A model generated the notes under the pieces. It was not told the origin of the DNA. It saw nothing but the letters and a program-made list of their open reading frames with translations, and made no database searches. A stretch of 64,000 nucleotides of DNA from Angustibacter sp. Root456. GTDB lineage: Bacteria > Actinomycetota > Actinomycetes > Actinomycetales > Angustibacteraceae. The stretch spans positions 159,902 to 223,901 of the forward strand of contig NZ_LMER01000016.1 in assembly GCF_001426435.1 (NCBI RefSeq). Reading direction: 5' to 3'. Shown piece after piece: positions 1 through 64,000 of the stretch. Position 1 is the stretch's first letter. Every line of letters starts with the position of its first letter. Both the position numbers and the translations under genes were made by a program.

Positions 1-136
1 CGGGCCGCTCATCGGCCTGGTCACCGCCGCCGCGATCCTGGCGTGGGAGGTGCGTGCGGTGCGGCGGTACGCCCCCGGGCTCAGCGAGCGCACGCTGGTG
101 CGCACCACGTTGAGGAACGCGGGCTGGGTGCCGTGA
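1..136 (+). CDS. C-terminal end of a probable membrane protein (partial)
   Basis: An open frame enters from the left edge (codons begin at base 2) and stops at a TGA at 134-136, giving 44 residues. The visible part is a hydrophobic stretch (about residues 3-15, rich in Leu, Val, Ala and Ile), then a basic segment containing VRRYAPG and a short tail ending in GWVP. This looks like the last membrane helix and cytoplasmic tail of an integral membrane protein. Too little is present to name a family, so the product is left open. Confidence 0.45.
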   Translation, partial: GPLIGLVTAAAILAWEVRAVRRYAPGLSERTLVRTTLRNAGWVP

Positions 137-193
137 CCGCGCGACCCGCCCACGGCGCCGAGGCAGGGCCACCGACGTGACCGCGCCAGCGAG

Positions 194-275
194 TGCGGGA
201 GAAGGGACTCGAACCCTCACGCCCGAAGGCACAGGAACCTAAATCCTGCGTGGCTGCCAGTTACACCACTCCCGC
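194..275 (-). tRNA. tRNA-Leu (anticodon TAG)
   Basis: Read on the minus strand the acceptor stem is GCGGGAG pairing with CTCCCGC, followed by a discriminator A. The anticodon arm is CAGGA-TTTAGGT-TCCTG, which presents TAG and so reads CTA leucine codons. A short variable stem (TGCCTTCGGGCG region) and the T-arm GGTTCGAGTCC are present. The length of 82 nt with a long variable arm fits a class II leucine tRNA. CCA is not encoded. It lies just downstream of the peroxiredoxin gene on the same strand. Confidence 0.95.
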
Positions 276-311
276 GTGCGGGCCAGCCTACGAGACCGGC
301 CGCTTCAGGGC

Positions 312-776
312 TCAGACCTCGAGCGCCTTGCGCAGGGAAGCGACGTGGCCGGTGGCCTTGACGTTGTAGCGGGCGAGCTCGATGGTGCCGTCCTCGCCGA
401 CGACGACGGTCGAGCGGATGACGCCGGTCACGGTCTTGCCGTAGAGCTTCTTCTCGCCGTAGGCGCCCCACTCGGTCAGCACGGACTTGTCGGGGTCGGA
501 CAGCAACGGGTAGGTGAGCGCCTCCTGCTCGACGAACCTGGCGAGCTTGTCGGGGGAGTCGGGGCTGACGCCCAGCACCTCGTACCCGGCCTGCTGCAGG
601 GGCGCCAGGCTGTCGCGGAAGTCGCAGGCCTCCTTCGTGCAGCCCGGCGTCATGGCCGCGGGGTAGAAGAAGACGATGACCTTGCGACCGCGCAGGTCGT
701 GCAGGGCCACGTCGCGACCGGTGTGGTCGGTGAGCGTGAAGTCGGGCGCGGGCTGGCCGGGCGTGAGCTGGGGCAC
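312..776 (-). CDS. bcp: Thioredoxin-dependent peroxiredoxin, Bcp/PrxQ type
   Basis: The product is a 154-residue thiol peroxidase that reduces hydrogen peroxide and organic hydroperoxides in the cytoplasm using thioredoxin. The AhpC/TSA fold is clear: APDFTLTD near residue 10, then FFYPAAMTPGCTKEACDFRD. The peroxidatic Cys is Cys46 and the resolving Cys is Cys51; five residues apart is the mark of atypical 2-Cys Bcp enzymes. The GTG start at 774-776 was chosen because AAGAGGTG lies about six bases upstream on the minus strand. Longer in-frame extensions run into low-complexity sequence with no ribosome site. It is divergent from the nickel/cobalt permease gene, and tRNA-Leu follows it. Confidence 0.93.
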   Translation of the reverse strand: MPQLTPGQPAPDFTLTDHTGRDVALHDLRGRKVIVFFYPAAMTPGCTKEACDFRDSLAPLQQAGYEVLGVSPDSPDKLARFVEQEALTYPLLSDPDKSVLTEWGAYGEKKLYGKTVTGVIRSTVVVGEDGTIELARYNVKATGHVASLRKALEV

Positions 777-832
777 GGGGCACCTCTTGTCGGGTCGGGG
801 AATCGCGCCAACCACGGTAGTCGTTGGATTAC

Positions 833-847
833 TGCGAACGGATCGCA
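833..847. promoter_or_regulatory. Nur-like inverted repeat before the Ni/Co permease
   Basis: TGCGA-ACGGA-TCGCA is a perfect 5-bp inverted repeat with a 5-bp spacer, 62 bp before the permease start and inside the divergent bcp/permease gap. The layout resembles the Streptomyces Nur (nickel-sensing Fur-family) box, which I recall as tTGCaa-N5-ttGCAA. Nickel-dependent repression of a nickel permease would make sense. This is a pattern match by eye and the regulator itself is not in the window. Confidence 0.4.
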
Positions 848-908
848 TTAGATTGACGAGGTCGCGACCGCGGCCAGACCTCCGAGCGATCGACACGGAA
901 GGGTCCCG

Positions 909-2045
909 ATGTCTTCGACGGGTACCAGCACCACCCAGACCGCCGAGACCGCTGCCGACGGCTCGGTGCGCGGTCACCTCAAGCTGACCCGGCCGGAGTG
1001 GCGCAGCCTCATCGCGATGGGCGGCTTCGTCGTCCTGCTGCACGTCGTGGGCTGGGGGACGCTGGGCGGCATCGTCGCGCCGCAGCACCTGTCAGCGGGT
1101 GGCCAGGCGTTCGGCCTGGGGCTCGGCGTGACGGCGTACGTGCTCGGCATGCGCCACGCGTTCGACGCCGACCACATCGCGGCGATCGACAACACGACGC
1201 GCAAGCTCATGGAGGACGGCAAGCGCCCGCTGTCGGTGGGCTTCTGGTTCTCCCTCGGCCACTCCTCCGTCGTGTTCGGCCTCGTGCTGCTGCTCTCGCT
1301 CGGCGTCCGCGCGCTCGCGGGCCAGGTCGAGGACGACGGCTCGACGCTGCAGCAGACCACCGGCCTCATCGGCACGGCGGTCTCCGGCGTCTTCCTGCTG
1401 CTCATCGGCGTCGTCAACCTCGTGGTGCTGCGCGGCATCGTGCGGGTCTTCCGCCAGATGCGCACGGGCGACTACGACGAGGCCGAGCTCGAGCACCACC
1501 TGAACAACCGCGGCCTGATCAACCGCATCCTGCGCGGCGTCACCAAGGCGGTGCGCAAGGGCTGGCACATGTACCCCGTGGGCCTGCTGTTCGGCCTCGG
1601 CTTCGACACCGCCACCGAGGTGAGCCTGCTCGTGCTCGCCGGTGGCGCGGCGGCGTTCAGCCTGCCTTGGTACGCGATCCTCACGCTGCCGGTGCTCTTC
1701 GCCGCCGGCATGAGCCTGCTCGACACCATCGACGGCTGCTTCATGAACTTCGCCTACGGCTGGGCCTTCTCGCGCCCGGTGCGCAAGGTCTACTACAACA
1801 TCACGATCACCGGGCTCTCGGTGGCGGTGGCCCTGATCATCGGCGTCGTCGAGCTTTTGTCAATCCTCACCGAGAAGCTCGACATCACCACCGGCCCGCT
1901 CGCCGCCATCGGCAGCCTCGACCTCAACCACGTCGGCTACGCGATCGTCGCGCTGTTCGTGGTGACCTGGCTCGTGGCCCTCGCCGTGTGGCGGTACGGC
2001 CGCATCGAGCAGCGTTGGTCGGCGAGCGCTGACGGCGCGCAGTGA
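909..2045 (+). CDS. NiCoT-family nickel/cobalt permease (HoxN/NixA type)
   Basis: This 378-residue integral membrane protein imports Ni2+ and/or Co2+. The NiCoT signature in helix II, HX4DH, appears as HAFDADH at residues 83-89 and is followed by IAAIDNTTRK. Further family features are LLFGLGFDTATEV near residue 225 and GMSLLDTIDGCFMNFAYGWA near 270. About eight hydrophobic helices are visible and the length is typical. The ATG start gives a soluble N-terminal arm of about 30 residues before the first helix, with a GGAAGGG-like site upstream. Substrate choice between nickel and cobalt cannot be read from sequence. The Nur-like palindrome upstream favours nickel. Confidence 0.93.
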   Translation: MSSTGTSTTQTAETAADGSVRGHLKLTRPEWRSLIAMGGFVVLLHVVGWGTLGGIVAPQHLSAGGQAFGLGLGVTAYVLGMRHAFDADHIAAIDNTTRKLMEDGKRPLSVGFWFSLGHSSVVFGLVLLLSLGVRALAGQVEDDGSTLQQTTGLIGTAVSGVFLLLIGVVNLVVLRGIVRVFRQMRTGDYDEAELEHHLNNRGLINRILRGVTKAVRKGWHMYPVGLLFGLGFDTATEVSLLVLAGGAAAFSLPWYAILTLPVLFAAGMSLLDTIDGCFMNFAYGWAFSRPVRKVYYNITITGLSVAVALIIGVVELLSILTEKLDITTGPLAAIGSLDLNHVGYAIVALFVVTWLVALAVWRYGRIEQRWSASADGAQ

Positions 2046-2109
2046 GAGCGTCGGGCGGGTAAGTTCGCAGGTGCCCACCGCCCGTCCGCGAGGCAGAGCA
2101 GGAGCCACC

Positions 2110-2388
2110 GTGAGCCAGACCGACCCCGCAGCGATCGAGTCCGAGATCGAGGCGACGCGCGCCCGCCTGGCCGGCACCGTCGACGAGCTGGCGGTGCGCC
2201 TGCACCCCAAGGAGATCGGCAAGCGCTCGGTGGCGGAGGCGAAGGGCAAGCTCTACGCCGCGACGCACACGCCGGACGGCGCCCTGCGGGTCGAGCGCAT
2301 CGCCGCTGTGGCGGCCGCCGCCGTCGCCCTGGTCGGGCTGATCGTCGCCAACCGGCGGCGGGTCGCGCACCGGGGACGTCGGCACTGA
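2110..2388 (+). CDS. DUF3618 small membrane-anchored protein
   Basis: A 92-residue protein starting at GTG after GAGCAGGAGCCACC, a good ribosome site. The N-terminal half is a charged helix with the DUF3618 pattern (IEATRARLAGTVDELAVRLHP, residues 11-31). One hydrophobic helix follows at about 59-80 (IAAVAAAAVALVGLIVAN), then a basic tail. DUF3618 proteins are common in actinobacteria and have no firm function; they often accompany small phage-holin-like membrane proteins, but none is adjacent here. The gene follows the permease by 64 bp and precedes the GroES-like gene by 28 bp, so the three may be cotranscribed. Confidence 0.8.
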   Translation: MSQTDPAAIESEIEATRARLAGTVDELAVRLHPKEIGKRSVAEAKGKLYAATHTPDGALRVERIAAVAAAAVALVGLIVANRRRVAHRGRRH

Positions 2389-2416
2389 CCTTCGGGGGTG
2401 CCGGTAGCCTCGGCAC

Positions 2417-2752
2417 GTGAGCCCGACCGATCCCGAGAGCCGCCTGCCGATCCGCATGCTGCACGACCGCGTGCTCGTGGCGGTCGACCCGGAGTCGGGT
2501 GAGCGGCGCAGCGGGGGCGGCATCCTGATCCCTGCGACGGCGGCCGTCGGCAAGCGGCTCGGGTGGGCCGAGGTCGTGGCCATCGGGCAGCACGTGCGCC
2601 AGGTGCAGACCGGCGACCGGGTGCTCTTCGACCCCGAGGAGAGCGCGGAGGTCGAGCTGCACGGCTCGCAGTACCAGCTGCTGCGCGAGCGCGACATCCA
2701 CGCCGTCGCCGCCCCACGCGTCGACGACGGCCAGACCGGGCTGTACCTCTGA
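2417..2752 (+). CDS. GroES-like co-chaperonin (Cpn10 fold), without GroEL
   Basis: The 111-residue product has the GroES beta-barrel pattern: IRMLHDRVLVAVDPESGERRS at the N-terminus, a mobile-loop-like segment GGGILIPATAAVGKRLGWAE (about residues 34-53), then VVAIGQHVRQVQTGDRVLFD and a C-terminal LLRERDIHAV strand. Canonical GroES works as a heptameric lid on GroEL. This copy has a basic segment (GKRLGW) where GroES usually has acidic residues, no groEL follows, and it sits alone before a P450 gene. It may be a paralogue rather than the housekeeping co-chaperonin. The GTG start is the first in-frame candidate. Confidence 0.8.
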   Translation: MSPTDPESRLPIRMLHDRVLVAVDPESGERRSGGGILIPATAAVGKRLGWAEVVAIGQHVRQVQTGDRVLFDPEESAEVELHGSQYQLLRERDIHAVAAPRVDDGQTGLYL

Positions 2753-2832
2753 GCGCACCCGGCCGCAGCACCGGCCCGAGAGCGAACGCGCGGTACACCC
2801 CCCTCGCGGTCGACGGGCCGCTGCCGCTCGAC

Positions 2833-4158
2833 ATGGTGCGCGCCGTCCCGGCGATCCGTCGGGATCCGCTCGATTACCTCGAGCGGCTGGTGGGGCGCTA
2901 CGGCGACCTCGTGGCGTTCCCGATGCCGCGCAGCGCCGTCCTGCTCGTCAACGACCCCGCGGGGGCCCGCCGGGTGCTGGTCGAGAACGCCCGGAACTAC
3001 AGCAAGGCGACGATCCAGTACGGCGCGCTGTCGGCCGTGACCGGTGCCGGCCTGCTCACCGCCGACGGCGAGGAGTGGCGCCAGCGCCGGCGCATCGTGC
3101 AGCCGGCCTTCCACCACGCGAGCCTGGACGCCGTCGCCGAGCAGTCCGTGGCCGCCGGGGCGCGCGTGCTGGCCGGGTGGGCGGGCCAGCCGGACGGCAG
3201 CGTCGTCGACGTCGACGCCGCCTGCATGCGCGCCACGCTCGAGGTGGTGGGCCGCACGCTGTTCGACGCCGACCTGGCGGCCGACGGCGAGCGGGTCGTG
3301 GCGGCCGTGCACGACGCGCTCGAGGTGGTGGTGCAGCGGGCGCGCACGCCGCGGCCCGCGTGGCTCCCGCTGCCCTCGCGGCGCCGGCTGGCCCGCGCCG
3401 TCGCGACGCTCGACGAGACCTGCGCCCGGGTCGTCCGGGTGCGGCGCGCGCGCGGTCTCGGCCAGGACGACGACCTGCTGGGCCTGCTGCTGCGCTCGGC
3501 CGACGAGCACGGCGGGCTCACCGACCGGCAGGTGCGCGACGAGCTGGTCACGCTGGTGATCGCCGGCCACGAGACGGTGGCGTCGGCGATGGCCTGGACG
3601 CTGCAGCTGCTGGCCGAGCACCCCGACGTCCAGGCGCAGGTGCAGGCCGAGGTCGACGCGGTCGCGGGGGGCCGGGCGCTCGCCTGGTCGGACGTCCCGC
3701 GGCTGGTGCGCACCCGGCAGGTGGTCGACGAGTCGCTGCGCCTGTTCCCCCCGGCGTGGGTCGTCACCCGCCGGGCGCGGGAGGCCGACGTCGTCGCGGG
3801 TGTCGCGGTGCCGGCCGGCACCCTGGTGATCCTCAGTCCGTGGCTGCTGCACCGACGTCCGCAGGCGTGGCCGGATCCTCTGCGTTTCGACCCCGACCGC
3901 TTCGCCACCCCCCGAGACAGCGCCCCCCGGGGCGACTACCTGCCGTTCGGCGCCGGCCCGCGGCTGTGCATCGGGCGCGACTTCGCGCTCGTCGAGTCGG
4001 TGCTCGCGCTCGCGACGGTGCTGGCCGGCGTCCGGGTCGAGCCGGCCGAAGCGGCGGCGCGGCCGCGCGTCGACGCCCTGGTGACGCTGCGGCCGCACGG
4101 TGGACTGCCCCTCAGGCTGGTGCACCGTGCGGGCCACGGGGTTCCCCCGCTCGGGTGA
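2833..4158 (+). CDS. Cytochrome P450
   Basis: A haem-thiolate monooxygenase. From the ATG at 2833 it has 441 residues with all P450 landmarks: I-helix AGHETVASA near residue 240, the K-helix ExxR motif in ESLRLFPPAW, the PERF-like segment FDPDRFATP, and the haem loop FGAGPRLCIG with ligand Cys379. The HET version of the I-helix and the overall pattern suit the soluble CYP102/CYP4-like actinobacterial class; the substrate is unknown and no ferredoxin gene is adjacent. Start caveat: the frame stays open and P450-like upstream (PLAVDGPLPLD) as far as the groES stop, but no ATG, GTG or TTG occurs there, so the true start may be non-canonical. Confidence 0.9.
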   Translation: MVRAVPAIRRDPLDYLERLVGRYGDLVAFPMPRSAVLLVNDPAGARRVLVENARNYSKATIQYGALSAVTGAGLLTADGEEWRQRRRIVQPAFHHASLDAVAEQSVAAGARVLAGWAGQPDGSVVDVDAACMRATLEVVGRTLFDADLAADGERVVAAVHDALEVVVQRARTPRPAWLPLPSRRRLARAVATLDETCARVVRVRRARGLGQDDDLLGLLLRSADEHGGLTDRQVRDELVTLVIAGHETVASAMAWTLQLLAEHPDVQAQVQAEVDAVAGGRALAWSDVPRLVRTRQVVDESLRLFPPAWVVTRRAREADVVAGVAVPAGTLVILSPWLLHRRPQAWPDPLRFDPDRFATPRDSAPRGDYLPFGAGPRLCIGRDFALVESVLALATVLAGVRVEPAEAAARPRVDALVTLRPHGGLPLRLVHRAGHGVPPLG

Positions 4159-4250
4159 GTGTCGCGTGCCGTGCTGCATCGATCACCCCGGACGCCCGAT
4201 GATGTGGGTGCCGCACCCGCCAGCCCACCTGTGAAGAGGGAACCCACCCG

Positions 4251-5840
4251 ATGATCGCCCCGTCGCACGCTGATCCGGCGTGGGCGCCGCGGCCGGCGCT
4301 GGCCCTCGGGGTCCGCGTGGGGCAGTACGGCGTCCCGCTGATCGCCGGGACGGCCGCGACGTGGACCCTCGCGCCGGTGCTCGCCGGCCGCCTGCCGGTC
4401 GTGGCAGCCAGCGGGCTGGCCGTGCTGGCTGCCGTCGTGGTGAGCCTGGTCGTGTCGCGGTTGACCATGCGGCTGGCCCCGCTCGCGGTGATGCTGCAGA
4501 TGACGATGATCTTCCCCGACCACGCGCCGAGCCGGCTGAAGGTGGCCCGCCGCTCGACGAGCGCCGACGAGATCCGCCGCCAGCTGCTGAGCGACGCGCC
4601 CGACGAGCAGGAGGCCGCGGTCACGATGCTCGCGCTCGTGACCGCCCTCGGCCAGCACGACCGGCACACGCGCGGTCACAGTGAACGGGTGCGGCTGTTC
4701 TGCGACCTGCTCGCCCGCGAGCTCGGGCTGTCCGAGGCGGACGCCGGCCGGTTGCGGTGGGCGGCCCTGATCCACGACATCGGCAAGCTCGAGATCAGCG
4801 CGACCGTCCTCAACAAGCCCGGACGCCTCGACGCGAGCGAGTGGTCGCTGGTGCGGATGCACCCGCAGGCCGGTGCGCGGCTGGCCCGGCCGCTGGCCGT
4901 CTGGCTGGGGCCGTGGTTCGCCGGCATCGTCGAGCACCACGAGCGCTACGACGGCGGTGGCTACCCGCAGGGGCTCGCCGGTTCGCAGATCTCGCTCGCG
5001 GGGCGTGCGGTGGCCGTGGTCGACGCGTTCGAGACCATGACGGCCGCGCGGTCGTACCGGGCGGCCGTCACCGCCGTCGCGGCGCGGGCCGAGCTCACGC
5101 GCTGCGCGGGCTCGCACTTCGACCCCGCGGTGGTGCGCGCCTTCCTGTCGATCGCCCTGCCGCGGCTGCTGTGGTCGGTGGGCCCGCTCGCCTTCTGCCT
5201 CAACGTCCCGTTCCTGCGGTGGATCGGCGACGGGGGAGTGCGGTTCGCCCAGGCCGCCTCGACCACCGCGACGACCGCCGCCAACGCGGCGGGCGTGACG
5301 GCTGCGGTCGTCGCCACGGGCGCGCTGCCGTCGGCGGCAACCCCCGTGCCACCGGCCCCGCCTGTTCAGCGGCCGGCTGCCGTGACCGTCTCAGACCACG
5401 CGGGCGGCGGGGCGAGCGAGCGCGTCGGGACGGGCAGCGTGCCGACGGGGGAGCCGACGTCCGGTGCGACGTCCGCACCGACGTCCGCACCGACGTCCGC
5501 ACCGACGTCCGCGCCGACGCCCGCGCCGACGGGCCGCCCGAGGTCGGGGCCGGCCGATGCGTCGACCTCCCGGCCGACACGAGCCTCGAAGCAGGGGCAC
5601 GCCGCAGCGACCCCGCAGGGGCCTGCGGCCGGGCACGGTCGGCCGGAGCAGCAGCCGACCCCGCCGGGGCGCGGGCCCGGCCAGAGCACCGGCCAGAGCA
5701 CCGGCCAGAGCACCGGCCAGAGCACCGGCCAGAGCACGGCCGAGCCCGCGAGCACCGGCCAGCCGACGTCGGCCCCCGGACCGGGTCGTCACGCGTCGCC
5801 CGAGGCGACACCGCCGTCGGTCGGCGACGGCCGCCACTGA
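4251..5840 (+). CDS. HD-GYP domain protein with membrane anchor and repeat-rich tail
   Basis: The 529-residue protein has three parts. Two hydrophobic segments at about 22-90 anchor it. A central HD-GYP phosphodiesterase domain spans about 130-300, with HTRGHSERVR, the HD pair in LIHDIGKLEI, HPQAGARL and the defining HHERYDGGGYPQGL. A tail of about 180 residues is rich in Pro, Ala, Thr, Ser and Gly, with two near-perfect tetrapeptide repeats (APTS and GQST). HD-GYP domains hydrolyse cyclic di-GMP to pGpG or GMP; the metal ligands look intact. Another hydrophobic segment (LPRLLWSVGPLAFCLNVPFL) follows the domain, so the tail may face outward. Oligoribonuclease, which clears pGpG, is encoded about 13 kb away. 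Confidence 0.88.
   Translation: MIAPSHADPAWAPRPALALGVRVGQYGVPLIAGTAATWTLAPVLAGRLPVVAASGLAVLAAVVVSLVVSRLTMRLAPLAVMLQMTMIFPDHAPSRLKVARRSTSADEIRRQLLSDAPDEQEAAVTMLALVTALGQHDRHTRGHSERVRLFCDLLARELGLSEADAGRLRWAALIHDIGKLEISATVLNKPGRLDASEWSLVRMHPQAGARLARPLAVWLGPWFAGIVEHHERYDGGGYPQGLAGSQISLAGRAVAVVDAFETMTAARSYRAAVTAVAARAELTRCAGSHFDPAVVRAFLSIALPRLLWSVGPLAFCLNVPFLRWIGDGGVRFAQAASTTATTAANAAGVTAAVVATGALPSAATPVPPAPPVQRPAAVTVSDHAGGGASERVGTGSVPTGEPTSGATSAPTSAPTSAPTSAPTPAPTGRPRSGPADASTSRPTRASKQGHAAATPQGPAAGHGRPEQQPTPPGRGPGQSTGQSTGQSTGQSTGQSTAEPASTGQPTSAPGPGRHASPEATPPSVGDGRH
5468..5527 (+). repeat. 12-bp tandem repeat (GACGTCCGCACC), five units, in coding DNA
   Basis: Five consecutive units at 5468, 5480, 5492, 5504 and 5516; the first three are identical and the last two vary slightly. 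Each unit encodes Thr-Ser-Ala-Pro, giving the APTS run in the tail of the HD-GYP protein. The 12-bp period keeps the frame, so copy number can change by slippage without destroying the protein. Confidence 0.9.
5679..5738 (+). repeat. 12-bp tandem repeat (GGCCAGAGCACC), five units, in coding DNA
   Basis: Five adjoining units at 5679, 5691, 5703, 5715 and 5727, the last differing in its final base. They encode Gly-Gln-Ser-Thr repeats in the HD-GYP protein tail. The near-perfect identity suggests recent expansion. Confidence 0.92.
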
Positions 5841-5918
5841 CTTCGCACGGTGGTCGGTCCACGGGCGCCCGAGGCTGAGCGGTGGCGGCTCGCGGGGGGT
5901 CGTGACTTACTCGACGTC

Positions 5919-6614
5919 ATGACGACGGACACCTTCAAGGACCTGGCCGCGGTGGTGCTCGTCGACCGAGCGCTCGACGACGTGCTCCGTGAGATCGCCT
6001 CGATCGCCAACCGGGCGCTCGCGGGGGCGGAGGCGTCGTCGATCACGCTCGTGCGCGGCGACCGCGCCTGGACGGCGGCCCACACCGACCAGCTCGCCCT
6101 GGACGCCGACGAGCTGCAGTACGAGGGCGGCCACGGCCCGTGCATGGACGCCGGACGCACGGGCCTCACCATGCACGTCCCCGACCTGCGCGCCGACGAC
6201 CGGTGGCCGACGTACGCGCCCCGCGCCGTCGAGCGGGGGGTGCTCAGCTCGCTGTCGGTGCCGTTGCCCTTCCAGGGCCGCACCATCGGCGCGCTCAACA
6301 ACTACGCGAGCTCGGCGGGCGCCTTCACGGACGACGACATGCGGGCCGCTGACCACATCACCAGCTACATCGGCACCGCGGTGATGAACGCCGACGCGCA
6401 CGCGGGCGCGACCGCGGGAGCGGAGCAGATGCGGGCGGCCCTGGACTCGCGCAAGGTGATCGACATGGCCCTCGGCGTCCTGGTCGCCCGGCACCACTGC
6501 ACGGCGGACGAGGCGTTCGCCCTGCTGTCGAAGGCGTCGCAGAACCACAACCGCAAGCTGCGCGACCTGGCCGCCGCGCTGGTGGAGTCGGAGGGGCGCG
6601 AGCCGGCGACCTGA
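5919..6614 (+). CDS. GAF-ANTAR domain protein (RNA-binding antiterminator type)
   Basis: A 231-residue cytoplasmic signalling protein. An N-terminal GAF sensor covers about residues 10-160 (NRALAGAEASSITLVRGDRA, GGHGPCMDAGRTG, VLSSLSVPLPFQGRTIGALN). A C-terminal ANTAR domain covers about 170-225 (ALDSRKVIDMALGVLVARH, then TADEAFALLSKASQNHNRKL). ANTAR domains bind paired RNA hairpins and prevent termination. The ATG at 5919 was chosen because the GAF domain begins right after it; the longer GTG version adds only low-complexity residues. The gene ends before a strong hairpin and is followed by a convergent tRNA-Lys. Its RNA targets are not evident here. Confidence 0.87.
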   Translation: MTTDTFKDLAAVVLVDRALDDVLREIASIANRALAGAEASSITLVRGDRAWTAAHTDQLALDADELQYEGGHGPCMDAGRTGLTMHVPDLRADDRWPTYAPRAVERGVLSSLSVPLPFQGRTIGALNNYASSAGAFTDDDMRAADHITSYIGTAVMNADAHAGATAGAEQMRAALDSRKVIDMALGVLVARHHCTADEAFALLSKASQNHNRKLRDLAAALVESEGREPAT

Positions 6615-6627
6615 CGCCAGAACGACT

Positions 6628-6659
6628 CAGCGGCTCCGTCCCGAGGGACGAAGCCGCTG
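6628..6659. terminator. Stem-loop between the GAF-ANTAR gene and tRNA-Lys
   Basis: CAGCGGCT at 6628-6635 pairs with AGCCGCTG at 6652-6659, and inside it GTCCC pairs with GGGAC around a GAG loop. There is only a weak T-rich stretch afterwards. It lies between two convergent transcription units and probably ends both. Confidence 0.7.
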
Positions 6660-6678
6660 GTTCTCACGCTGAGGGTGG

Positions 6679-6751
<73 letters not shown>

Positions 6752-6801
6752 GAACGCTGGATGAGGTTATCAGCCCCAGCGGGCGCACACGAAATCGGCC
6801 G

Positions 6802-7020
6802 TCAGGGCTGCTCCCACCACGCCTGCTCGGGCGCTCCCTCGGCGTCGAGGATCTCCTTGCTGTGCGGCCCGTCGGGCGCGGTGAGGTCCATGATCAGCGA
6901 GAGGGGCACGTGCTCCTCGAGCAGCTCCTTGGTCTGCTCGGCGGCCTCGGCGTCGGTCGTGCTCGTCGTGCCGTTGGTGACGTCGTCCGGCTGGTCGACG
7001 GTGTCGTGGCTGTCCTGCAT
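6802..7020 (-). CDS. Small acidic protein of unknown function
   Basis: A 72-residue acidic protein starting at an ATG (7018-7020) preceded by CAGGGGAGC, a good ribosome site. It has a disordered, Asp/Thr-rich N-terminus (MQDSHDTVDQPDDVTNG), then a helix-rich part EQTKELLEEHVPLSLIMDL and a short tail ending in AWWEQP. No Cys and no membrane segment are present, and I do not recognise the family. It is divergent from the flavodoxin-NifJ operon; the shared gap holds the DosR-like box, so it may respond to the same signal. Confidence 0.6.
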   Translation of the reverse strand: MQDSHDTVDQPDDVTNGTTSTTDAEAAEQTKELLEEHVPLSLIMDLTAPDGPHSKEILDAEGAPEQAWWEQP

Positions 7021-7132
7021 GGCTGCTCCCCTGTGCCGTGGGGTCCGGGCGAGCCGGACCATCACCCCCGTATCGGCACATCTTGCCCCGGCCTTGACCC
7101 GATCGCCGGGCGACGCGCGGCGGGACTCGCCG

Positions 7133-7148
7133 AGGGACCTTCGCCCCT
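7133..7148. promoter_or_regulatory. DosR/DevR-like box before the flavodoxin-NifJ operon
   Basis: AGGGACCTTCGCCCCT is an imperfect palindrome close to the mycobacterial DosR core GGGAC-N4-GTCCC. It starts 80 bp before the flavodoxin start, a usual place for an activator. Nearly the same string lies before the gene at 41045 (40993-41010), and a related one at 17135-17150. Confidence 0.5.
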
Positions 7149-7212
7149 GACCTGGGCGGGAGGGCCGACCTAGCGTCAGCAGCACGGCGCTGGTGTACGA
7201 GGGAGGCGCGAG

Positions 7213-7752
7213 GTGTCGATGCACGTGCTGGTCGCCTACGCCAGCCAGCGGGGCTCGACGGCGGAGATCGCCGAGCACCTCGCGGCTCGCCTGCGCGAGC
7301 ACGGAATGGAGTGCACGGTGCGCGGCGTCGATCACGACCCGCGCCCGGAGTCCTTCGACGCCGTGGTGCTGGGCAGCGCCGTGCAAGGTGCCGCGCTGCT
7401 GCCGGAGGCGGTCGCGTACGCCCGGCGCAACGAGCGTGCGCTCACGAGTCGCCCGCTGTGGCTGTTCAGCGTCGGTCTGCAGCCGTCGGCCGGCCACCAC
7501 CGGCGTGCGTTCGCCCGGCTCATCGCGAGCTCGCCGCCGCAGGACGTGCCGCAGCTGCGCCTGGCCCTGCACCCGCTCGACTACCACGCGTTCGCCGGCG
7601 TGCTGCGGGCGCACGAGACGCCACCGGCGCAGCGCTGGCTCTACCGCCTGCTCGGCGGCCAGTTCGGGGACTTCCGCGACTGGCACCAGATCGACGCGTG
7701 GGCCGAGGGCATCGCCGCCCGGCTGGCGACCGGCACCCTGACGGGCAGCTGA
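7213..7752 (+). CDS. Flavodoxin-domain protein (HemG-like)
   Basis: A 179-residue cytoplasmic flavoprotein. The N-terminus VLVAYASQRGSTAEIAEHLA is the FMN phosphate-binding loop of flavodoxins. A second loop, DAVVLGSAVQGAALLPEAV, and a long W/R/H-rich C-terminal part resemble the flavodoxin-type protoporphyrinogen oxidase HemG and related proteins. As first gene of an operon with NifJ it could be an electron carrier or regulator; the length exceeds a plain short-chain flavodoxin. The GTG at 7213 has GGAGG six bases upstream. The ATG at 7219 (two codons later) has AGG five bases upstream and is equally possible. Confidence 0.8.
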   Translation: MSMHVLVAYASQRGSTAEIAEHLAARLREHGMECTVRGVDHDPRPESFDAVVLGSAVQGAALLPEAVAYARRNERALTSRPLWLFSVGLQPSAGHHRRAFARLIASSPPQDVPQLRLALHPLDYHAFAGVLRAHETPPAQRWLYRLLGGQFGDFRDWHQIDAWAEGIAARLATGTLTGS

Positions 7753-7794
7753 CGAGACCGACGAGACGAGAACCAGAGACCGAGGAAGGTAGCC

Positions 7795-8100
7795 ATGGGC
7801 GAGGACCGCTGGTGGGACCACATGGACGACATGATGGACGGCCGGCACATGGGCGGTGCGTCGTGGTGGCCGCTGTGGTGGGTGCTGCTGATGCTCGTCG
7901 TCGTCGCGGTGGTGGCGCTCGTCGTGCTCAGCACCCGCCCACGGACGACGCCCCCGGCGGCCCCGCCCGTGCCGCCGACCGCCCACGGCTCGCCGACGAC
8001 CGACCCGGCGGAGGCGCTCCTGCGCGAGCGGTTCGCGCGCGGCGAGATCGACCAGGCGGAGTACGACGAACGCCTGGCGCGACTGCGGGTCAGCCGTTGA
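7795..8100 (+). CDS. SHOCT-domain single-pass membrane protein
   Basis: A 101-residue protein. The N-terminus is rich in Trp, Met, His and Asp (WWDHMDDMMDGRHMGG), a possible metal-binding patch. One membrane helix follows at about 23-45 (WWPLWWVLLMLVVVAVVALV), then a Pro/Thr linker. The end is a SHOCT motif, LLRERFARGEIDQAEYDERL. SHOCT modules are short C-terminal oligomerisation segments on many actinobacterial membrane proteins. The gene lies 42 bp after the flavodoxin gene and its stop overlaps the TTG start of the next gene, so all are probably cotranscribed. Confidence 0.82.
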   Translation: MGEDRWWDHMDDMMDGRHMGGASWWPLWWVLLMLVVVAVVALVVLSTRPRTTPPAAPPVPPTAHGSPTTDPAEALLRERFARGEIDQAEYDERLARLRVSR

Positions 8101-9754
8101 CGGGGGCACCGGAGGGCGGTGGCTCGGGCGCGGCGCCGGCCGACCTCACACCGCTGCCCGACCTCGTGCACGGCCGGGGCCGGGCCGGCCCGGTGCGCGA
8201 CCGGCGTCCGGTGTACGTCGACCTGCTGCCACCGTGCAACGCCGGGTGCCCCGCCGGGGAGAACATCCAGTCCTGGCTGGCGCACGTCAGTGCAGGGCGT
8301 CACGAGCAGGCGTGGCGAGCGCTCGTGGCTGACAACCCGTTGCCGGCGGTGCACGGCCGCGCCTGCTACCACCCGTGCGAGAACGTCTGCAACCGAGCGC
8401 GGCTCGACAGCTCGGTGTCGATCCACTCCGTCGAGCGCTTTCTGGGGGACCTCGCACTCGAGCGCGGCTGGGCGTTCGACCCGCCACCCGACCGCTCGGG
8501 CCGTCGCGTCCTCGTCGTCGGGGCCGGCCCGAGCGGCCTGTCCGCCGCCTACCACCTGGCGCGCAGGGGGCATGACGTCGAGGTCCGCGACGTCGGTGCC
8601 GCCCCCGGAGGCATGATGCGCTACGGCATCCCGGCCTACCGCCTCCCGCGAGACGTGCTGGACGCCGAGATCGCGCGGATCGCGGGCCTGGGCGTGCGCT
8701 TCACCACGGAGCACCGGGTCGAGGATCTCGCCGCCGAGCGCGCGGCCGGTGGTTTCGACGCCGTCTTCGTCGCGGTCGGGGCCCACCTGGCCAAGCGGGT
8801 CGACATCCCCGCGGGTGACGCGGGGCACATCATCGACGCCGTCTCCTTCCTGCGCAGCGTCTCGGAGGGGGAGCGGCCGGTGATCGGCCGGCGCGTCGCG
8901 GTCTACGGCGGCGGCAACACCGCGATGGACGCCGCCCGGGTGGCTCGGCGCCTGGGCGCCCAGGATGCCGTCGTCGTCTACCGGCGCACCCGCGCGCAGA
9001 TGCCGGCCCACGAGGACGAGGCGGCGGACGCGGAGCAGGAGGGTGTGCGCCTGAACTGGTTGCGCACCATCACGGCCTTCGAGGGTCCGCAGCTGCAGGT
9101 AGAGGTCATGGAGCTCGACGACACGGGCTTCCCGCAGCCCACGGGTCGGTTCGAGACGCTGTCGGCTGACACCGTGATCCTGGCGCTGGGCCAGGAGACC
9201 GAGTCGGCGTTCATGGCGGCCCTGCCCGGCGTCGAGTTCGAGCGCGACGGCTCGGTGCGCGTGTCGGCGACCATGATGACGGGCTTTCCGGGCGTGTTCG
9301 CCGGGGGTGACATGGTGCCCAGTGAGCGCACGGTCACGGTGGGGGTGGGCCACGGCAAGAAGGCGGCCCAGCAGATCGACGCCTGGTTGCGGTCGACGTC
9401 GTCCGAGGAGCCGGTGAAGCACCCTGAGGTGGGCTTCGACGACCTGCACCTGTGGTACTTCGGCGACGCCGCCCGACGTGCCCAGCCCGAGGTGGCGCCG
9501 CAGCAGCGCGTCAGCGACTTCGCCGAGGTCGTCGGGGGCCTCGATGGGCCGAGTGCGACGTTCGAAGCGGGCCGCTGCCTGTCGTGCGGCAACTGCTTCG
9601 AGTGCGACGGCTGCTTGGGCGCCTGCCCGGAGGACGCCGTCATCAAGCTGGGCGCCGGCCACCGCTACCGCTTCGACTACGACCGCTGCACCGGCTGTGC
9701 GACCTGCTACGAGCAGTGCCCGGTGCACGCGATCGACATGCGGGCGGAGCCGAC

Positions 9755-9758
<4 letters not shown>
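8097..9758 (+). CDS. GltD-like NAD(P)H oxidoreductase with ferredoxin clusters
   Basis: A 553-residue Fe-S flavoprotein related to the glutamate synthase small subunit. The N-terminal Cys set is CNAGCPAGE (Cys47, Cys51) and CYHPCENVC (from Cys90). A first dinucleotide fold follows (VVGAGPSGLSAAYHLARRG, near 137), then a second (VAVYGGGNTAMDAARVARRL) and GVFAGGDMVPS near the end of the reductase core. The C-terminus adds two [4Fe-4S] motifs, CLSCGNCFECDGCLGACP (from Cys494) and CTGCATCYEQCP. It probably moves electrons between NAD(P)H and the ferredoxin-type clusters used by NifJ next door. The TTG at 8097 was chosen because the preceding stop overlaps it and residues before the GTG at 8166 look like native family sequence. 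No glutamate synthase large subunit is nearby. Confidence 0.85.
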
Positions 9759-13326
<3,568 letters not shown>

Positions 13327-13327
<1 letters not shown>

Positions 13328-14328
13328 TGGACCTCACCACGACCTACCTCGGGCTGGAGCTTCGAAACCCGCTCGTCGCCTCACCCTCACCGCTCTCGCG
13401 CACGGTCGACGGTGTGCGTCGGCTCGCGGGCGCAGGTGTCGGCGCGGTGGTGCTGCACTCGTTGTTCGAGGAGCAGGTGCGCCGTCGGGCCGCGCAGGAC
13501 GGTGTGCTGGCTGACGCGGGAGCCGACAGCTTCGCCGAGGCACTCTCGTACTTCCCGTCCACCACGGACGACGAGACCGGACCGCGCCGCTACCTCAGCC
13601 TCCTCGAGCGGGCGGTGGCAGCGGTCGACGTCCCGGTGATGGCGAGCCTCAACGGCGCCACGCCGGGGGGTTGGGAGGGCTACGCCCGCGCCATGCAGGA
13701 CGCCGGAGCCGCGGCGATCGAGCTGAACGTGTACTACCTGCCGGGTGAGCCGACTGTCTCGGGCCGCGACGTCGAGCAACGCCACCTCGACGCCCTGGCG
13801 CGGGTGCGCGCGGTGGTCAGCGTGCCGGTCGCCGTCAAGATCGCGCCGCACTTCAGCTCGATGGGGGAGATGGCGACCAGGCTGGACGCGGCGGGCGCCG
13901 ACGGCCTGGTGCTGTTCAACCGCTGGCTGCAGCCGGACATCGACCCCGAGACGCTGCGCGTGACGTCCGGTGTCGGCCTGTCGTCGCCGGCCGACGGCCG
14001 GCTGGTGCGCACGTGGGTCGCCTTGCTGCGCGGCCGGGTGCGGGCGTCGCTCGCGGCGACGAGCGGAGTCGAGACCGGCGATGACGTCGCCCGGCACCTC
14101 CTGGCGGGAGCTGACGTGGTCATGACGACGTCAGCCTTGCTGCGTCACGGGCCCAGCTACGCAGCGGTGCTCCTCGAGGATCTCTCGCAGTGGCTGCGGC
14201 GCAAGGGTCTTGCGACGGTCGACGACTGTCGCGGTCTGCTCTCGGTGCCCATGACCGCTGATGCCTCGGCGTTCGAGCGCGCGGCCTACGTCACCGACCT
14301 GCTCGACGCCGACCTCAGCCGGTGGTGA
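13327..14328 (+). CDS. Dihydroorotate dehydrogenase-like flavoprotein, probably not PyrD
   Basis: A 333-residue TIM-barrel protein of the PyrD superfamily. The start MDLTTTYLGLELRNPLVASP is typical, followed by VPVMASLNGATPGGWEGYA and VAVKIAPHFSSMGEMA. The FMN phosphate loop appears near ATSGVETGDDVARHLLAGADVV. The loop that carries the catalytic Cys or Ser in true enzymes (ELN-x-SCPN in class 1A) reads ELNVYYLPGEPT here, with Tyr at that place by eye, so pyrimidine synthesis is doubtful. The ATG overlaps the nifJ stop (TGATG). It therefore looks like a redox partner or maturation protein of the NifJ module. Confidence 0.82.
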
Positions 14329-14338
14329 CGGACGAGCG

Positions 14339-17050
14339 TCAGCGCTGCACCAGCCCCAGCTCGCGGGCGATGACGACGGCTTCGCGCCGTCCGGCCACGC
14401 CGAGCTTGCGGTACAACGACTTCAGGTGCGACTTCACCGTGTTGACCGACACGTACTGCTCGTCGGCGATCTCGGCGTTCGTCATCATGGTCGGCAGCAG
14501 GCGCAGGGTGCTCAGCTCGCGCTCGGTGAGGGGCGGCAGGTCCGACCGGGAAGCGGCTGTCTGCTGCATCAGCTCGAGCAGGTGCCGCACGAAGTCCGGG
14601 TGGCGTCGAGGGGCGTCCTGGTCGGCCTGCAGCAGTGGCAACGCGTGCGAGCGCTGCAGCAGGAACGGGCGCGTCAGCCCCTCGTCGGCGGCCAGCTCGA
14701 CCGCCTCGCGCACCGCCGCCCGCGCGTCAGCGGCGTCGCCCAAGGCCTCCCGCGCGACAGCAGTCAGCAGCCACAGGTCGACGGCCCGAGCCAGCTCGGC
14801 CGGAGGGTCGGCGTGCAGCGGGGCGAGGAGCTCGAGCGCCCGCACCGGCTCGCCGATGAGCAGCTCGGCGCGCGCCAGCACCGTGACCTCGTAGACGCTC
14901 GGCGGCCGGCCGCGCGAGGCGAGGCGGGCCACGACGAGGCCGGCGTCACCGCGGGCCACCGCGATCTCGGACTCGACGGCGTCGCACGCGTGCAGCAGGT
15001 ACGCCGACGGCTGCCAGGTCGCCAACGTGGCCCGCAGCCGGGCCATCGTCGTCTCGGCTCCGGCCAGGTCCCCCTCCGAGACGCGCAACCGCGCGTCGGT
15101 GATGGCCAGCGCCGTCGCGATGAACCGGTTGGGCAGGGCGTGCAGGCAGGCGTGGGCCCGATCGAGGGTCTCCCGGCACGGGGTGCACTCGCTGCGTGAG
15201 AGCTGCACCATCGCCAGCGCCAGGTGGCCGCGCGCGGCCTGGGGCAGGTAGAGCCAGCCCGACTCCTCGGCGATCCGCAGAGCCTCCCGTCCGTGCTCCT
15301 CGCCCTGGCGCAGCCGGCCCTGGATCGCGGCGATGACGCCGAGCGCGCCGTGGATGTGGACGCTGCGCAGGGCGTTGGGCTCGGGGTCGGCAGCCAGGGC
15401 CGTGGCCACCGCGCCGAGCGTCGCCTCGGCCTGCGCGAGCTGGCCGCTCCACAGCTGCCCCATGCCGAGCACTGACCGCGCGGCGGTGCGGTAGGTGACG
15501 AGGGCAGGCACCGCTGCCGAGCCGAGCACCGCGAGCCGGGCGAGCGCGACGGGCGCCGTCGACAGCTGACGCTCCAGGTCGTCCTCGAGCCAGGCCGCTA
15601 CGGTGTCGAGGACCAGCAGCAGCGCCTCGAGCACGACGCGCTCGTCGTGCGAGACCGCCGACAGCACCTCGCGGGCCTCGGCCAGGTGGTCCCGCACGCC
15701 TGCGGCGTCGTAGACGCTGTACGAGCCGAACGCGGCTGCCGCGGCGGCCCAGGGGTCGCGGGTGCGCAGCTCGGGAGGAAGGCCGCCGACGGTACCCGCC
15801 AAGGCCGTGCGGCTGACGTCGAACGCCAGCGCCCCCGCGCTCGTGCAGGTCAGCACAGCCAGCTCGTGCCAGTCGCCGGCCGTGGCGAGCTGGCGAGCCG
15901 CCTGCAGGTCGTCGCCCTGCTCGCGCCACCAGGCGGCGGCGCAGCGGTGCAGCTCACGCTCTTGGCCGGGCGGCAGCGCCGCCAGCCGCTGCCGCAGCAC
16001 GTCCACCAGCAGGTGGTGGTAGCGGTACCACTGCCGCTGCTCGTCCAGGGGCACCACGAACAGGCGCTCGCGGTGCAGGTGCTCCAGCACCGCGGCGGCG
16101 TCGTCGCGCCCGCTCAACGCGGCCGCCAGATCGGCGTCGAGCGGCGACGTCACGCTGGTGCGCACCATGAAGTCGAGGACGTCGGGCGCCAGCTGGTCGA
16201 GCACCTCGCGCGCGAAGTAGTCCGCGATCGGGCGGTGGTCGCCGGTGAGCCGCGCCAGGGCCGCGTCGAGATCCGGCTGGCCGTGCAGCAGCAGGGCGGC
16301 GAGCCGCAGACCCGCAGCCCACCCCTCGGTGCGCTCGAGCACCTGCAGCAGCTGGCCGTCGTCGAGGGGCACTCCCGAGCGCTCGAACAGCTCGGCCGCC
16401 TCGTCGAGGGTGAAGGCGAGGTCGGCGACGTCGATCTCGGTGACGGCATCGGCGAGCCGGAGCCGGAGCATCTGCAGGTCGGGCTCGGTGCGCGACGACA
16501 CGACCAGGCGCAGGGGGCCGGGGCCGCGCCGGACGGCGTCCGAGAGGCTGCGGGCGCCGTCGGAGCCGTCGAGCACCTGGACGTCCTCGAGCAGGAGCAC
16601 CACGGGGCTCGGCAGGTCGTCCCAGGCGTCCAGCAGCCGCGTGACGAAGCGCTCGTCCAGCACCGGCGTGGGCTGCAGGCGCGCCAGCACGCTGTCGAAA
16701 GGTGCCTGACCGCGCCGCTGCAACGCGGTCAGCACGCGAGCCCACAGGTGCATGGGATCGCGGTCGTCCGGCCCGAGAGTCACCCAGACGACCGGACTGC
16801 CGTGGGTCTGCGCCCACGAGGTCAGCAGCTGGGTCTTACCCGAGCCCGCGGGGGCGCTGACGACGACGAGCCCGCGAGCGAGCCCGGCCTCGATCCGTTC
16901 CTCCAGGCGGCGTCGGTGCAGCGTCGCCTGACTGGACGCCCCGCCGGGCACTCCACCCGCCGCAGGAGATGTCGCTGCAGCGCGCCCGCCCCGCTCGCGG
17001 GCGCGCTGCAGCGATCCCCGGCCCGCGCCCCCACCGGACGCGTCGCCCAC
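14339..17050 (-). CDS. MalT-like LuxR-family ATP-dependent regulator (LAL)
   Basis: A transcription activator of about 903 residues. A Walker A motif, SAPAGSGKTQLLTSW, lies near residue 68, with VVLLLEDVQVLDGSDG as the Walker B-like segment. A long helical repeat region forms the middle. The C-terminal 60 residues are a LuxR helix-turn-helix: LTERELSTLRLLPTMMTNAE then VSVNTVKSHLKSLYRKLGV. LAL proteins bind ATP and an inducer, as MalT does with maltotriose. The GTG at 17048-17050 has GGAGG six bases upstream; an ATG at 17065 would add five residues. It is convergent with the NifJ operon, ten bases apart, and a DosR-like site lies about 85 bp before its start. Confidence 0.9.
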   Translation of the reverse strand: MGDASGGGAGRGSLQRARERGGRAAATSPAAGGVPGGASSQATLHRRRLEERIEAGLARGLVVVSAPAGSGKTQLLTSWAQTHGSPVVWVTLGPDDRDPMHLWARVLTALQRRGQAPFDSVLARLQPTPVLDERFVTRLLDAWDDLPSPVVLLLEDVQVLDGSDGARSLSDAVRRGPGPLRLVVSSRTEPDLQMLRLRLADAVTEIDVADLAFTLDEAAELFERSGVPLDDGQLLQVLERTEGWAAGLRLAALLLHGQPDLDAALARLTGDHRPIADYFAREVLDQLAPDVLDFMVRTSVTSPLDADLAAALSGRDDAAAVLEHLHRERLFVVPLDEQRQWYRYHHLLVDVLRQRLAALPPGQERELHRCAAAWWREQGDDLQAARQLATAGDWHELAVLTCTSAGALAFDVSRTALAGTVGGLPPELRTRDPWAAAAAAFGSYSVYDAAGVRDHLAEAREVLSAVSHDERVVLEALLLVLDTVAAWLEDDLERQLSTAPVALARLAVLGSAAVPALVTYRTAARSVLGMGQLWSGQLAQAEATLGAVATALAADPEPNALRSVHIHGALGVIAAIQGRLRQGEEHGREALRIAEESGWLYLPQAARGHLALAMVQLSRSECTPCRETLDRAHACLHALPNRFIATALAITDARLRVSEGDLAGAETTMARLRATLATWQPSAYLLHACDAVESEIAVARGDAGLVVARLASRGRPPSVYEVTVLARAELLIGEPVRALELLAPLHADPPAELARAVDLWLLTAVAREALGDAADARAAVREAVELAADEGLTRPFLLQRSHALPLLQADQDAPRRHPDFVRHLLELMQQTAASRSDLPPLTERELSTLRLLPTMMTNAEIADEQYVSVNTVKSHLKSLYRKLGVAGRREAVVIARELGLVQR

Positions 17051-17134
17051 CGGGCACCTCCGCATGCTCCCGGAACCGGACCCTCTGCCCTAGAGGGTTC
17101 GTCACCACCATGGTCCCCTGCTGTGGTGGTGTCC

Positions 17135-17150
17135 AGGGGCCTTTGCCCCG
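17135..17150. promoter_or_regulatory. DosR-like box before the LAL regulator gene
   Basis: AGGGGCCTTTGCCCCG matches the site at 7133-7148 in 13 of 16 positions and is itself an almost perfect palindrome (GGGGC...GCCCC). It lies about 85 bp before the minus-strand LAL gene. It follows the stop of the small gene at 17200-17424 and could also act as that gene's terminator, so the regulatory reading is weaker than for the other two sites. Confidence 0.35.
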
Positions 17151-17199
17151 GGTGCCCCGGCGGTGGCCGGGCTCTGGTGTGGTCAGCATCGTGCGCGCC

Positions 17200-17424
17200 T
17201 CACCACGGCGCCAGGAGCACCGGATCGATCCGGCGCAGCCCCAGCAGCTCCAGGCCCGACCGCTCGGCCCGGCCGATGATGCGCAGCAGCGCCGCCTGGT
17301 TCGGCAGCACGCCCCGAAGGAACGTGCTGCCGTCGACCACGCGGGCGCTCATGCCCTCGAGCAACTCGAGCTGGGCGTCGTCCACCACGCCGTCCAGTCT
17401 CAGCTCGTACCACGCCTGTGCCAT
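17200..17424 (-). CDS. Small conserved-type protein of unknown function
   Basis: A 74-residue soluble protein starting at an ATG with GGGGAGGATCG just upstream, a strong ribosome site. The pattern AWYELRLDGVVDDAQLELLE, then GMSARVVDGSTFLRGVLPNQ, AALLRIIGRAERSGLELLG and LRRIDP resembles a family of short actinobacterial hypothetical proteins that I recall only from their GxLxDQAALHGxLxRIRDLGL-type core. No Cys residues or membrane segments are present. It is divergent from the SDR gene; a CRP-like site lies between them. Function unknown. Confidence 0.65.
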   Translation of the reverse strand: MAQAWYELRLDGVVDDAQLELLEGMSARVVDGSTFLRGVLPNQAALLRIIGRAERSGLELLGLRRIDPVLLAPW

Positions 17425-17515
17425 CGATCCTCCCCACGCTGGGTGCTCGATCAGAGTCACCCGCCCCGGCCCCGCGCGCCTCACCCGTCGCGGGTGGTAT
17501 CGGACGCCTCCGGCC

Positions 17516-17529
17516 GTGACCTGGCTCAC
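17516..17529. promoter_or_regulatory. CRP-like site GTGACCTGGCTCAC
   Basis: GTGA-N6-TCAC is the core of the CRP/GlxR operator. It lies 73 bp before the SDR start and about 92 bp before the divergent small gene. The same 14-mer occurs at 32003-32016. Confidence 0.45.
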
Positions 17530-17601
17530 GACGTGCGATCGGCGTCCCGTGGCGTGGCCGGCGGGCCTACCGTGAGAGAGGGCCGGAAGCGGAGGCGCGC
17601 G

Positions 17602-18399
17602 ATGCGTATCGACGGCAAGGTGTTCGTGGTCACCGGAGGCGGTTCGGGAATCGGCCGCGAGGTGGTGCTGCAGCTGCTGGGGCGGGGGGCGAGCGTGGCG
17701 GCGGTCGACCTGCGGGCGCCGTCGCTCGACCAGACCGCGAGCCTCGCGCACGCCGGCGGCCGGCTCACCCTGCACGCGCTCGACGTCACCGACCGAGCCG
17801 CGGTGCGGGCCATGACCGGTGACGTCGTCGCCGCCCACGGAGCCGTCGACGGGCTCCTCAACGTGGCCGGGATCATCCAGCACTTCGTGCCGCTGTCAGA
17901 GCTCGACGTCGGCGAGATCGAGCGCGTGATGGACGTGAACTTCTGGGGCGTCGTCCACACCACGCAGGCGGCGCTGCCGCACCTGCTCAGCCGCCCCGAG
18001 GCGTGCGTCGTCAATGTGTCGAGCATGGGGGCGTTCGCGCCGGTGCCGGGCCAGACGGCCTACGGGGCCAGCAAGGCCGCCGTCACGCTGCTCACCGAGG
18101 GCCTGTACGCCGAGCTGCGCGGCACGCCGGTGTCCGTGTCGGTGGTGTTCCCGGGCGCCGTCCGGACGGCGATCAGCGCGAACTCCGGGGTCACGGCACC
18201 GGGCGCGGGCGCCGGCGAGGGCTTCGCGATGACGTCGGCCCCGGACGCCGCCAAGCAGATCGTCGAGGCGGTGGCCAAGGGCCGCTTCCGCGTCGTGATC
18301 GGCAAGGACGCGCGGATGCTCGACTGGATGTCGCGGCTGTCGCCGCGGCGGGCCACCGAGATGATCGCGCGGCGGATGGCGTCCCTGGTGAAGGCCTGA
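17602..18399 (+). CDS. Short-chain dehydrogenase/reductase
   Basis: A 265-residue classical SDR with a Rossmann NAD(P) site, VVTGGGSGIGREV (residues 10-22). NVAGI corresponds to the NAG motif, followed by VVNVSSMGAF with the active-site Ser and YGASK with catalytic Tyr and Lys. The C-terminal part (VVIGKDARMLDWMSRLSPRR) resembles SDRs acting on lipophilic or ketone substrates, but the substrate is unknown. The ATG follows GGAGGCGCGCG. A nearly perfect 20-bp hairpin follows the stop and is a plausible terminator. Confidence 0.87.
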   Translation: MRIDGKVFVVTGGGSGIGREVVLQLLGRGASVAAVDLRAPSLDQTASLAHAGGRLTLHALDVTDRAAVRAMTGDVVAAHGAVDGLLNVAGIIQHFVPLSELDVGEIERVMDVNFWGVVHTTQAALPHLLSRPEACVVNVSSMGAFAPVPGQTAYGASKAAVTLLTEGLYAELRGTPVSVSVVFPGAVRTAISANSGVTAPGAGAGEGFAMTSAPDAAKQIVEAVAKGRFRVVIGKDARMLDWMSRLSPRRATEMIARRMASLVKA

Positions 18400-18425
18400 T
18401 CGCCGACCTGTTGACGGTCTGCGCC

Positions 18426-18469
18426 ATCGTGGCAACGAGCGTCAGCGGGCTGACACTCGTTGCCACGAT
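18426..18469. terminator. 20-bp stem-loop after the SDR gene
   Basis: The arms at 18426-18445 and 18450-18469 are complementary over 20 bp with one G-T mismatch, around a 4-base loop (CGGG). There is no T-tract. It lies between the SDR gene and convergent tRNA-His. The length and near-perfection exceed a normal terminator and recall the other long hairpins of this window (22444, 37442, 61883). Confidence 0.7.
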
Positions 18470-18478
18470 CACGCGTGG

Positions 18479-18552
18479 GGTGAGTGACGGGGCTCGAACC
18501 CGCGACATCCTGGACCACAACCAGGTGCTCTACCAGCTGAGCTACACCCACC
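18479..18552 (-). tRNA. tRNA-His (anticodon GTG)
   Basis: Minus strand. The acceptor stem GTGGGTG pairs with CACTCAC (one G-T pair), followed by discriminator C and CC. The anticodon arm CCTGG-TTGTGGT-CCAGG presents GTG. The base before position 1 is G, which can supply the extra G-1 typical of histidine tRNAs. Confidence 0.95.
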
Positions 18553-18640
18553 ATGCCCCGGCGGGCAGGCCCGCGGTGCGCGCACCATCGTAGCGGTTCG
18601 CGGCGAGTGCTCCGTACCCCTGGGCCGAGCGACCCGGACG

Positions 18641-19243
18641 TCAGTCGGTGACGGCGTCCGCGATCTTCTTGGCGGCGGCCGAGTCGGGCCCGGGCTCGGG
18701 AACGAACACCGCCTGGCGGTAGTACTTCAGCTCCTGGATCGACTCGCGGATGTCGGCCAGCGCGCGGTGTCCACCTTGCTTCTTCGGGGCGTTGAAGTAC
18801 GCGCGGGGGTACCAGCGGCGGGCGAGCTCCTTCACCGACGACACGTCGATGATCCGGTAGTGCAGGTGCTCGTCGAGCTCGGGCATGTCGCGGGCGAGGA
18901 AGCCGCGGTCGGTGCCGACGCTGTTGCCGGCCAGCGGCGCCTTGCGGGGCTCGGGCACGTGCTCGCGCACGTACGCCATCACCTGCTCCTGCGCCTGCTC
19001 CATGGTGACGCCGTGGGGCAGCTCGTCGAGCAGCCCGCTGACGGTGTGCATCTCGCGGACGACGTCCGGCATCGTCTCCAGCGCCTCGGGCGAGCAGGCG
19101 ATGACGACGTCGACGCCGTCGCCGAGCACCTGCAGCTCGGAGTCCGTGACGAGCACCGCCACCTCGATGAGCGCGTCGCGCTGCAGGTCGAGGCCGGTCA
19201 TCTCGCAGTCGATCCACACGATGCGGTCCTGGGAGCCGTTCAC
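18641..19243 (-). CDS. orn: Oligoribonuclease
   Basis: A 200-residue DEDDh 3'-5' exoribonuclease that degrades 2-5-mers, including pGpG from cyclic di-GMP breakdown. The signature is complete: IVWIDCEMTGLD (Asp and Glu at the N-terminus), the middle Asp in GNSVGTDRGFLARDMPEL, and the C-terminal HRALADI with His and Asp. DVSSVKELARRWYP is also typical. Length is normal (about 180-215). It starts with ATG and is followed nine bases later by a small membrane-protein gene in the opposite reading order, minus strand upstream side. Confidence 0.97.
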   Translation of the reverse strand: MNGSQDRIVWIDCEMTGLDLQRDALIEVAVLVTDSELQVLGDGVDVVIACSPEALETMPDVVREMHTVSGLLDELPHGVTMEQAQEQVMAYVREHVPEPRKAPLAGNSVGTDRGFLARDMPELDEHLHYRIIDVSSVKELARRWYPRAYFNAPKKQGGHRALADIRESIQELKYYRQAVFVPEPGPDSAAAKKIADAVTD

Positions 19244-19252
19244 CCGGCCAGC

Positions 19253-19474
19253 CTACGGGGGCGGGGGGCGGCGAGGTCGCGACGACCCGCTGACGACGGC
19301 CAGCGTCAGCGTGCCCAGGGCCAGCAGCGCCACGCCCACCAGGAGGACCGCGCCGCGCCACGAGCCGGTCAGCCACCACACCGTGCCACCGGCCAGCACG
19401 GTGGCGAACAGGCCCCAACCGAGCAGCTCGGGCGGGGGCGCCGTCCGCTGCACCGGCCGCCCGTGTCGCCCCAC
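19253..19474 (-). CDS. Small two-helix membrane protein
   Basis: A 73-residue protein beginning at GTG (19472-19474) and ending at TAG nine bases before the orn start, so the two are probably cotranscribed with this gene first. Two hydrophobic helices are visible: LLGWGLFATVLAGGTVWWL and AVLLVGVALLALGTLTLAVV, joined by TGSWRG, with a basic tail (SRPRRPPPP). I do not recognise the family. The ribosome site is weak, so the start is uncertain. Confidence 0.55.
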   Translation of the reverse strand: MGRHGRPVQRTAPPPELLGWGLFATVLAGGTVWWLTGSWRGAVLLVGVALLALGTLTLAVVSGSSRPRRPPPP

Positions 19475-19562
19475 GGTCCGACGATACGACGCGGTGTCGC
19501 GCCGTCGTTCGCGGCGCGCTGGCCGCGACAGGTGCGGCCGGGCCTGGCTAGCCTCTGCGGGC

Positions 19563-20741
19563 ATGAGCACCTCGACGCCCGGCTGGTCGACCGTCCCGTC
19601 CGCGGCGTCGGTCGTGCCGCCGTCCGCCGGACGCCGCACGGCCCGCTCGAGCATGGGACGCATCCTGCTCGTGACGCTCGCCGTGCTCGTGATGGCAGCC
19701 TGCCTGCTGCTGGTGCTCCTGCTCATCGGCACCGATACCGGCGTCACGGGCTTCGTGGCGGGCTTCGTGTTCGCGCTCGTGCCGGTGTGCATCGTGCTGC
19801 CCGCGCTGCTGTGGCTCGACCGGCTGGAGGCCGAACCCACCGGCCAGCTGCTCTTCGCCTTCGGGTGGGGAGCCGTCGTGGCGACGTTCATCGCCCTGAT
19901 CATCAACTCGTACTCCCTCGCCGCGCTGACGCGCTACGGCGGCGACATCTCGACGGCCGCGGTGTTCGTCGCGCCGTGGGTCGAGGAGATCAGCAAGGGC
20001 CTGGCCGTCCTCATCATCCTGCTGTGGCGCCGACGGGAGTTCGACGGCATCGTCGACGGCATCGTGTACGCCGGGCTGGCCGGCCTGGGCTTCGCCTTCA
20101 CCGAGAACGTGCTGTACCTCGGGCGCTCGCTGCAGGAGAACGGCACGGCCGGGCTCGCCGTCACGTTCGTGCTGCGCGGTGTGTTCGCGCCGTTCGCGCA
20201 CCCGATGTTCACCATGGCCACGGGGATCGGGCTGGGCATCGCCTCGCGCACCCGGCGGGCTTGGGTGCGGCTCGTGGCGCCGGTGGTGGGCCTGCTGGTC
20301 GCCGTCGCGCTGCACAGCCTGTGGAACCTCAGCGCGGTGGCCGGCCTGCGCGGATTCATCGGCGTCTACGTGGTGGTGCAGATCCCGATCTTCGCGGCCG
20401 CCGTGGGCTTCGCGCTCTGGGCGCGACGCCGCGAGGCACGGCTGATCCGCCAGCACCTGCAGGTGTACGTGGCGAGCGGCTGGTTCACTCCCGGGGAGGT
20501 CGAGATGCTCGGCTCGCTGTCGGAGCGTCGGCGCGCACGCACCTGGGCGTTCACGGTGGGGGGCAGCCGGGGGCGCGCGTCGATGCGGGCGTTCCAGGCC
20601 GCGGCCACCGAGCTCGCCTTCGCCCGCGACCGGGCCACGCGCGCGGCGCTCAGCCAGGAGGCGCAGCAGATCGAGCGCAGCCTGCTCGCGCAGGTCACCG
20701 CGCACCGGTACGGCTTCGTCGGCGCGGCCGGCGTCGCGTAG
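19563..20741 (+). CDS. PrsW-family intramembrane protease
   Basis: A 392-residue multi-pass membrane protein of the PrsW glutamic-type protease family, whose founder cuts anti-sigma factor RsiW. The family motifs are visible: VEEISKG (EExxK), FAFTENVLYL (FxxxE), and conserved His in FAHPMF and LHSLWN. About eight hydrophobic helices occupy residues 30-290, followed by a charged helical C-terminal domain of about 100 residues. Actinobacterial homologues are mostly uncharacterised. The ATG lies in a GC-rich leader with no obvious ribosome site. A link to the SigK/RskA-like pair 10 kb away is possible but untested. Confidence 0.87.
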   Translation: MSTSTPGWSTVPSAASVVPPSAGRRTARSSMGRILLVTLAVLVMAACLLLVLLLIGTDTGVTGFVAGFVFALVPVCIVLPALLWLDRLEAEPTGQLLFAFGWGAVVATFIALIINSYSLAALTRYGGDISTAAVFVAPWVEEISKGLAVLIILLWRRREFDGIVDGIVYAGLAGLGFAFTENVLYLGRSLQENGTAGLAVTFVLRGVFAPFAHPMFTMATGIGLGIASRTRRAWVRLVAPVVGLLVAVALHSLWNLSAVAGLRGFIGVYVVVQIPIFAAAVGFALWARRREARLIRQHLQVYVASGWFTPGEVEMLGSLSERRRARTWAFTVGGSRGRASMRAFQAAATELAFARDRATRAALSQEAQQIERSLLAQVTAHRYGFVGAAGVA

Positions 20742-20755
20742 GCGATCGGGCAGGC

Positions 20756-21373
20756 TCAGGCGCCGAGGTAGCGTCCTGGCCGGTGGTTCATGGCCAGCAC
20801 GAGATTGAGCACCACTGCGCCGAGCGCGGACGACAGCACCGTGCCGGCCGGGGTCACGAGGGCGGACGCCGCCACGACGCAGCCGTCGAGCGCGAGCTGC
20901 ACGTAGCCGGCGCGCCAGCCGCGGCGTTCCTGCGCGAGCAGGGCCACGACGTTGAACCCGCCCAGGCTCGAGCCGTGGCGGAACAGGATGAGGATCGCCA
21001 GGCCGAGCGCGAGGTTGCCGGCGACCACGCCGTACAGCGGTGCGACGCGGGTGACTGCGAGCAGCTGCGGGTGCAGCTGAGACAGCGCCGACACCAAGGC
21101 GACGGCGACCACCGAGCGCCCGGTGAACGCCCAGCCCTTGCGCCGCGCCGCGAGCAGCATGAACGGCACGGTGACGCCCACGAAGACGGCGCCGAAGGGC
21201 ATCGGCAGCACGCGCGCGAGGGCGAGGCTCGCACCGGCGGTGCCACCGGTGACGGCGCCGCTGGCGCGCAGCAGCGCCAGCCCGAGAGACGCCAGGAGCA
21301 CCCCGGTGAGCAGGCCGGCGACGTCGTCCACGCGCGAGTGCGGCGGGGCGGCGCTCACCGGCTGGCTGACCAC
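20756..21373 (-). CDS. YitT-like (DUF161) membrane protein
   Basis: A protein of about 205 residues with five or six hydrophobic helices. It resembles the YitT/DUF161 family: VDDVAGLLTGVLLASLGLAL, then SGAVTGGTAGASLALARVLP, and LFRHGSSLGGFNVVALLAQE, the place where the family has its Gly-rich conserved loop. The soluble C-terminal DUF2179 part of longer relatives is absent. GTG at 21371-21373 is taken as the start; GTG at 21356-21358 is also possible, and the longer open frame upstream runs into tRNA-Arg. Function unknown. It is convergent with the PrsW gene, 14 bases apart. Confidence 0.68.
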   Translation of the reverse strand: MVSQPVSAAPPHSRVDDVAGLLTGVLLASLGLALLRASGAVTGGTAGASLALARVLPMPFGAVFVGVTVPFMLLAARRKGWAFTGRSVVAVALVSALSQLHPQLLAVTRVAPLYGVVAGNLALGLAILILFRHGSSLGGFNVVALLAQERRGWRAGYVQLALDGCVVAASALVTPAGTVLSSALGAVVLNLVLAMNHRPGRYLGA

Positions 21374-21478
21374 CTCGTCATGGTGCGACCGACTCGGCAG
21401 ACTGAGCAACTGTCGGTAATCTGGCTGAGCACTCTGCACGCAACAAGCCGGTGCCGGACTCAAAATGCTCAGTGCGGG

Positions 21479-21551
21479 CGCGCCCGGCAGGACTCGAACC
21501 TGCAACCGGCGGATTAGAAGGCCGCTGCTCTATCCGTTGAGCTACGGGCGC
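21479..21551 (-). tRNA. tRNA-Arg (anticodon TCT)
   Basis: Minus strand, 73 nt. The acceptor stem GCGCCCG pairs with CGGGCGC, with discriminator G and CC after it. The anticodon arm GCGGC-CTTCTAA-TCCGC presents TCT, which reads AGA, a rare codon in this high-GC genome. D-arm GCTCAACGGATAGAGC and T-arm GGTTCGAGTCC are standard. Confidence 0.95.
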
Positions 21552-21614
21552 CTGGGCAGGCGGCGGAAGCGCTCCTGACCGTGCCCGATCCTACGGCGTG
21601 CCCACCCCCTTGAT

Positions 21615-21700
21615 GTTGATCACGTTAAGCAGGGTTGCGGTCGGTTCCCGAGGGTTGCAACCCTCGGCAAGCGGAGTGTCGCCCACATAACGTGATCAAC
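21615..21700. repeat. Nested palindromic element between tRNA-Arg and the next gene
   Basis: A perfect 13-bp inverted repeat (GTTGATCACGTTA at 21615-21627, complement at 21688-21700) encloses a perfect 20-nt palindrome (CCGAGGGTTGCAACCCTCGG at 21648-21667). The whole can fold as a long branched hairpin. The rest of the 349-bp gap 21552-21900 holds the tandem repeat listed next and a leader with AAGGAG before the gene at 21901. No coding frame is convincing in the gap. Confidence 0.85.
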
Positions 21701-21751
21701 GGGAGGTGGGGCGGCGGGGGAGGTGGGACGGCGGGGGAGGTGGGACGGCGG
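21701..21751 (+). repeat. 17-bp G-rich tandem repeat, three units
   Basis: Units at 21701, 21718 and 21735 read GGGAGGTGGGACGGCGG (the first has G for A). Repeated GGG and GG runs give quadruplex-forming potential on the plus strand. It directly abuts the palindromic element at 21615-21700. Confidence 0.88.
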
Positions 21752-21900
21752 TGTGGGGCCGGCGCAGCGGGAGGGCTCAAGTTCTGGGGTCCGACCGTCG
21801 ATGTCCGGATTGCGTCTGTGTGCGGCCTCCAGCAGCGGGGGTCGGCGGCCTCGGGGGCCGGACCGATCATCACCTCGCGATCCCCAAGGAGCCCCGTTCC

Positions 21901-22443
21901 ATGTTCTCCCTGCGCCACGGCGCCGCTGCCCTCGTCACCACCGCTCTCGTCGCCGCCCCGGTGGCCCTCACCGCAGTCCCGGCGCAGGCGGCTCACCGGA
22001 AGCCGTGCACCATCACCGCGGCCCAGCGCGCCGCCACGATCGACCAGGTGCACGCCCTGCAGCGCCAGCTCGCCGGCCACCACCTCACAGCGTCCGAGCG
22101 CATTGCGCTGCACGCCGCCACGGCCGAGCTGCGCAAGGCCCTGCGTGATGGCCACCTGACGGCGGCCGAGCGCAAGGCCAAGCGCGCCGAGTACGTCGCG
22201 CTCGTGAAGAAGCTGCACGCTGCGGCGACACCGGAGGAGCGCACCGCGATCCGCAGCGAGCTGGCGGCCCTGCGCGCCGAGTTCGTCGCCGGCCGCCTCA
22301 CCCGCGCCGAGCGCCGGGCGCTGCTCGACGAGATCGCCGACGTGCGCCGCGCGTTCACCCAGCGCCCCACCAAGGCCCAGCGTGCCGCGATCCGGGCCGA
22401 GGTCCGCAGCCTCGCGGCCACGCTGCGCTGCACCACTATCTGA
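21901..22443 (+). CDS. Secreted helical protein of unknown function
   Basis: A 180-residue protein with a clear signal peptide: MFSLRHGAAALVTTALVAAP, then hydrophobic residues to a probable cleavage after VPAQA near residue 31. The mature part is highly charged and almost wholly helical, with repeated segments of the type LTAAER-x-AL (HLTASERIALHAATAELRKA, HLTAAERKAKRAEYVALVKK, RLTRAERRALLDEIADVRRA). These look like three helical-hairpin repeats. Two Cys residues (near 37 and 177) could form a disulphide. An AAGGAG ribosome site lies upstream. It ends at a long hairpin. No family recognised. Confidence 0.72.
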   Translation: MFSLRHGAAALVTTALVAAPVALTAVPAQAAHRKPCTITAAQRAATIDQVHALQRQLAGHHLTASERIALHAATAELRKALRDGHLTAAERKAKRAEYVALVKKLHAAATPEERTAIRSELAALRAEFVAGRLTRAERRALLDEIADVRRAFTQRPTKAQRAAIRAEVRSLAATLRCTTI

Positions 22444-22521
22444 GCGGTCCACCAGGTCGGTCGCGCACGTCTGGGCACGCTGCGTGCTCGGACGTGCGCG
22501 CGCCGAGTTGGTGGACCACGC
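22444..22521. terminator. Long imperfect hairpin after the secreted-protein gene
   Basis: The region 22444-22471 pairs with 22491-22521 (GTCCACC with GGTGGAC; GCGCACGTC with GACGTGCGC), broken by small mismatches. The loop contains its own GCACGCTGCGTGC hairpin. It starts right at the stop codon of the 21901 gene and probably ends its transcript. There is no T-tract. Confidence 0.65.
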
Positions 22522-22545
22522 GCTGAGGCGGCAGGCTAGGGCACC

Positions 22546-24261
22546 GTGAAGCCCCAGATGCAGCCCGACGCGCTGCTGTCAGCCGTCGAGGGGCTGCGTG
22601 CGGGGCTGCGCGACCTCACCTTCCCGCTGGACGTCGAGACCGCCGATCGCGCGCGAGCCGAGCGCCGCGCGCTGGTCGACCAGCTCGACGACTACGTGCT
22701 GCCCCGGCTGCGCTCGCTCGACGCGCCGCTGCTCGCGGTCGTCGGCGGCTCCACGGGTGCGGGCAAGTCGACGCTGGTGAACTCGGTGCTCGGCGCGCAC
22801 GTCACTCGCAGCGGAGTGCTGCGACCCACCACGCGCTCGCCCGTGCTGGTGCACCACCCGGACGACGCGGCGGCGTTCGAGGGCGACCGCGTGCTCGCCT
22901 CGCTCGTGCGCGTCACCGGCGACGAGCCAGAGCCAGACCGCGGCGACGACCGGCGCATCACCGCCGTCCGGCTCGCTGCGAGCGACGCGCTGCCCGCCGG
23001 TCTGGCGCTGCTCGACGCCCCCGACATCGACTCGGTCGTCACCGCCAACCGCGAGCTCGCCGCGCAGCTGCTGGCCGCCGCCGACCTCTGGCTGTTCGTC
23101 ACCACGGCGGCCCGCTACGCCGACGCCGTGCCGTGGGACCTGCTGCTCGGCGCGTCCGAGCGCGGCGCGTCGGTGGCCGTGGTGCTCGACCGCGTGCCGC
23201 CGGAGGCCATGCAGGAGGTGCGCACTCACCTCGCGCAGATGCTGCGTGAGCGGGGCCTGACGACGACACCGCTGTTCACCATCCCCGAGACCACCACGGA
23301 CGACGGCCTGCTGGCTCCTGAGGTGGTGCGCCCGGTGCGGTCGTGGCTCGTGGCGCTGGCGCGCGACTCCCAGGCGCGTCAGGTGGTGGTGCGGCGCACC
23401 CTCACCGGTGCGCTGGGCGCGCTGGACGCCCGGCTGGCGACGCTGGTCGAGGCGGCGCAGAGCCAGGACGACGCACGCGCGGCCCTCGAACGCGAGGTCG
23501 AGGAGACCTACGCCCACGCCTACCGCAAGATCGAGCAGGGCCTGTCGGACGGCTCGCTGCTGCGCGGGGAGGTGCTCGCGCGCTGGCAGGAGTTCGTCGG
23601 CACCGGCGAGCTGTTCCGCACCCTGGAGGCCGCGGTCGGCCGGCTACGCGACCGCGTCGTGTCGGCGCTGCGCGGTCGCCCCGCGCCGGCGGACGAGATC
23701 GGCGAGGCGCTGCAGACCGGCGTCCAGAGCCTGCTCGTGGCCCAGGCCCAGCTCGCGGCGCGCGACGCGTGGCAGCGGTGGCGCTCGCTCGACGGCGGTC
23801 GCCCGCTCGCCGAAGAGCACCGCGACCTCGCCGAGCCCGCACCCGGCCTCGACGAGCGCGCGGCGCGCACCGTGCGCGACTGGCAGCGCTACGTCCTGGA
23901 GCTCGTCACGCACGAGGGCGCCGACCGGCGCACCACCGCACGGTCCCTGTCGTTCGGCGTCAACTCCGTGGGCGTGCTGCTCATGCTCGTCGTCTTCAGC
24001 CAGAGCCTCGGGCTCTCCGGCGCCGAGGTGGGCATCGCGGGCGGCACCGCCGTGGTCGCGCAGCGGTTGCTCGAGGCGGTGTTCGGCGACCAGGCGGTGC
24101 GCTCGCTCGCCGCCAAGGCGGAGGCCGAGCTGCTGCAGCGGGCCCGCGCGCTGCTCGACACCGACCGTCAGCGCTTCACCGAGGCCCTCGACGCGCTCGA
24201 GCCGGGCCTCGACGTCGCGCGACTGCGCGAGCTGCAGCACGACCTGGAGGCCGCGCAGTGA
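22546..24261 (+). CDS. Dynamin-like GTPase, first of a pair (DynA-like)
   Basis: A 571-residue P-loop GTPase. The G1 motif is VGGSTGAGKSTLVNSVLG near residues 66-83, RPTTRSPVLV is in switch position, and LLDAPDIDSVV is G3-like. A long charged helical middle resembles a dynamin stalk. Near residue 470 a hydrophobic segment (FGVNSVGVLLMLVVFSQSLG) may touch the membrane. Streptomyces encodes adjacent dynamin-like GTPases DynA and DynB, which support the cytokinetic ring during sporulation septation; size and pairing match that arrangement. The GTG start overlaps nothing and the stop overlaps the next start (GTGA). Confidence 0.75.
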   Translation: MKPQMQPDALLSAVEGLRAGLRDLTFPLDVETADRARAERRALVDQLDDYVLPRLRSLDAPLLAVVGGSTGAGKSTLVNSVLGAHVTRSGVLRPTTRSPVLVHHPDDAAAFEGDRVLASLVRVTGDEPEPDRGDDRRITAVRLAASDALPAGLALLDAPDIDSVVTANRELAAQLLAAADLWLFVTTAARYADAVPWDLLLGASERGASVAVVLDRVPPEAMQEVRTHLAQMLRERGLTTTPLFTIPETTTDDGLLAPEVVRPVRSWLVALARDSQARQVVVRRTLTGALGALDARLATLVEAAQSQDDARAALEREVEETYAHAYRKIEQGLSDGSLLRGEVLARWQEFVGTGELFRTLEAAVGRLRDRVVSALRGRPAPADEIGEALQTGVQSLLVAQAQLAARDAWQRWRSLDGGRPLAEEHRDLAEPAPGLDERAARTVRDWQRYVLELVTHEGADRRTTARSLSFGVNSVGVLLMLVVFSQSLGLSGAEVGIAGGTAVVAQRLLEAVFGDQAVRSLAAKAEAELLQRARALLDTDRQRFTEALDALEPGLDVARLRELQHDLEAAQ

Positions 24262-25910
24262 TCCGACGGACTCGGGGCGATGGCGCTGGTGTCGACGTCG
24301 CGGCGCAGGCCGGCGCGCTCACGCAGGCCCTCGACGCCGGAGGCCATCGCCTGGACGTCGCCGCGGCCCGCCGCGCGCGCACGCTCGTCGGCAAGGTCGA
24401 CGAGCGGGTGCGCCTCAGCGCAGACCACACCGTCGTGGCGCTCGCGGGTGCCACGGGCAGCGGCAAGTCGAGCCTGTTCAACGCCCTGACCCGGCTCGAC
24501 ATCGCGACGGTCGGCGCGCGGCGTCCGACGACGTCGGTGGCTTCGGCGTGCGTCTGGGGCGCCGAGGGGGCCGACGCCCTGCTCGAGTGGCTGGGCGTGC
24601 CGCGCCAGCACCGCGTGAGCCGGGAGAGCGCGCTGGACGCCGGCGACGACGACCTGCACGGGCTCGTGCTGCTCGACCTTCCTGACCACGACTCCACCGA
24701 GGTCGCGCACCGACTGGAGGTCGACCGGCTGGTCGAGCTCGTCGACGTGCTGGTCTGGGTCACCGACCCGCAGAAGTACGCCGACGCCGCCATGCACCGC
24801 CGCTACCTCGCGCGGCTGGCCGGGCACGACGCGGTGGTCGTGGTGGTGCTGAACCACGCCGACCGGCTCGCGCCCAAGGAGCTCATCGCCTGCCTGCGCG
24901 ACCTCGAGCGCCTGCTGGTGGCCGACGGCCTCACCGGCGTCGAGGTGGTGGCGACGTCGGCCGCCACCGGTGTCGGGGTCGTGGGCCTGCGCCAGCTGCT
25001 GGCCGGTGCGGTCGGACGGCGCACCGCGTGGCGCGAGCGGCTGGCCGCCGACCTGCACGCCGCGGCGCGCGAGCTGCGGCACGACGTGAGCGATAGCGAG
25101 GCCGACCCGTCACGGCTGGCCGAGCAGACCGGGCTGGTCGACGCACTCGCCGACGCGGCCGGCGTCGAGACCGTGGTGCGCGCCGTCGAACGCGACCACG
25201 TGCGCCGGGCCACCGCTGCGGCGGGGTGGCCGGTGACCCGCTGGGCCGGGCGCCTGACGCCGGACCCGTTGCGGCGCCTGCGGCTGGGACGCTCTGGCAG
25301 CGGCCACGAGGACGACGGCGTCGACCTCGCCGGCGCTCTGCAGCGCTCGTCGCTGCCCGCGCCGACACCGGCGCAGCGCTCGCGCGTCGAGATCGCGACG
25401 CGCCGGGTCGCCGACGCGGCCGCCGACGGCCTGCCCGACCGCTGGGCCGACGCCGTGCGCGCGGCCGCGCAGCCGGCCCCCGACGACCTCGCCGACGCGC
25501 TCGACCAGGCCGTGGTGCAGGTCGACCTCACGGCCCGGCGTCCGCTGTGGTGGCGGGTGGTCGGGGCGCTCCAGGTGCTGCTCGCGGTGGCCGCGGTGGT
25601 GGGGCTGGTGTGGCTGGTGGCGCTTGCCGTGATGGGCTGGCTGCGCCTGCCCGAGCCGTCGACGCCGTCGCTCGGGCCGCTGCCGTGGCCGACGCTGCTG
25701 CTCGTGGGTGGGCTGCTGCTCGGCTTCGTCATCGGCGTGGTGGTGCGCGCTGTCGCGCGCTCGTCGGGGCGGCGCCGCGCCGCCCAGGTGCGGCGCGGGT
25801 TGCGCGATGCCGTTGCGGCAGTGGGGCGCCAGCAGGTGCTCGGGCCGGTGGAGCAGGTGCTGGCCGACCACCGCGCCACCCGCGAGGCGCTCGCCCGCGT
25901 GACGCCCTGA
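24258..25910 (+). CDS. Membrane-bound GTPase, second of the pair (DynB-like)
   Basis: A 550-residue P-loop GTPase starting at GTG inside the stop of the previous gene, so translation is coupled. G1 is ALAGATGSGKSSLFNALTRL (from about residue 61), G3-like DLPDHDSTEVAHR, and G4-like VVVLNHADRL. A helical region follows. Two membrane helices occur at about 430-455 (LLAVAAVVGLVWLVALAVMG) and 473-495 (LLLVGGLLLGFVIGVVVRAV), then a basic tail. Together with the upstream GTPase it fits the DynA/DynB type, with this partner as the membrane anchor. YfjP-like GTPase is the generic alternative. Confidence 0.75.
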   Translation: MIRRTRGDGAGVDVAAQAGALTQALDAGGHRLDVAAARRARTLVGKVDERVRLSADHTVVALAGATGSGKSSLFNALTRLDIATVGARRPTTSVASACVWGAEGADALLEWLGVPRQHRVSRESALDAGDDDLHGLVLLDLPDHDSTEVAHRLEVDRLVELVDVLVWVTDPQKYADAAMHRRYLARLAGHDAVVVVVLNHADRLAPKELIACLRDLERLLVADGLTGVEVVATSAATGVGVVGLRQLLAGAVGRRTAWRERLAADLHAAARELRHDVSDSEADPSRLAEQTGLVDALADAAGVETVVRAVERDHVRRATAAAGWPVTRWAGRLTPDPLRRLRLGRSGSGHEDDGVDLAGALQRSSLPAPTPAQRSRVEIATRRVADAAADGLPDRWADAVRAAAQPAPDDLADALDQAVVQVDLTARRPLWWRVVGALQVLLAVAAVVGLVWLVALAVMGWLRLPEPSTPSLGPLPWPTLLLVGGLLLGFVIGVVVRAVARSSGRRRAAQVRRGLRDAVAAVGRQQVLGPVEQVLADHRATREALARVTP

Positions 25911-25979
25911 CCCGGCGTCCGGGGCGCTGGCGGCCGTCACGGTCGGGGGCACACCCCGCAGGCAGATAGCCTTGAGCCC

Positions 25980-27656
<1,677 letters not shown>

Positions 27657-27663
27657 CGCGACG

Positions 27664-29010
27664 GTGGTCGGCCTCTGGCTGCGGCTGCGTGACTCCTTCT
27701 GGGTCGTGCCGGCGCTGCTGTGCGTCGGCGCGGTGGTGCTCGCCGAGGTCGTCCTCGGCCTCGATCGTCACGTCGATCTCGGTGACACGTTCGTCGCTTC
27801 GGTGCTGAACGAGGCCGGTGCGAGCGGCAGCCGCGACCTGCTCGGCGCGGTCGCGGCGTCGATGCTCAGCGTGGCGGGCACGATGTTCTCGATCACCATG
27901 GCGGTGCTCGCGCTGACGTCGTCGAGCTACGGGCCACGGCTGGTGCGCAACTTCATGGGCGATCGCGGCAACCAGGTGGTGCTCGGCACCTTCCTCGCGA
28001 CCTTCCTGTACGCGCTCATCGTGCTGCGCACCGTGCGGTCGAGCGGCGACTCGGGCGATCGCACGGCCTTCGTGCCGCACCTGGCGGTGACCGTCGCCGT
28101 CGTCCTGGCCGTGGTGTGCGTCGCCGTCCTCGTGTACTTCATCCACCACATCAGCGACTCGATCCAGGTGGCGACGCTCTCGGGGCGGGTGCGGCAGGAG
28201 CTGCGCGAGACGGTCGAGCGGATGTACCCGGCCCAGACCGGTCGTGACGTCGCGGCGGTGGCGGACGGCGAGAGTGCGGACCGGGCCGCAGACCTGCCGG
28301 GCGACCTGTCGGCGACCACGCCCGTCGAGGCCGGGGACGCGGGCTACGTCGCGGCCGTCGACCTCGCGCACCTGCTGCGGCTCGGGCAGGACCACGACCG
28401 GGTCGTCGTGCTGACCGTGCGCCCGGGCGACCACGTGCTCGCGGATGACACCGTGGCGCGGATCTGGCCGGCGTGCGACGAGGCCCGCTCGGACGAGCTG
28501 GCGTCAGCGGTGCAGCGGGCGGTGACCGTGGGCCGCAACCGCACGCCGTACCAGGACGTCGCCTTCGCGGTGCAGCAGCTCGTGGAGCTGGCGGTCAGGG
28601 CGCTGTCGCCAGGCACCAACGACCCGTTCACCGCGCAGAACGCCCTGGACGACCTCACCGTCGGCTTGGCTCTCATGGCAGCGCGCCCGACGCCGTCCGC
28701 TCGGCGCTACGACGACCAGGGTCGGCTGCGCGTCGTGGCCGAGCCGGTGACGCTCGCCGAGCTCGTCGACCAGGTGATGGACGCCATGCGGACGTACGCG
28801 CTCGGCGCACCTGGGGTGCTGTTGCGCACGCTCGACCTCGCCCAGGCGGTCGGCGTGCGGGCCGAGTCGTCCGACGTCCGCGAGCGTCTGCGCACGCAGG
28901 TACGGCTGCTGGCTGACACCTTCGCCCGCGAGGCGGTCGCCTCGCGCGACGTCCAGCTCGTCACCGAGCGCGCCGAGCAGGTGCTCGCCGCGGTGCCTGC
29001 TCGACCGTGA
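27664..29010 (+). CDS. DUF2254 membrane protein
   Basis: A 448-residue protein with four membrane helices in the first 165 residues (SFWVVPALLCVGAVVLAEVV, then AVAASMLSVAGTMFSITMAV, VLGTFLATFLYALIVLRTV, AVVLAVVCVAVLVYFIHHIS). A long soluble part contains SYGPRLVRNFMGDRGNQVVL near the membrane and ALSPGTNDPFTAQNALDDLT near residue 318, both hallmarks of DUF2254. The family has no proven function. It begins seven bases after the ettA stop with GTG and is probably cotranscribed. A hairpin follows the stop. Confidence 0.9.
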   Translation: MVGLWLRLRDSFWVVPALLCVGAVVLAEVVLGLDRHVDLGDTFVASVLNEAGASGSRDLLGAVAASMLSVAGTMFSITMAVLALTSSSYGPRLVRNFMGDRGNQVVLGTFLATFLYALIVLRTVRSSGDSGDRTAFVPHLAVTVAVVLAVVCVAVLVYFIHHISDSIQVATLSGRVRQELRETVERMYPAQTGRDVAAVADGESADRAADLPGDLSATTPVEAGDAGYVAAVDLAHLLRLGQDHDRVVVLTVRPGDHVLADDTVARIWPACDEARSDELASAVQRAVTVGRNRTPYQDVAFAVQQLVELAVRALSPGTNDPFTAQNALDDLTVGLALMAARPTPSARRYDDQGRLRVVAEPVTLAELVDQVMDAMRTYALGAPGVLLRTLDLAQAVGVRAESSDVRERLRTQVRLLADTFAREAVASRDVQLVTERAEQVLAAVPARP

Positions 29011-29018
29011 GCGCCGCG

Positions 29019-29057
29019 GGGGCACCCCGCCGCCAACCTATGGCAGCAGGGTGCCCC
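29019..29057. terminator. Stem-loop between DUF2254 and FAS1 genes
   Basis: GGGGCACCC at 29019-29027 pairs perfectly with GGGTGCCCC at 29049-29057 around a 21-base loop. It lies between two convergent genes and can end transcription in both directions. Confidence 0.7.
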
Positions 29058-29060
29058 AGC

Positions 29061-29092
29061 GGCCGCCGTCCGGCCGCCGTCCGGCCGCCGTC
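29061..29092. repeat. 11-bp tandem repeat (GGCCGCCGTCC), three units
   Basis: Units at 29061, 29072 and 29083 (the last one base short) run into the stop codon of the FAS1 gene at 29091-29093. The repeat is short and probably a slippage product. Confidence 0.75.
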
Positions 29093-29771
29093 AGAGGTCG
29101 GCCGGCCGCAGGACGAACGAGATGCCGTGCGCGATCTGGACGTTCCCCGCGTTCAGGTCGAGCTTGCTGGGCACCAGGAACGGGTTGATGTCGTTGCGGT
29201 CGTTGTCGACGAGCCGCACGATCGGGAACCACCGGCTGAGGACGTCGACCCTGAAGGTCGCGCCTGGCAGCGCCGTCTGCAGCTCCGCACCGTCCGAACG
29301 AAGCGCCTGGCGCGAGGTGATCGTCGCGCCCGGCACGACGTGGTAGAGCAGCACCTGCTCGACGGTGTCGATACCGAGGCCCGCGACCGCGGTGAAGACC
29401 TGGCTCTCCGAGCGGTACCAGCGGTGGGTCACGTCCGCGGCCAGCACCTGGAACGCCCGGTCGTTGGGCAGGAACGCCGTGAGCGGCACCGAGCCGTCGG
29501 CCAGCACGCTCACCGGGCTGCTCGGCTTGGCCTTCAGGACGGCCGCGACCGCAGCGTCCACGATGTCGAAGTCGTACCAGTTGCGGTCGAACGCGTGGCC
29601 GTCGGCGGCGAGCACCGTGGCCAGGCTGCGCGTGCCGGTCGGCGTGGCGGCGCTGGCGGCTGGGGCGGCGGCGATCGCCGAGGTCGCGGCGACGGCCCCG
29701 GTCACGAGCGCGATCACGGTGCGGCGCAAGCCGCGACGACCGCGCCGGCCGGCGGTGGTGGTGCTGGTCAT
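29091..29771 (-). CDS. Secreted fasciclin (FAS1) domain protein
   Basis: A 226-residue secreted protein. The signal peptide runs from basic RRGRRGLRR through a hydrophobic core to a likely cleavage at ASA-A near residue 42. One FAS1 domain follows: LADGSVPLTAFLPNDRAFQV, VEQVLLYHVVPGATITSRQA (the YHVVPG motif), and a final HGISFVLRP strand (usual FAS1 ending: I-x-V-I-D-x-VL). The ATG at 29771 follows AGGAGGAACC, a strong ribosome site. It is divergent from a SigK-like sigma gene; in M. tuberculosis SigK controls the FAS1 antigens MPT70 and MPT83, so this is the likely target. Confidence 0.9.
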   Translation of the reverse strand: MTSTTTAGRRGRRGLRRTVIALVTGAVAATSAIAAAPAASAATPTGTRSLATVLAADGHAFDRNWYDFDIVDAAVAAVLKAKPSSPVSVLADGSVPLTAFLPNDRAFQVLAADVTHRWYRSESQVFTAVAGLGIDTVEQVLLYHVVPGATITSRQALRSDGAELQTALPGATFRVDVLSRWFPIVRLVDNDRNDINPFLVPSKLDLNAGNVQIAHGISFVLRPADL

Positions 29772-29817
29772 GGTTCCTCCTGGTGCAGGGTCAGCAGGGG
29801 TGAGCAGGACGCCCCAC

Positions 29818-29846
29818 ACTTCGCCGTCTCGCCCGGCGACGGTTGC
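29818..29846 (-). promoter_or_regulatory. Predicted SigK-type promoter for the FAS1 gene
   Basis: On the minus strand GCAACCGT (29846 downward) is followed after a total gap of 17 bases from GCAACC by CGAAGTGTG. This matches the promoter facing the sigma gene in both elements and in spacing. The start of transcription would fall near 29810, about 40 bases before the ATG. Confidence 0.65.
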
Positions 29847-29868
29847 ACTGAATCGGTTCCCACGTCGG

Positions 29869-29898
29869 GCAACCGTTTCGGGGGTCGGCTACGAAGTG
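29869..29898 (+). promoter_or_regulatory. Predicted autoregulatory promoter of the SigK-like gene
   Basis: GCAACC (29869-29874), a 17-base spacer and CGAAGTG (29892-29898). The transcription start would fall at or next to the GTG start codon at 29904, so the mRNA may be leaderless; there is indeed no ribosome site before that codon. The mycobacterial SigK -10 element ends in CGAATA, which is similar. Confidence 0.65.
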
Positions 29899-29903
29899 AG
29901 AGC

Positions 29904-30458
29904 GTGGACGTCGACCCTCTGGGTGCCCGGTTGGCCGCCGGCGACGAGGCAGCACTCGAGGAGTGCTACGCCTCGATCGCGCCGACGGTGCTGGTCTACC
30001 TGCGCCGCCACGTCGGGCCGGACGACGCCGAGGACGTGCTGCAGCGCACCTTCCTCGACGTCTGGCGCGGCGCCAAGCGCTATGACCCGCGGCAGAGCCT
30101 GAGCGGCTGGGTGTTCACCATCGCCCGGCGCCGGGCGATCGACACCCTGCGGGCGCGGCGTCCGGGGGTGGTGAGCGTCGACGTCCTGCGGGACCTGGTG
30201 GGCGACGACGGGCGTGAGGTGGCCGAGCGGTTCGCCTGGGCGGCGGACCTGCGCTCGGCGCTCGCCCGGCTGCCGGCGCACCAGCGGCAGGTGCTGGAGA
30301 TGGCGTACTTCGACGACCTCACGCAGCGCGACATCGCCACTGTCCTGGACGTGCCGCTCGGCACGGTGAAGGCGCGGATGGCGCGAGGCACGAAGGCGTT
30401 GGCAGAGCTGGTCGCCCCGGTGGGGGCCCTGGACGGCAGAGGTGGTGAGGTGTCATGA
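29904..30458 (+). CDS. sigK: ECF sigma factor, SigK-like (ECF19 group)
   Basis: A 184-residue sigma-70 family factor with regions 2 and 4 only. Region 2 shows YLRRHVGPDDAEDVLQRTFL, DVWRGAKRYDP and SGWVFTIARRRAIDTLR. Region 4 shows LARLPAHQRQVLEMAYFDDL, then TQRDIATVLDVPLGTVKARM. The assignment to SigK rests on three things: sequence feel, an overlapping RskA-like anti-sigma gene (ATGA), and a divergent FAS1 gene under an identical predicted promoter. The ECF type is certain; the group less so. GTG at 29904 is the first start that keeps region 2 intact. Confidence 0.85.
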   Translation: MDVDPLGARLAAGDEAALEECYASIAPTVLVYLRRHVGPDDAEDVLQRTFLDVWRGAKRYDPRQSLSGWVFTIARRRAIDTLRARRPGVVSVDVLRDLVGDDGREVAERFAWAADLRSALARLPAHQRQVLEMAYFDDLTQRDIATVLDVPLGTVKARMARGTKALAELVAPVGALDGRGGEVS

Positions 30459-31198
30459 ACGACGGGGGTTTCGAGAACGACTACGACTACGACGGCGATG
30501 GGACGGACGGCGACGAGCTGACCGGCCTGCTGCGCGGCGAGCTGTCGCGTGAGGAGCTGGCGGTCGCCGTCGAGCGGTTGCGCGGGTCGGGCGACGCCCG
30601 CCTCGCGCTGGTCGACACGGTGGCCGCGCACGCTGCGCTGACCGCCGCGGCGCGCACGCTGCGAAGTCCGCTGCGGGTCTCGGGGCCACCGGCGGGTGCG
30701 GAGGCCGCCCTGCCGCCGCTCGAGCTGCCGCGACGCTCGCTGCGCCGTCCGCGCTGGGTAGCGGCCGCGGTGGCCGCGGTGGTCGTTCTCGGGGCCGGCG
30801 TCGGGACCGTCGTCGGGTGGCGAGGACTCTCGGGCACTCCGGCACGCCCACCAGCCGCCGTGCGGTCGGTGACCTTGCAGCCGGTGAGTGCAGCGACGGC
30901 GTCCGGCGAGGTGACGATGGCCGACGAGCCGGCATCGGAGGCGGTACCGCGCACCCGCATGCAGATCACGACGTCGGGTCTCGCGCCGGCCGGCCCGGGC
31001 CGGTTCTACTACGCCTGGCTGTTCGACCCGCAGACCAACAAGATGCTGCCGCTGGGCCTGGTGTCGGCCGGCGGCGCCAACCAGTTCGAGGTGTCGGACG
31101 ACATCGTCGCCCGCTACCACGCCGTCGACATCAGCCTGCAGGACGACAACGGCGACCCGCGGCACTCGGCGACGTCGGTGCTGCGCGCCACCTACTGA
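30455..31198 (+). CDS. rskA: Anti-sigma factor, RskA-like, single-pass membrane
   Basis: A 247-residue protein starting in an ATGA overlap with the sigma gene. The N-terminus is very acidic (FENDYDYDGDGTDGDEL), followed by a helical domain (LLRGELSREELAVAVERLRG) that should bind the sigma factor; no zinc-binding HxxxCxxC is seen. One membrane helix lies at about 109-130 (WVAAAVAAVVVLGAGVGTVV). The outer C-terminal domain has RFYYAWLFDPQTNKMLPLGL, the RskA-type sheet pattern, ending SATSVLRATY. In mycobacteria RskA is cut by Rip1. The PrsW protease 10 kb away is a speculative alternative. Confidence 0.85.
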   Translation: MNDGGFENDYDYDGDGTDGDELTGLLRGELSREELAVAVERLRGSGDARLALVDTVAAHAALTAAARTLRSPLRVSGPPAGAEAALPPLELPRRSLRRPRWVAAAVAAVVVLGAGVGTVVGWRGLSGTPARPPAAVRSVTLQPVSAATASGEVTMADEPASEAVPRTRMQITTSGLAPAGPGRFYYAWLFDPQTNKMLPLGLVSAGGANQFEVSDDIVARYHAVDISLQDDNGDPRHSATSVLRATY

Positions 31199-31200
31199 GT

Positions 31201-31221
31201 CGGGCGCGACGAGCGCGCCCG
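31201..31221. terminator. Stem-loop between the anti-sigma and NlpC/P60 genes
   Basis: CGGGCGCG at 31201-31208 pairs with CGCGCCCG at 31214-31221 around a 5-base loop, two bases after the anti-sigma stop and before the convergent NlpC/P60 stop. Confidence 0.7.
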
Positions 31222-31237
31222 GCTCGGCGGCGGTTGC

Positions 31238-31714
31238 TCAGCGCACGCGGCCGTACCGCACGTGCGAGGTCCAGAGCTTGACGTGCTTGACCCGCGAGCC
31301 CGGCTTGGGCGCGTGCCAGATGTAGCCGTGGCCGGCGTACATCGCCACGTGGTAGACGTGCCGGCCGGAGAAGAAGAACACCAGGTCGCCGGGCCGGCGA
31401 GACGACGCGCGGATGTGCGCGGTCGCCGCCCACTGCTGCTGGGCCGTGCGCGGCAGGCGCTTGCCGATGCGGGCGTACGACCACCGGGTGAGCCCGGAGC
31501 AGTCGAAGGCGTGCGGGCCCTGCGACCCCAGGCGGTAGACCGCACCCTTGCGGGTGGCGGCGACGTGGACGGCGCGCAGGCCCACCACGGTCGGGACGGC
31601 GGCGCTGGCGGCCGGCGCCTCGGCCAGCTGGGGGACGAGGACGGCCGCAGCGAGCGTGAGCACGGCCATCAGGCGGACGAGGACAGGGTGAAGCGAACGC
31701 GCAGTCGCGGTCAT
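31238..31714 (-). CDS. Secreted NlpC/P60 cell-wall hydrolase
   Basis: A 158-residue secreted peptidase that probably cuts peptide stems of peptidoglycan. The signal peptide ends near ASA-A (residue 39). The catalytic domain has the Cys in HAFDCSGLTRWSYARIGKRL, the His in GRHVYHVAMYAG and the third residue His in YIWHAPKPGS. Only about 115 mature residues remain, so it is a bare catalytic domain with no wall-binding module. The ATG has GGAG seven bases upstream, directly after the last stem of a probable c-di-AMP riboswitch, the usual control of such hydrolases in actinobacteria. Confidence 0.9.
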   Translation of the reverse strand: MTATARSLHPVLVRLMAVLTLAAAVLVPQLAEAPAASAAVPTVVGLRAVHVAATRKGAVYRLGSQGPHAFDCSGLTRWSYARIGKRLPRTAQQQWAATAHIRASSRRPGDLVFFFSGRHVYHVAMYAGHGYIWHAPKPGSRVKHVKLWTSHVRYGRVR

Positions 31715-31719
31715 GACAG

Positions 31720-31930
31720 CTCCAGGTCATCGCCTGCGAAGCGGGACCTGTCGGGGTCGGGGACCTGTTCCCCGGTCCGTCGACCGTCGCGTGCGACGGC
31801 GGACGTCCTTACCCCCAAGGGCCGCTCGGCTGAGCCGGCGACCCGCAGTGCTTGGGCGCTCCGTTCCTGCCACCAACGCGTCAGGGTCGACGTCCCTGAC
31901 ACCGTGGCAGGACTCGGCGAAGTGTCAGGC
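31720..31930 (-). ncRNA. Probable c-di-AMP riboswitch (ydaO/yuaA leader)
   Basis: Minus strand. In order it shows TTCGCCGAGTCC (first stem, left side), GGCAGGAACGGAGCGCCCAAG, CCCTTGGGGGTAAGG, a GTCGCACGCGAC stem, then GACCCCGACAGGTCCCGCTT and CGCAGGCGATGACC closing the first stem. These follow the order of ydaO landmarks (GGGGGAACC, GGGGTGAA, ACCCGTCAGCTAACCTCGTAGGCG) with some deviation. The gene downstream encodes a wall hydrolase, the classic target, and the ribosome site abuts the closing stem. The whole gap 31715-32012 is explained by this element, a promoter-like CATACT near 31962 and the CRP-like site. Confidence 0.55.
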
Positions 31931-32002
31931 GCCCCGCCGTTGCGGCGAGGGCTTCAGTATGGCATCGGGGCCTTTCGGCGGGGCCTGAAGTGGTGATTTC
32001 AG

Positions 32003-32016
32003 GTGACCTGGCTCAC
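32003..32016. promoter_or_regulatory. CRP-like site GTGACCTGGCTCAC
   Basis: The same 14-mer as at 17516-17529, with a GTGA-N6-TCAC core. It overlaps the last codons of tesB and lies upstream of the NlpC/P60 leader promoter. In M. tuberculosis the wall hydrolase gene rpfA combines CRP control with a ydaO leader, a similar arrangement. Confidence 0.4.
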
Positions 32017-32924
32017 GCCGGCTGCGGTACGCGCAGCATCCCCTCCTGCGCCACGGTGGCGACGAGCCGGCCGTCGCGGCTGAAGATGCGCCCGGTGCCG
32101 AGGCCGCGCGCGCCGCTCGCCGACGGGCTGGCCTGCACGTAGAGCAGCCACTCGTCGACGCGCACGTCGCGGTGCCACCACATGGCGTGGTCGAGGCTCG
32201 CGGCCTTCAGGCCCTTCGTGGCCCAGGTGACGCCGTGGCGGCGCAGCGCCGACTCCAGCAGGGTGTAGTCGCTGGCGTAGCCCAGCACTGCCCGGTGCAG
32301 CAGCGGGTCGTCCGGCATGGGGGCCGGCGTCCGCATCCACACGGCGTTGGTGGCGCGGCGGTCGGGGTCGGCCTGCCAGTAGACGGGCGCGTCGACGTGG
32401 CGCAGGTCCATCGGCCGGGCCCGCGCCCAGTACTGCGCCACGGGGTGGTCGATGTGGCCCATGATCTCGGCCGTGGTGGGCAGGTCCTCGGGGGCCGGGA
32501 CGTCGGGCATGACGTCCTGGTGGTCGAGTCCGGGGGAGGGGTCCTGGAACGAGGCGATCATCGACAGGATCGGCTGGTCGAACTGGATGGCGTGCACGCG
32601 CCGGGCGCTGAACGACCGCCCGTCCCGCAGCCGCTCGACGGCGAAGGTGATCGGCTCGTTCGAGTCGCCGGGGCGCAGGAAGTAGCCGTGCATCGAGTGC
32701 ACCGGGCGCCCCGCCTGCACCGTGCGTCCGGCCGCCACGAGGGTCTGGCCCAGCACCTGGCCGCCGAAGACCCGGCCGTGCGGCTGGGGCTGGCTGTCGC
32801 CGACGAAGAGATCCTGCCCGCGGTCGTCAGTGCCGGCGTCGCGCAGGTCGAGGACGCCGAGCAAACCACGCAGCAACGCGGCGCCGTCGGGCACGCTGTC
32901 GGTGTCGGCGGTGTGCTCGCTCAC
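32013..32924 (-). CDS. tesB: Acyl-CoA thioesterase II (TesB family)
   Basis: A 303-residue double-hotdog enzyme that splits acyl-CoA into free acid and CoA. Typical segments: GRVFGGQVLGQTLVAAGRTV (first hotdog), VHSMHGYFLRPGDSNEPITF, HAIQFDQPILSMIASFQDPS, then SLDHAMWWHRDVRVDEWLLY with the catalytic Asp, and GRIFSRDGRLVATVAQEGML. The GTG at 32924 overlaps the TetR stop (GTGA) and GGAGG lies upstream. It is therefore cotranscribed with, and probably under control of, that TetR protein, together with the divergent acyl-CoA dehydrogenase operon. Confidence 0.95.
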   Translation of the reverse strand: MSEHTADTDSVPDGAALLRGLLGVLDLRDAGTDDRGQDLFVGDSQPQPHGRVFGGQVLGQTLVAAGRTVQAGRPVHSMHGYFLRPGDSNEPITFAVERLRDGRSFSARRVHAIQFDQPILSMIASFQDPSPGLDHQDVMPDVPAPEDLPTTAEIMGHIDHPVAQYWARARPMDLRHVDAPVYWQADPDRRATNAVWMRTPAPMPDDPLLHRAVLGYASDYTLLESALRRHGVTWATKGLKAASLDHAMWWHRDVRVDEWLLYVQASPSASGARGLGTGRIFSRDGRLVATVAQEGMLRVPQPA

Positions 32925-33580
32925 TGGTCCTCCGGAGGTGCGGGTCGGGCGGGTGCGGCGTCCTGGGGTGCGGCGCCCAGCATGCGCAGCACCAGACTGC
33001 CGTAGAGGCTTGCGACGTCCTGCGGCGACTCCCGCCCGGCCGGGTCGTACCAGCGGGCGACGTCGATGCACAGTGACAGGACGGCGCGCGTGACGCCGTG
33101 CGGGTCGCCGACCGACAGCTCGCCGCGCTCGACGCCGCGGCGCACCTCGCCCTCCACGAGCGACTCGATCGCGCGGCGCCGCTGGGCCACCTGGGCGAGG
33201 TCGTCGGGGGCGAGAGCACCGAGCTCGTACTGGACGACGCGAGCGACCTTGTGGTGCAGCGCGTGCCAGGCGGTGAACGTCTCGACGCAGGTGCGCAGCC
33301 GGGCCGCGGACGACGGCTCGGCGTCGTCCGCCAGCGCCGTCTGGACGAGCTGCAGGGCGGCGTCGTGGCCGAGCAGGCTGACCTGCGCGAGCACGGCAGC
33401 CTTGCTGGGGTAGTGCACGTAGAGGCCGGCGGGCGACAGGCCGGCGCCGAGGGCGATGTCGCGGGTCGTCGTCGCGTGGTAGCCGCGCTCGGCGAAGGTC
33501 TCGATCGCGGCGTCGACGATGCGCCGGGCGGTGTCGGGCATCCCGGCGAAGGCGTCGACGGCGAGGGGTGCGGCGCTCAC
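32921..33580 (-). CDS. TetR-family regulator, probably of CoA-ester catabolism
   Basis: A 219-residue one-component repressor. The helix-turn-helix covers about residues 15-60 (ARRIVDAAIETFAERGYHAT, TTRDIALGAGLSPAGLYVHY, PSKAAVLAQV), followed by an all-helical ligand domain. It is divergent from the acyl-CoA dehydrogenase operon and upstream of tesB. A palindrome resembling the KstR2 operator lies in the gap. It looks like a KstR2- or FadR-type sensor of an acyl-CoA, though the ligand cannot be told. A short disordered C-terminus (APARPAPPEDQ) ends the protein. Confidence 0.9.
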   Translation of the reverse strand: MSAAPLAVDAFAGMPDTARRIVDAAIETFAERGYHATTTRDIALGAGLSPAGLYVHYPSKAAVLAQVSLLGHDAALQLVQTALADDAEPSSAARLRTCVETFTAWHALHHKVARVVQYELGALAPDDLAQVAQRRRAIESLVEGEVRRGVERGELSVGDPHGVTRAVLSLCIDVARWYDPAGRESPQDVASLYGSLVLRMLGAAPQDAAPARPAPPEDQ

Positions 33581-33657
33581 GGCGGCTCCTTCGGCTGCGG
33601 CGCGGTTCGCGAGCAGGGGACGCTTGACAGCGTGCTGACGCCTCGGGACGCTAGCAG

Positions 33658-33677
33658 GTGAGCAAGCGCTTAGTCAC
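33658..33677. promoter_or_regulatory. KstR2-like palindrome, probable TetR operator
   Basis: GTGAGCAAGCGCTTAGTCAC centred on AAGCGCTT. The inner AGCAAGCGCTTAGT fits the KstR2 consensus AnCAAGnnCTTGnT (recalled) in nine of ten fixed positions. It lies 19 bp before the acyl-CoA dehydrogenase start and 78 bp before the divergent TetR start; TTGACA at 33624-33629 could be a -35 element for the former. Confidence 0.55.
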
Positions 33678-33695
33678 CCGTCGAGGAGGTCCCCG

Positions 33696-34841
33696 GTGCG
33701 ACGCACCCTGTTCGGCCCGGAGCACGAGGCGCTGCGCGCCACGGCCCGCGAGTTCCTGCAGCGCCACGTGGTGCCGCACATGGACGAGTTCATCGAGAAC
33801 CGCGGCCTGCCGCGCGAGTTCTGGCTCGAGGCCGGCAAGCAGGGCCTGCTCGGCCTGCACGTGCCTGACGAGTGGGGTGGCGGCGGCAGCGAGGACTACC
33901 TGTTCGGCGTCGTGGTGGCCGAGGAGATCTCGCGCGTCTCGGCGTCCATCTCGTCCTGCGTGGGCATCCACTCGAGCGTGTGCGCGCCGTACCTCGTCGA
34001 GCTCACGACCGACGAGCAGAAGGAGCGCTGGCTGCCGCGGTTCTGCACCGGTGAGCTGCTGTGCGCCATCGCGATGACCGAGCCCAGCGGCGGCTCGGAC
34101 CTCGCGGCGCTCAAGACGACGGCGGTGCGCGACGGCGACGGCTGGATCCTCAACGGCTCGAAGACGTTCATCACCAACGGGTTCAGTGCCGACCTGGTGA
34201 TCGTCGCCGCTCGCACCGACCCCAGCAAGGGGGCCAAGGGCATCACGCTGTTCGGCGTCGAGGCCGGCATGGAGGGCTTCACCCGCGGCCGCAAGCTCGA
34301 CAAGGTCGGGCAGACCGAGTCCGACACCGCCGAGCTGTTCTTCGACAACGTGCGGGTGCCCGACGCGCTGCGCATCGGGCCCGAGGGCAGGGGCTTCATC
34401 GCGATGATGGAGCGGCTCGTGCAGGAGCGGGTCGGCGCCGCCATCGCCAACACGGCGCACGCCTCACAGATCCTCGACGAGACGATCGAGTACGTGAAGC
34501 AGCGGCACGCCTTCGGTCAGCCGGTGGGATCGTTCCAGCACAACAAGTTCAAGGTCGCAGAGCTGAAGACGCAGATTGACGTCACGCAGGCGTTCGTCGA
34601 CCAGTGCGTGCTGGCGCACGCCGCCGGTGAGCTGTCGGCGGCCGACGCCGCGAAGGCCAAGTGGTGGAGCGCGCAGGTGCAGAACGACGTGCTCGACGAG
34701 TGCGTGCAGCTGCACGGCGGCTACGGGTACATGAACGAGTACCGCGTGGCGCGTGCGTGGCGGGACGCCCGAGTCACCAAGATCTGGGCCGGCTCGAACG
34801 AGATCATGAAGGAGCTCATCGGCCGGGACCTCGGGCTGTGA
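33696..34841 (+). CDS. Acyl-CoA dehydrogenase
   Basis: A 381-residue FAD enzyme introducing the alpha-beta double bond into acyl-CoA. Fold landmarks: LFGPEHEALRATAREFLQRH, LLCAIAMTEPSGGSDLAALK (flavin and substrate segment), WILNGSKTFITNGFSADLVI, QRHAFGQPVGSFQHNKFKVA, QLHGGYGYMNEYRVARAWRD and IWAGSNEIMKELIGRDLGL. Length is standard. The pattern is closest to long-chain type dehydrogenases (LcdH/FadE). The GTG follows GAGGAGG. Its stop overlaps the next start, so it leads a four-gene operon of beta-oxidation-type enzymes. Confidence 0.94.
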   Translation: MRRTLFGPEHEALRATAREFLQRHVVPHMDEFIENRGLPREFWLEAGKQGLLGLHVPDEWGGGGSEDYLFGVVVAEEISRVSASISSCVGIHSSVCAPYLVELTTDEQKERWLPRFCTGELLCAIAMTEPSGGSDLAALKTTAVRDGDGWILNGSKTFITNGFSADLVIVAARTDPSKGAKGITLFGVEAGMEGFTRGRKLDKVGQTESDTAELFFDNVRVPDALRIGPEGRGFIAMMERLVQERVGAAIANTAHASQILDETIEYVKQRHAFGQPVGSFQHNKFKVAELKTQIDVTQAFVDQCVLAHAAGELSAADAAKAKWWSAQVQNDVLDECVQLHGGYGYMNEYRVARAWRDARVTKIWAGSNEIMKELIGRDLGL

Positions 34842-35602
34842 ACGTGCCCGTCGACGGCCGGTTCGCCGACAAGGTCGCCATCGTCACCGGAGCCTCGCGC
34901 GGGATCGGGCTGAGCATCGCCGAACGGCTCGTCGCCGAGGGTGCGCGGGTGGTGATCACTGCCCGCAAGCCGGAGGCGCTCGAGGAGGCGGTGACGGCGC
35001 TCGGCGGCCCCGACCGCGCCATCGCCGTGGCCGGCCGCGCCGACGACCCCGACCACCGGGCCGAGGCCGTCGAGCGCGCGGTGCGTGAGCTCGGTGGCCT
35101 CGACCTGCTCGTCAACAACGTGGGGATCAACCCCGTAGCCGGGCCGCTCGTCGACCTCGACCTCGGGGCGGCGCGCAAGATCGCCGAGACCAACCTGGTG
35201 TCGACGCTGGGCTGGACCCAGCTGGCCGTCAAGGCCGGCACGGGGCTGACCGCGGTCGTCAACGTCTCGTCGGTGGCTGGCGTGCAGCCGGCGCCGGGGA
35301 TCGCGTTCTACGGCGCCACGAAGGCCGCCGTCATCTCGCTCACCGAGGCGCTGGCGATCGAGCTGGCGCCGCGCGTGCGGGTCAACGCGGTTGCGCCGGC
35401 CATCATCAAGACGAAGTTCGCCGAGATGCTCTACTCGCACGACGAGTCCGGCGTCGCCGGGCACTACCCGATGGGCCGGCTGGGCGAGCCCGAGGACGTC
35501 GCCGGTGCCGTGTCGTTCCTGCTCTCGGACGACGCCGCCTGGGTCACCGGGCAGACGATCGTGATCGACGGCGGCATCACGAAGTCCGGCGGTCTCGGGT
35601 GA
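34838..35602 (+). CDS. SDR oxidoreductase (FabG-like)
   Basis: A 254-residue classical SDR beginning in a GTGA overlap with the dehydrogenase gene. Motifs: VAIVTGASRGIGLSIAERL, LDLLVNNVGINP, VVNVSSVAGVQ (Ser), FYGATKAAV (Tyr, Lys), VNAVAPAIIKTKFAE, and the C-terminal VTGQTIVIDGG of FabG-type proteins. Probably oxidises a hydroxyacyl-CoA or reduces a ketone intermediate of the same pathway. FabG in fatty-acid synthesis is unlikely given the operon. Confidence 0.92.
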   Translation: MNVPVDGRFADKVAIVTGASRGIGLSIAERLVAEGARVVITARKPEALEEAVTALGGPDRAIAVAGRADDPDHRAEAVERAVRELGGLDLLVNNVGINPVAGPLVDLDLGAARKIAETNLVSTLGWTQLAVKAGTGLTAVVNVSSVAGVQPAPGIAFYGATKAAVISLTEALAIELAPRVRVNAVAPAIIKTKFAEMLYSHDESGVAGHYPMGRLGEPEDVAGAVSFLLSDDAAWVTGQTIVIDGGITKSGGLG

Positions 35603-36636
35603 GCGGCGGGGGCGACGTCGCCGCCGTCCCCGGAAGCATGCGGGCCTGGCAGGTGGTGCGGCACGGTGCGCCGTCCGACGCCTTGGAGCGGCGCGAGGTC
35701 CCTGTGCCGCAGCCGGGAGCGGGTGAGCTGCTGGTGCAGGTCGACGCGTGCGCACTGAACTTCCCGGACGTCCTGCTCGCCGCGGGGCAGTACCAGCTGC
35801 GGCCCGATCTGCCCTTCACTCCGGGCATCGAGCTCGTTGGGCGGGTTGCGGCAGTAGGTGAGTCGGTCGAGGGCTTCGGTGTCGGCGACCGGGTGATCGG
35901 CATGCCACAGCTGCCGCACGGCGCGTTCGCCGACTACGCCATCTTGCCCACGCGCACGGCCTTCGCGGCGCCCGAGGCACTGGACGACGCCCGGGCCGCG
36001 TCGCTGTACGTCGCCTACCAGACCGGCTGGTTCGGGTTGCACCAGCGCGCCCGGCTGCAAGCGGGGGAGACGGTGGTGGTGCACGCCGCGTCGGGCGGCG
36101 TCGGCAGCGCGGCGGTGCAGCTGGCGCAGGCGGCCGGCGCGCGCGTGGTCGCCGTGGTCGGCGGCGAGGCGAAGGCCGAGGTCGCTTGGGCGCTCGGCGC
36201 CGACGAGGTGGTCGACCGCACGCAGTGCGACGGGGCCGACGGGTTGGCCGCGGCGCTCAAGCAGGCCTGCGGCCCGCGGGGCGCCGACGTGGTCTACGAC
36301 CCAGTGGGCGGCGACGCCTTCGCGGCGTCGACGAAGGTCGTGGCCTTCGAGGGCCGCATCGTCGTCGTGGGCTTCACGAGCGGGCGCATCCCGCAGGCGG
36401 CGGCCAACCACCTGCTGATCAAGAACTACAGCGTGCTCGGCCTGCACTGGGGTCGCTACCAGGACGTCGCACCCGAGCTCGTGCGCCAGGCACAGGACGA
36501 CATCAACGAGCTCGTGGCCGCGGGGCTGGTCGAGCCGCTGGTGTCCGAGCGCGTCGGTGCCGACGACGTGCCAGATGCGTTGCAACGCTTGGCTTCCGGC
36601 GCGACAACGGGCCGTGTGGTGGTCGTTCGTGGCTGA
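35599..36636 (+). CDS. NADPH:quinone oxidoreductase-like MDR protein
   Basis: A 345-residue zinc-free medium-chain dehydrogenase. N-terminal GroES-like fold: MRAWQVVRHGAPSDALERRE, CALNFPDVLLAAGQYQLRPD, LPFTPGIELVGRVAAVGESV. Rossmann part: VVVHAASGGVGSAAVQLAQA. Also VVYDPVGGDAF and a C-terminal DALQRLASGATTGRVVV. This is the crotonyl-CoA reductase/quinone reductase branch; enoyl-CoA or enone reduction is possible. Start overlaps the SDR stop by four bases (GTGA). Confidence 0.9.
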   Translation: MSGGGDVAAVPGSMRAWQVVRHGAPSDALERREVPVPQPGAGELLVQVDACALNFPDVLLAAGQYQLRPDLPFTPGIELVGRVAAVGESVEGFGVGDRVIGMPQLPHGAFADYAILPTRTAFAAPEALDDARAASLYVAYQTGWFGLHQRARLQAGETVVVHAASGGVGSAAVQLAQAAGARVVAVVGGEAKAEVAWALGADEVVDRTQCDGADGLAAALKQACGPRGADVVYDPVGGDAFAASTKVVAFEGRIVVVGFTSGRIPQAAANHLLIKNYSVLGLHWGRYQDVAPELVRQAQDDINELVAAGLVEPLVSERVGADDVPDALQRLASGATTGRVVVVRG

Positions 36637-37429
36637 CGTCGGCCCCGGGCTCGAGCTGGCGGGTGCGGGCGTCGTCGTAACCGGTGGCGGCTCGGGGATC
36701 GGAGCTGAGCTGGCGCGGCGGTTCGCCGCTGCGGGAGCGCGCGTCGTCGTGAACGACCTCGACGCCGACGCGGCTCGGGCCGTGGCGGGCGAGGTGGGTG
36801 CCGTCGCCGCGCCCGGCGACGCGGCGTCGGTGGACGGCGTCGCCGCCCTGGTCTCGGCCGCGCGCGACGAGCTCGGCGAGATCGACCTGTTCTGCGCCAA
36901 CGCGGGAGTGGCCGCCACAGGCGGAGTGACGGGCGACGCCGCGGCCACCGAGGCCGACTGGGCGAGCTCGTTCGAGGTCAACGTGCTGGCCCACGTGCGG
37001 GCCGCCCAGGTGCTGCTGCCGCAGTGGCTCGAGCGCGGGCGCGGGCACCTGCTCGTCACTGCCTCGGCTGCCGGCCTGCTCACGATGCTGGGCAGCGCGC
37101 CGTACGCCGTGAGCAAGCACGCGGCCGTGGCGTTCGCCGAGTGGCTGCGCGCGACGTACACCCACCGCGGGATCGTCGTCCAGGCACTGTGCCCGCAAGG
37201 GGTGCGCACCCCGATGCTCGAGGCGTCGGGTGAAGTCGGGCGCGCGCTGCTCGGTGCCGACGCCGTCGACGTCGGTGTCGTTGGAGACGCGGTGCTGGAG
37301 GCGTTGGCGGACGGGCGTTTCCTCGTCCTGCCGCACCCCGAGGTGCACGGCTACCTGCAGGCCAAGGCCGCCGACCCCGACGCCTGGCTCGGTGCGATGA
37401 ACCGCCTCCAGCAGCGCCTGGACCCCTGA
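36629..37429 (+). CDS. SDR oxidoreductase
   Basis: A 266-residue SDR, the last gene of the operon. Motifs: VVVTGGGSGIGAELARRF, DLFCANAGVAATGG, HLLVTASAAGLLTML (Ser), YAVSKHAAVAFAEWL (Tyr, Lys), VVQALCPQGVRTPML. The C-terminus (RFLVLPHPEVHGYLQAKAAD) resembles SDRs next to acyl-CoA dehydrogenases in actinobacteria. Start GTG at 36629 overlaps the preceding stop by eight bases. A long hairpin follows and separates it from the convergent dehydrogenase gene. Confidence 0.9.
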   Translation: MADVGPGLELAGAGVVVTGGGSGIGAELARRFAAAGARVVVNDLDADAARAVAGEVGAVAAPGDAASVDGVAALVSAARDELGEIDLFCANAGVAATGGVTGDAAATEADWASSFEVNVLAHVRAAQVLLPQWLERGRGHLLVTASAAGLLTMLGSAPYAVSKHAAVAFAEWLRATYTHRGIVVQALCPQGVRTPMLEASGEVGRALLGADAVDVGVVGDAVLEALADGRFLVLPHPEVHGYLQAKAADPDAWLGAMNRLQQRLDP

Positions 37430-37441
37430 CCCTGCGCCCTA

Positions 37442-37509
37442 CCGGCAAATTCCCCGGAACTTGTACGCCTGGGACCCCTGCAAGCGACGAAATCCGGGGA
37501 TTTTGCCGG
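37442..37509. terminator. 17-bp stem-loop between convergent CoA genes
   Basis: CCGGCAAATTCCCCGGA at 37442-37458 pairs with 37493-37509 with one mismatch, around a 34-base loop. The AT-containing arms stand out from the GC-rich surroundings. It ends three bases before the stop of the minus-strand dehydrogenase gene. Confidence 0.7.
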
Positions 37510-37511
37510 CG

Positions 37512-38741
<1,230 letters not shown>

Positions 38742-38752
38742 GGTGGTCCTCC

Positions 38753-39805
38753 TCAGCGCGCCAGGGCCGCGGCGCCGGCGGCGACGAGCCCGGGGACCAC
38801 GGCGCCGATGCCGTCGAACCCCGACCCTACGGTCTGCCCCTGGGTGTAGCGGTAGTGGATGCCCTCGAGGATCACGGCGAGCTTGAAGTAGCCGAACGCC
38901 ACGTACCAGGGGAGCGAGGTCAGGTCGGTGCCAGTGGTCGCGGCGTAGCGGGCGGCAAGCGCCGAGCCATCGGGGAAGCCGGCGACCGAGGCGGGGGTGT
39001 CGGCGACCGGCCCGAGGGACGACGCCACCTCGCCGCCCTCACCCCAGTAGACGAGCAGCAGCCCGAGGTCGGTGAGCGGGTCGCCGAGCGTGGCCATCTC
39101 CCAGTCGAGGACGGCGGCGACGTCCCACGCGCCAGGCCTGACGAGCAGGTTGTCGAGGCGGAAGTCGCCGTGCACGACCGAGGGTCGCGGCGACGTCGGC
39201 ACCGCACCGGCAAGGGCATCGCGCAGCGCGTCGATGCCCTCGACCTCGCGGCTGCGGCTCGCCTCCAGCTGGGTCGACCACCGGCGCACCTGCCGCTCGA
39301 GGAAGCCGTCGGGCCGGCCGAAGTCGTTCAGTCCCAACGACTTCGGGTCGCTGCGGTGCAGGGCGGCGAGCGTGTCGACCAACCGGTTCGCCAGCCCGGC
39401 GCGTTCGTCCTCCGGCACACCCAGCAGCGCGGCGCGGTCGCGCAGCACCACGCCGTCGACTCGCTGCATGACATAGAACGGCGCCCCGATGACCGACTCG
39501 TCGTCGCAGAGCAGCACGGGCTCGGGCACTGGCACGTGGGCGGTGTCGTGCGCCGCGTGCAGCGCGCTGATCACCCGGAACTCGCGCGCCATGTCGTGCG
39601 CCGTCGCCAGCACGTGGCCCAACGGCGGACGTCGCAGCACCCATCGGTGGGCGCCGTCGTCCAGCGTGTACGTGAGGTTCGACCGGCCGCCTGCGATGAG
39701 CTCGGCGCTCAGCGGTCCACCGCGTAGACCGGGGTGGTGCTCGTCGAGCCAGAGGGTCAGGGCGGCGAGGTCGACACCTCGCGGCGACGCCGGGTCAGGG
39801 GACAC
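38753..39805 (-). CDS. APH-family kinase paired with acyl-CoA dehydrogenase
   Basis: A 350-residue protein-kinase-like phosphotransferase. Motifs: [20 protein letters not shown] and LRRPP (nucleotide loop), catalytic [11 protein letters not shown], metal-binding [20 protein letters not shown] with VYWGEGG, and [20 protein letters not shown], all as in the kinase half of ACAD10/11. The substrate is therefore more likely a hydroxyacyl-CoA than an aminoglycoside. Start GTG at 39803-39805 in a divergent gap with the thioesterase gene. The dehydrogenase gene follows directly. Confidence 0.9.
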
Positions 39806-39825
39806 CGACGCACCGTATCTCAGCC

Positions 39826-39844
39826 AGATCCCGGCGCCGGATCT
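39826..39844. promoter_or_regulatory. Palindrome in the kinase/thioesterase divergent gap
   Basis: AGATCCCGGCGCCGGATCT has matching AGATCC/GGATCT ends around GGCGCC, with one unpaired base. It lies between divergent genes and could be an operator; no family is recognised. Confidence 0.3.
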
Positions 39845-39877
39845 AACCAGTGGTCGACGGCACGCCATGATGTCGGC

Positions 39878-40333
39878 ATGGCTCACTACCGCTGCGACTA
39901 CCCGATGCGCTGGTCGGACATGGACGCGTACGGCCACGTGAACAACGTGCAGTACCTGCGGTTCTTCGAGGACGCGCGGATCGAGGCCTTCGCCGCCCAC
40001 CAGGCGGGCGAGGGTGACAAGAGCCTGCTCGACACCGGAATCCTCGTGGCGCGGCACGAGATCGAGTACGTCAAGCCCCTGAAGTGGCGGCCCGAGCCGG
40101 TGCACATCGACCTGTGGATCACGACGATCAAGGGCGCCCGCATCGACGTCGGTTACGAGGTGTACGACGAGCACCCGGGGGAGGAGCGCGTGCGCTACGC
40201 GCTCGCCGCGTCGACCCTCGTGATCTACGACCTGGTGAGCGAGCGCCCCAAGCGGATCAGCCACGCGGACGTCGAGCGACTGGAGGCCCTGCGCGGCGAG
40301 CCGGTGCCCTTCCGGATGCGGCGCGCGCAGTGA
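39878..40333 (+). CDS. Acyl-CoA thioesterase, 4HBT hotdog family
   Basis: A 151-residue single-hotdog enzyme. The catalytic segment MRWSDMDAYGHVNNVQYLRF carries the family Asp and the HVNN motif. VKPLKWRPEPVHIDLWITTI and the ALAASTLVIYDLVS strand complete the fold. FcbC/YbgC-like proteins cut short or aromatic acyl-CoAs; the substrate here is unknown. ATG at 39878 keeps the family N-terminus (HYRCDYPMRWSD). The stop overlaps the next start. Confidence 0.93.
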   Translation: MAHYRCDYPMRWSDMDAYGHVNNVQYLRFFEDARIEAFAAHQAGEGDKSLLDTGILVARHEIEYVKPLKWRPEPVHIDLWITTIKGARIDVGYEVYDEHPGEERVRYALAASTLVIYDLVSERPKRISHADVERLEALRGEPVPFRMRRAQ

Positions 40334-40992
40334 GCGACCACCTGCTGGTGCCGGCGGCTGCCCTCGCCGACCTGGCGACGTACGTCGGTCGCGCCCGGCG
40401 CGTCGACCCCGACGGCGCGGTGCGACTCGTGGCGGTGGGTTCGGGCCTGGCCGTGTACGTCTCACCCGTGCACGGCAGCGGTGGGCCCACCGTGCTGGGG
40501 TTGCGCGTGCTGCCGCTGGCCGAGCCGTCGGACGTCGACGTCACGGTCGCGCTCGCGGCGGTCACCGACCGGCTGGCCCACCTCACCCCCTCGGTGAGCG
40601 CCCCGGCCGACGAGCCCATCGCGCTCGCCGTCCCGCCGGTGCAGGTGACCGACGCCGGGTGGGCCGGGGTGTCACCGCCGCGGACGGGCTGGGACGACGC
40701 AGGGAGCGTCACGCGCGAGGTGCTCGAGGAGGCCGTGCGGGCCGGCACGCAGGAGATCGCCGACGGCGCTCCTGAGGGCTCGGGCGCGCAGGCCGTCGCG
40801 CGCCTGCGGGCGCTGGTGTGGGGTCGCGACGTGCCGGGTGCGCCCGGACTGCCTGCAGGCGCGGCCTACACGGCCGACGCCCTCGGCTTCCTCGGCCCTG
40901 ACACCGCCGAGGTCGCCGTGCTGGCACGCGGCTCGTGGCGCCGCCTCAGCACCCCACGCGGGCACGTGCTGGCGCGTCCGTCGCTGCTCTGA
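40330..40992 (+). CDS. Conserved-type hypothetical protein following a thioesterase
   Basis: A 220-residue Ala-, Val- and Pro-rich soluble protein beginning in a GTGA overlap with the thioesterase gene. Segments: DHLLVPAAALADLATYVGRA, then RLVAVGSGLAVYVSPVHG, VLGLRVLPLAEPSDVDVTVA, and a C-terminal GSWRRLSTPRGHVLARPSLL. No nucleotide-binding or catalytic motif is visible. The tight coupling suggests a shared process with the thioesterase, but I do not recognise the family beyond a memory of actinobacterial hypothetical proteins in this position. Confidence 0.7.
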   Translation: MSDHLLVPAAALADLATYVGRARRVDPDGAVRLVAVGSGLAVYVSPVHGSGGPTVLGLRVLPLAEPSDVDVTVALAAVTDRLAHLTPSVSAPADEPIALAVPPVQVTDAGWAGVSPPRTGWDDAGSVTREVLEEAVRAGTQEIADGAPEGSGAQAVARLRALVWGRDVPGAPGLPAGAAYTADALGFLGPDTAEVAVLARGSWRRLSTPRGHVLARPSLL

Positions 40993-41010
40993 GCGGACCT
41001 TCGGCCCTGG
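40993..41010. promoter_or_regulatory. DosR/DevR-like box before the 41-49 kb operon
   Basis: GCGGACCTTCGGCCCTGG begins at the last base of the preceding stop codon region and lies about 35 bp before the GTG at 41045. It shares GGACCTTCG and CCCTG with the site at 7133. The gene behind it has the domain make-up of the DosR-regulon protein Rv0571c. Confidence 0.55.
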
Positions 41011-41044
41011 ATCGACGCGGCCGGCAGGCGGGAGGGTCGAGGGC

Positions 41045-42388
41045 GTGGAGCGCGTGCACCGTTTCGCCGACCGCGCCGACGCCGGCCGCCGGCTCGCCGA
41101 CCACCTGGCCGCACGCCCGTGGCCGGCCGGCCAGGTCGTGGTGCTGGGCGTCCCCCGCGGTGGGGTTCCCGTCGCCGTCCCGGTGGCTCAGGCCCTCGGG
41201 GCGCCGCTCGACGTCCTCGTCGTCCGCAAGCTCGGCCTGCCGTACCAGCGCGAGCTGGCCATGGGCGCCGTGGGCGAGGGCGGGGTGCGGGTGCTCAACG
41301 AAGAGGTGCTGCGCCGCTCGGGCGTGACGGCGGCGCAGCTGGCGGCGGTGCAGGGCGACGAGCAGCGCGAGGTCGATGTGCGCTGCGCGCGGTTCCGCCC
41401 CGGCCGCCAGGCGCTGCCGCTGGCCGGGCGCGTCGCGGTGGTGGTGGACGACGGCATCGCCACCGGCTCGACCATGCGCGCGGCCTGCCAGATCGCCCGA
41501 GCCAGTGGCGCCCAGCGCGTCGTCGTGGCCGTGCCCGTGGCCTCGCGGGAGGCAGTCGAGGTCGTGCGGCGCGACGCCGACGAGGTGGTGGTCCTCTCGG
41601 TGCCGCCGTGGTTCTCGAGCGTCGGCCAGTGGTACGACGACTTCGCGCAGGTCTCGGACGACACGGTCGCGCGGCTGCTCGCCGAGAGCACCACCGCGCC
41701 GAGGCCCGCCACGCTTGACCCGGAAGTGACGGTGCCCGCCGGGGACGTCGACCTCGCGGCCACGCTGACCGTGCCGGCGTCGCCCGTGGGCGTCATCGCG
41801 TTCGCGCACGGCAGCGGCAGCAGCCGGCACAGCCCCCGCAACCGGTACGTCGCCGGGCGGCTGCAGCAGGCCGGGCTGGCGACGCTGCTGCTCGACCTGC
41901 TCACCGCGCAGGAGGACGGTCGGCGCGACCTCGTCTTCGACGTCCCGCTGCTGAGCGAGCGGCTGGGTGCAGCCTGCCGCTGGCTGGCGCACGACGCGCG
42001 CACGCGCGGGCTGCCGCTCGGCCTGTTCGGTGCCAGCACCGGGGCCGCGGCCGCGATCGCGACGGCCGCGGATCCGGCGTCCACGGTGCAGGCCGTGGTG
42101 AGCCGGGGCGGGCGGCCCGATCTGGCGCCCGATCACCTGCCGCTCGTGCGGGCCCCCACCTTGCTGGTCGTCGGCGGTGACGACGACGTGGTGCTCGAGC
42201 TCAACCAGCGCGCCCAGGAGCGCTTGCGGTGCCCGAGCCGGCTGGTGGTGGTGCCGGGGGCGACCCACCTGTTCGAGGAGCCCGGGACGCTGGAGCAGGT
42301 GGCCGACCTGGCCGCCGGCTGGTTCACCACGCACCTGCACCCGCCCGCCGCCCAGCCCTCTCACCACCCGGTGGACGCCGATGGCTGA
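41045..42388 (+). CDS. Phosphoribosyltransferase-dienelactone hydrolase fusion (Rv0571c-like)
   Basis: A 447-residue two-domain protein. Residues 1-215 are a phosphoribosyltransferase fold: VVVLGVPRGGVPVAVPVAQA, LDVLVVRKLGLPYQRELAMG, and the PRPP loop VAVVVDDGIATGSTMRA. PPWFSSVGQWYDDFAQVSDD is a typical ending. Residues 225-440 are an alpha/beta hydrolase: GVIAFAHGSGSSRHSPRNRY, the nucleophile elbow GLFGASTGAAAA, TLLVVGGDDDVV and the final His in VPGATHLFEEPG. M. tuberculosis Rv0571c (443 residues, DosR regulon) has the same domain pair. The real reaction is not known. Start GTG at 41045 follows GGGAGGGTCGAGGGC. Confidence 0.88.
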   Translation: MERVHRFADRADAGRRLADHLAARPWPAGQVVVLGVPRGGVPVAVPVAQALGAPLDVLVVRKLGLPYQRELAMGAVGEGGVRVLNEEVLRRSGVTAAQLAAVQGDEQREVDVRCARFRPGRQALPLAGRVAVVVDDGIATGSTMRAACQIARASGAQRVVVAVPVASREAVEVVRRDADEVVVLSVPPWFSSVGQWYDDFAQVSDDTVARLLAESTTAPRPATLDPEVTVPAGDVDLAATLTVPASPVGVIAFAHGSGSSRHSPRNRYVAGRLQQAGLATLLLDLLTAQEDGRRDLVFDVPLLSERLGAACRWLAHDARTRGLPLGLFGASTGAAAAIATAADPASTVQAVVSRGGRPDLAPDHLPLVRAPTLLVVGGDDDVVLELNQRAQERLRCPSRLVVVPGATHLFEEPGTLEQVADLAAGWFTTHLHPPAAQPSHHPVDADG

Positions 42389-45365
42389 CGACCCCCCTGG
42401 GCTGGGCTTCCCCGACCACACCGCCGCGGCAGTGGTGCTCGACTGGGATGGCACGGCGGTCGCCGACCGTCGAGCACCCGCCACGGCGGTGCGCCGGCGC
42501 ATCGAACGCCTGTGCGCCACGGGTGTGCACGTGGCCGTCGTGAGTGGCACGCACGTCGAGAACGTCGACGGCCAGCTGCGCGCTCGACCGAGCGGCCCGG
42601 GCCACCTGCTGCTCGCCACGAACCGCGGGTCGGAGCTGTACGAGGTGCGCGATGACGGCCCGTGGCTGCTCACCCGCCGTACGGCCACGCCGGTCGAGGA
42701 CGACGCCCTCGACGCCGCCGCCCAGCAGGTGGCGCACGCGCTGGTGGCGCGCGGTCTCGGCGGCGTCGTGGTGCGGCGGCTGAACCGACGCAAGATCGAC
42801 CTGCTGCCCGAGCCGGCCTGGGCCGAGCCACCGAAGGCCCGCATCGCCGAGCTCGTCGACGAGGTGACGCGCCGAGCGCGGGCGGCCGGCTTCGGCGGCC
42901 TGCCCGACGTCGTGACGCTCGCGCTCACCGCCGCCCGCGACGCCGGATTGCCCGACCCACGCGTCACGAGCGACGCCAAGCACGTCGAGATCGGTCTCAC
43001 CGACAAGTCCGACGCGATGCGGGCACTGCTGGCGCGGTGGTGGCGGATCGGCGTCGGCCCCGGGCTGCTGCTCGTCGCGGGTGACGAGTTCGGGCCCCTG
43101 GGCGGCGCGCCCGGCAGCGACTCGATGATGCTCGTGCCCGAAGCCGCGAGGGCCGTCGTGGTCTCGGTGGGTGTGGAGCCGTCAGGGGTGCCGGCTGGCG
43201 TCCGCTGGCTCGGCGGTGGGCCGGCGCGCTTCGTGCAGCTGCTCGACGACCAGCTCGTGCGTCATGCCCGCCGCCGCGCACCGGTGGTCGACGCCGATCC
43301 GGCGTGGACGGTGGTCGAGACCGGCGCCGACCCGTTGCGCCACCGCATCACCGAGACGCTGTTCACCACGGGCGCCGGGGGGATGGCGGTGCGCGGCTCG
43401 ACCGAGGAGGCGGCGTCCGTGCCGCTGCTCCTCGCGGCCGGCGTCTACCACCGCCGCGGCCCCGACCAGCACCTGCTGCCCGGGCCGTCGTGGACCGAGC
43501 TGGAGGTGGCACCCTCGCCGCAACAGGACGTGCGCGTGCTCGACCTGCGCACGGGTGTGCTGGCCCGCGAGGAGGTCGGCGGTACCGGCCCGCCGGTGCG
43601 CTCCGTGCGGTTCTGCAGCGCCAGCCGGCCCGGCGTGATGGCGCTGCGCACCGAGGCGGCGCCAGGCCGGCTGCGCCCGGGGCCGACGTTCCGAGCACCG
43701 GCTGCGCTGCCGATGCCCCACGGCCGCCTCGCCGCTGGCCCGTGGGCGCGGGTGGCGAGCGACCTCGGCGGGGGCATCGCAGCCGTGGCGCAGCAGTCCG
43801 TCGGCCGTGGTGAGGTGCGGTCGGTGGAGCGGATCGTCGCCCTCACGGCCGACGCCCGTCGGCAACCGTCGCTGGCTGCCGCCCACCAGGCGCTGCGCGA
43901 GGCGGCGGCTCTGGGTTTCGACGCCCTGCTCGCCGAGCACCGCGCCGCCTGGGCCGAACGCTGGGACGCCGTCGACGTCCGCATCCCCGACGACCCGGAC
44001 GCCGAGCGAGCCGTGCGGTTCGCCCTCTTCCAGCTGTGGTGCAACACCGGACGCCACGACGAGCTGGCCGTGGGCGCTCGGGGCCTGTCGGGGCCCGGCT
44101 ACCTCGGCCACGTGTTCTGGGACGCCGACGTGTTCGTGCTGCCCGCACTCGTCGCCATCGACCCGTCGTCGGCGCACGCGATGGTGCGCTACCGGCTGCA
44201 CCGGCTGGGTGCAGCGCGGGCGAGCGCGCGCGCCGCCGGCCACGCAGGTGCGCGCTTCCCGTGGGAGTCGGCCGCCGCCGGCGACGACGTGACGCCGGTG
44301 AGCGTGGCGATCGGCGCGCAGCCCGCCCCCGTGCTGACGGGCCGTCAGGAGGAGCACATCACCGCGGACGTCGCCTGGGCCGCCCTGCAGTGCGCCCACT
44401 GGAGCGGACGCCGCCTCCAGCCGGGGTCGGCCGAGCTCGAGCTGGTGCTCGACACCGCTCGGTACTGGACGAGCAGGTGCCGCACGGACTCCGAGGGCCG
44501 GGCGCACCTCGACGGCGTGATGGGCCCGGACGAGTACCACGACTCGGTCGACGACAACGCCTACACGAACGTGATGGCGCGCTGGAACCTGCGCACCGCA
44601 GCGGATCTCGCGGAACCGTGGGGGCTGTGTCCGGCCGAGGCGCCGGCGTGGCGCGCGCTCGCTGACGCCCTCGTCGACGGCTACGACCCGGCCACCGGGC
44701 TGTACGAGCAGTTCCGCGGCTACCACCGGCTCGAGCCGCTCCTCGCGGCCGATCTGGCGCCCCCGCCCATGGCCGCGGACGTGCTGTTCGGCCGTGACCG
44801 GGTCGCCGCTTCGCAGGTCATCAAGCAGCCGGACGTGCTCATGCTGCACCACCTGGTGCCGGACGACGTGGCGCCCGGCTCGCTGGTCACCAACCTCGAC
44901 CACTACGGCCCGCGCACCGCCCACGGGTCGTCACTGTCGCCGGCGATCTCGGCGTCGCTGCTGGCGCGAGCGGGGCGCCCGGACGACGCCCTCGTGATGC
45001 TGCGCCAGGCGCTCGCCATCGACCTCGGCGACGAGCACGGCATGACCGCCGCCGGTCTGCACCTGGGCACGCTCGGGGGTGTGTGGCAGGCCATGCTGGT
45101 GGGCTTCCTGGGTGCGCGCGTGCGCGGTGGCGTCCTGCTGCTCGACCCCGTGCTGCCGCGGGCCTGGCCGAGCCTGAGGCTGCGTTTTCGGTGCTTGGGT
45201 CGGCGGGTGCGCGTCCACGTCGACTCCACTCACGTGCACGTCGACGTCGACGGCCGCGTGCCGGTTGCGGTGGGAACCGGCCCGGTGCAGGTCGTGTCGA
45301 AGCGCGCCCGCGTCGAGCGCGCTGACCACCAGCCATCTGCGATCCAGGGGGTGCGAGGTGCCTGA
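42381..45365 (+). CDS. HAD phosphatase-GH65 fusion (OtsB1/Rv2006-like)
   Basis: A 994-residue fusion. Residues 1-290 are a HAD phosphatase of the trehalose-6-phosphatase kind (AVVLDWDGTAVADRRAP with the DWDGT nucleophile motif, LLLATNRGSELYEV, LLLVAGDEFGPLGGAPGSD). Residues 320-985 are a GH65 domain: HVFWDADVFVLPALVAIDPS, MGPDEYHDSVDDNAYTNVMA with the catalytic acid Glu, VIKQPDVLML, and TAAGLHLGTLGGVWQAMLVG. GH65 enzymes are trehalose, maltose or kojibiose phosphorylases and hydrolases. M. tuberculosis Rv2006 (OtsB1, DosR regulon) has both domains. The start overlaps the previous gene by eight bases. Confidence 0.9.
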   Translation: MADDPPGLGFPDHTAAAVVLDWDGTAVADRRAPATAVRRRIERLCATGVHVAVVSGTHVENVDGQLRARPSGPGHLLLATNRGSELYEVRDDGPWLLTRRTATPVEDDALDAAAQQVAHALVARGLGGVVVRRLNRRKIDLLPEPAWAEPPKARIAELVDEVTRRARAAGFGGLPDVVTLALTAARDAGLPDPRVTSDAKHVEIGLTDKSDAMRALLARWWRIGVGPGLLLVAGDEFGPLGGAPGSDSMMLVPEAARAVVVSVGVEPSGVPAGVRWLGGGPARFVQLLDDQLVRHARRRAPVVDADPAWTVVETGADPLRHRITETLFTTGAGGMAVRGSTEEAASVPLLLAAGVYHRRGPDQHLLPGPSWTELEVAPSPQQDVRVLDLRTGVLAREEVGGTGPPVRSVRFCSASRPGVMALRTEAAPGRLRPGPTFRAPAALPMPHGRLAAGPWARVASDLGGGIAAVAQQSVGRGEVRSVERIVALTADARRQPSLAAAHQALREAAALGFDALLAEHRAAWAERWDAVDVRIPDDPDAERAVRFALFQLWCNTGRHDELAVGARGLSGPGYLGHVFWDADVFVLPALVAIDPSSAHAMVRYRLHRLGAARASARAAGHAGARFPWESAAAGDDVTPVSVAIGAQPAPVLTGRQEEHITADVAWAALQCAHWSGRRLQPGSAELELVLDTARYWTSRCRTDSEGRAHLDGVMGPDEYHDSVDDNAYTNVMARWNLRTAADLAEPWGLCPAEAPAWRALADALVDGYDPATGLYEQFRGYHRLEPLLAADLAPPPMAADVLFGRDRVAASQVIKQPDVLMLHHLVPDDVAPGSLVTNLDHYGPRTAHGSSLSPAISASLLARAGRPDDALVMLRQALAIDLGDEHGMTAAGLHLGTLGGVWQAMLVGFLGARVRGGVLLLDPVLPRAWPSLRLRFRCLGRRVRVHVDSTHVHVDVDGRVPVAVGTGPVQVVSKRARVERADHQPSAIQGVRGA

Positions 45366-46113
45366 AGTCGTTGCCGCAGTGACCGATGAGGCCAGGCGCG
45401 GACCCGTGCTCGACGTCGCCAGCGCCGTGGCGTCGTTGATGCGAGCGCGCGTGCGGGAGGTCGGCGTCGCCTCCGACGACCCCGACCGCGCTGCCCTCGC
45501 GGTGCTGGAGGCACTGGAACCGGCCGACGTGCTGGTGGGCGTCGTCCCGGCCGCGGTCGACCCCGCAGCCCCGTCGTGGCGGGTCATGCGCGAGTCGACC
45601 AAGCCGTTGGTGCTGCTGCCACCGGACCTGCCCAGCGGCCCGAACCCGATCGGGCGCGTGCTGGTGCCGCTCGACGGCTCCCGCGAGTGCGCGCGCGCCG
45701 TGGAGCACACCATCGAGCTGTGTCGCCGAGCGGACGTCGACCTGGTCGTGCTGCACGTCTTCGGCCCGGGGACGGCGCCGCCGTACTGGGACCAGGACGT
45801 GCACGCCCTCAACGTGTGGGCCGAGGAGTTCATGTCTCGGCACGTCCGCGGAGCCGGCGTGCGGCTCGAGGTGCGGGTGGGGGCGCCGGAGGACAGCGTG
45901 GTCGAGGTGGCCGAGGGGCTCGGAGCCGACCTCATCGCGCTGGGGTGGTCACAGCGGTTGGAGGACGGCCGGGCCCGGACGGTGCGCCGCTCGGTGCTCG
46001 AGGCGCACGTCCCCGTCATGCTCGTGCCAGTGAGCGGACGCGACGCCGATGGCGAGGACCCGCCGCAGGGACGTTGGGCCCTGGCCGAGCAACCGGGCGC
46101 GAGGATGTCCTGA
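45358..46113 (+). CDS. Universal stress protein, tandem or N-extended
   Basis: A 251-residue protein. The clear UspA domain begins near residue 100: PIGRVLVPLDGSRECARAVE, HTIELCRRADVDLVVLHVFG and VVEVAEGLGADLIALGWSQR. The first 95 residues (PEVVAAVTDEARRGPVLDVA and STKPLVLLPPDLPSGPN) look like a degenerate first Usp domain. The ATP-binding G-2X-G-9X-G(S/T) motif is not evident in the C-terminal domain, so nucleotide binding is doubtful. GTG at 45358 overlaps the GH65 stop by eight bases. Usp proteins are abundant in dormancy regulons. Confidence 0.85.
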   Translation: MPEVVAAVTDEARRGPVLDVASAVASLMRARVREVGVASDDPDRAALAVLEALEPADVLVGVVPAAVDPAAPSWRVMRESTKPLVLLPPDLPSGPNPIGRVLVPLDGSRECARAVEHTIELCRRADVDLVVLHVFGPGTAPPYWDQDVHALNVWAEEFMSRHVRGAGVRLEVRVGAPEDSVVEVAEGLGADLIALGWSQRLEDGRARTVRRSVLEAHVPVMLVPVSGRDADGEDPPQGRWALAEQPGARMS

Positions 46114-46116
46114 GCC

Positions 46117-47181
46117 ATGCGTATCGGCATCGTGGCGCCCCCGTGGCTCCCGGTGCCGCCGACGAGCTACGGCGGCATCGAGGCGATGATCGACGGGCTC
46201 GCGCGCGGGCTGAGCCACATGGGGCACGACGTGCGGCTCTTCACGGTGGCCGTGTCGACCTGCCCCGTGCGGCGGCTGGCGTTGTTCGGTGAAGCCCAGG
46301 ACGACATGGGCCAGGCGCTGACCGAGGCCGCGCACGTGGCGGCGGCGTACGAGGCGCTGCAGGACGTCGACGTGATCCACGACCACACGCTGCTCGGCCC
46401 GCTGGTGGGCCCGCTCACGATCGACCACGCCGGCGCGGCACCCGGCCCGCCGGTGGTGCTCACCCACCACAACCCGTTCACGCCCGAGGCGGCTCGCGTG
46501 CTGAGCGTCGTGGCGAGACGCGCCACCGTCGTGGCGGTGTCGCACGCCCACGCCAGGTCGGCGCACGGCGTGCCGGTCGGAGCCGTCGTCCACCACGGGG
46601 TCGATGTCAAGCGCTACCACCCGCGCCCCTCGGCCGAGCATGGCTACCTGCTGTTCCTGGGGCGGATGTCGCCCGACAAGGGGGTCCACGTGGCGGTACG
46701 GGTCGCCGCGCGCACAGGACGGCAGCTGGTGATCGCCACCAAGATGCGCCAACCCGAGGAGGTCGCCTACTACGAACGCGAGGTGGCGCCGCTGCTCGGT
46801 CCGGGTGCCGAGCGGCCCGAGGAGGCGACCCTGGAGGAGGCCACCGCGCTGCTCGCGGGCGCCAGCGCGCTGCTCAACCCCATCGCGTGGCCGGAACCGT
46901 TCGGCATGGTGATGATCGAGGCGCTCGCCAGCGGGACGCCGGTGATCGCGTTCCCCCACGGAGCGGCACCGGAGATCGTCGACCACGGACGCACCGGCTT
47001 CCTGTGCGGTGGTGAGGACGCCATGGTCGAGGCGGTGCGGCGGATCGACGAGCTCGACCGCGGCGACTGCCGCATCGCCGCCGAGCGCCGCTTCTCGATC
47101 GAGCGGATGGCGCGCGACTACCTCGGCCTGTACCTGCGCGTGCAGCGAGCCGCCCACCACGATCCGGCGCTGCTGCCGTGA
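46117..47181 (+). CDS. Glycosyltransferase family 4
   Basis: A 354-residue GT-B glycosyltransferase. N-terminal half: RIGIVAPPWLPVPPTSYGGI EAMID (split), VIHDHTLLGPLVG, VVLTHHNPFTPEA. C-terminal nucleotide-sugar half: GYLLFLGRMSPDKGVHVAVR and WPEPFGMVMIEALASGTPVI with the E-x7-E motif, followed by GAAPEIVDHGRTGFLC. Only four bases separate it from the Usp gene and it overlaps the next start (GTGA). The acceptor is unknown; an alpha-glucan or trehalose-type glucoside would suit the neighbours. Confidence 0.92.
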   Translation: MRIGIVAPPWLPVPPTSYGGIEAMIDGLARGLSHMGHDVRLFTVAVSTCPVRRLALFGEAQDDMGQALTEAAHVAAAYEALQDVDVIHDHTLLGPLVGPLTIDHAGAAPGPPVVLTHHNPFTPEAARVLSVVARRATVVAVSHAHARSAHGVPVGAVVHHGVDVKRYHPRPSAEHGYLLFLGRMSPDKGVHVAVRVAARTGRQLVIATKMRQPEEVAYYEREVAPLLGPGAERPEEATLEEATALLAGASALLNPIAWPEPFGMVMIEALASGTPVIAFPHGAAPEIVDHGRTGFLCGGEDAMVEAVRRIDELDRGDCRIAAERRFSIERMARDYLGLYLRVQRAAHHDPALLP

Positions 47182-49292
47182 CGACGGACCCGTGGGCGTT
47201 CGAGGAGGCGCCCGCGAGCGAGGGTCTCGGAGCGGGGGCCATCACCGTCGTCGAGGGATCCAGCTTCTGCATCAGCGACGCCGACGGCAGCATCCGCACC
47301 GGCAGCTCACAAGGCGTGTACGTGCGCGACATCCGCCTGCTGTCGCGCTGGGAGCTACTCGTCGACGGCCAGCCACCGGAGGCCATGACCGTGCGGCACC
47401 CCGAGCCGTTCAGTGCCGAGATCATCACCTGGCGGCCGAGGGCGCGCGACGTGCGGCCGGCCCTGCTCATCGTGCGCCGCCGGTACGTCGGGCACGGCAT
47501 GCGCGAGGACCTCGACGTCGTCAACGACTCGGCCCAGCCGGTGTCGTGCCGCCTCACCCTGCTCGTCGACACCGACTTCGCCGACGTCTTCGAGGTCAAG
47601 GCGGGCACGGCGCCCGCGAACGGCTGGTCGCGGCGCGAGGTGGTGCCCGGCGTCCTGACGCTGACCCGCCGCCGAGGGGAACGGTCAGTGGCCGTCGAGG
47701 TGCGCGGCGACGACGGCGCCGACATCGGCCCGGCGGGGCTGTCGTGGAGCCTGGACCTGCCGGCTCGGGGCACGTGGTCGACGTCCGTGGAGGTGGTGGG
47801 CGTCTTCGACGGCGACCGGCTGCCGCTGCGCCACCCCCGCGGGCTGCCGGTCGAGCACACCGACCCCGCGCAGCGGCTGCGGGACTGGCGGCGCAGCAGC
47901 CCGCTCATGCGCACCGCCGACCCCGACCTCGCCCGAGTCCTGCAGCGCAGCGTCGAGGACCTCGGCACGTTGCGCATCTTCGACCCGGCGCACCCCGACC
48001 GCGTCGTGGTGGCCGCCGGCGCCCCGTGGTTCATGGCGCCGTTCGGCCGCGACTCGCTGCTGACGTCGTGGATGGTGCTGCCGGTCGACACCTCGCTCGC
48101 CCTCGGCACGCTGCAGACCCTCGCCGACCACCAGGGCCGCGCGCTCGACCCGGCGTCGGAGGAGGAGCCCGGGCGCATCGTGCACGAGCTGCGGCTCGGC
48201 CCGGCTGCGCACCTGTCGCTCGGCGGGCGCAGCGCCTACTACGGCAGCGTCGACGCCACCCCCCTGTTCGTGATGCTGCTCGGCGAGCTCGCGACGTGGG
48301 ACGTGTTCGACGACCGGCTGCGCGCCCTGCTCCCCGCCGCCGACCGGGCGCTGGAGTGGGTCGAGCACCACGGCGACGTCGACGGCGACGGCTTCGTCGA
48401 GTACGAGCGCAAGACCGAGCGGGGACTGGTCAACCAGGGCTGGAAGGACTCCGGCGACGGCGTGAACTTCGCCGACGGGTCGGTGGCCCGGGCCCCCATC
48501 GCCCTGGCCGAGGTGCAGGGCTACGTGTACGCCGCGTACCGCGCGCGGGCGCGGCTGGCCGAGTGCGCCGGTGACCCAGTGGGAGTGCGGCGCTGGACCG
48601 AGCGCGCCGAGGCGCTGCGCCGGCGCTTCGACGAGCAGTTCTGGCTTCCTGAGCGCGGGTGGTACGCCGTGGCGCTCGACGCCGACAAGCGCCCGGTCGA
48701 CGCGCTCACCTCCAACCTCGGGCACTGTCTGTGGACCGGCATCGTCGCCGAGGCGCGCGCACCCCGGCTCGCCGAGCTGCTGACCTCGCCGCGGCTCTTC
48801 AGCGGGTGGGGCGTGCGCACGCTGGCGACCGACATGGGCGCCTACGACCCGCTCAGCTACCACAACGGCTCGGTGTGGCCGCACGACACGGCGCTGTGCG
48901 TCAGCGGGCTGATGCGGTATGGCTTCGTCGAGCAGGCGCAGCAGGTCGCCGTCGCGCTGCTCGAGGCGGCCGCCCACTTCGGTCACCGACTGCCCGAGCT
49001 GTTCTGCGGGCACGCGCGGGACCAGGTGGGCGTTCCGGTGCCCTACCCGACATCGTGCTCGCCGCAGGCCTGGGCGGCGGCCGCCCCGCTCGAGCTGCTG
49101 CGGGCGCTGCTGCGCCTCGAACCGCAGGTGCACCGCGGTCGGCTGCGCTGCGCACCGGCGGTGCCTGAGCAGTACCTGCCGCTCGACCTCGTGAACCTGC
49201 GCCTCGGGCGCTCGCGGGTCGCGCTGCAGGTGACCGCGACCGACTGGCGGCTCGACACGCTCGCTGGTCCGGCGCTGGAGCTCCTCGAGTAG
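47178..49292 (+). CDS. Glycogen-debranching-enzyme-like glucosidase
   Basis: A 704-residue protein. The N-terminal GDE_N_bis domain covers about 15-240 (ITVVEGSSFCISDADGSIRT, GVYVRDIRLLSRWELLVDGQ). The C-terminal amylo-alpha-1,6-glucosidase (alpha/alpha) domain covers about 265-690: APWFMAPFGRDSLLTSWMVL, VDGDGFVEYERKTERGLVNQ, then GWKDSGDGVNFADGS and YDPLSYHNGSVWPHDTALCV. It should act on alpha-glucan branches or glucosides. It is the last gene of the five-gene operon and starts in a GTGA overlap. It ends six bases before a convergent gene. Confidence 0.92.
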   Translation: MTTDPWAFEEAPASEGLGAGAITVVEGSSFCISDADGSIRTGSSQGVYVRDIRLLSRWELLVDGQPPEAMTVRHPEPFSAEIITWRPRARDVRPALLIVRRRYVGHGMREDLDVVNDSAQPVSCRLTLLVDTDFADVFEVKAGTAPANGWSRREVVPGVLTLTRRRGERSVAVEVRGDDGADIGPAGLSWSLDLPARGTWSTSVEVVGVFDGDRLPLRHPRGLPVEHTDPAQRLRDWRRSSPLMRTADPDLARVLQRSVEDLGTLRIFDPAHPDRVVVAAGAPWFMAPFGRDSLLTSWMVLPVDTSLALGTLQTLADHQGRALDPASEEEPGRIVHELRLGPAAHLSLGGRSAYYGSVDATPLFVMLLGELATWDVFDDRLRALLPAADRALEWVEHHGDVDGDGFVEYERKTERGLVNQGWKDSGDGVNFADGSVARAPIALAEVQGYVYAAYRARARLAECAGDPVGVRRWTERAEALRRRFDEQFWLPERGWYAVALDADKRPVDALTSNLGHCLWTGIVAEARAPRLAELLTSPRLFSGWGVRTLATDMGAYDPLSYHNGSVWPHDTALCVSGLMRYGFVEQAQQVAVALLEAAAHFGHRLPELFCGHARDQVGVPVPYPTSCSPQAWAAAAPLELLRALLRLEPQVHRGRLRCAPAVPEQYLPLDLVNLRLGRSRVALQVTATDWRLDTLAGPALELLE

Positions 49293-49298
49293 CACCGG

Positions 49299-49838
49299 TC
49301 AGCGGGCCGCCGAGCGGAGCACGAAGACCCCGATCTCGCGGTGCGCGGCGCGCTCGGCGTAGCGGTCCCACGAGGGGTAGAGCGTCGTGGCCTGCGCCCA
49401 CAGCCGGGCGCGCCACTCACCCTGGGCGAGCTCGGCGACGACCGGCGTCGACCGCCCGCGCACGAGCAGCTCGGCCTCGGGATGGGCCAGGAGGTTGTGG
49501 TACCACGCCGGGTGGTGCCGCTGGCCGTAGTTGGAGGCGATGACGACCAGCCCGTCGTCGGCGGGGAACCCCAGCACCGGCGTCCGGCGCGGCCGGCCGG
49601 TGCGCGCGCCGGTGGTGGTGAGGTCGGCGACGGTCAGGCCGGTGAGCAGGCTCGTGAGCGTGTGCCGGCCGCCGCTCACCCGGATCACCGGTCGGTCCAG
49701 GTGGTGCAGCGTGCGCGCGAGCACACGGCTCACCGGTGCGATGCCTCCGACGCGGCGCACCGTGCGGTGCACCAGCGCGGCGCCGGCGTAGGGGGACGGC
49801 GCTGTGTCGTCCCAGGCGGACGGCGGCTCGTAGGTCAT
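49299..49838 (-). CDS. Deazaflavin (F420)-dependent nitroreductase family protein
   Basis: A 179-residue split-barrel protein of the Ddn family. Typical segments: LHHLDRPVIRVSGGRHTLTS, LTVADLTTTGARTGRPRRTP VLGFP (in two parts), GLVVIASNYGQRHHPAWYHN LLAHP (in two parts), and the C-terminal WDRYAERAAHREIGVFVLR. The ASNYGQxxHPAWYHNLxAHP signature is decisive. Such enzymes use reduced F420 to reduce quinones or nitro compounds, so the host probably makes F420. ATG at 49838. Confidence 0.93.
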   Translation of the reverse strand: MTYEPPSAWDDTAPSPYAGAALVHRTVRRVGGIAPVSRVLARTLHHLDRPVIRVSGGRHTLTSLLTGLTVADLTTTGARTGRPRRTPVLGFPADDGLVVIASNYGQRHHPAWYHNLLAHPEAELLVRGRSTPVVAELAQGEWRARLWAQATTLYPSWDRYAERAAHREIGVFVLRSAAR

Positions 49839-49871
49839 GGCGCGGTCCCTCGCTCGGCGGTAGGGACCAGT

Positions 49872-49884
49872 GTGCGCCGCGCAC
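49872..49884. promoter_or_regulatory. Palindrome GTGCGCCGCGCAC in a divergent promoter gap
   Basis: A 13-base palindrome with a single central base, between the F420-type reductase (49838) and lipoprotein (49949) genes. Position suits an operator; no regulator is assigned, and such GC palindromes arise by chance in this DNA. Confidence 0.25.
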
Positions 49885-49948
49885 CCCGGCTGCGACCACC
49901 GGCTGAAACAGGGTGGAACCGGACAGGCGCTGGTAGCGTCCCAGGACC

Positions 49949-50506
49949 ATGCGAGCCACCACGAGGACGACCGCGCGCACCCTGCCCACCCTCGCCGCCC
50001 TGGCCGCGACCACCCTGCTCGGCACCGCCGCGTGCGGGGCGGAGTCCGGCAGCGGCACCGCACCGACCACTGCCGCACAGACCACCGCGTCGGGGGCGAC
50101 GACGACGTCCGCCTCGCCGTCCGCCTCGCCCACCCCTGGAGCGCGCATGACCGAGGGCATCTCCTTCACGCTGGTGCTGACGCGCACCGGCGGGATCGGT
50201 GGCCTGAAAGACCGCCTCGAGCTGCGCCCCGACGGCACCTACACCGTCGTGAGCCAGGGCAAGGCGCCCGTGACGCGGCAGCTGAGCGAGGGCCAGCTCG
50301 CCGCGATCGTCAACGCCCTGCAGGCCGCCGACCTGCCGCACCTGGCGACGCAGTCGCCCACCGAGCGGCGCAGCGACCAGTTCACCTACGTCCTGCGGTA
50401 CGACGGGACGACCTTCACCACGACCGAGACCACCGCACCAGAGACCGTGCGTCCCTTGCTGGAGGAGCTCGGCGCGCTGTTCAGCTCGCCGGGATCCACA
50501 CGGTGA
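49949..50506 (+). CDS. Probable secreted lipoprotein
   Basis: A 185-residue protein. The signal sequence has Arg-rich RATTRTTART, a hydrophobic core LPTLAALAATTLLG and a lipobox TAAC at about residues 26-29, so Cys29 would be lipidated. A Thr/Ser/Ala/Pro linker follows (about 30-65), then a compact domain: ISFTLVLTRTGGIGGLKDRL, LRPDGTYTVVSQGKAPVTRQ, LAAIVNALQAADLPHLATQ and FTYVLRYDGTTFTTTETTAP. This resembles protealysin-inhibitor-like small beta domains in layout, but no family is certain. Its last 26 bases overlap the convergent GH13 gene. Confidence 0.78.
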   Translation: MRATTRTTARTLPTLAALAATTLLGTAACGAESGSGTAPTTAAQTTASGATTTSASPSASPTPGARMTEGISFTLVLTRTGGIGGLKDRLELRPDGTYTVVSQGKAPVTRQLSEGQLAAIVNALQAADLPHLATQSPTERRSDQFTYVLRYDGTTFTTTETTAPETVRPLLEELGALFSSPGSTR

Positions 50507-52196
50507 CGTCGCTCGGCAGCACGCCGGCGCCGACGTCCGGCTGACTCGCGAGCAGCGGCGGCGCAGCCAGCTCGGCCGGCAGCTCGACGTCGTCCGGGCC
50601 GGTGTTGGCCAGCACGATCACGTCGCCGGTGCGGAAGGCCAGCACCTGCTCGGGCAGGCCGTCGACCCACGCCAGCTCGCCGGCCCCGAGGGCGTGCTCG
50701 CGCCGGGCGGCCAGCGCCGCGCGGTACATCTCGTACGTCGAGCCCGTCGCCCCGCGCTGCACGTCCAGGGCGTAGGCCTGCCAGACGTCCGGCTGCGGCA
50801 ACCAGCTGAGGTCGGACGGGCCGAACCCGTAGGAGGGCCGGTCGCTCGCCCACGGGATCGGCACGCGGCAGCCGTCGCGGCCGCGGTGCTGGTGGCCCGA
50901 GCGCACCCACGTGGGGTCCTGGCGCACGGCGTCCGGTAGCAGGGTGTGCTCGGGCAGGCCGAGCTCCTCACCCTGGTAGAGGTAGGCGCTGCCGGGCAGC
51001 GCGAGCATCACGAGCGTGGCGGCGCGGGCCCGGCGCAGGCCGAGCACGACGTCCGGCTGCGGGTCACCCATGCCGATGCCGTTGGGCAGCTCGGTGCCGG
51101 CCTCGAAGCCGAACCGCGTGCTGTGCCGGAGCACGTCGTGGTTGCTGAGCACCCACGTCGTCGGTGCGCCCACGGCGCCCATGGCCTGCAGCGACTCGTC
51201 GACGACGGCCCGCAGGTCGGGCGCGCGCCACGGGGTGACGAGGTAGGAGAAGTTGAACGACTGGTGCAGCTCGTCCGGGCGGACGTAGCGGGCGATGCGC
51301 GACGGCGGATCCACCCAGGCCTCGGCCACGAGGACGCGGTCACCGGCGTACTCGGCGGCGATCTCGTGCCAGCGGCGGTAGATGTCGTGCACGCCCTCCT
51401 GGTCCCAGAACGGCGGGCGGGAGAACCGCGGGTCGGAGTGCTGCAGCATCTCGACGTCGCGGTCCCAGTCGGGCAGGCCGGGAGCCTTGACCAGGCCGTG
51501 GGCGACGTCGATGCGGAAGCCGTCGACGTCGCGGTCGAGCCAGAAGCGCAGGATCGACTCGAACTCCGCGCGCACCTCGGGGTTGGTCCAGTCCAGGTCG
51601 GGCTGCTTGACGTCGAACAGGTGCAGGTACCACTGCCCGGGCGTGCCGTCGGCCTCGGTGATGCGGGTCCAGGCCGGGCCGCCGAACACCGAACGCCAGT
51701 GGTTCGGCGGCTCGTCGCCGTCCGGGCCCTTGCCGTCGCGGAACAGGTAGCGGGCGCGCTCGGGGCTGCCCGGCGGCGAGGCGAGCGCCGCGCGGAACCA
51801 CGCGTGCTCGTCGCTCGTGTGGTTGGGGACGATGTCGACGATGACGCGCAGGCCCAGCTCGTGGGCGCGCGCCACCATCAGGTCGGCCGCGACCAGGTCG
51901 CCGAAGACGGGGTCGACCGCGCGGTAGTCCGCGACGTCGTAGCCGGCGTCGGCCTGCGGTGAGACGTAGAACGGCGACAGCCACAGCGCGTCGACGCCGA
52001 GCTCGACGAGGTGGTCGAGGCGGGCGGTGATGCCCGGCAGGTCGCCCACGCCGTCGCCGTCGGAGTCGGCCCACGAGCGCGGGTAGACCTGGTAGATCAC
52101 GGCGGTGCGCCACCACTCCTGGCCCGGCGCGGGCCGCGCAGCGGTGTGCTGGGTCTGGTTCGAGGTGGCGTCGGCGGTCGTCGGCTGTGCGGTCAC
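50481..52196 (-). CDS. GH13 alpha-glucosidase (oligo-1,6-glucosidase type)
   Basis: A 571-residue cytoplasmic enzyme releasing glucose from maltose, isomaltose or similar oligosaccharides. Conserved GH13 regions: VIVDIVPNHTSDEHAWFRAA (region I), DGFRIDVAHGLVK (nucleophile Asp), VLVAEAWVDPPSR (acid/base Glu) and VLSNHDVLRHSTRFG (transition-state Asp). The start region WWRTAVIYQVYPRSWADSDG and GDLPGITARLDHLVELGVDA is typical. GTG at 52194-52196 sits close to a LacI-type operator. The gene follows the globin gene on the same strand and overlaps the lipoprotein gene tail. Confidence 0.95.
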   Translation of the reverse strand: MTAQPTTADATSNQTQHTAARPAPGQEWWRTAVIYQVYPRSWADSDGDGVGDLPGITARLDHLVELGVDALWLSPFYVSPQADAGYDVADYRAVDPVFGDLVAADLMVARAHELGLRVIVDIVPNHTSDEHAWFRAALASPPGSPERARYLFRDGKGPDGDEPPNHWRSVFGGPAWTRITEADGTPGQWYLHLFDVKQPDLDWTNPEVRAEFESILRFWLDRDVDGFRIDVAHGLVKAPGLPDWDRDVEMLQHSDPRFSRPPFWDQEGVHDIYRRWHEIAAEYAGDRVLVAEAWVDPPSRIARYVRPDELHQSFNFSYLVTPWRAPDLRAVVDESLQAMGAVGAPTTWVLSNHDVLRHSTRFGFEAGTELPNGIGMGDPQPDVVLGLRRARAATLVMLALPGSAYLYQGEELGLPEHTLLPDAVRQDPTWVRSGHQHRGRDGCRVPIPWASDRPSYGFGPSDLSWLPQPDVWQAYALDVQRGATGSTYEMYRAALAARREHALGAGELAWVDGLPEQVLAFRTGDVIVLANTGPDDVELPAELAAPPLLASQPDVGAGVLPSDVTVWIPAS

Positions 52197-52229
52197 GCGC
52201 AGAAGGCTACGGCCTCCGGGCGCCTGGAG

Positions 52230-52243
52230 TGCAAACGCTTGAC
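52230..52243. promoter_or_regulatory. LacI-family-like operator before the GH13 gene
   Basis: TGCAAACGCTTGAC contains CAA-ACGC-TTG, the semi-palindromic core seen in LacI/MalR-type operators, including those for maltose genes in actinobacteria. It lies 34 bp before the GH13 start. No LacI gene is in the window. Confidence 0.45.
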
Positions 52244-52295
52244 CCGTGGCGTCCGCCGGTCGGACGCGGGCGGTCGGTCGCAGGCCGGGTCGCGC

Positions 52296-52709
52296 TCAGC
52301 CCGGCGTGTTGACCAGCGAGTGGGCGGCGCGCTGCAGGTAGTCCCAGAGCAGCAGCTCGTGAGCCGGTGCGGGGTCGAGCTCGTCGAGCGCCACGCGCAT
52401 GTGGTGCAGCCAGCGGTCGCGCATGTACGGCGTGACGGCGAACGGGTGGTGCCGCATGCGCAGGCGCGGGTGCCCGCGCTGCTCGCTGTACGTCGTGGGG
52501 CCGCCCCAGTACTGCTCGAGGAACATCCGGAACCGCACCTCAGCCGGGCCGAGGTCCTCCTCCGGGTACAGCGCCCGCAGCTCCGGGTCGGACGCGACGC
52601 CCTCGTAGAAGCGGTGGATCAACTGCACGAAGAACTCGTGGCCGCCCACCTCGTCGTAGAAGGTCCGCTGCTGCTCGCTCACGTCGGTCAGTGTCTCAAG
52701 CAGGCTCAC
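52296..52709 (-). CDS. glbO: Truncated haemoglobin, group II (GlbO type)
   Basis: A 137-residue small globin. Landmarks: RTFYDEVGGHEFFVQLIHRF (B10 Tyr, GG turn), YPEEDLGPAEVRFRMFLEQY WGGPTTYSE (in two parts), PRLRMRHHPFAVTPYMRDRW (proximal His and then the group II Trp at G8), and LLLWDYLQRAAHSLVNTPG. Group II globins bind oxygen tightly and may detoxify NO or peroxide or deliver oxygen. GTG at 52709 is used; GTG at 52682 (VSEQQRTF) is equally plausible. The sequence just upstream is a sigma-factor remnant, so no conserved leader exists. Confidence 0.92.
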   Translation of the reverse strand: MSLLETLTDVSEQQRTFYDEVGGHEFFVQLIHRFYEGVASDPELRALYPEEDLGPAEVRFRMFLEQYWGGPTTYSEQRGHPRLRMRHHPFAVTPYMRDRWLHHMRVALDELDPAPAHELLLWDYLQRAAHSLVNTPG

Positions 52710-52736
52710 CGACTGGAGACACCGACCTCCACGAGC

Positions 52737-52876
52737 GCTCCAGCGGCGCCGCCACCACGTCGCGAAGGTGTCGACCATGACCTTGCGCACGTAGGCGTCC
52801 GGCTCACCGTCGATGCGGCTCCACGCGCCCCACGCCTTGGCCAGCGCGGGTCTGGACGAGGTCCTCGGTCAGATCC
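52737..52876 (-). pseudogene. Remnant of a SigE-family ECF sigma factor, frameshifted
   Basis: On the minus strand, DLTEDLVQT is followed, after a one-base shift near 52849, by ALAKAWGAWSRIDGEPDAYV and RKVMVDTFATWWRRRWS. This is the end of region 2 of SigE-family sigma factors (usual form AEDLVQTALAKAW, then DAYVRKVMVNTFTSWWRRRW). Neither the N-terminal part nor region 4 is present, and the frame breaks again at the end. It fills most of the 208-bp gap between the globin gene and the gene at 52918. Confidence 0.8.
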
Positions 52877-52917
52877 GTACCCCCTGCTCGACCGCGCCGT
52901 CCGGAGCTCGGACGTCG

Positions 52918-54453
52918 TCAGGCTGTAGGACGACCCGGGGTGCCCGGAAGGTTGCTCGACCGGCGCCACCGACTCGCGCGGCCCTCGGCCTGCACCCGCT
53001 CGGCCTCGGCGGCGATCCCGCGCTGCATCCCGCCGAAGACGATGCCGTGGAACGGCTTGATGAGCTGCCAGTAGAGGTGTCCGACGAGCCCTCGCGGTGC
53101 GAACAGGGCGCGCTGGCGGAACACCACCTGGCCGCCCGGCCCGTCGTCGACCGCCAGCTCCAACCAGGCCAGGCCGGGCAGCCGCATCTCGGCGCGCAGC
53201 CGCAGCAGCTCGAGGTCGTCGACCTCCTCGACCCGCCACCAGTCGAGCGCGTCGCCCACCGACAGGTCGAAGGGGTCGCGGCGTCCGCGCCGCAGGCCCG
53301 GGCCGCCCCACAGGCGGTCGAGCACCCCGCGAGCCCACCACCCGAGGGGCCAGCTGTACCAGCCGTTCTGCCCCCCGATGCTCTCGATCACCGACCACAG
53401 GGCTTCGCGCGAGGCGTTCACCGGCGAACAGCGCTCGTCGACGTACAGCGAGCCGCCCGCCCAGTCCGGGTCACTGGGCAGCGGGTCGCTCGGCGCGCCA
53501 GGGGCAGAGGCCGACGACCACCGCGTCGCGACGTCGTACGCCTGCACCTTGGCGAGCGCCAGCGACACCGCGCGGGTGAAGCCCACGAGGCCGCCGGGCG
53601 GGTCGGGCACGTACCGCGCGATGTCGTGCTCCTTGCACACCACCTCGTGCACCAGCGACTCCACCAGCGGCCGCGCGATCGAGCTGGGCACCGGCGTGAT
53701 CACGCCGACCCAGTGGCTCGACAGGTTCGGCGACAGCACCGGCACCGGGCGGATCGTGCGCCGCGACAGGCCGGCCACCTCGGCGTACTGCTGCATCATC
53801 TGGCGGTAGGTGAGCACGTCCGGGCCGCCGATGTCGAAGCCGCGGCTGACGTCGTCCGGCAGGTCGGCCGCGCCCACGAGGTAGCGCAGGACGTCGCGCA
53901 CGGCGATCGGCTGGATCCGGTTGTCGACCCAGCGGGGCGTGATCATCACCGGCAGCCGCTCGGTGAGGTACCGCAGCATCTCGAAGGACGCCGACCCCGA
54001 CCCGATGATCACCGCGGCCCGCAGCACCGCCGTCGGCACCCCGGAGTCGAGCAGGATCTCCTCGACCTCCTTGCGCGAGTCCAGGTGCGGCGAGAGCTCG
54101 TCGACGTCGGGGTACAGGCCGCCGAGGTAGACCAGCCGCTTGGCGTGGGCGGCGCGCGCGGCGCGGGCGAAGCTGCGGGCCAGGGCGCGGTCGCGCCGCT
54201 CGAAGCGGCGACCGGTGTCGAGGCTGTGCACCAGGTAGTAGGCGGCGTCGGTGCCCTCCAGCGCTGCCCGAACGGCGTCGGTGTCGCCGACGTCGCCCTC
54301 GACCACCTCGATGCGGTCAGCCCACGGCCGGTCGCGCAGCTTGCGCGGGGTCCGCACGAGCACGCGGACGTTCCAGCCGGCGTCGAGCAGCTCGGGGACG
54401 AGCCGGCCGCCTATGTAGCCGGTGGCGCCGGTGACCAGAGCGGTGCGCGTCAT
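52918..54453 (-). CDS. NAD(P)-binding SDR-a family protein with DUF2867
   Basis: A 511-residue two-domain protein. Residues 1-300 are an atypical SDR: TALVTGATGYIGGRLVPELL, VRVLVRTPRKLRDRPW, AAYYLVHSLDTGRRFERRDR, VYLGGLYPDVDELSPHLDSR. Residues 320-500 are DUF2867: WWARGVLDRLWGGPGLRRGR, DPFDLSVGDALDWWRVEEVD and GLVGHLYWQLIKPFHGIVFG. The pair occurs widely in actinobacteria; function is unknown, perhaps lipid or quinone related. ATG at 54453 lies directly before TRTALVTG; an in-frame ATG at 54531 would add an unlikely tail. Confidence 0.9.
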   Translation of the reverse strand: MTRTALVTGATGYIGGRLVPELLDAGWNVRVLVRTPRKLRDRPWADRIEVVEGDVGDTDAVRAALEGTDAAYYLVHSLDTGRRFERRDRALARSFARAARAAHAKRLVYLGGLYPDVDELSPHLDSRKEVEEILLDSGVPTAVLRAAVIIGSGSASFEMLRYLTERLPVMITPRWVDNRIQPIAVRDVLRYLVGAADLPDDVSRGFDIGGPDVLTYRQMMQQYAEVAGLSRRTIRPVPVLSPNLSSHWVGVITPVPSSIARPLVESLVHEVVCKEHDIARYVPDPPGGLVGFTRAVSLALAKVQAYDVATRWSSASAPGAPSDPLPSDPDWAGGSLYVDERCSPVNASREALWSVIESIGGQNGWYSWPLGWWARGVLDRLWGGPGLRRGRRDPFDLSVGDALDWWRVEEVDDLELLRLRAEMRLPGLAWLELAVDDGPGGQVVFRQRALFAPRGLVGHLYWQLIKPFHGIVFGGMQRGIAAEAERVQAEGRASRWRRSSNLPGTPGRPTA

Positions 54454-54564
54454 GCGCCCAGCCTCTCGTGGGGGCAGCGGTACCGCCCGCCCTGACCCGG
54501 TCGCACCGCGATCGTGGTGGGTGGGCATCACGGACGATGCGCAGGCACCACGGTGACGCTGGAA

Positions 54565-55524
54565 TCAGATGGTGCCGCTGATCGTGCCACCGGACGGCGC
54601 CTGCGGGAACACCTGCGGTGCGCGCACCCCGGCCCGGTCGAAGGCGATCTTGGCCCGCTCGCGCAGCTCACGCTGCACGCCCCACTGCTCGTTCGGCTCG
54701 GTCTTGGCGAACACCCGGATCGTCACCGTGTTGCCGGTGATCTGCTCCACGCCCGCGACGGTGGGCTCGTCGATCATCACCGGCGACCACTTCTCGTCGA
54801 GGTACATGGTGTGCGCGACCTCGCGGATGATGCCGAGCACCTTCTCGACGTCCTCGGTGTAGGCCACCGGTAGGTCGACCACGGCGGTCGACCAGCCCTG
54901 GCTCTTGTTGCCGACGCGGACGACCTCGCCGTTGCGCACGTACCACGCGACCCCGCTGGGGTCGCGCAGCTTGGTGACCCGCAGCGTGACCTCCTCGACC
55001 GTGCCGGCCGCCTCACCGACGTCGATGAGGTCGCCGACGCCGTACTGGTCCTCCAGCAGCATGAAGATGCCGCTGAGGAAGTCCTTCACCAGGCTCTGCG
55101 CCCCGAAGCCGAGCGCGACGCCGGCCACGCCGGCGGACGCCAGCAGCGGCGCGAGGTCGACGCCGAACTCCGACAGCACCATGAGGAAGGCCACACCGAA
55201 CACCACGGCGGTGATCAGGCTGCGCAGCACCGAGCCGAGCGTCTCGGTGCGCTGGCGCCGCCGCTCGCTCAGCGCGCCGGTGGCCGACGCGATCACCCGG
55301 GTCGCGCGGTTGCGCCCCAGGTGCGTGGTGAGGCCGGAGTCGACCGCGCGTCGCACGAACCGAGTCACCGCTCGCTGCAGCACCCACCGCAGCACCACGG
55401 CCACGACGACGATGAGCAGGATCCGCAGGCCGTGCGTCAGCAGCCACTCGCTCAGGCGGTCGGGCAGGCCCGCCAGCTTGCGGGTGTCGAGGGACGGCGA
55501 GGCGCCGAGAATGGCACGCAGCAC
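54565..55524 (-). CDS. Small-conductance mechanosensitive channel (MscS family)
   Basis: A 319-residue membrane protein that releases solutes upon hypo-osmotic shock. Helices: HGLRILLIVVVAVVLRWVLQ, SLITAVVFGVAFLMVLSEFG, and the pore helix LLASAGVAGVALGFGAQSLV KDFLSG (in two parts) with the Ala/Gly pattern. A beta domain follows (YGVGDLIDVGEAAGTVEEVT LRVTKLRD, in two parts) and a C-terminal RELRERAKIAFDRAGVRAPQ. GTG at 55524 with AGGAGG upstream. Close to the usual MscS length. Confidence 0.95.
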   Translation of the reverse strand: MLRAILGASPSLDTRKLAGLPDRLSEWLLTHGLRILLIVVVAVVLRWVLQRAVTRFVRRAVDSGLTTHLGRNRATRVIASATGALSERRRQRTETLGSVLRSLITAVVFGVAFLMVLSEFGVDLAPLLASAGVAGVALGFGAQSLVKDFLSGIFMLLEDQYGVGDLIDVGEAAGTVEEVTLRVTKLRDPSGVAWYVRNGEVVRVGNKSQGWSTAVVDLPVAYTEDVEKVLGIIREVAHTMYLDEKWSPVMIDEPTVAGVEQITGNTVTIRVFAKTEPNEQWGVQRELRERAKIAFDRAGVRAPQVFPQAPSGGTISGTI

Positions 55525-55573
55525 GGGTGGGGTCCTCCTGGGGTTGGCGCGACGTCAGCGGCAGCGTCCCACG

Positions 55574-56635
55574 CTACGGGGAGACGTCGAGAGCAGCGTC
55601 CACCGGCACGTCGCGGTGCCAGGACTGCGTGACGTACCGCGTGACGAACCCGGCGGCGAGGTACAACCGGGCCGCGCCGGTGGGGTTGTCGGCGTCGACC
55701 TCGAGGCCCACCCGGTCGCGCCCGCGCCGCGCGGCGTCGGCCACCACCGTGTGCAGCAGGCTGCTGGCGACGCCCCGGCCGCGGGCTCCCGCGAGCACAC
55801 CGAGGTACTCGACGTAGCTGCCCTCGTGGCCGCTGGAGCCCGCGCCGAGCACCGACGACACCAGGGCTCCGACGGGTTCGACGCTCGCACCGTCAGGGCC
55901 GTCGTCGCGGGTCAGCTCCGCGATCCACCAGTGGTCCCAGCGGTGGCCGGGGTCCGCCCGCAGGCGCGCGACGAACTCCTCGAACCGCTCCTCGTGGGAG
56001 TTGAAGTGGTCGGTGAACGACGCCTCGAGCACGTCGTGCACGGTGCGCAGGTCGTCGGCGTCGGGCAGGGCGCCGTCCGCAGCATCGGCCCCGCGCACCC
56101 GCCGGATGACGACGCCGGGCGCGGGCGGTGCGAACGCACCCTCGCTGCCCTCGGCCGGGTCGACGGGCCGGGTCATCTGCCACCACGAGCGCATCGGCCG
56201 AAAGCCGCTGGCGCGCAGCCACTCCTGCTGGCGCGGGTCGTCGGCGAAACAGCCGGAGTCCAGCTGGGTGACGGCCAGGCCGCGTTCACGAGCGACGGCC
56301 ACGGCCGCGTGCTCGGCCCAGTCGAACAGTCGCTGGGCCAGGGCGCTGGCCTGCGCCGCGGCGAGCGTCGGGTCGACCACCACCGACACGATCACCCGAC
56401 CCGCCGCGCGGTCGTGCACCGTGCCCCACGCGCGCACCTCGCCCTCGCGGTCACGCGCGACGAGGTGCCGGCGCGCCGCCGCACCAGCCCCGACGACGTC
56501 GGTGGCCACCGCGTCGCGTCCCGACGACGACCACCCGCGCGCCGCCTCCTCGTGCCGGGCGAGCAGCGCGGCGAGGTCGTCGACGTCGTCGGACGTGGCG
56601 GCCGACTCGGTCCAGCCCCGGCCCAGGTCGCTCAC
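55574..56635 (-). CDS. Tandem GNAT acetyltransferase
   Basis: A 353-residue protein with two GNAT folds. The first half (about 10-155: DDVDDLAALLARHEEAARGW, VVDPTLAAAQASALAQRLFD, GCFADDPRQQEWLRASGFRP) is weakly conserved. The second half (about 175-350) is typical: EYLGVLAGARGRGVASSLLH with the R/Q-x-x-G-x-G/A acetyl-CoA loop, and GLEVDADNPTGAARLYLAAG FV. MshD-like mycothiol synthases share such a two-GNAT plan, so that is a candidate, but sequence feel is not decisive. Start overlaps the S9 peptidase stop (GTGA). Confidence 0.87.
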   Translation of the reverse strand: MSDLGRGWTESAATSDDVDDLAALLARHEEAARGWSSSGRDAVATDVVGAGAAARRHLVARDREGEVRAWGTVHDRAAGRVIVSVVVDPTLAAAQASALAQRLFDWAEHAAVAVARERGLAVTQLDSGCFADDPRQQEWLRASGFRPMRSWWQMTRPVDPAEGSEGAFAPPAPGVVIRRVRGADAADGALPDADDLRTVHDVLEASFTDHFNSHEERFEEFVARLRADPGHRWDHWWIAELTRDDGPDGASVEPVGALVSSVLGAGSSGHEGSYVEYLGVLAGARGRGVASSLLHTVVADAARRGRDRVGLEVDADNPTGAARLYLAAGFVTRYVTQSWHRDVPVDAALDVSP

Positions 56636-58773
56636 CGGCCGGCCCCGGCGCCCGAGGTCTCCAGCCCCGTGAAGTGCGCGGCGAAGGCGAGGGTGTCGGA
56701 GGTCAGCTCGATGCTGCGCGAGACCGCGCGCCCGCCGTGCCCGACGTCGGCCTCGCGCCGCACCAGCACCGGCGCCTCGTCGAGCGGCGCGGACGTCGCG
56801 TGCTGCAGCGCCGCGGCCAGCTTGCGGGCGTGCAGCGGGTCGACGCGAGTGTCGCCGTCGAACACGGTGAACAGGGTCGCGGGGTAGCGGGTGCCCTCGT
56901 GCACGTGGTGGTACGGCGAGTAGCCCAGCAGCCAGCCCAGCTGCTCGGGGTCGGCCGCCGTGCCGTACTCGCTCGCCCAGGTGGCGCCGAGGCCGAACAG
57001 CTCGTAGCGCACCATGTCGAGCAGCGGCGCCGAGCAGACGGCGGCAGCGAACAGCTCGGGCCGCTGGGTGATCGCCGCACCCACCAGCAGCCCGCCGTTG
57101 GAGCCGCCCGAGATCGACAGCTGCTCGGGCGTCGTCCAGCCCTCGGCCACGAGGAACTCGGCGGCGGCGTGGAAGTCGTCGAACACGTTCTGCTTGGTGG
57201 CGAGCATGCCGGCTCGGTGCCAGTCCTCGCCCTCCTCGCCGCCACCGCGCAGCCCAGCCACGGCGTAGACGCCACCGGCCTCGACCCAGGCCAGGATGCC
57301 GGCGGAGTAGCCCGGGGTGAGCGGCAGCCCGAAGCCGCCGTACCCGTAGAGGATCGTGGGCCGCGGGCGATCCGGACGCCGGTCGCCGGCCACCAGCAGC
57401 AGGTGCACCTCGGTGCCGTCCTTGCTGCGGTAGACCAGCTGCTGGGTCGTCACCGACGGCACCTCGACGGCGCCGGGCGCGGTGGCCCACGTGCTCGTCG
57501 CGCCAGTGCGGGCGTCGTAGCGCTGCACGCTGCTCGGCGTCACCGAGTCGGTGTAGCCGAACCACACCTCGTGGCCGCCCTCGGGGCGCTCGCTGAGGCC
57601 ACCGACCGACCCCACGCCGGGCAGGGGCACCTCCCCGAGGCGCTCGCCGCTCGCGAGGTCGTGCACCGTCACCTCGCTCACCGCGTGCCGGGTCCACGAC
57701 GCGAGCAGACGTGGGCCGGCGAGCTCGGGGCCATCCAGCACCGCGTAGTCCTCGAGCACCGCGACGTCGTCCTGCGCCAGCAGGTCGGTCCAGTGCTCGG
57801 CGTCCGGCGTGCTCGGGTCGACGACCGCGAGCCGCCCGCGCGGGGCGTCACGGTCGGTGAGCACGTAGGCGCGCCCGTCGCGGCCCACGTGCACCGAGGT
57901 CTGGGCGTCGACTCCCTGCTGGACGACGGTGAGCGCCGGCTGCTCGAGCGAGCTCTCCTGCAGGTCGGCGAGCCAGACGTCGTTGCGCGGCGCGGTGCCC
58001 TCGGCGGCGCTCACGGTGAGCCAGCGCCCGTCCATCGACACCGAGACGCCGTAGTAGTTGGTCTTGGCCAGCCCCTCGCCGAAGACCAGCACGTCGTGGT
58101 CGCTCGACGTGCCGAGCCGATGCAGCCAGACGCGACGGTGGTACTGCTGCTCGTCGGCCGGCAGGTGGGCGGTGTCGATGCGCCGCACGTAGTAGAAGGC
58201 CTTGCCGCCGGGCAGCCAGGCGACGGGGGAGTAGCGCAGCCGATCGATGGGGCCGTCGAGGACGTCGCCGGTGTCGACGTCCATCACGCGCAGCACCGAC
58301 TCCTCGCGGCCGCCCTCGCTCAGCTGGTAGGCGAGCAGGTCGCCCTCTTTGCTGGGCTGCCAGCTGTCGAGCGTCGTGGCACCGGACGGGTCGATGGCCA
58401 TGGGGTCGAGCAGCACGCGCTCGGTGCCGTCGGCGTCGACGGTGAGCAGCACAGCGTGCTCCTGGCCGGCCACGCGGCGCATGAGGAACTGCCGCTCTCC
58501 GCGCCAGGCGGGTGAGCCCACCACACCGGCTTCGAGCAGGCGCGTGACCCGGCTGCGGAAGTGCTCGCGCATCGTCCAGCCGGCACGCTGGTCGGCGAAG
58601 AGCTGGTCCTGCGCCTGCGACCACGTGCGAGTGGCCTCGCTGTCGGCGTCTTCGAGCCACCGGTAGGGGTCGGCGACGTCGTACGTCGGCGCGTCGGCGG
58701 GCAGGCGCTCGACGAGGCCCGACCGGGCCGCCTCGGGGTAGCAGTTGCTGTCTGGCTGAGCAGGAGACGGCAT
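56632..58773 (-). CDS. S9 family prolyl oligopeptidase
   Basis: A 713-residue cytoplasmic serine peptidase that splits short peptides, usually after proline. N-terminal beta-propeller about 75-420 (VADPYRWLEDADSEATRTWS at the start is classic). C-terminal alpha/beta hydrolase: PTILYGYGGFGLPLTPGYSA, nucleophile in LSISGGSNGGLLVGAAITQR, Asp in FDGDTRVDPLHARK and His in ADVGHGGRA. All three catalytic residues are intact. ATG at 58773, divergent from malQ; it probably forms a unit with the GNAT gene downstream. Confidence 0.95.
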   Translation of the reverse strand: MPSPAQPDSNCYPEAARSGLVERLPADAPTYDVADPYRWLEDADSEATRTWSQAQDQLFADQRAGWTMREHFRSRVTRLLEAGVVGSPAWRGERQFLMRRVAGQEHAVLLTVDADGTERVLLDPMAIDPSGATTLDSWQPSKEGDLLAYQLSEGGREESVLRVMDVDTGDVLDGPIDRLRYSPVAWLPGGKAFYYVRRIDTAHLPADEQQYHRRVWLHRLGTSSDHDVLVFGEGLAKTNYYGVSVSMDGRWLTVSAAEGTAPRNDVWLADLQESSLEQPALTVVQQGVDAQTSVHVGRDGRAYVLTDRDAPRGRLAVVDPSTPDAEHWTDLLAQDDVAVLEDYAVLDGPELAGPRLLASWTRHAVSEVTVHDLASGERLGEVPLPGVGSVGGLSERPEGGHEVWFGYTDSVTPSSVQRYDARTGATSTWATAPGAVEVPSVTTQQLVYRSKDGTEVHLLLVAGDRRPDRPRPTILYGYGGFGLPLTPGYSAGILAWVEAGGVYAVAGLRGGGEEGEDWHRAGMLATKQNVFDDFHAAAEFLVAEGWTTPEQLSISGGSNGGLLVGAAITQRPELFAAAVCSAPLLDMVRYELFGLGATWASEYGTAADPEQLGWLLGYSPYHHVHEGTRYPATLFTVFDGDTRVDPLHARKLAAALQHATSAPLDEAPVLVRREADVGHGGRAVSRSIELTSDTLAFAAHFTGLETSGAGAGR

Positions 58774-58878
58774 GGGCGCAGCCTACGTGGCAGGATCGGA
58801 CGTCGCACCGCCTGACGCACCCGGCCCGCACCACGCCGGCCCCCGCCACGCCCGCCGCCCCCAGCCCAGAGAGCCACC

Positions 58879-61029
58879 GTGACCGACGACGCGCAGCACG
58901 CACCGACGCCCAGCCCCGCGCTGGTCGCCCTGGCCCGCGAGTTCGGCGTCGCCACCGAGTACTGGAACTGGCAGGGCGAGCACGTGCTCGTGCCCGCGAC
59001 GACGATCGTGGCGGTGCTCGCCGCACTCGGGGTCGACGCGTCGTCCGACGACGCCGTGCAGGTGGCGCTGGAGCAGGCCGAGCAGCGTCCGTGGCGGCGC
59101 ACGCTCCCACCCGTGGTGGTCACCCGTGCCGGCACGGCCCCCTGGGTGCCCGTGCACCTGCCGCACGGCGGCTCGGTGCAGGCGTGGGCCGAGCTCGAGC
59201 GCGGCGGGCGCCGCGAGCTGACCCAGCAGGACCACTGGGTGGAGCCGCGGGTGGTCGACGGCGCGCAGGTGGGCGAGGCGACCTTCGCCGTGCCCGCCGA
59301 CCTGCCCCTCGGCTGGCACCGGCTCGTGGCCAGGGTCGAGGCGTCCGGCGAGGCCACCACCGCAAGCTGTCCGCTCGTCGTGACGCCGCAGCGCCTGGAG
59401 CTGCCCGCGTCGCTGACCGGTGAGCGCCGCGGCTGGGGCTTCATGACCCAGCTGTACTCCGTCCGCTCCAGCCGGTCGTGGGGCCTCGGGGACCTCGACG
59501 ACCTGGCCGAGCTCGCGGTGTGGAGCGCCAGCGACCTCGGCGCCGACTTCGTGCTCGTCAACCCGCTGCACGCGGCCGAGCCCGTCGGCGTGATGGAGCC
59601 GTCGCCGTACCTGCCGACCACCCGGCGCTTCGTCAACCCGATCTACATCCGGGTCGAGGCGGTGCCCGAGGTCGCCTACATGCCCGCGGCCCAGCGCCAG
59701 CTGCTGGAGTGGCAGGCCGAGTCGGCCCAGGCCGCGAACGCCGTCGACGCGCTCGACCGCGACGCGTGCTGGACGGCCAAGCGCTCGGCCCTGCAGACGG
59801 TGTTCGAGCTGCCGCGCAGCGCCGCACGCGAGCGCGAGTTCGAGTCGTTCTGCGTCGAGCAGGGGCAGGGTCTGGTCGACTTCGCCACCTGGTGCGCCCT
59901 GGCCGAGGAGCACGGCTTGCCGTGGGGACAGTGGCCGGTCGAGCTGCACGACCCCACCTCGCGCGAGGTCGCCGCCGAGCGCGAGCGGCTGGCGGCCACC
60001 GTCGAGTTCTACCGCTGGCTGCAGTGGGTGGCCGACGAGCAGCTGTCGGCAGCGCACCGCCGGGCGCGTGAGGCGGGCATGTCGCTCGGTGTCGTGCACG
60101 ACCTCGCGGTCGGTGTGCACCCCGAGGGCGCGGACGCCTGGGGCCTCGGCGCGGCGCTCGCCCGGGGGGTGTCGGTGGGTGCGCCGCCCGACGCGTTCAA
60201 CCAGCAGGGTCAGGACTGGAGCCAGCCTCCGTGGCGACCCGACATGCTCGCCGAGCTCGGCTACGCGCCCTACCGCGACATGCTGCGCACGGTGCTGCGG
60301 CACGCAGGAGGCGTGCGCGTCGACCACGTGCTGGGCCTGTTTCGGCTGTGGTGGGTGCCCGACGGCTGCCCGCCCACCGAGGGCACCTACGTGCGGTACG
60401 ACCACGAGGCGCTCGTGGGCATCCTGGCGCTCGAGGCGCACCGCGCGGGGGCCGTCGTCGTCGGTGAGGACCTCGGCGTCGTCGAGCCGTGGGTGCGCAC
60501 CTACCTGCGCGAGCGGGGTGTGTTCGGCACGTCGATCCTGTGGTTCGAGAAGGACGACGAGGGGCGGCCGCTGCCGCCCGAGGCCTGGCGCGAGCTGTGC
60601 CTGGCGACGGTCACGACGCACGACCTGCCGCCCACCGCGGGGTACCTGGCCGGCGTCCACGTCGACCTGCGCGAGAAGCTCGGGCTGCTCACCCGGCCGG
60701 TCGAGGAAGAGCGCGAGATCGACGAGGCCGAGCGCGCGTCGGTGCTGTCGATGCTCGTCGAGCGTGGGCTGATGAGCGAGGGTGCGTCCGAGCGCGAGAC
60801 CGTCGAGGCGCTGCACCGGTTCCTCACCTGGACGCCGGCCCGCCTCATCGGGGTCTCACTGGCCGATGCTGTGGGCGACCGCCGCACGATCAACCAGCCG
60901 GGCACCGACGAGGAGTACCCCAACTGGCGGGTACCGCTGGCTGACGGCTCCGGCACGCCCGTGCTGCTCGACGACCTGCCGCGTGCGCGGCGCGCCCGGG
61001 CGCTCGCCCGCGCCGTCCGCCCCCGCTGA
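58879..61029 (+). CDS. malQ: 4-alpha-glucanotransferase (amylomaltase)
   Basis: A 716-residue GH77 enzyme that transfers maltodextrin pieces between glucans and frees glucose. Actinobacterial MalQ has an extra N-terminal domain of about 150 residues, present here (LVALAREFGVATEYWNWQGE). Core motifs: GWGFMTQLYSVRSSRSWGLG DLDDL (in two parts), GGVRVDHVLGLFRLWWVP with nucleophile Asp, VVGEDLGVVEPWV with the Glu, and TTHDLPPTAGYLAG with the third Asp, then NQPGTDEEYPNWRVPL at the end. GTG at 58879. With the GH13 and 41-49 kb genes it points to active alpha-glucan turnover. Confidence 0.97.
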   Translation: MTDDAQHAPTPSPALVALAREFGVATEYWNWQGEHVLVPATTIVAVLAALGVDASSDDAVQVALEQAEQRPWRRTLPPVVVTRAGTAPWVPVHLPHGGSVQAWAELERGGRRELTQQDHWVEPRVVDGAQVGEATFAVPADLPLGWHRLVARVEASGEATTASCPLVVTPQRLELPASLTGERRGWGFMTQLYSVRSSRSWGLGDLDDLAELAVWSASDLGADFVLVNPLHAAEPVGVMEPSPYLPTTRRFVNPIYIRVEAVPEVAYMPAAQRQLLEWQAESAQAANAVDALDRDACWTAKRSALQTVFELPRSAAREREFESFCVEQGQGLVDFATWCALAEEHGLPWGQWPVELHDPTSREVAAERERLAATVEFYRWLQWVADEQLSAAHRRAREAGMSLGVVHDLAVGVHPEGADAWGLGAALARGVSVGAPPDAFNQQGQDWSQPPWRPDMLAELGYAPYRDMLRTVLRHAGGVRVDHVLGLFRLWWVPDGCPPTEGTYVRYDHEALVGILALEAHRAGAVVVGEDLGVVEPWVRTYLRERGVFGTSILWFEKDDEGRPLPPEAWRELCLATVTTHDLPPTAGYLAGVHVDLREKLGLLTRPVEEEREIDEAERASVLSMLVERGLMSEGASERETVEALHRFLTWTPARLIGVSLADAVGDRRTINQPGTDEEYPNWRVPLADGSGTPVLLDDLPRARRARALARAVRPR

Positions 61030-61044
61030 CCCCACCCCCTCCGG

Positions 61045-61067
61045 CGTGATCATGCACGCCAGCGCAG
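61045..61067. repeat. Copy of a CGTGATCATGCACGCCAGC element at the kinase gene 3' end
   Basis: CGTGATCATGCACGCCAGCG followed by CAG matches for 23 bases the reverse complement of the right arm and loop edge of the hairpin at 61883-61934. It lies between the malQ stop and convergent kinase gene, and supplies that gene's last six codons and TGA stop. Confidence 0.8.
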
Positions 61068-61862
61068 GCGGTGGCCGCTGCTGACCCACCACGCGGCGTC
61101 CGCGCGGGCGAGGCGGGCGTAGTCGCGCTCGACCAGCCGTGCGAAGGCGGGGTCGGTACGGGCCATCTCCTCCAGGTCGGCGGCGTGGCCCGTCATCTGC
61201 GCCGCGACCGCGGCGGCGAGGGTGAGGCGCTGACGCGCCGACGGGCCGTAGCCGTCGAGCAGGGCGGCGAGGTTGCGCTGGTGGCGGCCCTCGACCTCCT
61301 CGGTGTCGTCGATGCCGTACTCGGCGTGCCACCACGTGCCGCTCATCAGCGGCACCCAGCGCCACGCCGCCCACGCGAGGTCCTCGATCGGGTCGCCGGG
61401 CCGCGCGAAGTCCCAGTCGAGCACGACGAGGGAGCCGTCGTCTCGGCGCACGGTGTTGTAGGGCGACACGTCGTGGTGCACGACCACCTGGCCATCGCCC
61501 AGAGAACCCCCGGGCGCCCGGCGCCACGGTTTCGCGGTGTCGAGGCGCAGGCCCGCCTGCGCGCGCTGGAACTCGCGGACCCACCGGCCGACGGCCCAGC
61601 AGGCCTCCTCGGTGCGGAACCACCGCGGCAGCGGGTCGGACGGCGACAGCGTGCCGACCTCGCCCGGCACGAACCGCAGGACCTCCCTGGCGGCGTCGTC
61701 CACGCCGAGCACCCGCGGCGAGCCGTCGAACCCGGCCTCGGCCAGGTGGTTCAGCAGGTCGTGGACGGCCGGCGTCCAGGGGCCGACCGGCCGCCGGACG
61801 GTGTCACCGACCCGGACGACGACGGTGGTGTTCCCTCCGCTGAGCGGTTCCTCGACGGCCAC
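61050..61862 (-). CDS. APH-family phosphotransferase flanked by repeats
   Basis: A 270-residue kinase-like protein. Motifs: LSGGNTTVVVRVGDTVRRPV (nucleotide loop), catalytic VVHHDVSPYNTVRRDD (HxDxxxxN), metal-binding VLDWDFARPGDPIEDLAW AA, and a helical C-terminus. The substrate is unknown; aminoglycoside, homoserine or choline-like kinases are all possible. GTG at 61862 follows GGAGGG eight bases upstream. Notably, the final residues RWRA and the stop lie within one copy of a repeat, and an in-frame ATG at 61892 lies in the other copy, so the gene is bounded by the element on both sides. Confidence 0.83.
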   Translation of the reverse strand: MAVEEPLSGGNTTVVVRVGDTVRRPVGPWTPAVHDLLNHLAEAGFDGSPRVLGVDDAAREVLRFVPGEVGTLSPSDPLPRWFRTEEACWAVGRWVREFQRAQAGLRLDTAKPWRRAPGGSLGDGQVVVHHDVSPYNTVRRDDGSLVVLDWDFARPGDPIEDLAWAAWRWVPLMSGTWWHAEYGIDDTEEVEGRHQRNLAALLDGYGPSARQRLTLAAAVAAQMTGHAADLEEMARTDPAFARLVERDYARLARADAAWWVSSGHRLRWRA

Positions 61863-61882
61863 CGCAGCACCCTCCCACGCCG

Positions 61883-61934
61883 CCGTGATCATGCACGCCA
61901 GCACCCTGGGCTGCGCTGGCGTGCATGATCACGG
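61883..61934. repeat. Perfect 20-bp inverted repeat (hairpin element)
   Basis: CCGTGATCATGCACGCCAGC at 61883-61902 is exactly complementary to 61915-61934 with a 12-base loop. A further copy of one arm lies at 61045. The hairpin is upstream of the kinase gene on the minus strand and downstream of pepN. Confidence 0.92.
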
Positions 61935-61995
61935 GCGGGGAGAGGGGGGCGGGGAGAGGGGGCGGGGAGAGGGGGCGGGGAGAGGGGGCGGGGAC
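61933..61995 (+). repeat. 13-bp G-rich tandem repeat (GGCGGGGAGAGGG), more than four units
   Basis: C residues mark the units at 61936, 61950, 61963, 61976 and 61989 (spacing 14, 13, 13, 13). Nearly all other bases are G with GAGA interruptions, so the plus strand has strong quadruplex potential. It abuts the hairpin element at 61883-61934. With the two hairpins it fills the gap 61863-62078. Confidence 0.9.
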
Positions 61996-62000
61996 GACGC

Positions 62001-62033
62001 AGGCCGCCCCGGACCAGGGGTCCGGAGCGGCCT
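62001..62033 (-). terminator. Stem-loop after pepN
   Basis: AGGCCGC pairs with GCGGCCT, and inside it CCGGACC pairs with GGTCCGG around a short AGG loop. About 46 bases after the pepN stop on the minus strand; no T-tract. Confidence 0.75.
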
Positions 62034-62078
62034 GAGGGCCGTGCTGGTGGCTCGGCTGCGTCGCGGCAGCGCGGGCCG

Positions 62079-64000
<1,922 letters not shown>

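Follow-up and report, generated by a model that had tools for sequence, protein, structure and literature searches.

The window considered here, a 64,000-nucleotide stretch of Angustibacter sp. Root456 DNA (contig C16, positions 159902-223901 of a GC-rich genome of 3.84 Mb in 20 contigs), contains a tight run of five genes headed by a 16-bp palindrome at 7133; the fourth gene encodes a pyruvate:ferredoxin oxidoreductase (PFOR), and the run ends at 14328. Further along lies a set of storage-glucan-type genes, in which a box at 40993 heads an Rv0571c-like gene followed by genes for a GH65 protein and a universal stress protein (USP), and another at 46067 heads a GT4 glycosyltransferase and a debranching enzyme. 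With gene coordinates taken from our own GC-frame gene calls, the relevant features are:

7133-7148, + strand: candidate DosR-type box AGGGACCTTCGCCCCT, before the flavodoxin-PFOR operon (motif scan and matrix)
7171-7176, + strand: -10-like TAGCGT, 22 nt downstream of the 7133 box
7213-7752, + strand: Flavodoxin_5 protein (Pfam PF12724), first gene of the operon
7795-8100, + strand: small membrane protein of 101 aa (ORF with coding GC pattern)
8145-9758, + strand: Fer4_20/pyridine-nucleotide oxidoreductase (GltD-like) with a C-terminal ferredoxin domain; start approximate
9755-13327, + strand: pyruvate:ferredoxin (flavodoxin) oxidoreductase, NifJ/PFOR, 1190 aa
13327-14328, + strand: dihydroorotate-dehydrogenase-like protein (PF01180), last gene of the operon
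17135-17150, - strand: claimed third site AGGGGCCTTTGCCCCG, before a MalT/LuxR gene; unproven
40993-41008, + strand: candidate DosR-type box GCGGACCTTCGGCCCT, before the Rv0571c-like gene (motif scan and matrix)
41032-41037, + strand: -10-like GAGGGT downstream of the 40993 box, with a GTG start at 41045
41045-42388, + strand: phosphoribosyltransferase and alpha/beta hydrolase fusion (Rv0571c-like)
42381-45365, + strand: protein with a glycoside hydrolase family 65 domain (PF03632/3/6)
45358-46113, + strand: universal stress protein (PF00582); start within 45358-45406
46067-46082, + strand: candidate DosR-type box AGGGACGTTGGGCCCT, inside the tail of the USP ORF
46117-47181, + strand: GT4-type glycosyltransferase
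47178-49292, + strand: amylo-alpha-1,6-glucosidase, glycogen-debranching family (PF14742/PF06202)

On the 5' side of the PFOR operon are genes for a GAF-ANTAR protein (5850-6614) and an HD-domain (HD_5) protein (4251-5840).

The three sequences singled out in a preliminary description of this DNA are all present as written (AGGGACCTTCGCCCCT at 7133-7148, GCGGACCTTCGGCCCT(GG) at 40993 and AGGGGCCTTTGCCCCG at 17135), and the boxes at 7133 and 40993, which it had placed 35-80 bp before start codons, lie 64-70 bp and 36 bp from them. Its grouping of the three as one shared box stands for these two and is doubtful for 17135, which has a low matrix score and is not conserved; the box at 46067, the strongest of the window and 34 bp before the GT4 gene, had been overlooked. 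Scanning the window with GGGACCTTNGNCCCTG (≤2 mismatches) returned 4 matches, i.e., the three noted sites and the 46067 box, vs. 0.62 expected, a count reached by no shuffle. The looser half-site pattern GGRCNNNNGNCCC gave 15 matches vs. 24 expected (no enrichment), so that the signal resides in the full box. When sites were ranked with a matrix built solely from the published OsdR sites of Streptomyces coelicolor (PMC5069765), 46067 came first (16.6), 7133 second (12.6) and 40993 fifth (11.4); simulated window-sized sequence reached top scores of 9.6-14.7, and 40993 is not separable from the window background by this matrix. The matrix alone is thus not decisive in a single window, and it is their position, the promoter geometry and the genome-wide data that give the boxes their significance.

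Genome-wide, AGGGACCTTCGGCCCT (≤2 mismatches) matched at 13 places, vs. 1 for its mirror-image control. An even spread of the motif inside and before genes, which the preliminary description had raised as an argument against regulation, was not found: at ≤3 mismatches, half of the motif matches (29/58) lay outside genes, vs. 4/29 for the mirror control (Fisher P 8e-4), and some of the “inside” matches sit just before a downstream start (46067, and C20:307248 before a USP gene). A box occurred within 200 bp of 6/12 USP genes and 0/26 LuxR-type control genes using a matrix partly trained on these same sites, and of 5 of the 12 vs. 0 of the 26 using the independent S. coelicolor-only matrix. More broadly, the genes anticipated as targets (USP, nitroreductase, flavodoxin, PPDK, and nitrate/molybdopterin-type enzymes) carry or neighbour boxes. 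A second cluster was observed at C19:40000-68000 (L278 and L279, two adjacent loci across which the PPDK pieces are spread), with several boxes, USPs, a cation P-type ATPase, a haem-oxygenase-like gene and a GNAT-fused acyl-CoA synthetase-like protein. The top score with the S. coelicolor matrix belongs to a perfect AGGGCCGTTCGGCCCT palindrome (L108:3989-4004; C3:31988) that precedes the gene for a 94-aa protein outside all known families.

A DevR-type regulator, whose absence the preliminary description had named as a ground for refutation, is encoded in the genome as a full-length, 213-aa response regulator (G000:C15:418866-419504, in L069). Its best PDB match is M. tuberculosis DevR/DosR (3c3w, E 7.7e-69 over 206 aa), followed by VraR (3e-45), and the recognition helix EKTVKNYV is retained. 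The adjoining, divergent gene encodes a DosS/DosT-type haem-GAF sensor kinase, whose GAF domain has its best matches in 2vzw, which we take to be DosT (named in the match table simply as “probable histidine kinase response regulator”), and in DevS GAF structures (E 3e-48 to 7e-43), and whose HisKA_3-type kinase region matches the DosS/DosT catalytic domains. HHPPM and FGNLY motifs are retained with the same proximal His/distal Tyr spacing, and this conserved pocket suggests that the domain is haem-binding; the sensor gene has a short stretch of N close to its 3' end. A candidate box is found 45 bp upstream of dosR itself, and others in the surroundings precede a pyridoxamine-oxidase-like gene, a USP gene and a second Flavodoxin_5 gene, with nitroreductase, hemerythrin, MFS and molybdopterin-oxidoreductase genes also near the pair. 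Directly 3' of dosR is an acetyl-CoA hydrolase/transferase gene (L069:8508-9746), a possible tie to acetate formation.

The boxes also share a promoter geometry, in which -10 spacing played no part in choosing the sites. TANNNT was rejected as the -10 form, being missing from most promoters, and the conserved form is a relaxed NANNNT; this was adopted after seeing the sequences, so that the comparison with controls is the fair test. The hexamer lies exactly 22 nt 3' of the box in 16/25 promoters and at 20-23 nt in 21/25 (shuffled maximum 10), and at 22 ± 1 nt in 22/30 intergenic matches, 6/27 genic matches and 1/29 mirror controls. At 46067, the sole -10-like hexamer is at 18 nt, outside the usual spacing. 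This hexamer spacing would place the box over the -35 position, as for the proximal site of M. tuberculosis DevR promoters (PMC3029386). In several promoters the start codon follows the hexamer by ~7 nt, which suggests that several transcripts are leaderless and begin at that codon (possibly including the one from the 40993 promoter), and leaderless transcription would account for the recurrent 34-36 bp between box and start. Since the palindrome alone is too common in GC-rich genomes, the box combined with the 22-nt -10 rule offers a sharper prediction of DosR-type promoters there.

If all three originally noted sites belonged to one regulon, DosR would in addition control the MalT/LuxR regulator, a cascade that would extend the main explanation. 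We consider this unlikely, at something like one chance in four: 17135 does have, towards MalT, a CATGGT at exactly the usual 22 nt (about 6% by chance) and lies 70 bp from the most upstream ATG of the MalT/LuxR ORF (183 bp from the gene-finder start), but both of its halves read GGGGC, it scores no higher than background (8.7, and 3.3 when the matrix is the S. coelicolor-only one, in which it falls outside the top 15 of the window), and no such box was found upstream of the 11 best MalT homologues, sister species included. The suggestion that the box also heads a regulator gene is thus unsupported by either matrix or conservation.

Other genomes of the order, among which the host family accounts for four in the search set, link the motif to dosR. 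In 43 genomes with a close DosR, 29 of 92 motif matches fell within 25 kb of dosR (1.05 expected), and in 45 genomes without one only 2 of 29 were near the best regulator. The dosR homologue of the sister species is preceded by a perfect core at a distance of about 90 bp. Across 149 genomes, split by the bit score of the best DosR match at a cut chosen by eye, those with a close DosR averaged 2.1 motif matches vs. 0.46 in the rest.

The closest published counterpart is the OsdR/OsdK regulon of S. coelicolor, which likewise has a DosR-type regulator, and among whose sites are CGGGACCTTCGGCCCT (SCO5979), bound as a probe in EMSA, and AGGGACCTTCGGCCCC (narG2, SCO0167) (PMC5069765). Here as in DosR/OsdR-type regulons generally, a 16-bp GGGNC-N4-GNCCC palindrome precedes the targets; its length is that of the OsdR palindrome, CGGGACCTTCGGCCCT and AGGGACCTTCGGCCCC occur as identical member sites, and USP, nitroreductase, pyridoxamine oxidase, PPDK, Zn-dehydrogenase and nitrate genes are shared targets. 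However, the consensus centre is mostly CCTTCG/CCAACG here vs. CGATCG in S. coelicolor, dosR and dosS are divergent here unlike OsdR/OsdK, and PFOR and debranching genes are absent from the published OsdR table (PMC5069765). The regulator and haem-GAF sensor are also homologous to M. tuberculosis DosR (DevR)/DosS/DosT. The GH65-domain protein presumably resembles M. tuberculosis Rv2006/OtsB1. Rv0571c, Rv2005c and Rv2006 belong to the M. tuberculosis DosR regulon (PMC2275270), which has Rv0571c-like and USP targets and a -35-overlapping box in common with the regulon predicted here (PMC3029386), whereas the GC-rich box with a GGCCC right half, the PFOR operon and the host lineage set the latter apart. 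PolS-PolR of Microlunatus phosphovorus is an actinobacterial oxygen-related two-component system discussed beside DevS/DosT; PolR was rejected as a closer relative, as it binds direct repeats (GTTCACnnnnnGTTCaC), a motif unlike the box here (PMC6754071).

Together, the motif excess, the linkage to dosR and the -10 geometry point to a DosR/OsdR regulon in another actinobacterium, and we estimate at roughly 0.87 the probability that the 7133, 40993 and 46067 boxes, as predicted from sequence, are bound by the genome's own DosR/OsdR-type regulator and form a low-oxygen switch for PFOR and polyglucan-type genes. The low-oxygen regulon proposed in the preliminary description is well supported by regulator and sensor homology, motif excess and promoter geometry; its location outside mycobacteria is likewise supported, but is not itself new, OsdR of Streptomyces being the precedent (PMC5069765). 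What appears new is the placing of a flavodoxin-PFOR operon and a GT4/debranching-enzyme pair under predicted DosR boxes, undescribed in the literature searched.

A different NarL/LuxR-type regulator of similar specificity might bind the boxes instead, such as the one at L068:11127-11777, which has another strong box nearby. The genome encodes at least 23 LuxR/GerE-domain proteins over the family cut-off, and one box match (C20:736748) lies about 2.4 kb from a regulator at C20:739147. However, boxes flank dosR and, in other genomes, gather near the closest DosR homologue, motif matches are few where a close DosR is missing, the box equals published OsdR sites, and the genes targeted are those known for DosR/OsdR, which together make another regulator quite improbable. 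Least probable of all is that the boxes have no regulatory role and arose as GC-rich palindromes in some other way (terminators, chance or DNA-structure elements). Although the window excess is only 4 vs. 0.62, and although 17135, close to where an opposite-strand ORF has its 3' end, is able to fold into a GC stem, RNA folding is ordinary at the 7133 and 17135 regions, the absence of a U-tract terminator around 17135 led us to reject a terminator or hairpin reading of that site, and the mirror control has no genome excess, intergenic bias or -10 spacing.

Under the preferred reading of a DosR/OsdR-type switch, falling oxygen, the signal suggested by the sensor's conserved haem pocket, would lead the sensor to phosphorylate the regulator. 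The regulator would then bind the 16-bp palindrome, whose end is about where a -35 would lie, and bring RNA polymerase to the weak NANNNT -10 located 22 ± 1 nt downstream (the geometry seen at 7133 and 40993). The flavodoxin/GltD-like/PFOR/DHODH-like operon (7213-14328) would probably be switched on, as would the polyglucan-type run of Rv0571c-like, GH65, USP, GT4 and debranching-enzyme genes (41045-49292), and storage-glucan use may thereby be coupled to low-potential pyruvate oxidation.

PFOR is rare in the order (13/396 genomes) and the sister species is without it. Boxes were found at four PFOR operons elsewhere (L144 and L146, with two each, L149, and L285, where the match is weak), with most other examined PFOR operons (Nocardia, Humibacillus, most of the order) having no convincing box. 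At L144:2936-2986, in a MAG of the Acidimicrobiaceae, an enolase gene is separated from a BON-GltD-PFOR operon by a gap containing two perfect inverted boxes with 35 bp between them; at L146:324-5996, from a Lapillicoccus MAG, the PFOR operon has PPDK and a DUF1918/Rv2632c-like gene as neighbours, and two boxes lie in the space between. A search for strong boxes ahead of Mycobacterium PFOR operons yielded only weak half-sites, in M. europaeum and M. attenuatum, that of M. europaeum with no -10 at the right distance. Two other genomes (L222 and L230) have a box 34 bp upstream of their Rv0571c-like homologues, and most such homologues in the order have none. A link from DosR to PFOR as a target was not found in the searched literature, a search thin on subscription papers.

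It is tempting to speculate, at somewhat less than even odds, that the DosR switch has been re-used as a fermentation switch here and in a few other actinobacteria, leading from polyglucan through pyruvate and PFOR/flavodoxin to acetyl-CoA, with PFOR operons recruited more than once (this genome, L144, L146, L149 and L285). Most work on DosR has concerned its part in M. tuberculosis as the dormancy switch; a fermentation switch, if true, would support active anaerobic energy metabolism rather than dormancy only, and a DosR regulon that includes a PFOR operon along with storage-glucan genes would, in other actinobacteria, connect this switch with the conservation of energy under anaerobic conditions.

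Follow-up and report, generated by a model that had tools for sequence, protein, structure and literature searches.

The gap between malQ and pepN in the genome of Angustibacter sp. Root456 contains a kinase gene enclosed by copies of a single palindromic element. This raises the question of whether the copies belong to a family of small hairpin elements that spread in the genome, or whether the gene was moved as a cassette between two of them. A sequence-only reading of the locus had put forward both explanations. The analysis covered the window, the whole stretch of 64,000 nucleotides that includes this gap, the complete assembly (G000; 3.84 Mb, 20 contigs), and 1.02 Mb of sequence from a sister species (G001).

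The kinase gene and its flanking copies

The 18-mer GTGATCATGCACGCCAGC matches the window at 61046-61063 (+), 61885-61902 (+) and 61915-61932 (-). These were the only sites found at up to three mismatches, where 0.09 were expected from shuffled sequences, and the reported three copies, one of them inverted, were therefore confirmed. Each match lies within a longer module, with limits of -8 to +25 that derive from the spacing of all copies (see below). Module M1 (61038-61070, +) contains the core GTGATCATGCAC at 61046-61057 and the arm GCCAGCGCA, while M2 (61877-61909, +) and M3 (61908-61940, -) are the left half and the inverted right half of a hairpin. This hairpin, at 61883-61934, is a perfect 20-bp inverted repeat (61883-61902 and 61915-61934) with a loop of 12 nt, predicted to be strong as DNA or RNA (z = -7.5 when folded as DNA). 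As had also been described, it abuts a 13-bp tandem array at 61933-61994, in which the unit GGGCGGGGAGAGG is present in 4.7 copies with 97% matches. The array is G-rich (CCTCTCCCCGCCC on the other strand), and the same G-rich outer flank lies beside many module copies. In addition, GGGCGGGGAGAGG is found in single form beside the module at locus L076 and in a similar form at L079. The array is a local tandem expansion of the module's own outer flank.

The APH-like kinase gene (PF01636) lies on the minus strand at 61050-61892, in an open reading frame that spans 61050-61904. Read on the minus strand, M1 supplies the final codons and the stop of this gene (CGC TGG CGT GCA TGA), as the sequence-only reading had proposed. 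The in-frame ATG that it had placed in the second copy is there, but translation probably begins elsewhere. GTG 61862 is the likely start, because the protein of G001 begins at the matching position.

Gene order in G001 is largely kept over the region that corresponds to 18.6-64 kb of the window. In this species pepN (83% identical) comes straight after malQ (84%), and the gap of 123 bp between them holds neither an APH gene nor a module. The APH orthologue of G001 (74%) is located on another contig, at C5:918852. The presence or absence of the segment between malQ and pepN had been suggested as a check on its origin. Since the segment at 61036-61995 (limits approximate, from a comparison of two gaps) is absent there in G001, it is lineage-specific as far as can be judged from two species, a comparison that fits either an insertion or a loss.

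A genome-wide family of 33-bp units

About 105 copies of GTGATCATGCACGCCAGC (up to two mismatches) were identified in the genome, compared with one for the same pattern read backwards. Copies were aligned from stretches of 4.5-5.5 kb around 51 places; among 102 of them, 65 were exact, 32 had one mismatch and five had two, and at least one counted copy (L093, within a gene) could owe its match to chance. The conserved block consists of a C-rich flank, C(n)(n)CC, followed by GTGATCATGCAC-G-CCAGC-GCA, after which conservation ends sharply. Copies occur as singles (28), in inverted pairs that form hairpins (41 copies in inverted groups) and in direct arrays (34). Such dispersal bears out the suggestion of a family of small non-coding hairpin elements, as does a homologous family in G001 described below. 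The copies did not show the opposite pattern, which would be confinement to this locus with positions conserved among distant relatives.

The distances between copies are regular in every orientation. Start-to-start distances were 32-34 in 18 of 22 direct pairs, 35-37 in 12 of 15 inward inverted pairs and 28-30 in five of seven outward inverted pairs, although some spacings are uncertain where the assembly has N inside a unit (e.g., L084, L097, L103, L104). Together, the three orientations indicate one unit of approximately 33 bp, from -8 to +25 around the start of the core. The core can itself make a stem of 4-6 bp, and inverted pairs of units form hairpins of 20-24 bp. Point estimates of mismatches per 18 positions were 0.64 for single, 0.44 for inverted and 0.24 for direct copies. 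A triplet other than GCC followed the core in 14 of 41 inverted-group copies, in none of the 34 direct copies and in seven of the 28 single copies (Fisher 0.006, inverted versus the rest). Thus, most inward hairpins are mismatched immediately after the 12-13-bp core, and the hairpin in the window is perfect.

The family in G001 has the same C-rich flank and the core GTGATCATGCAC, followed by the arm GTTCGCCCC instead of GCCAGCGCA. In the 1.02 Mb of G001 there were 14 exact cores, most of them intergenic, whereas permuted cores gave 0.02 on average; the spacings of the exact cores were 33 for direct pairs, and 34-36 and 45-46 for inverted pairs. One inverted pair is common to both species at an orthologous gene end (L096 in G000, C5:161482 in G001), and the arm at L096 (on one side GTCAGCCCC) falls between the arm types of the two species. 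The G001 gaps corresponding to L095, L097, L098 and L089 contained no unit, and no core was found in the small amounts of sequence from two further relatives, G002 (80 kb) and G003 (129 kb). Because the core and the geometry are common to both species, these sequences place them before the species split, with many positions unshared. The uniformity of the arm within each genome would reflect turnover by amplification of new variants. Earlier searches of relatives missed the G001 family because their patterns contained the species-specific arm: a 15-mer that included it gave no copies in 118 relatives, and a 17-mer gave 28 single matches in 84,980 genomes, close to what chance alone would give. 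A family private to one species was rejected as an explanation once the G001 core with its other arm appeared.

Placement at gene ends and beside an older hairpin family

Gene calls and distances to gene ends were obtained with a home-made codon-usage predictor. By these calls, convergent gaps held 23 of 53 intergenic clusters, whereas 10 of 54 pairs of adjacent genes in the window were convergent (p=2.6e-5), and the median distance of a module was 21 nt to gene 3' ends and 79.5 nt to 5' ends. At most four clusters were inside predicted genes. The C-rich side faced the gene end more often than the other side did (45:24, p=0.015). The frames of eight genes end on the core's own TGA, and TGATCA gives a stop codon on either strand. 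The G001 gaps that match malQ-pepN and L098 hold no modules and instead have unrelated, equally strong hairpins. Convergent gene ends in the genus therefore seem to rely on strong hairpins, of which the units are one exchangeable kind. The units probably act as bidirectional 3'-end hairpins. This role accounts for where units are kept and not for their spread.

A second hairpin family, here called T, is approximately 111 bp long and has about 41 copies in G000. It was also found in G001, G002 and G003, and thus T is older than the 33-bp units. Fifteen units lie directly before T, all in one orientation, and T begins 24-27 bp past the core start in 13 of these 15 composites, which independently reproduces the right limit of the unit. 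Within composites the 18-mers are 95% identical and the T copies 68% identical; T copies without a unit are also 68% identical, and identity across the two sets is 65%. Given this difference between the 18-mers and T, units were probably added repeatedly to existing T copies, or they may be under much stronger constraint. An Rfam search at T gave no family above the gathering score. One T copy (GGGGCACCCTGCTGCCATAGGTTGGCGGCGGGGTGCC) lies in the window at 28954-29064 (-), with no 33-bp unit adjoining. At G003 loci L160, L164, L167 and L183 there are neighbouring tandem T-like palindromes (GGGTGCCCCAGTGGCC), as if T were expanding there.

Genes bracketed by modules were also noted at two other loci. 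At L079, a 310-aa protein encoded at 2081-3010 (-) in the clpX-valS region gave a weak, sub-threshold match to REase_MTES_1575, and its gene lies between inverted module arrays that both carry the arm variant AGACCA. In G001, a single gene at C7:536395-537713 is bracketed by modules (+++- and +-) and is a further cassette candidate.

Origin and spread of the units

Several known systems of short repeats resemble the family. BIMEs of enterobacteria combine palindromic units in alternating orientation with other motifs at gene 3' ends. The units described here form a similar mosaic, in that they occur in all orientations, together with T, and with a bias to gene 3' ends; however, the sequences are different, the host is an actinobacterium and the motif T with which the units combine is a hairpin family in its own right, and an older one. 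DNA uptake sequences of Neisseria and Haemophilus, which number 1000-2000 copies, likewise have a short conserved core and inverted pairs at gene 3' ends. The lower copy number (about 105) and the near-absence from genes argue against such a role, and the arrays with a fixed 33-bp period are a further difference. As in the REP/REPIN elements of Pseudomonas and E. coli (PMC3116915), short imperfect palindromes are over-represented outside genes in about 100 copies, and inverted doublets that make hairpins are frequent. Going by point estimates, singlets may also be more divergent than paired copies, as in REPINs. In contrast, REP doublets of strain SBW25 are 93% inverted (PMC3116915), whereas here direct arrays are common, as are inverted pairs of either orientation. 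The fixed unit of approximately 33 bp is also shorter than a REPIN, the typical GTAG-type head of REPs is absent, and no gene for a RAYT (Y1 transposase) was found in this genome. We found no description of the core GTGATCATGCAC as a repeat in the papers searched.

The Y1/RAYT family (PF01797) was absent from G000, from G001 and from the incomplete G002 and G003, in a search that was positive in E. coli and four other controls. Thus, spread by a Y1 REP transposase within the genus is unlikely. No recurrent transposase was seen among the families listed for 106 genes that neighbour modules. Spread by phages or plasmids was dropped from consideration, since the element had no meaningful match in viral contigs, phages or plasmids. 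An origin from a retron or reverse transcriptase was likewise set aside; the only reverse transcriptase match of the genome adjoins a SLATT_5 gene and resembles a defence gene. This locus (L210, C18:114499-115098 and surroundings), where the reverse transcriptase gene (456-aa ORF) follows the two-TM SLATT_5 gene, looks like an anti-phage pair. A repeated AGATCT hairpin in G001 proved to be a local inverted repeat. Another long inverted repeat of G001 (TGCAGAGATCTACAGCCTTGTG, L152 region, C5:866563-866646) is located just before a start codon; it is also local and is probably an operator.

The explanation that we consider fairly probable is that of a REP/BIME-like mosaic family of gene-end hairpins, present at the level of the genus and spread by a putative mobiliser acting in trans. 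The cassette explanation holds that inverted modules serve as terminal inverted repeats, between which a transposase supplied in trans moves whatever they enclose, whether the 12-nt loop, T or a gene such as the APH gene. The ability of inverted copies to enclose a segment or a gene recalls MITEs and mobile insertion cassettes, and that part of the claim of a cassette moved between two copies which could be compared across species held: the segment is absent from the malQ-pepN gap of G001 and the orthologue is elsewhere. In addition, some T copies are flanked on each side by inverted modules, and two more genes lie within + ... - modules at places where the sister species has other genes, namely the gene for the 310-aa protein, of unassigned family (C3; flanked by clpX and a GGDEF/EAL gene), and a NERD gene (C18). 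However, the association of modules with changed gene content was not significant (four of eight, window included, versus 12 of 54 in the background, p=0.19), and the three bracketed genes are a marginal excess (p=0.05) over 0.83 expected, itself a rough estimate from approximately 54 clusters among approximately 3500 genes. At four other module-bearing gaps the two species have unchanged gene neighbours; one of these gaps has the element in both, and at the others only the element differs. Many copies are single or direct, the families listed for genes next to modules include no matching transposase, and inspection of the malQ-pepN junctions by eye revealed no target duplications. A cassette mechanism is statistically unsupported, and we regard it as unlikely.

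The units could instead be sites for a DNA-binding protein, either a regulator or one that organises the chromosome, with the GTG-N6-CAC core and the phasing of approximately 33 bp selected for cooperative binding. All 12 core positions are kept in almost every copy of both species despite the changed arm, and spacing is similar in every orientation, as such binding would predict; but promoters are avoided and gene 3' ends favoured, selection on the core alone would not make the arm uniform within each genome, and a regulon would be expected to have fewer copies, all of which makes this explanation improbable. Ordinary species-specific intrinsic terminators, alike by chance or local duplication, would agree with the bias to 3' ends and convergent gaps and with the other strong hairpins in the corresponding gaps of the sister species. 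Terminators have no need of a shared sequence, whereas 97 of 102 copies carry at most one mismatch, and the core is common to two species. Paired copies form strong hairpins, but unlike those of intrinsic terminators they are followed by a G/C-rich flank and not by a T run. A pure terminator role is also insufficient because many single and direct copies cannot form the long hairpin, and we consider this explanation very improbable.

Under the REP/BIME-like explanation, the unit consists of the C-rich left flank, the invariant core and an arm of 9 bp, uniform within each species. Units butt together in any orientation, in this species often against T, and accumulate just past stop codons, chiefly between convergent genes. 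The most likely function of the hairpins at these sites is to terminate or protect the transcripts that arrive from either side. Units or doublets may have spread by insertion in trans through a putative enzyme, and each genome would have been taken over by a new arm variant since the species separated. The kinase gene would be an ordinary gene that came to lie between malQ and pepN in this lineage, and its bracketing by modules may be a cause or a consequence of its arrival. A more specific and rather doubtful proposal is that the family is a new non-autonomous hairpin element of actinobacteria, made of 33-bp modules that spread with no Y1 transposase and dock end to end on each other or on T to nearly the base pair, with a fixed 12-bp core and an arm replaced genome-wide in each species, and able to bracket and relocate single genes.

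REP-type elements are explained by a single mobiliser, the RAYT transposase. In the genus described here there is a young, uniform REP-like family, and no Y1 transposase was detected. Either such hairpins can be spread by another enzyme, then, or a family of them persists after its mobiliser is gone. The two species, alike in core and different in arm, provide a natural experiment on the rewriting of a whole family, and this contrast makes the mobiliser, or a binding protein, a testable target.
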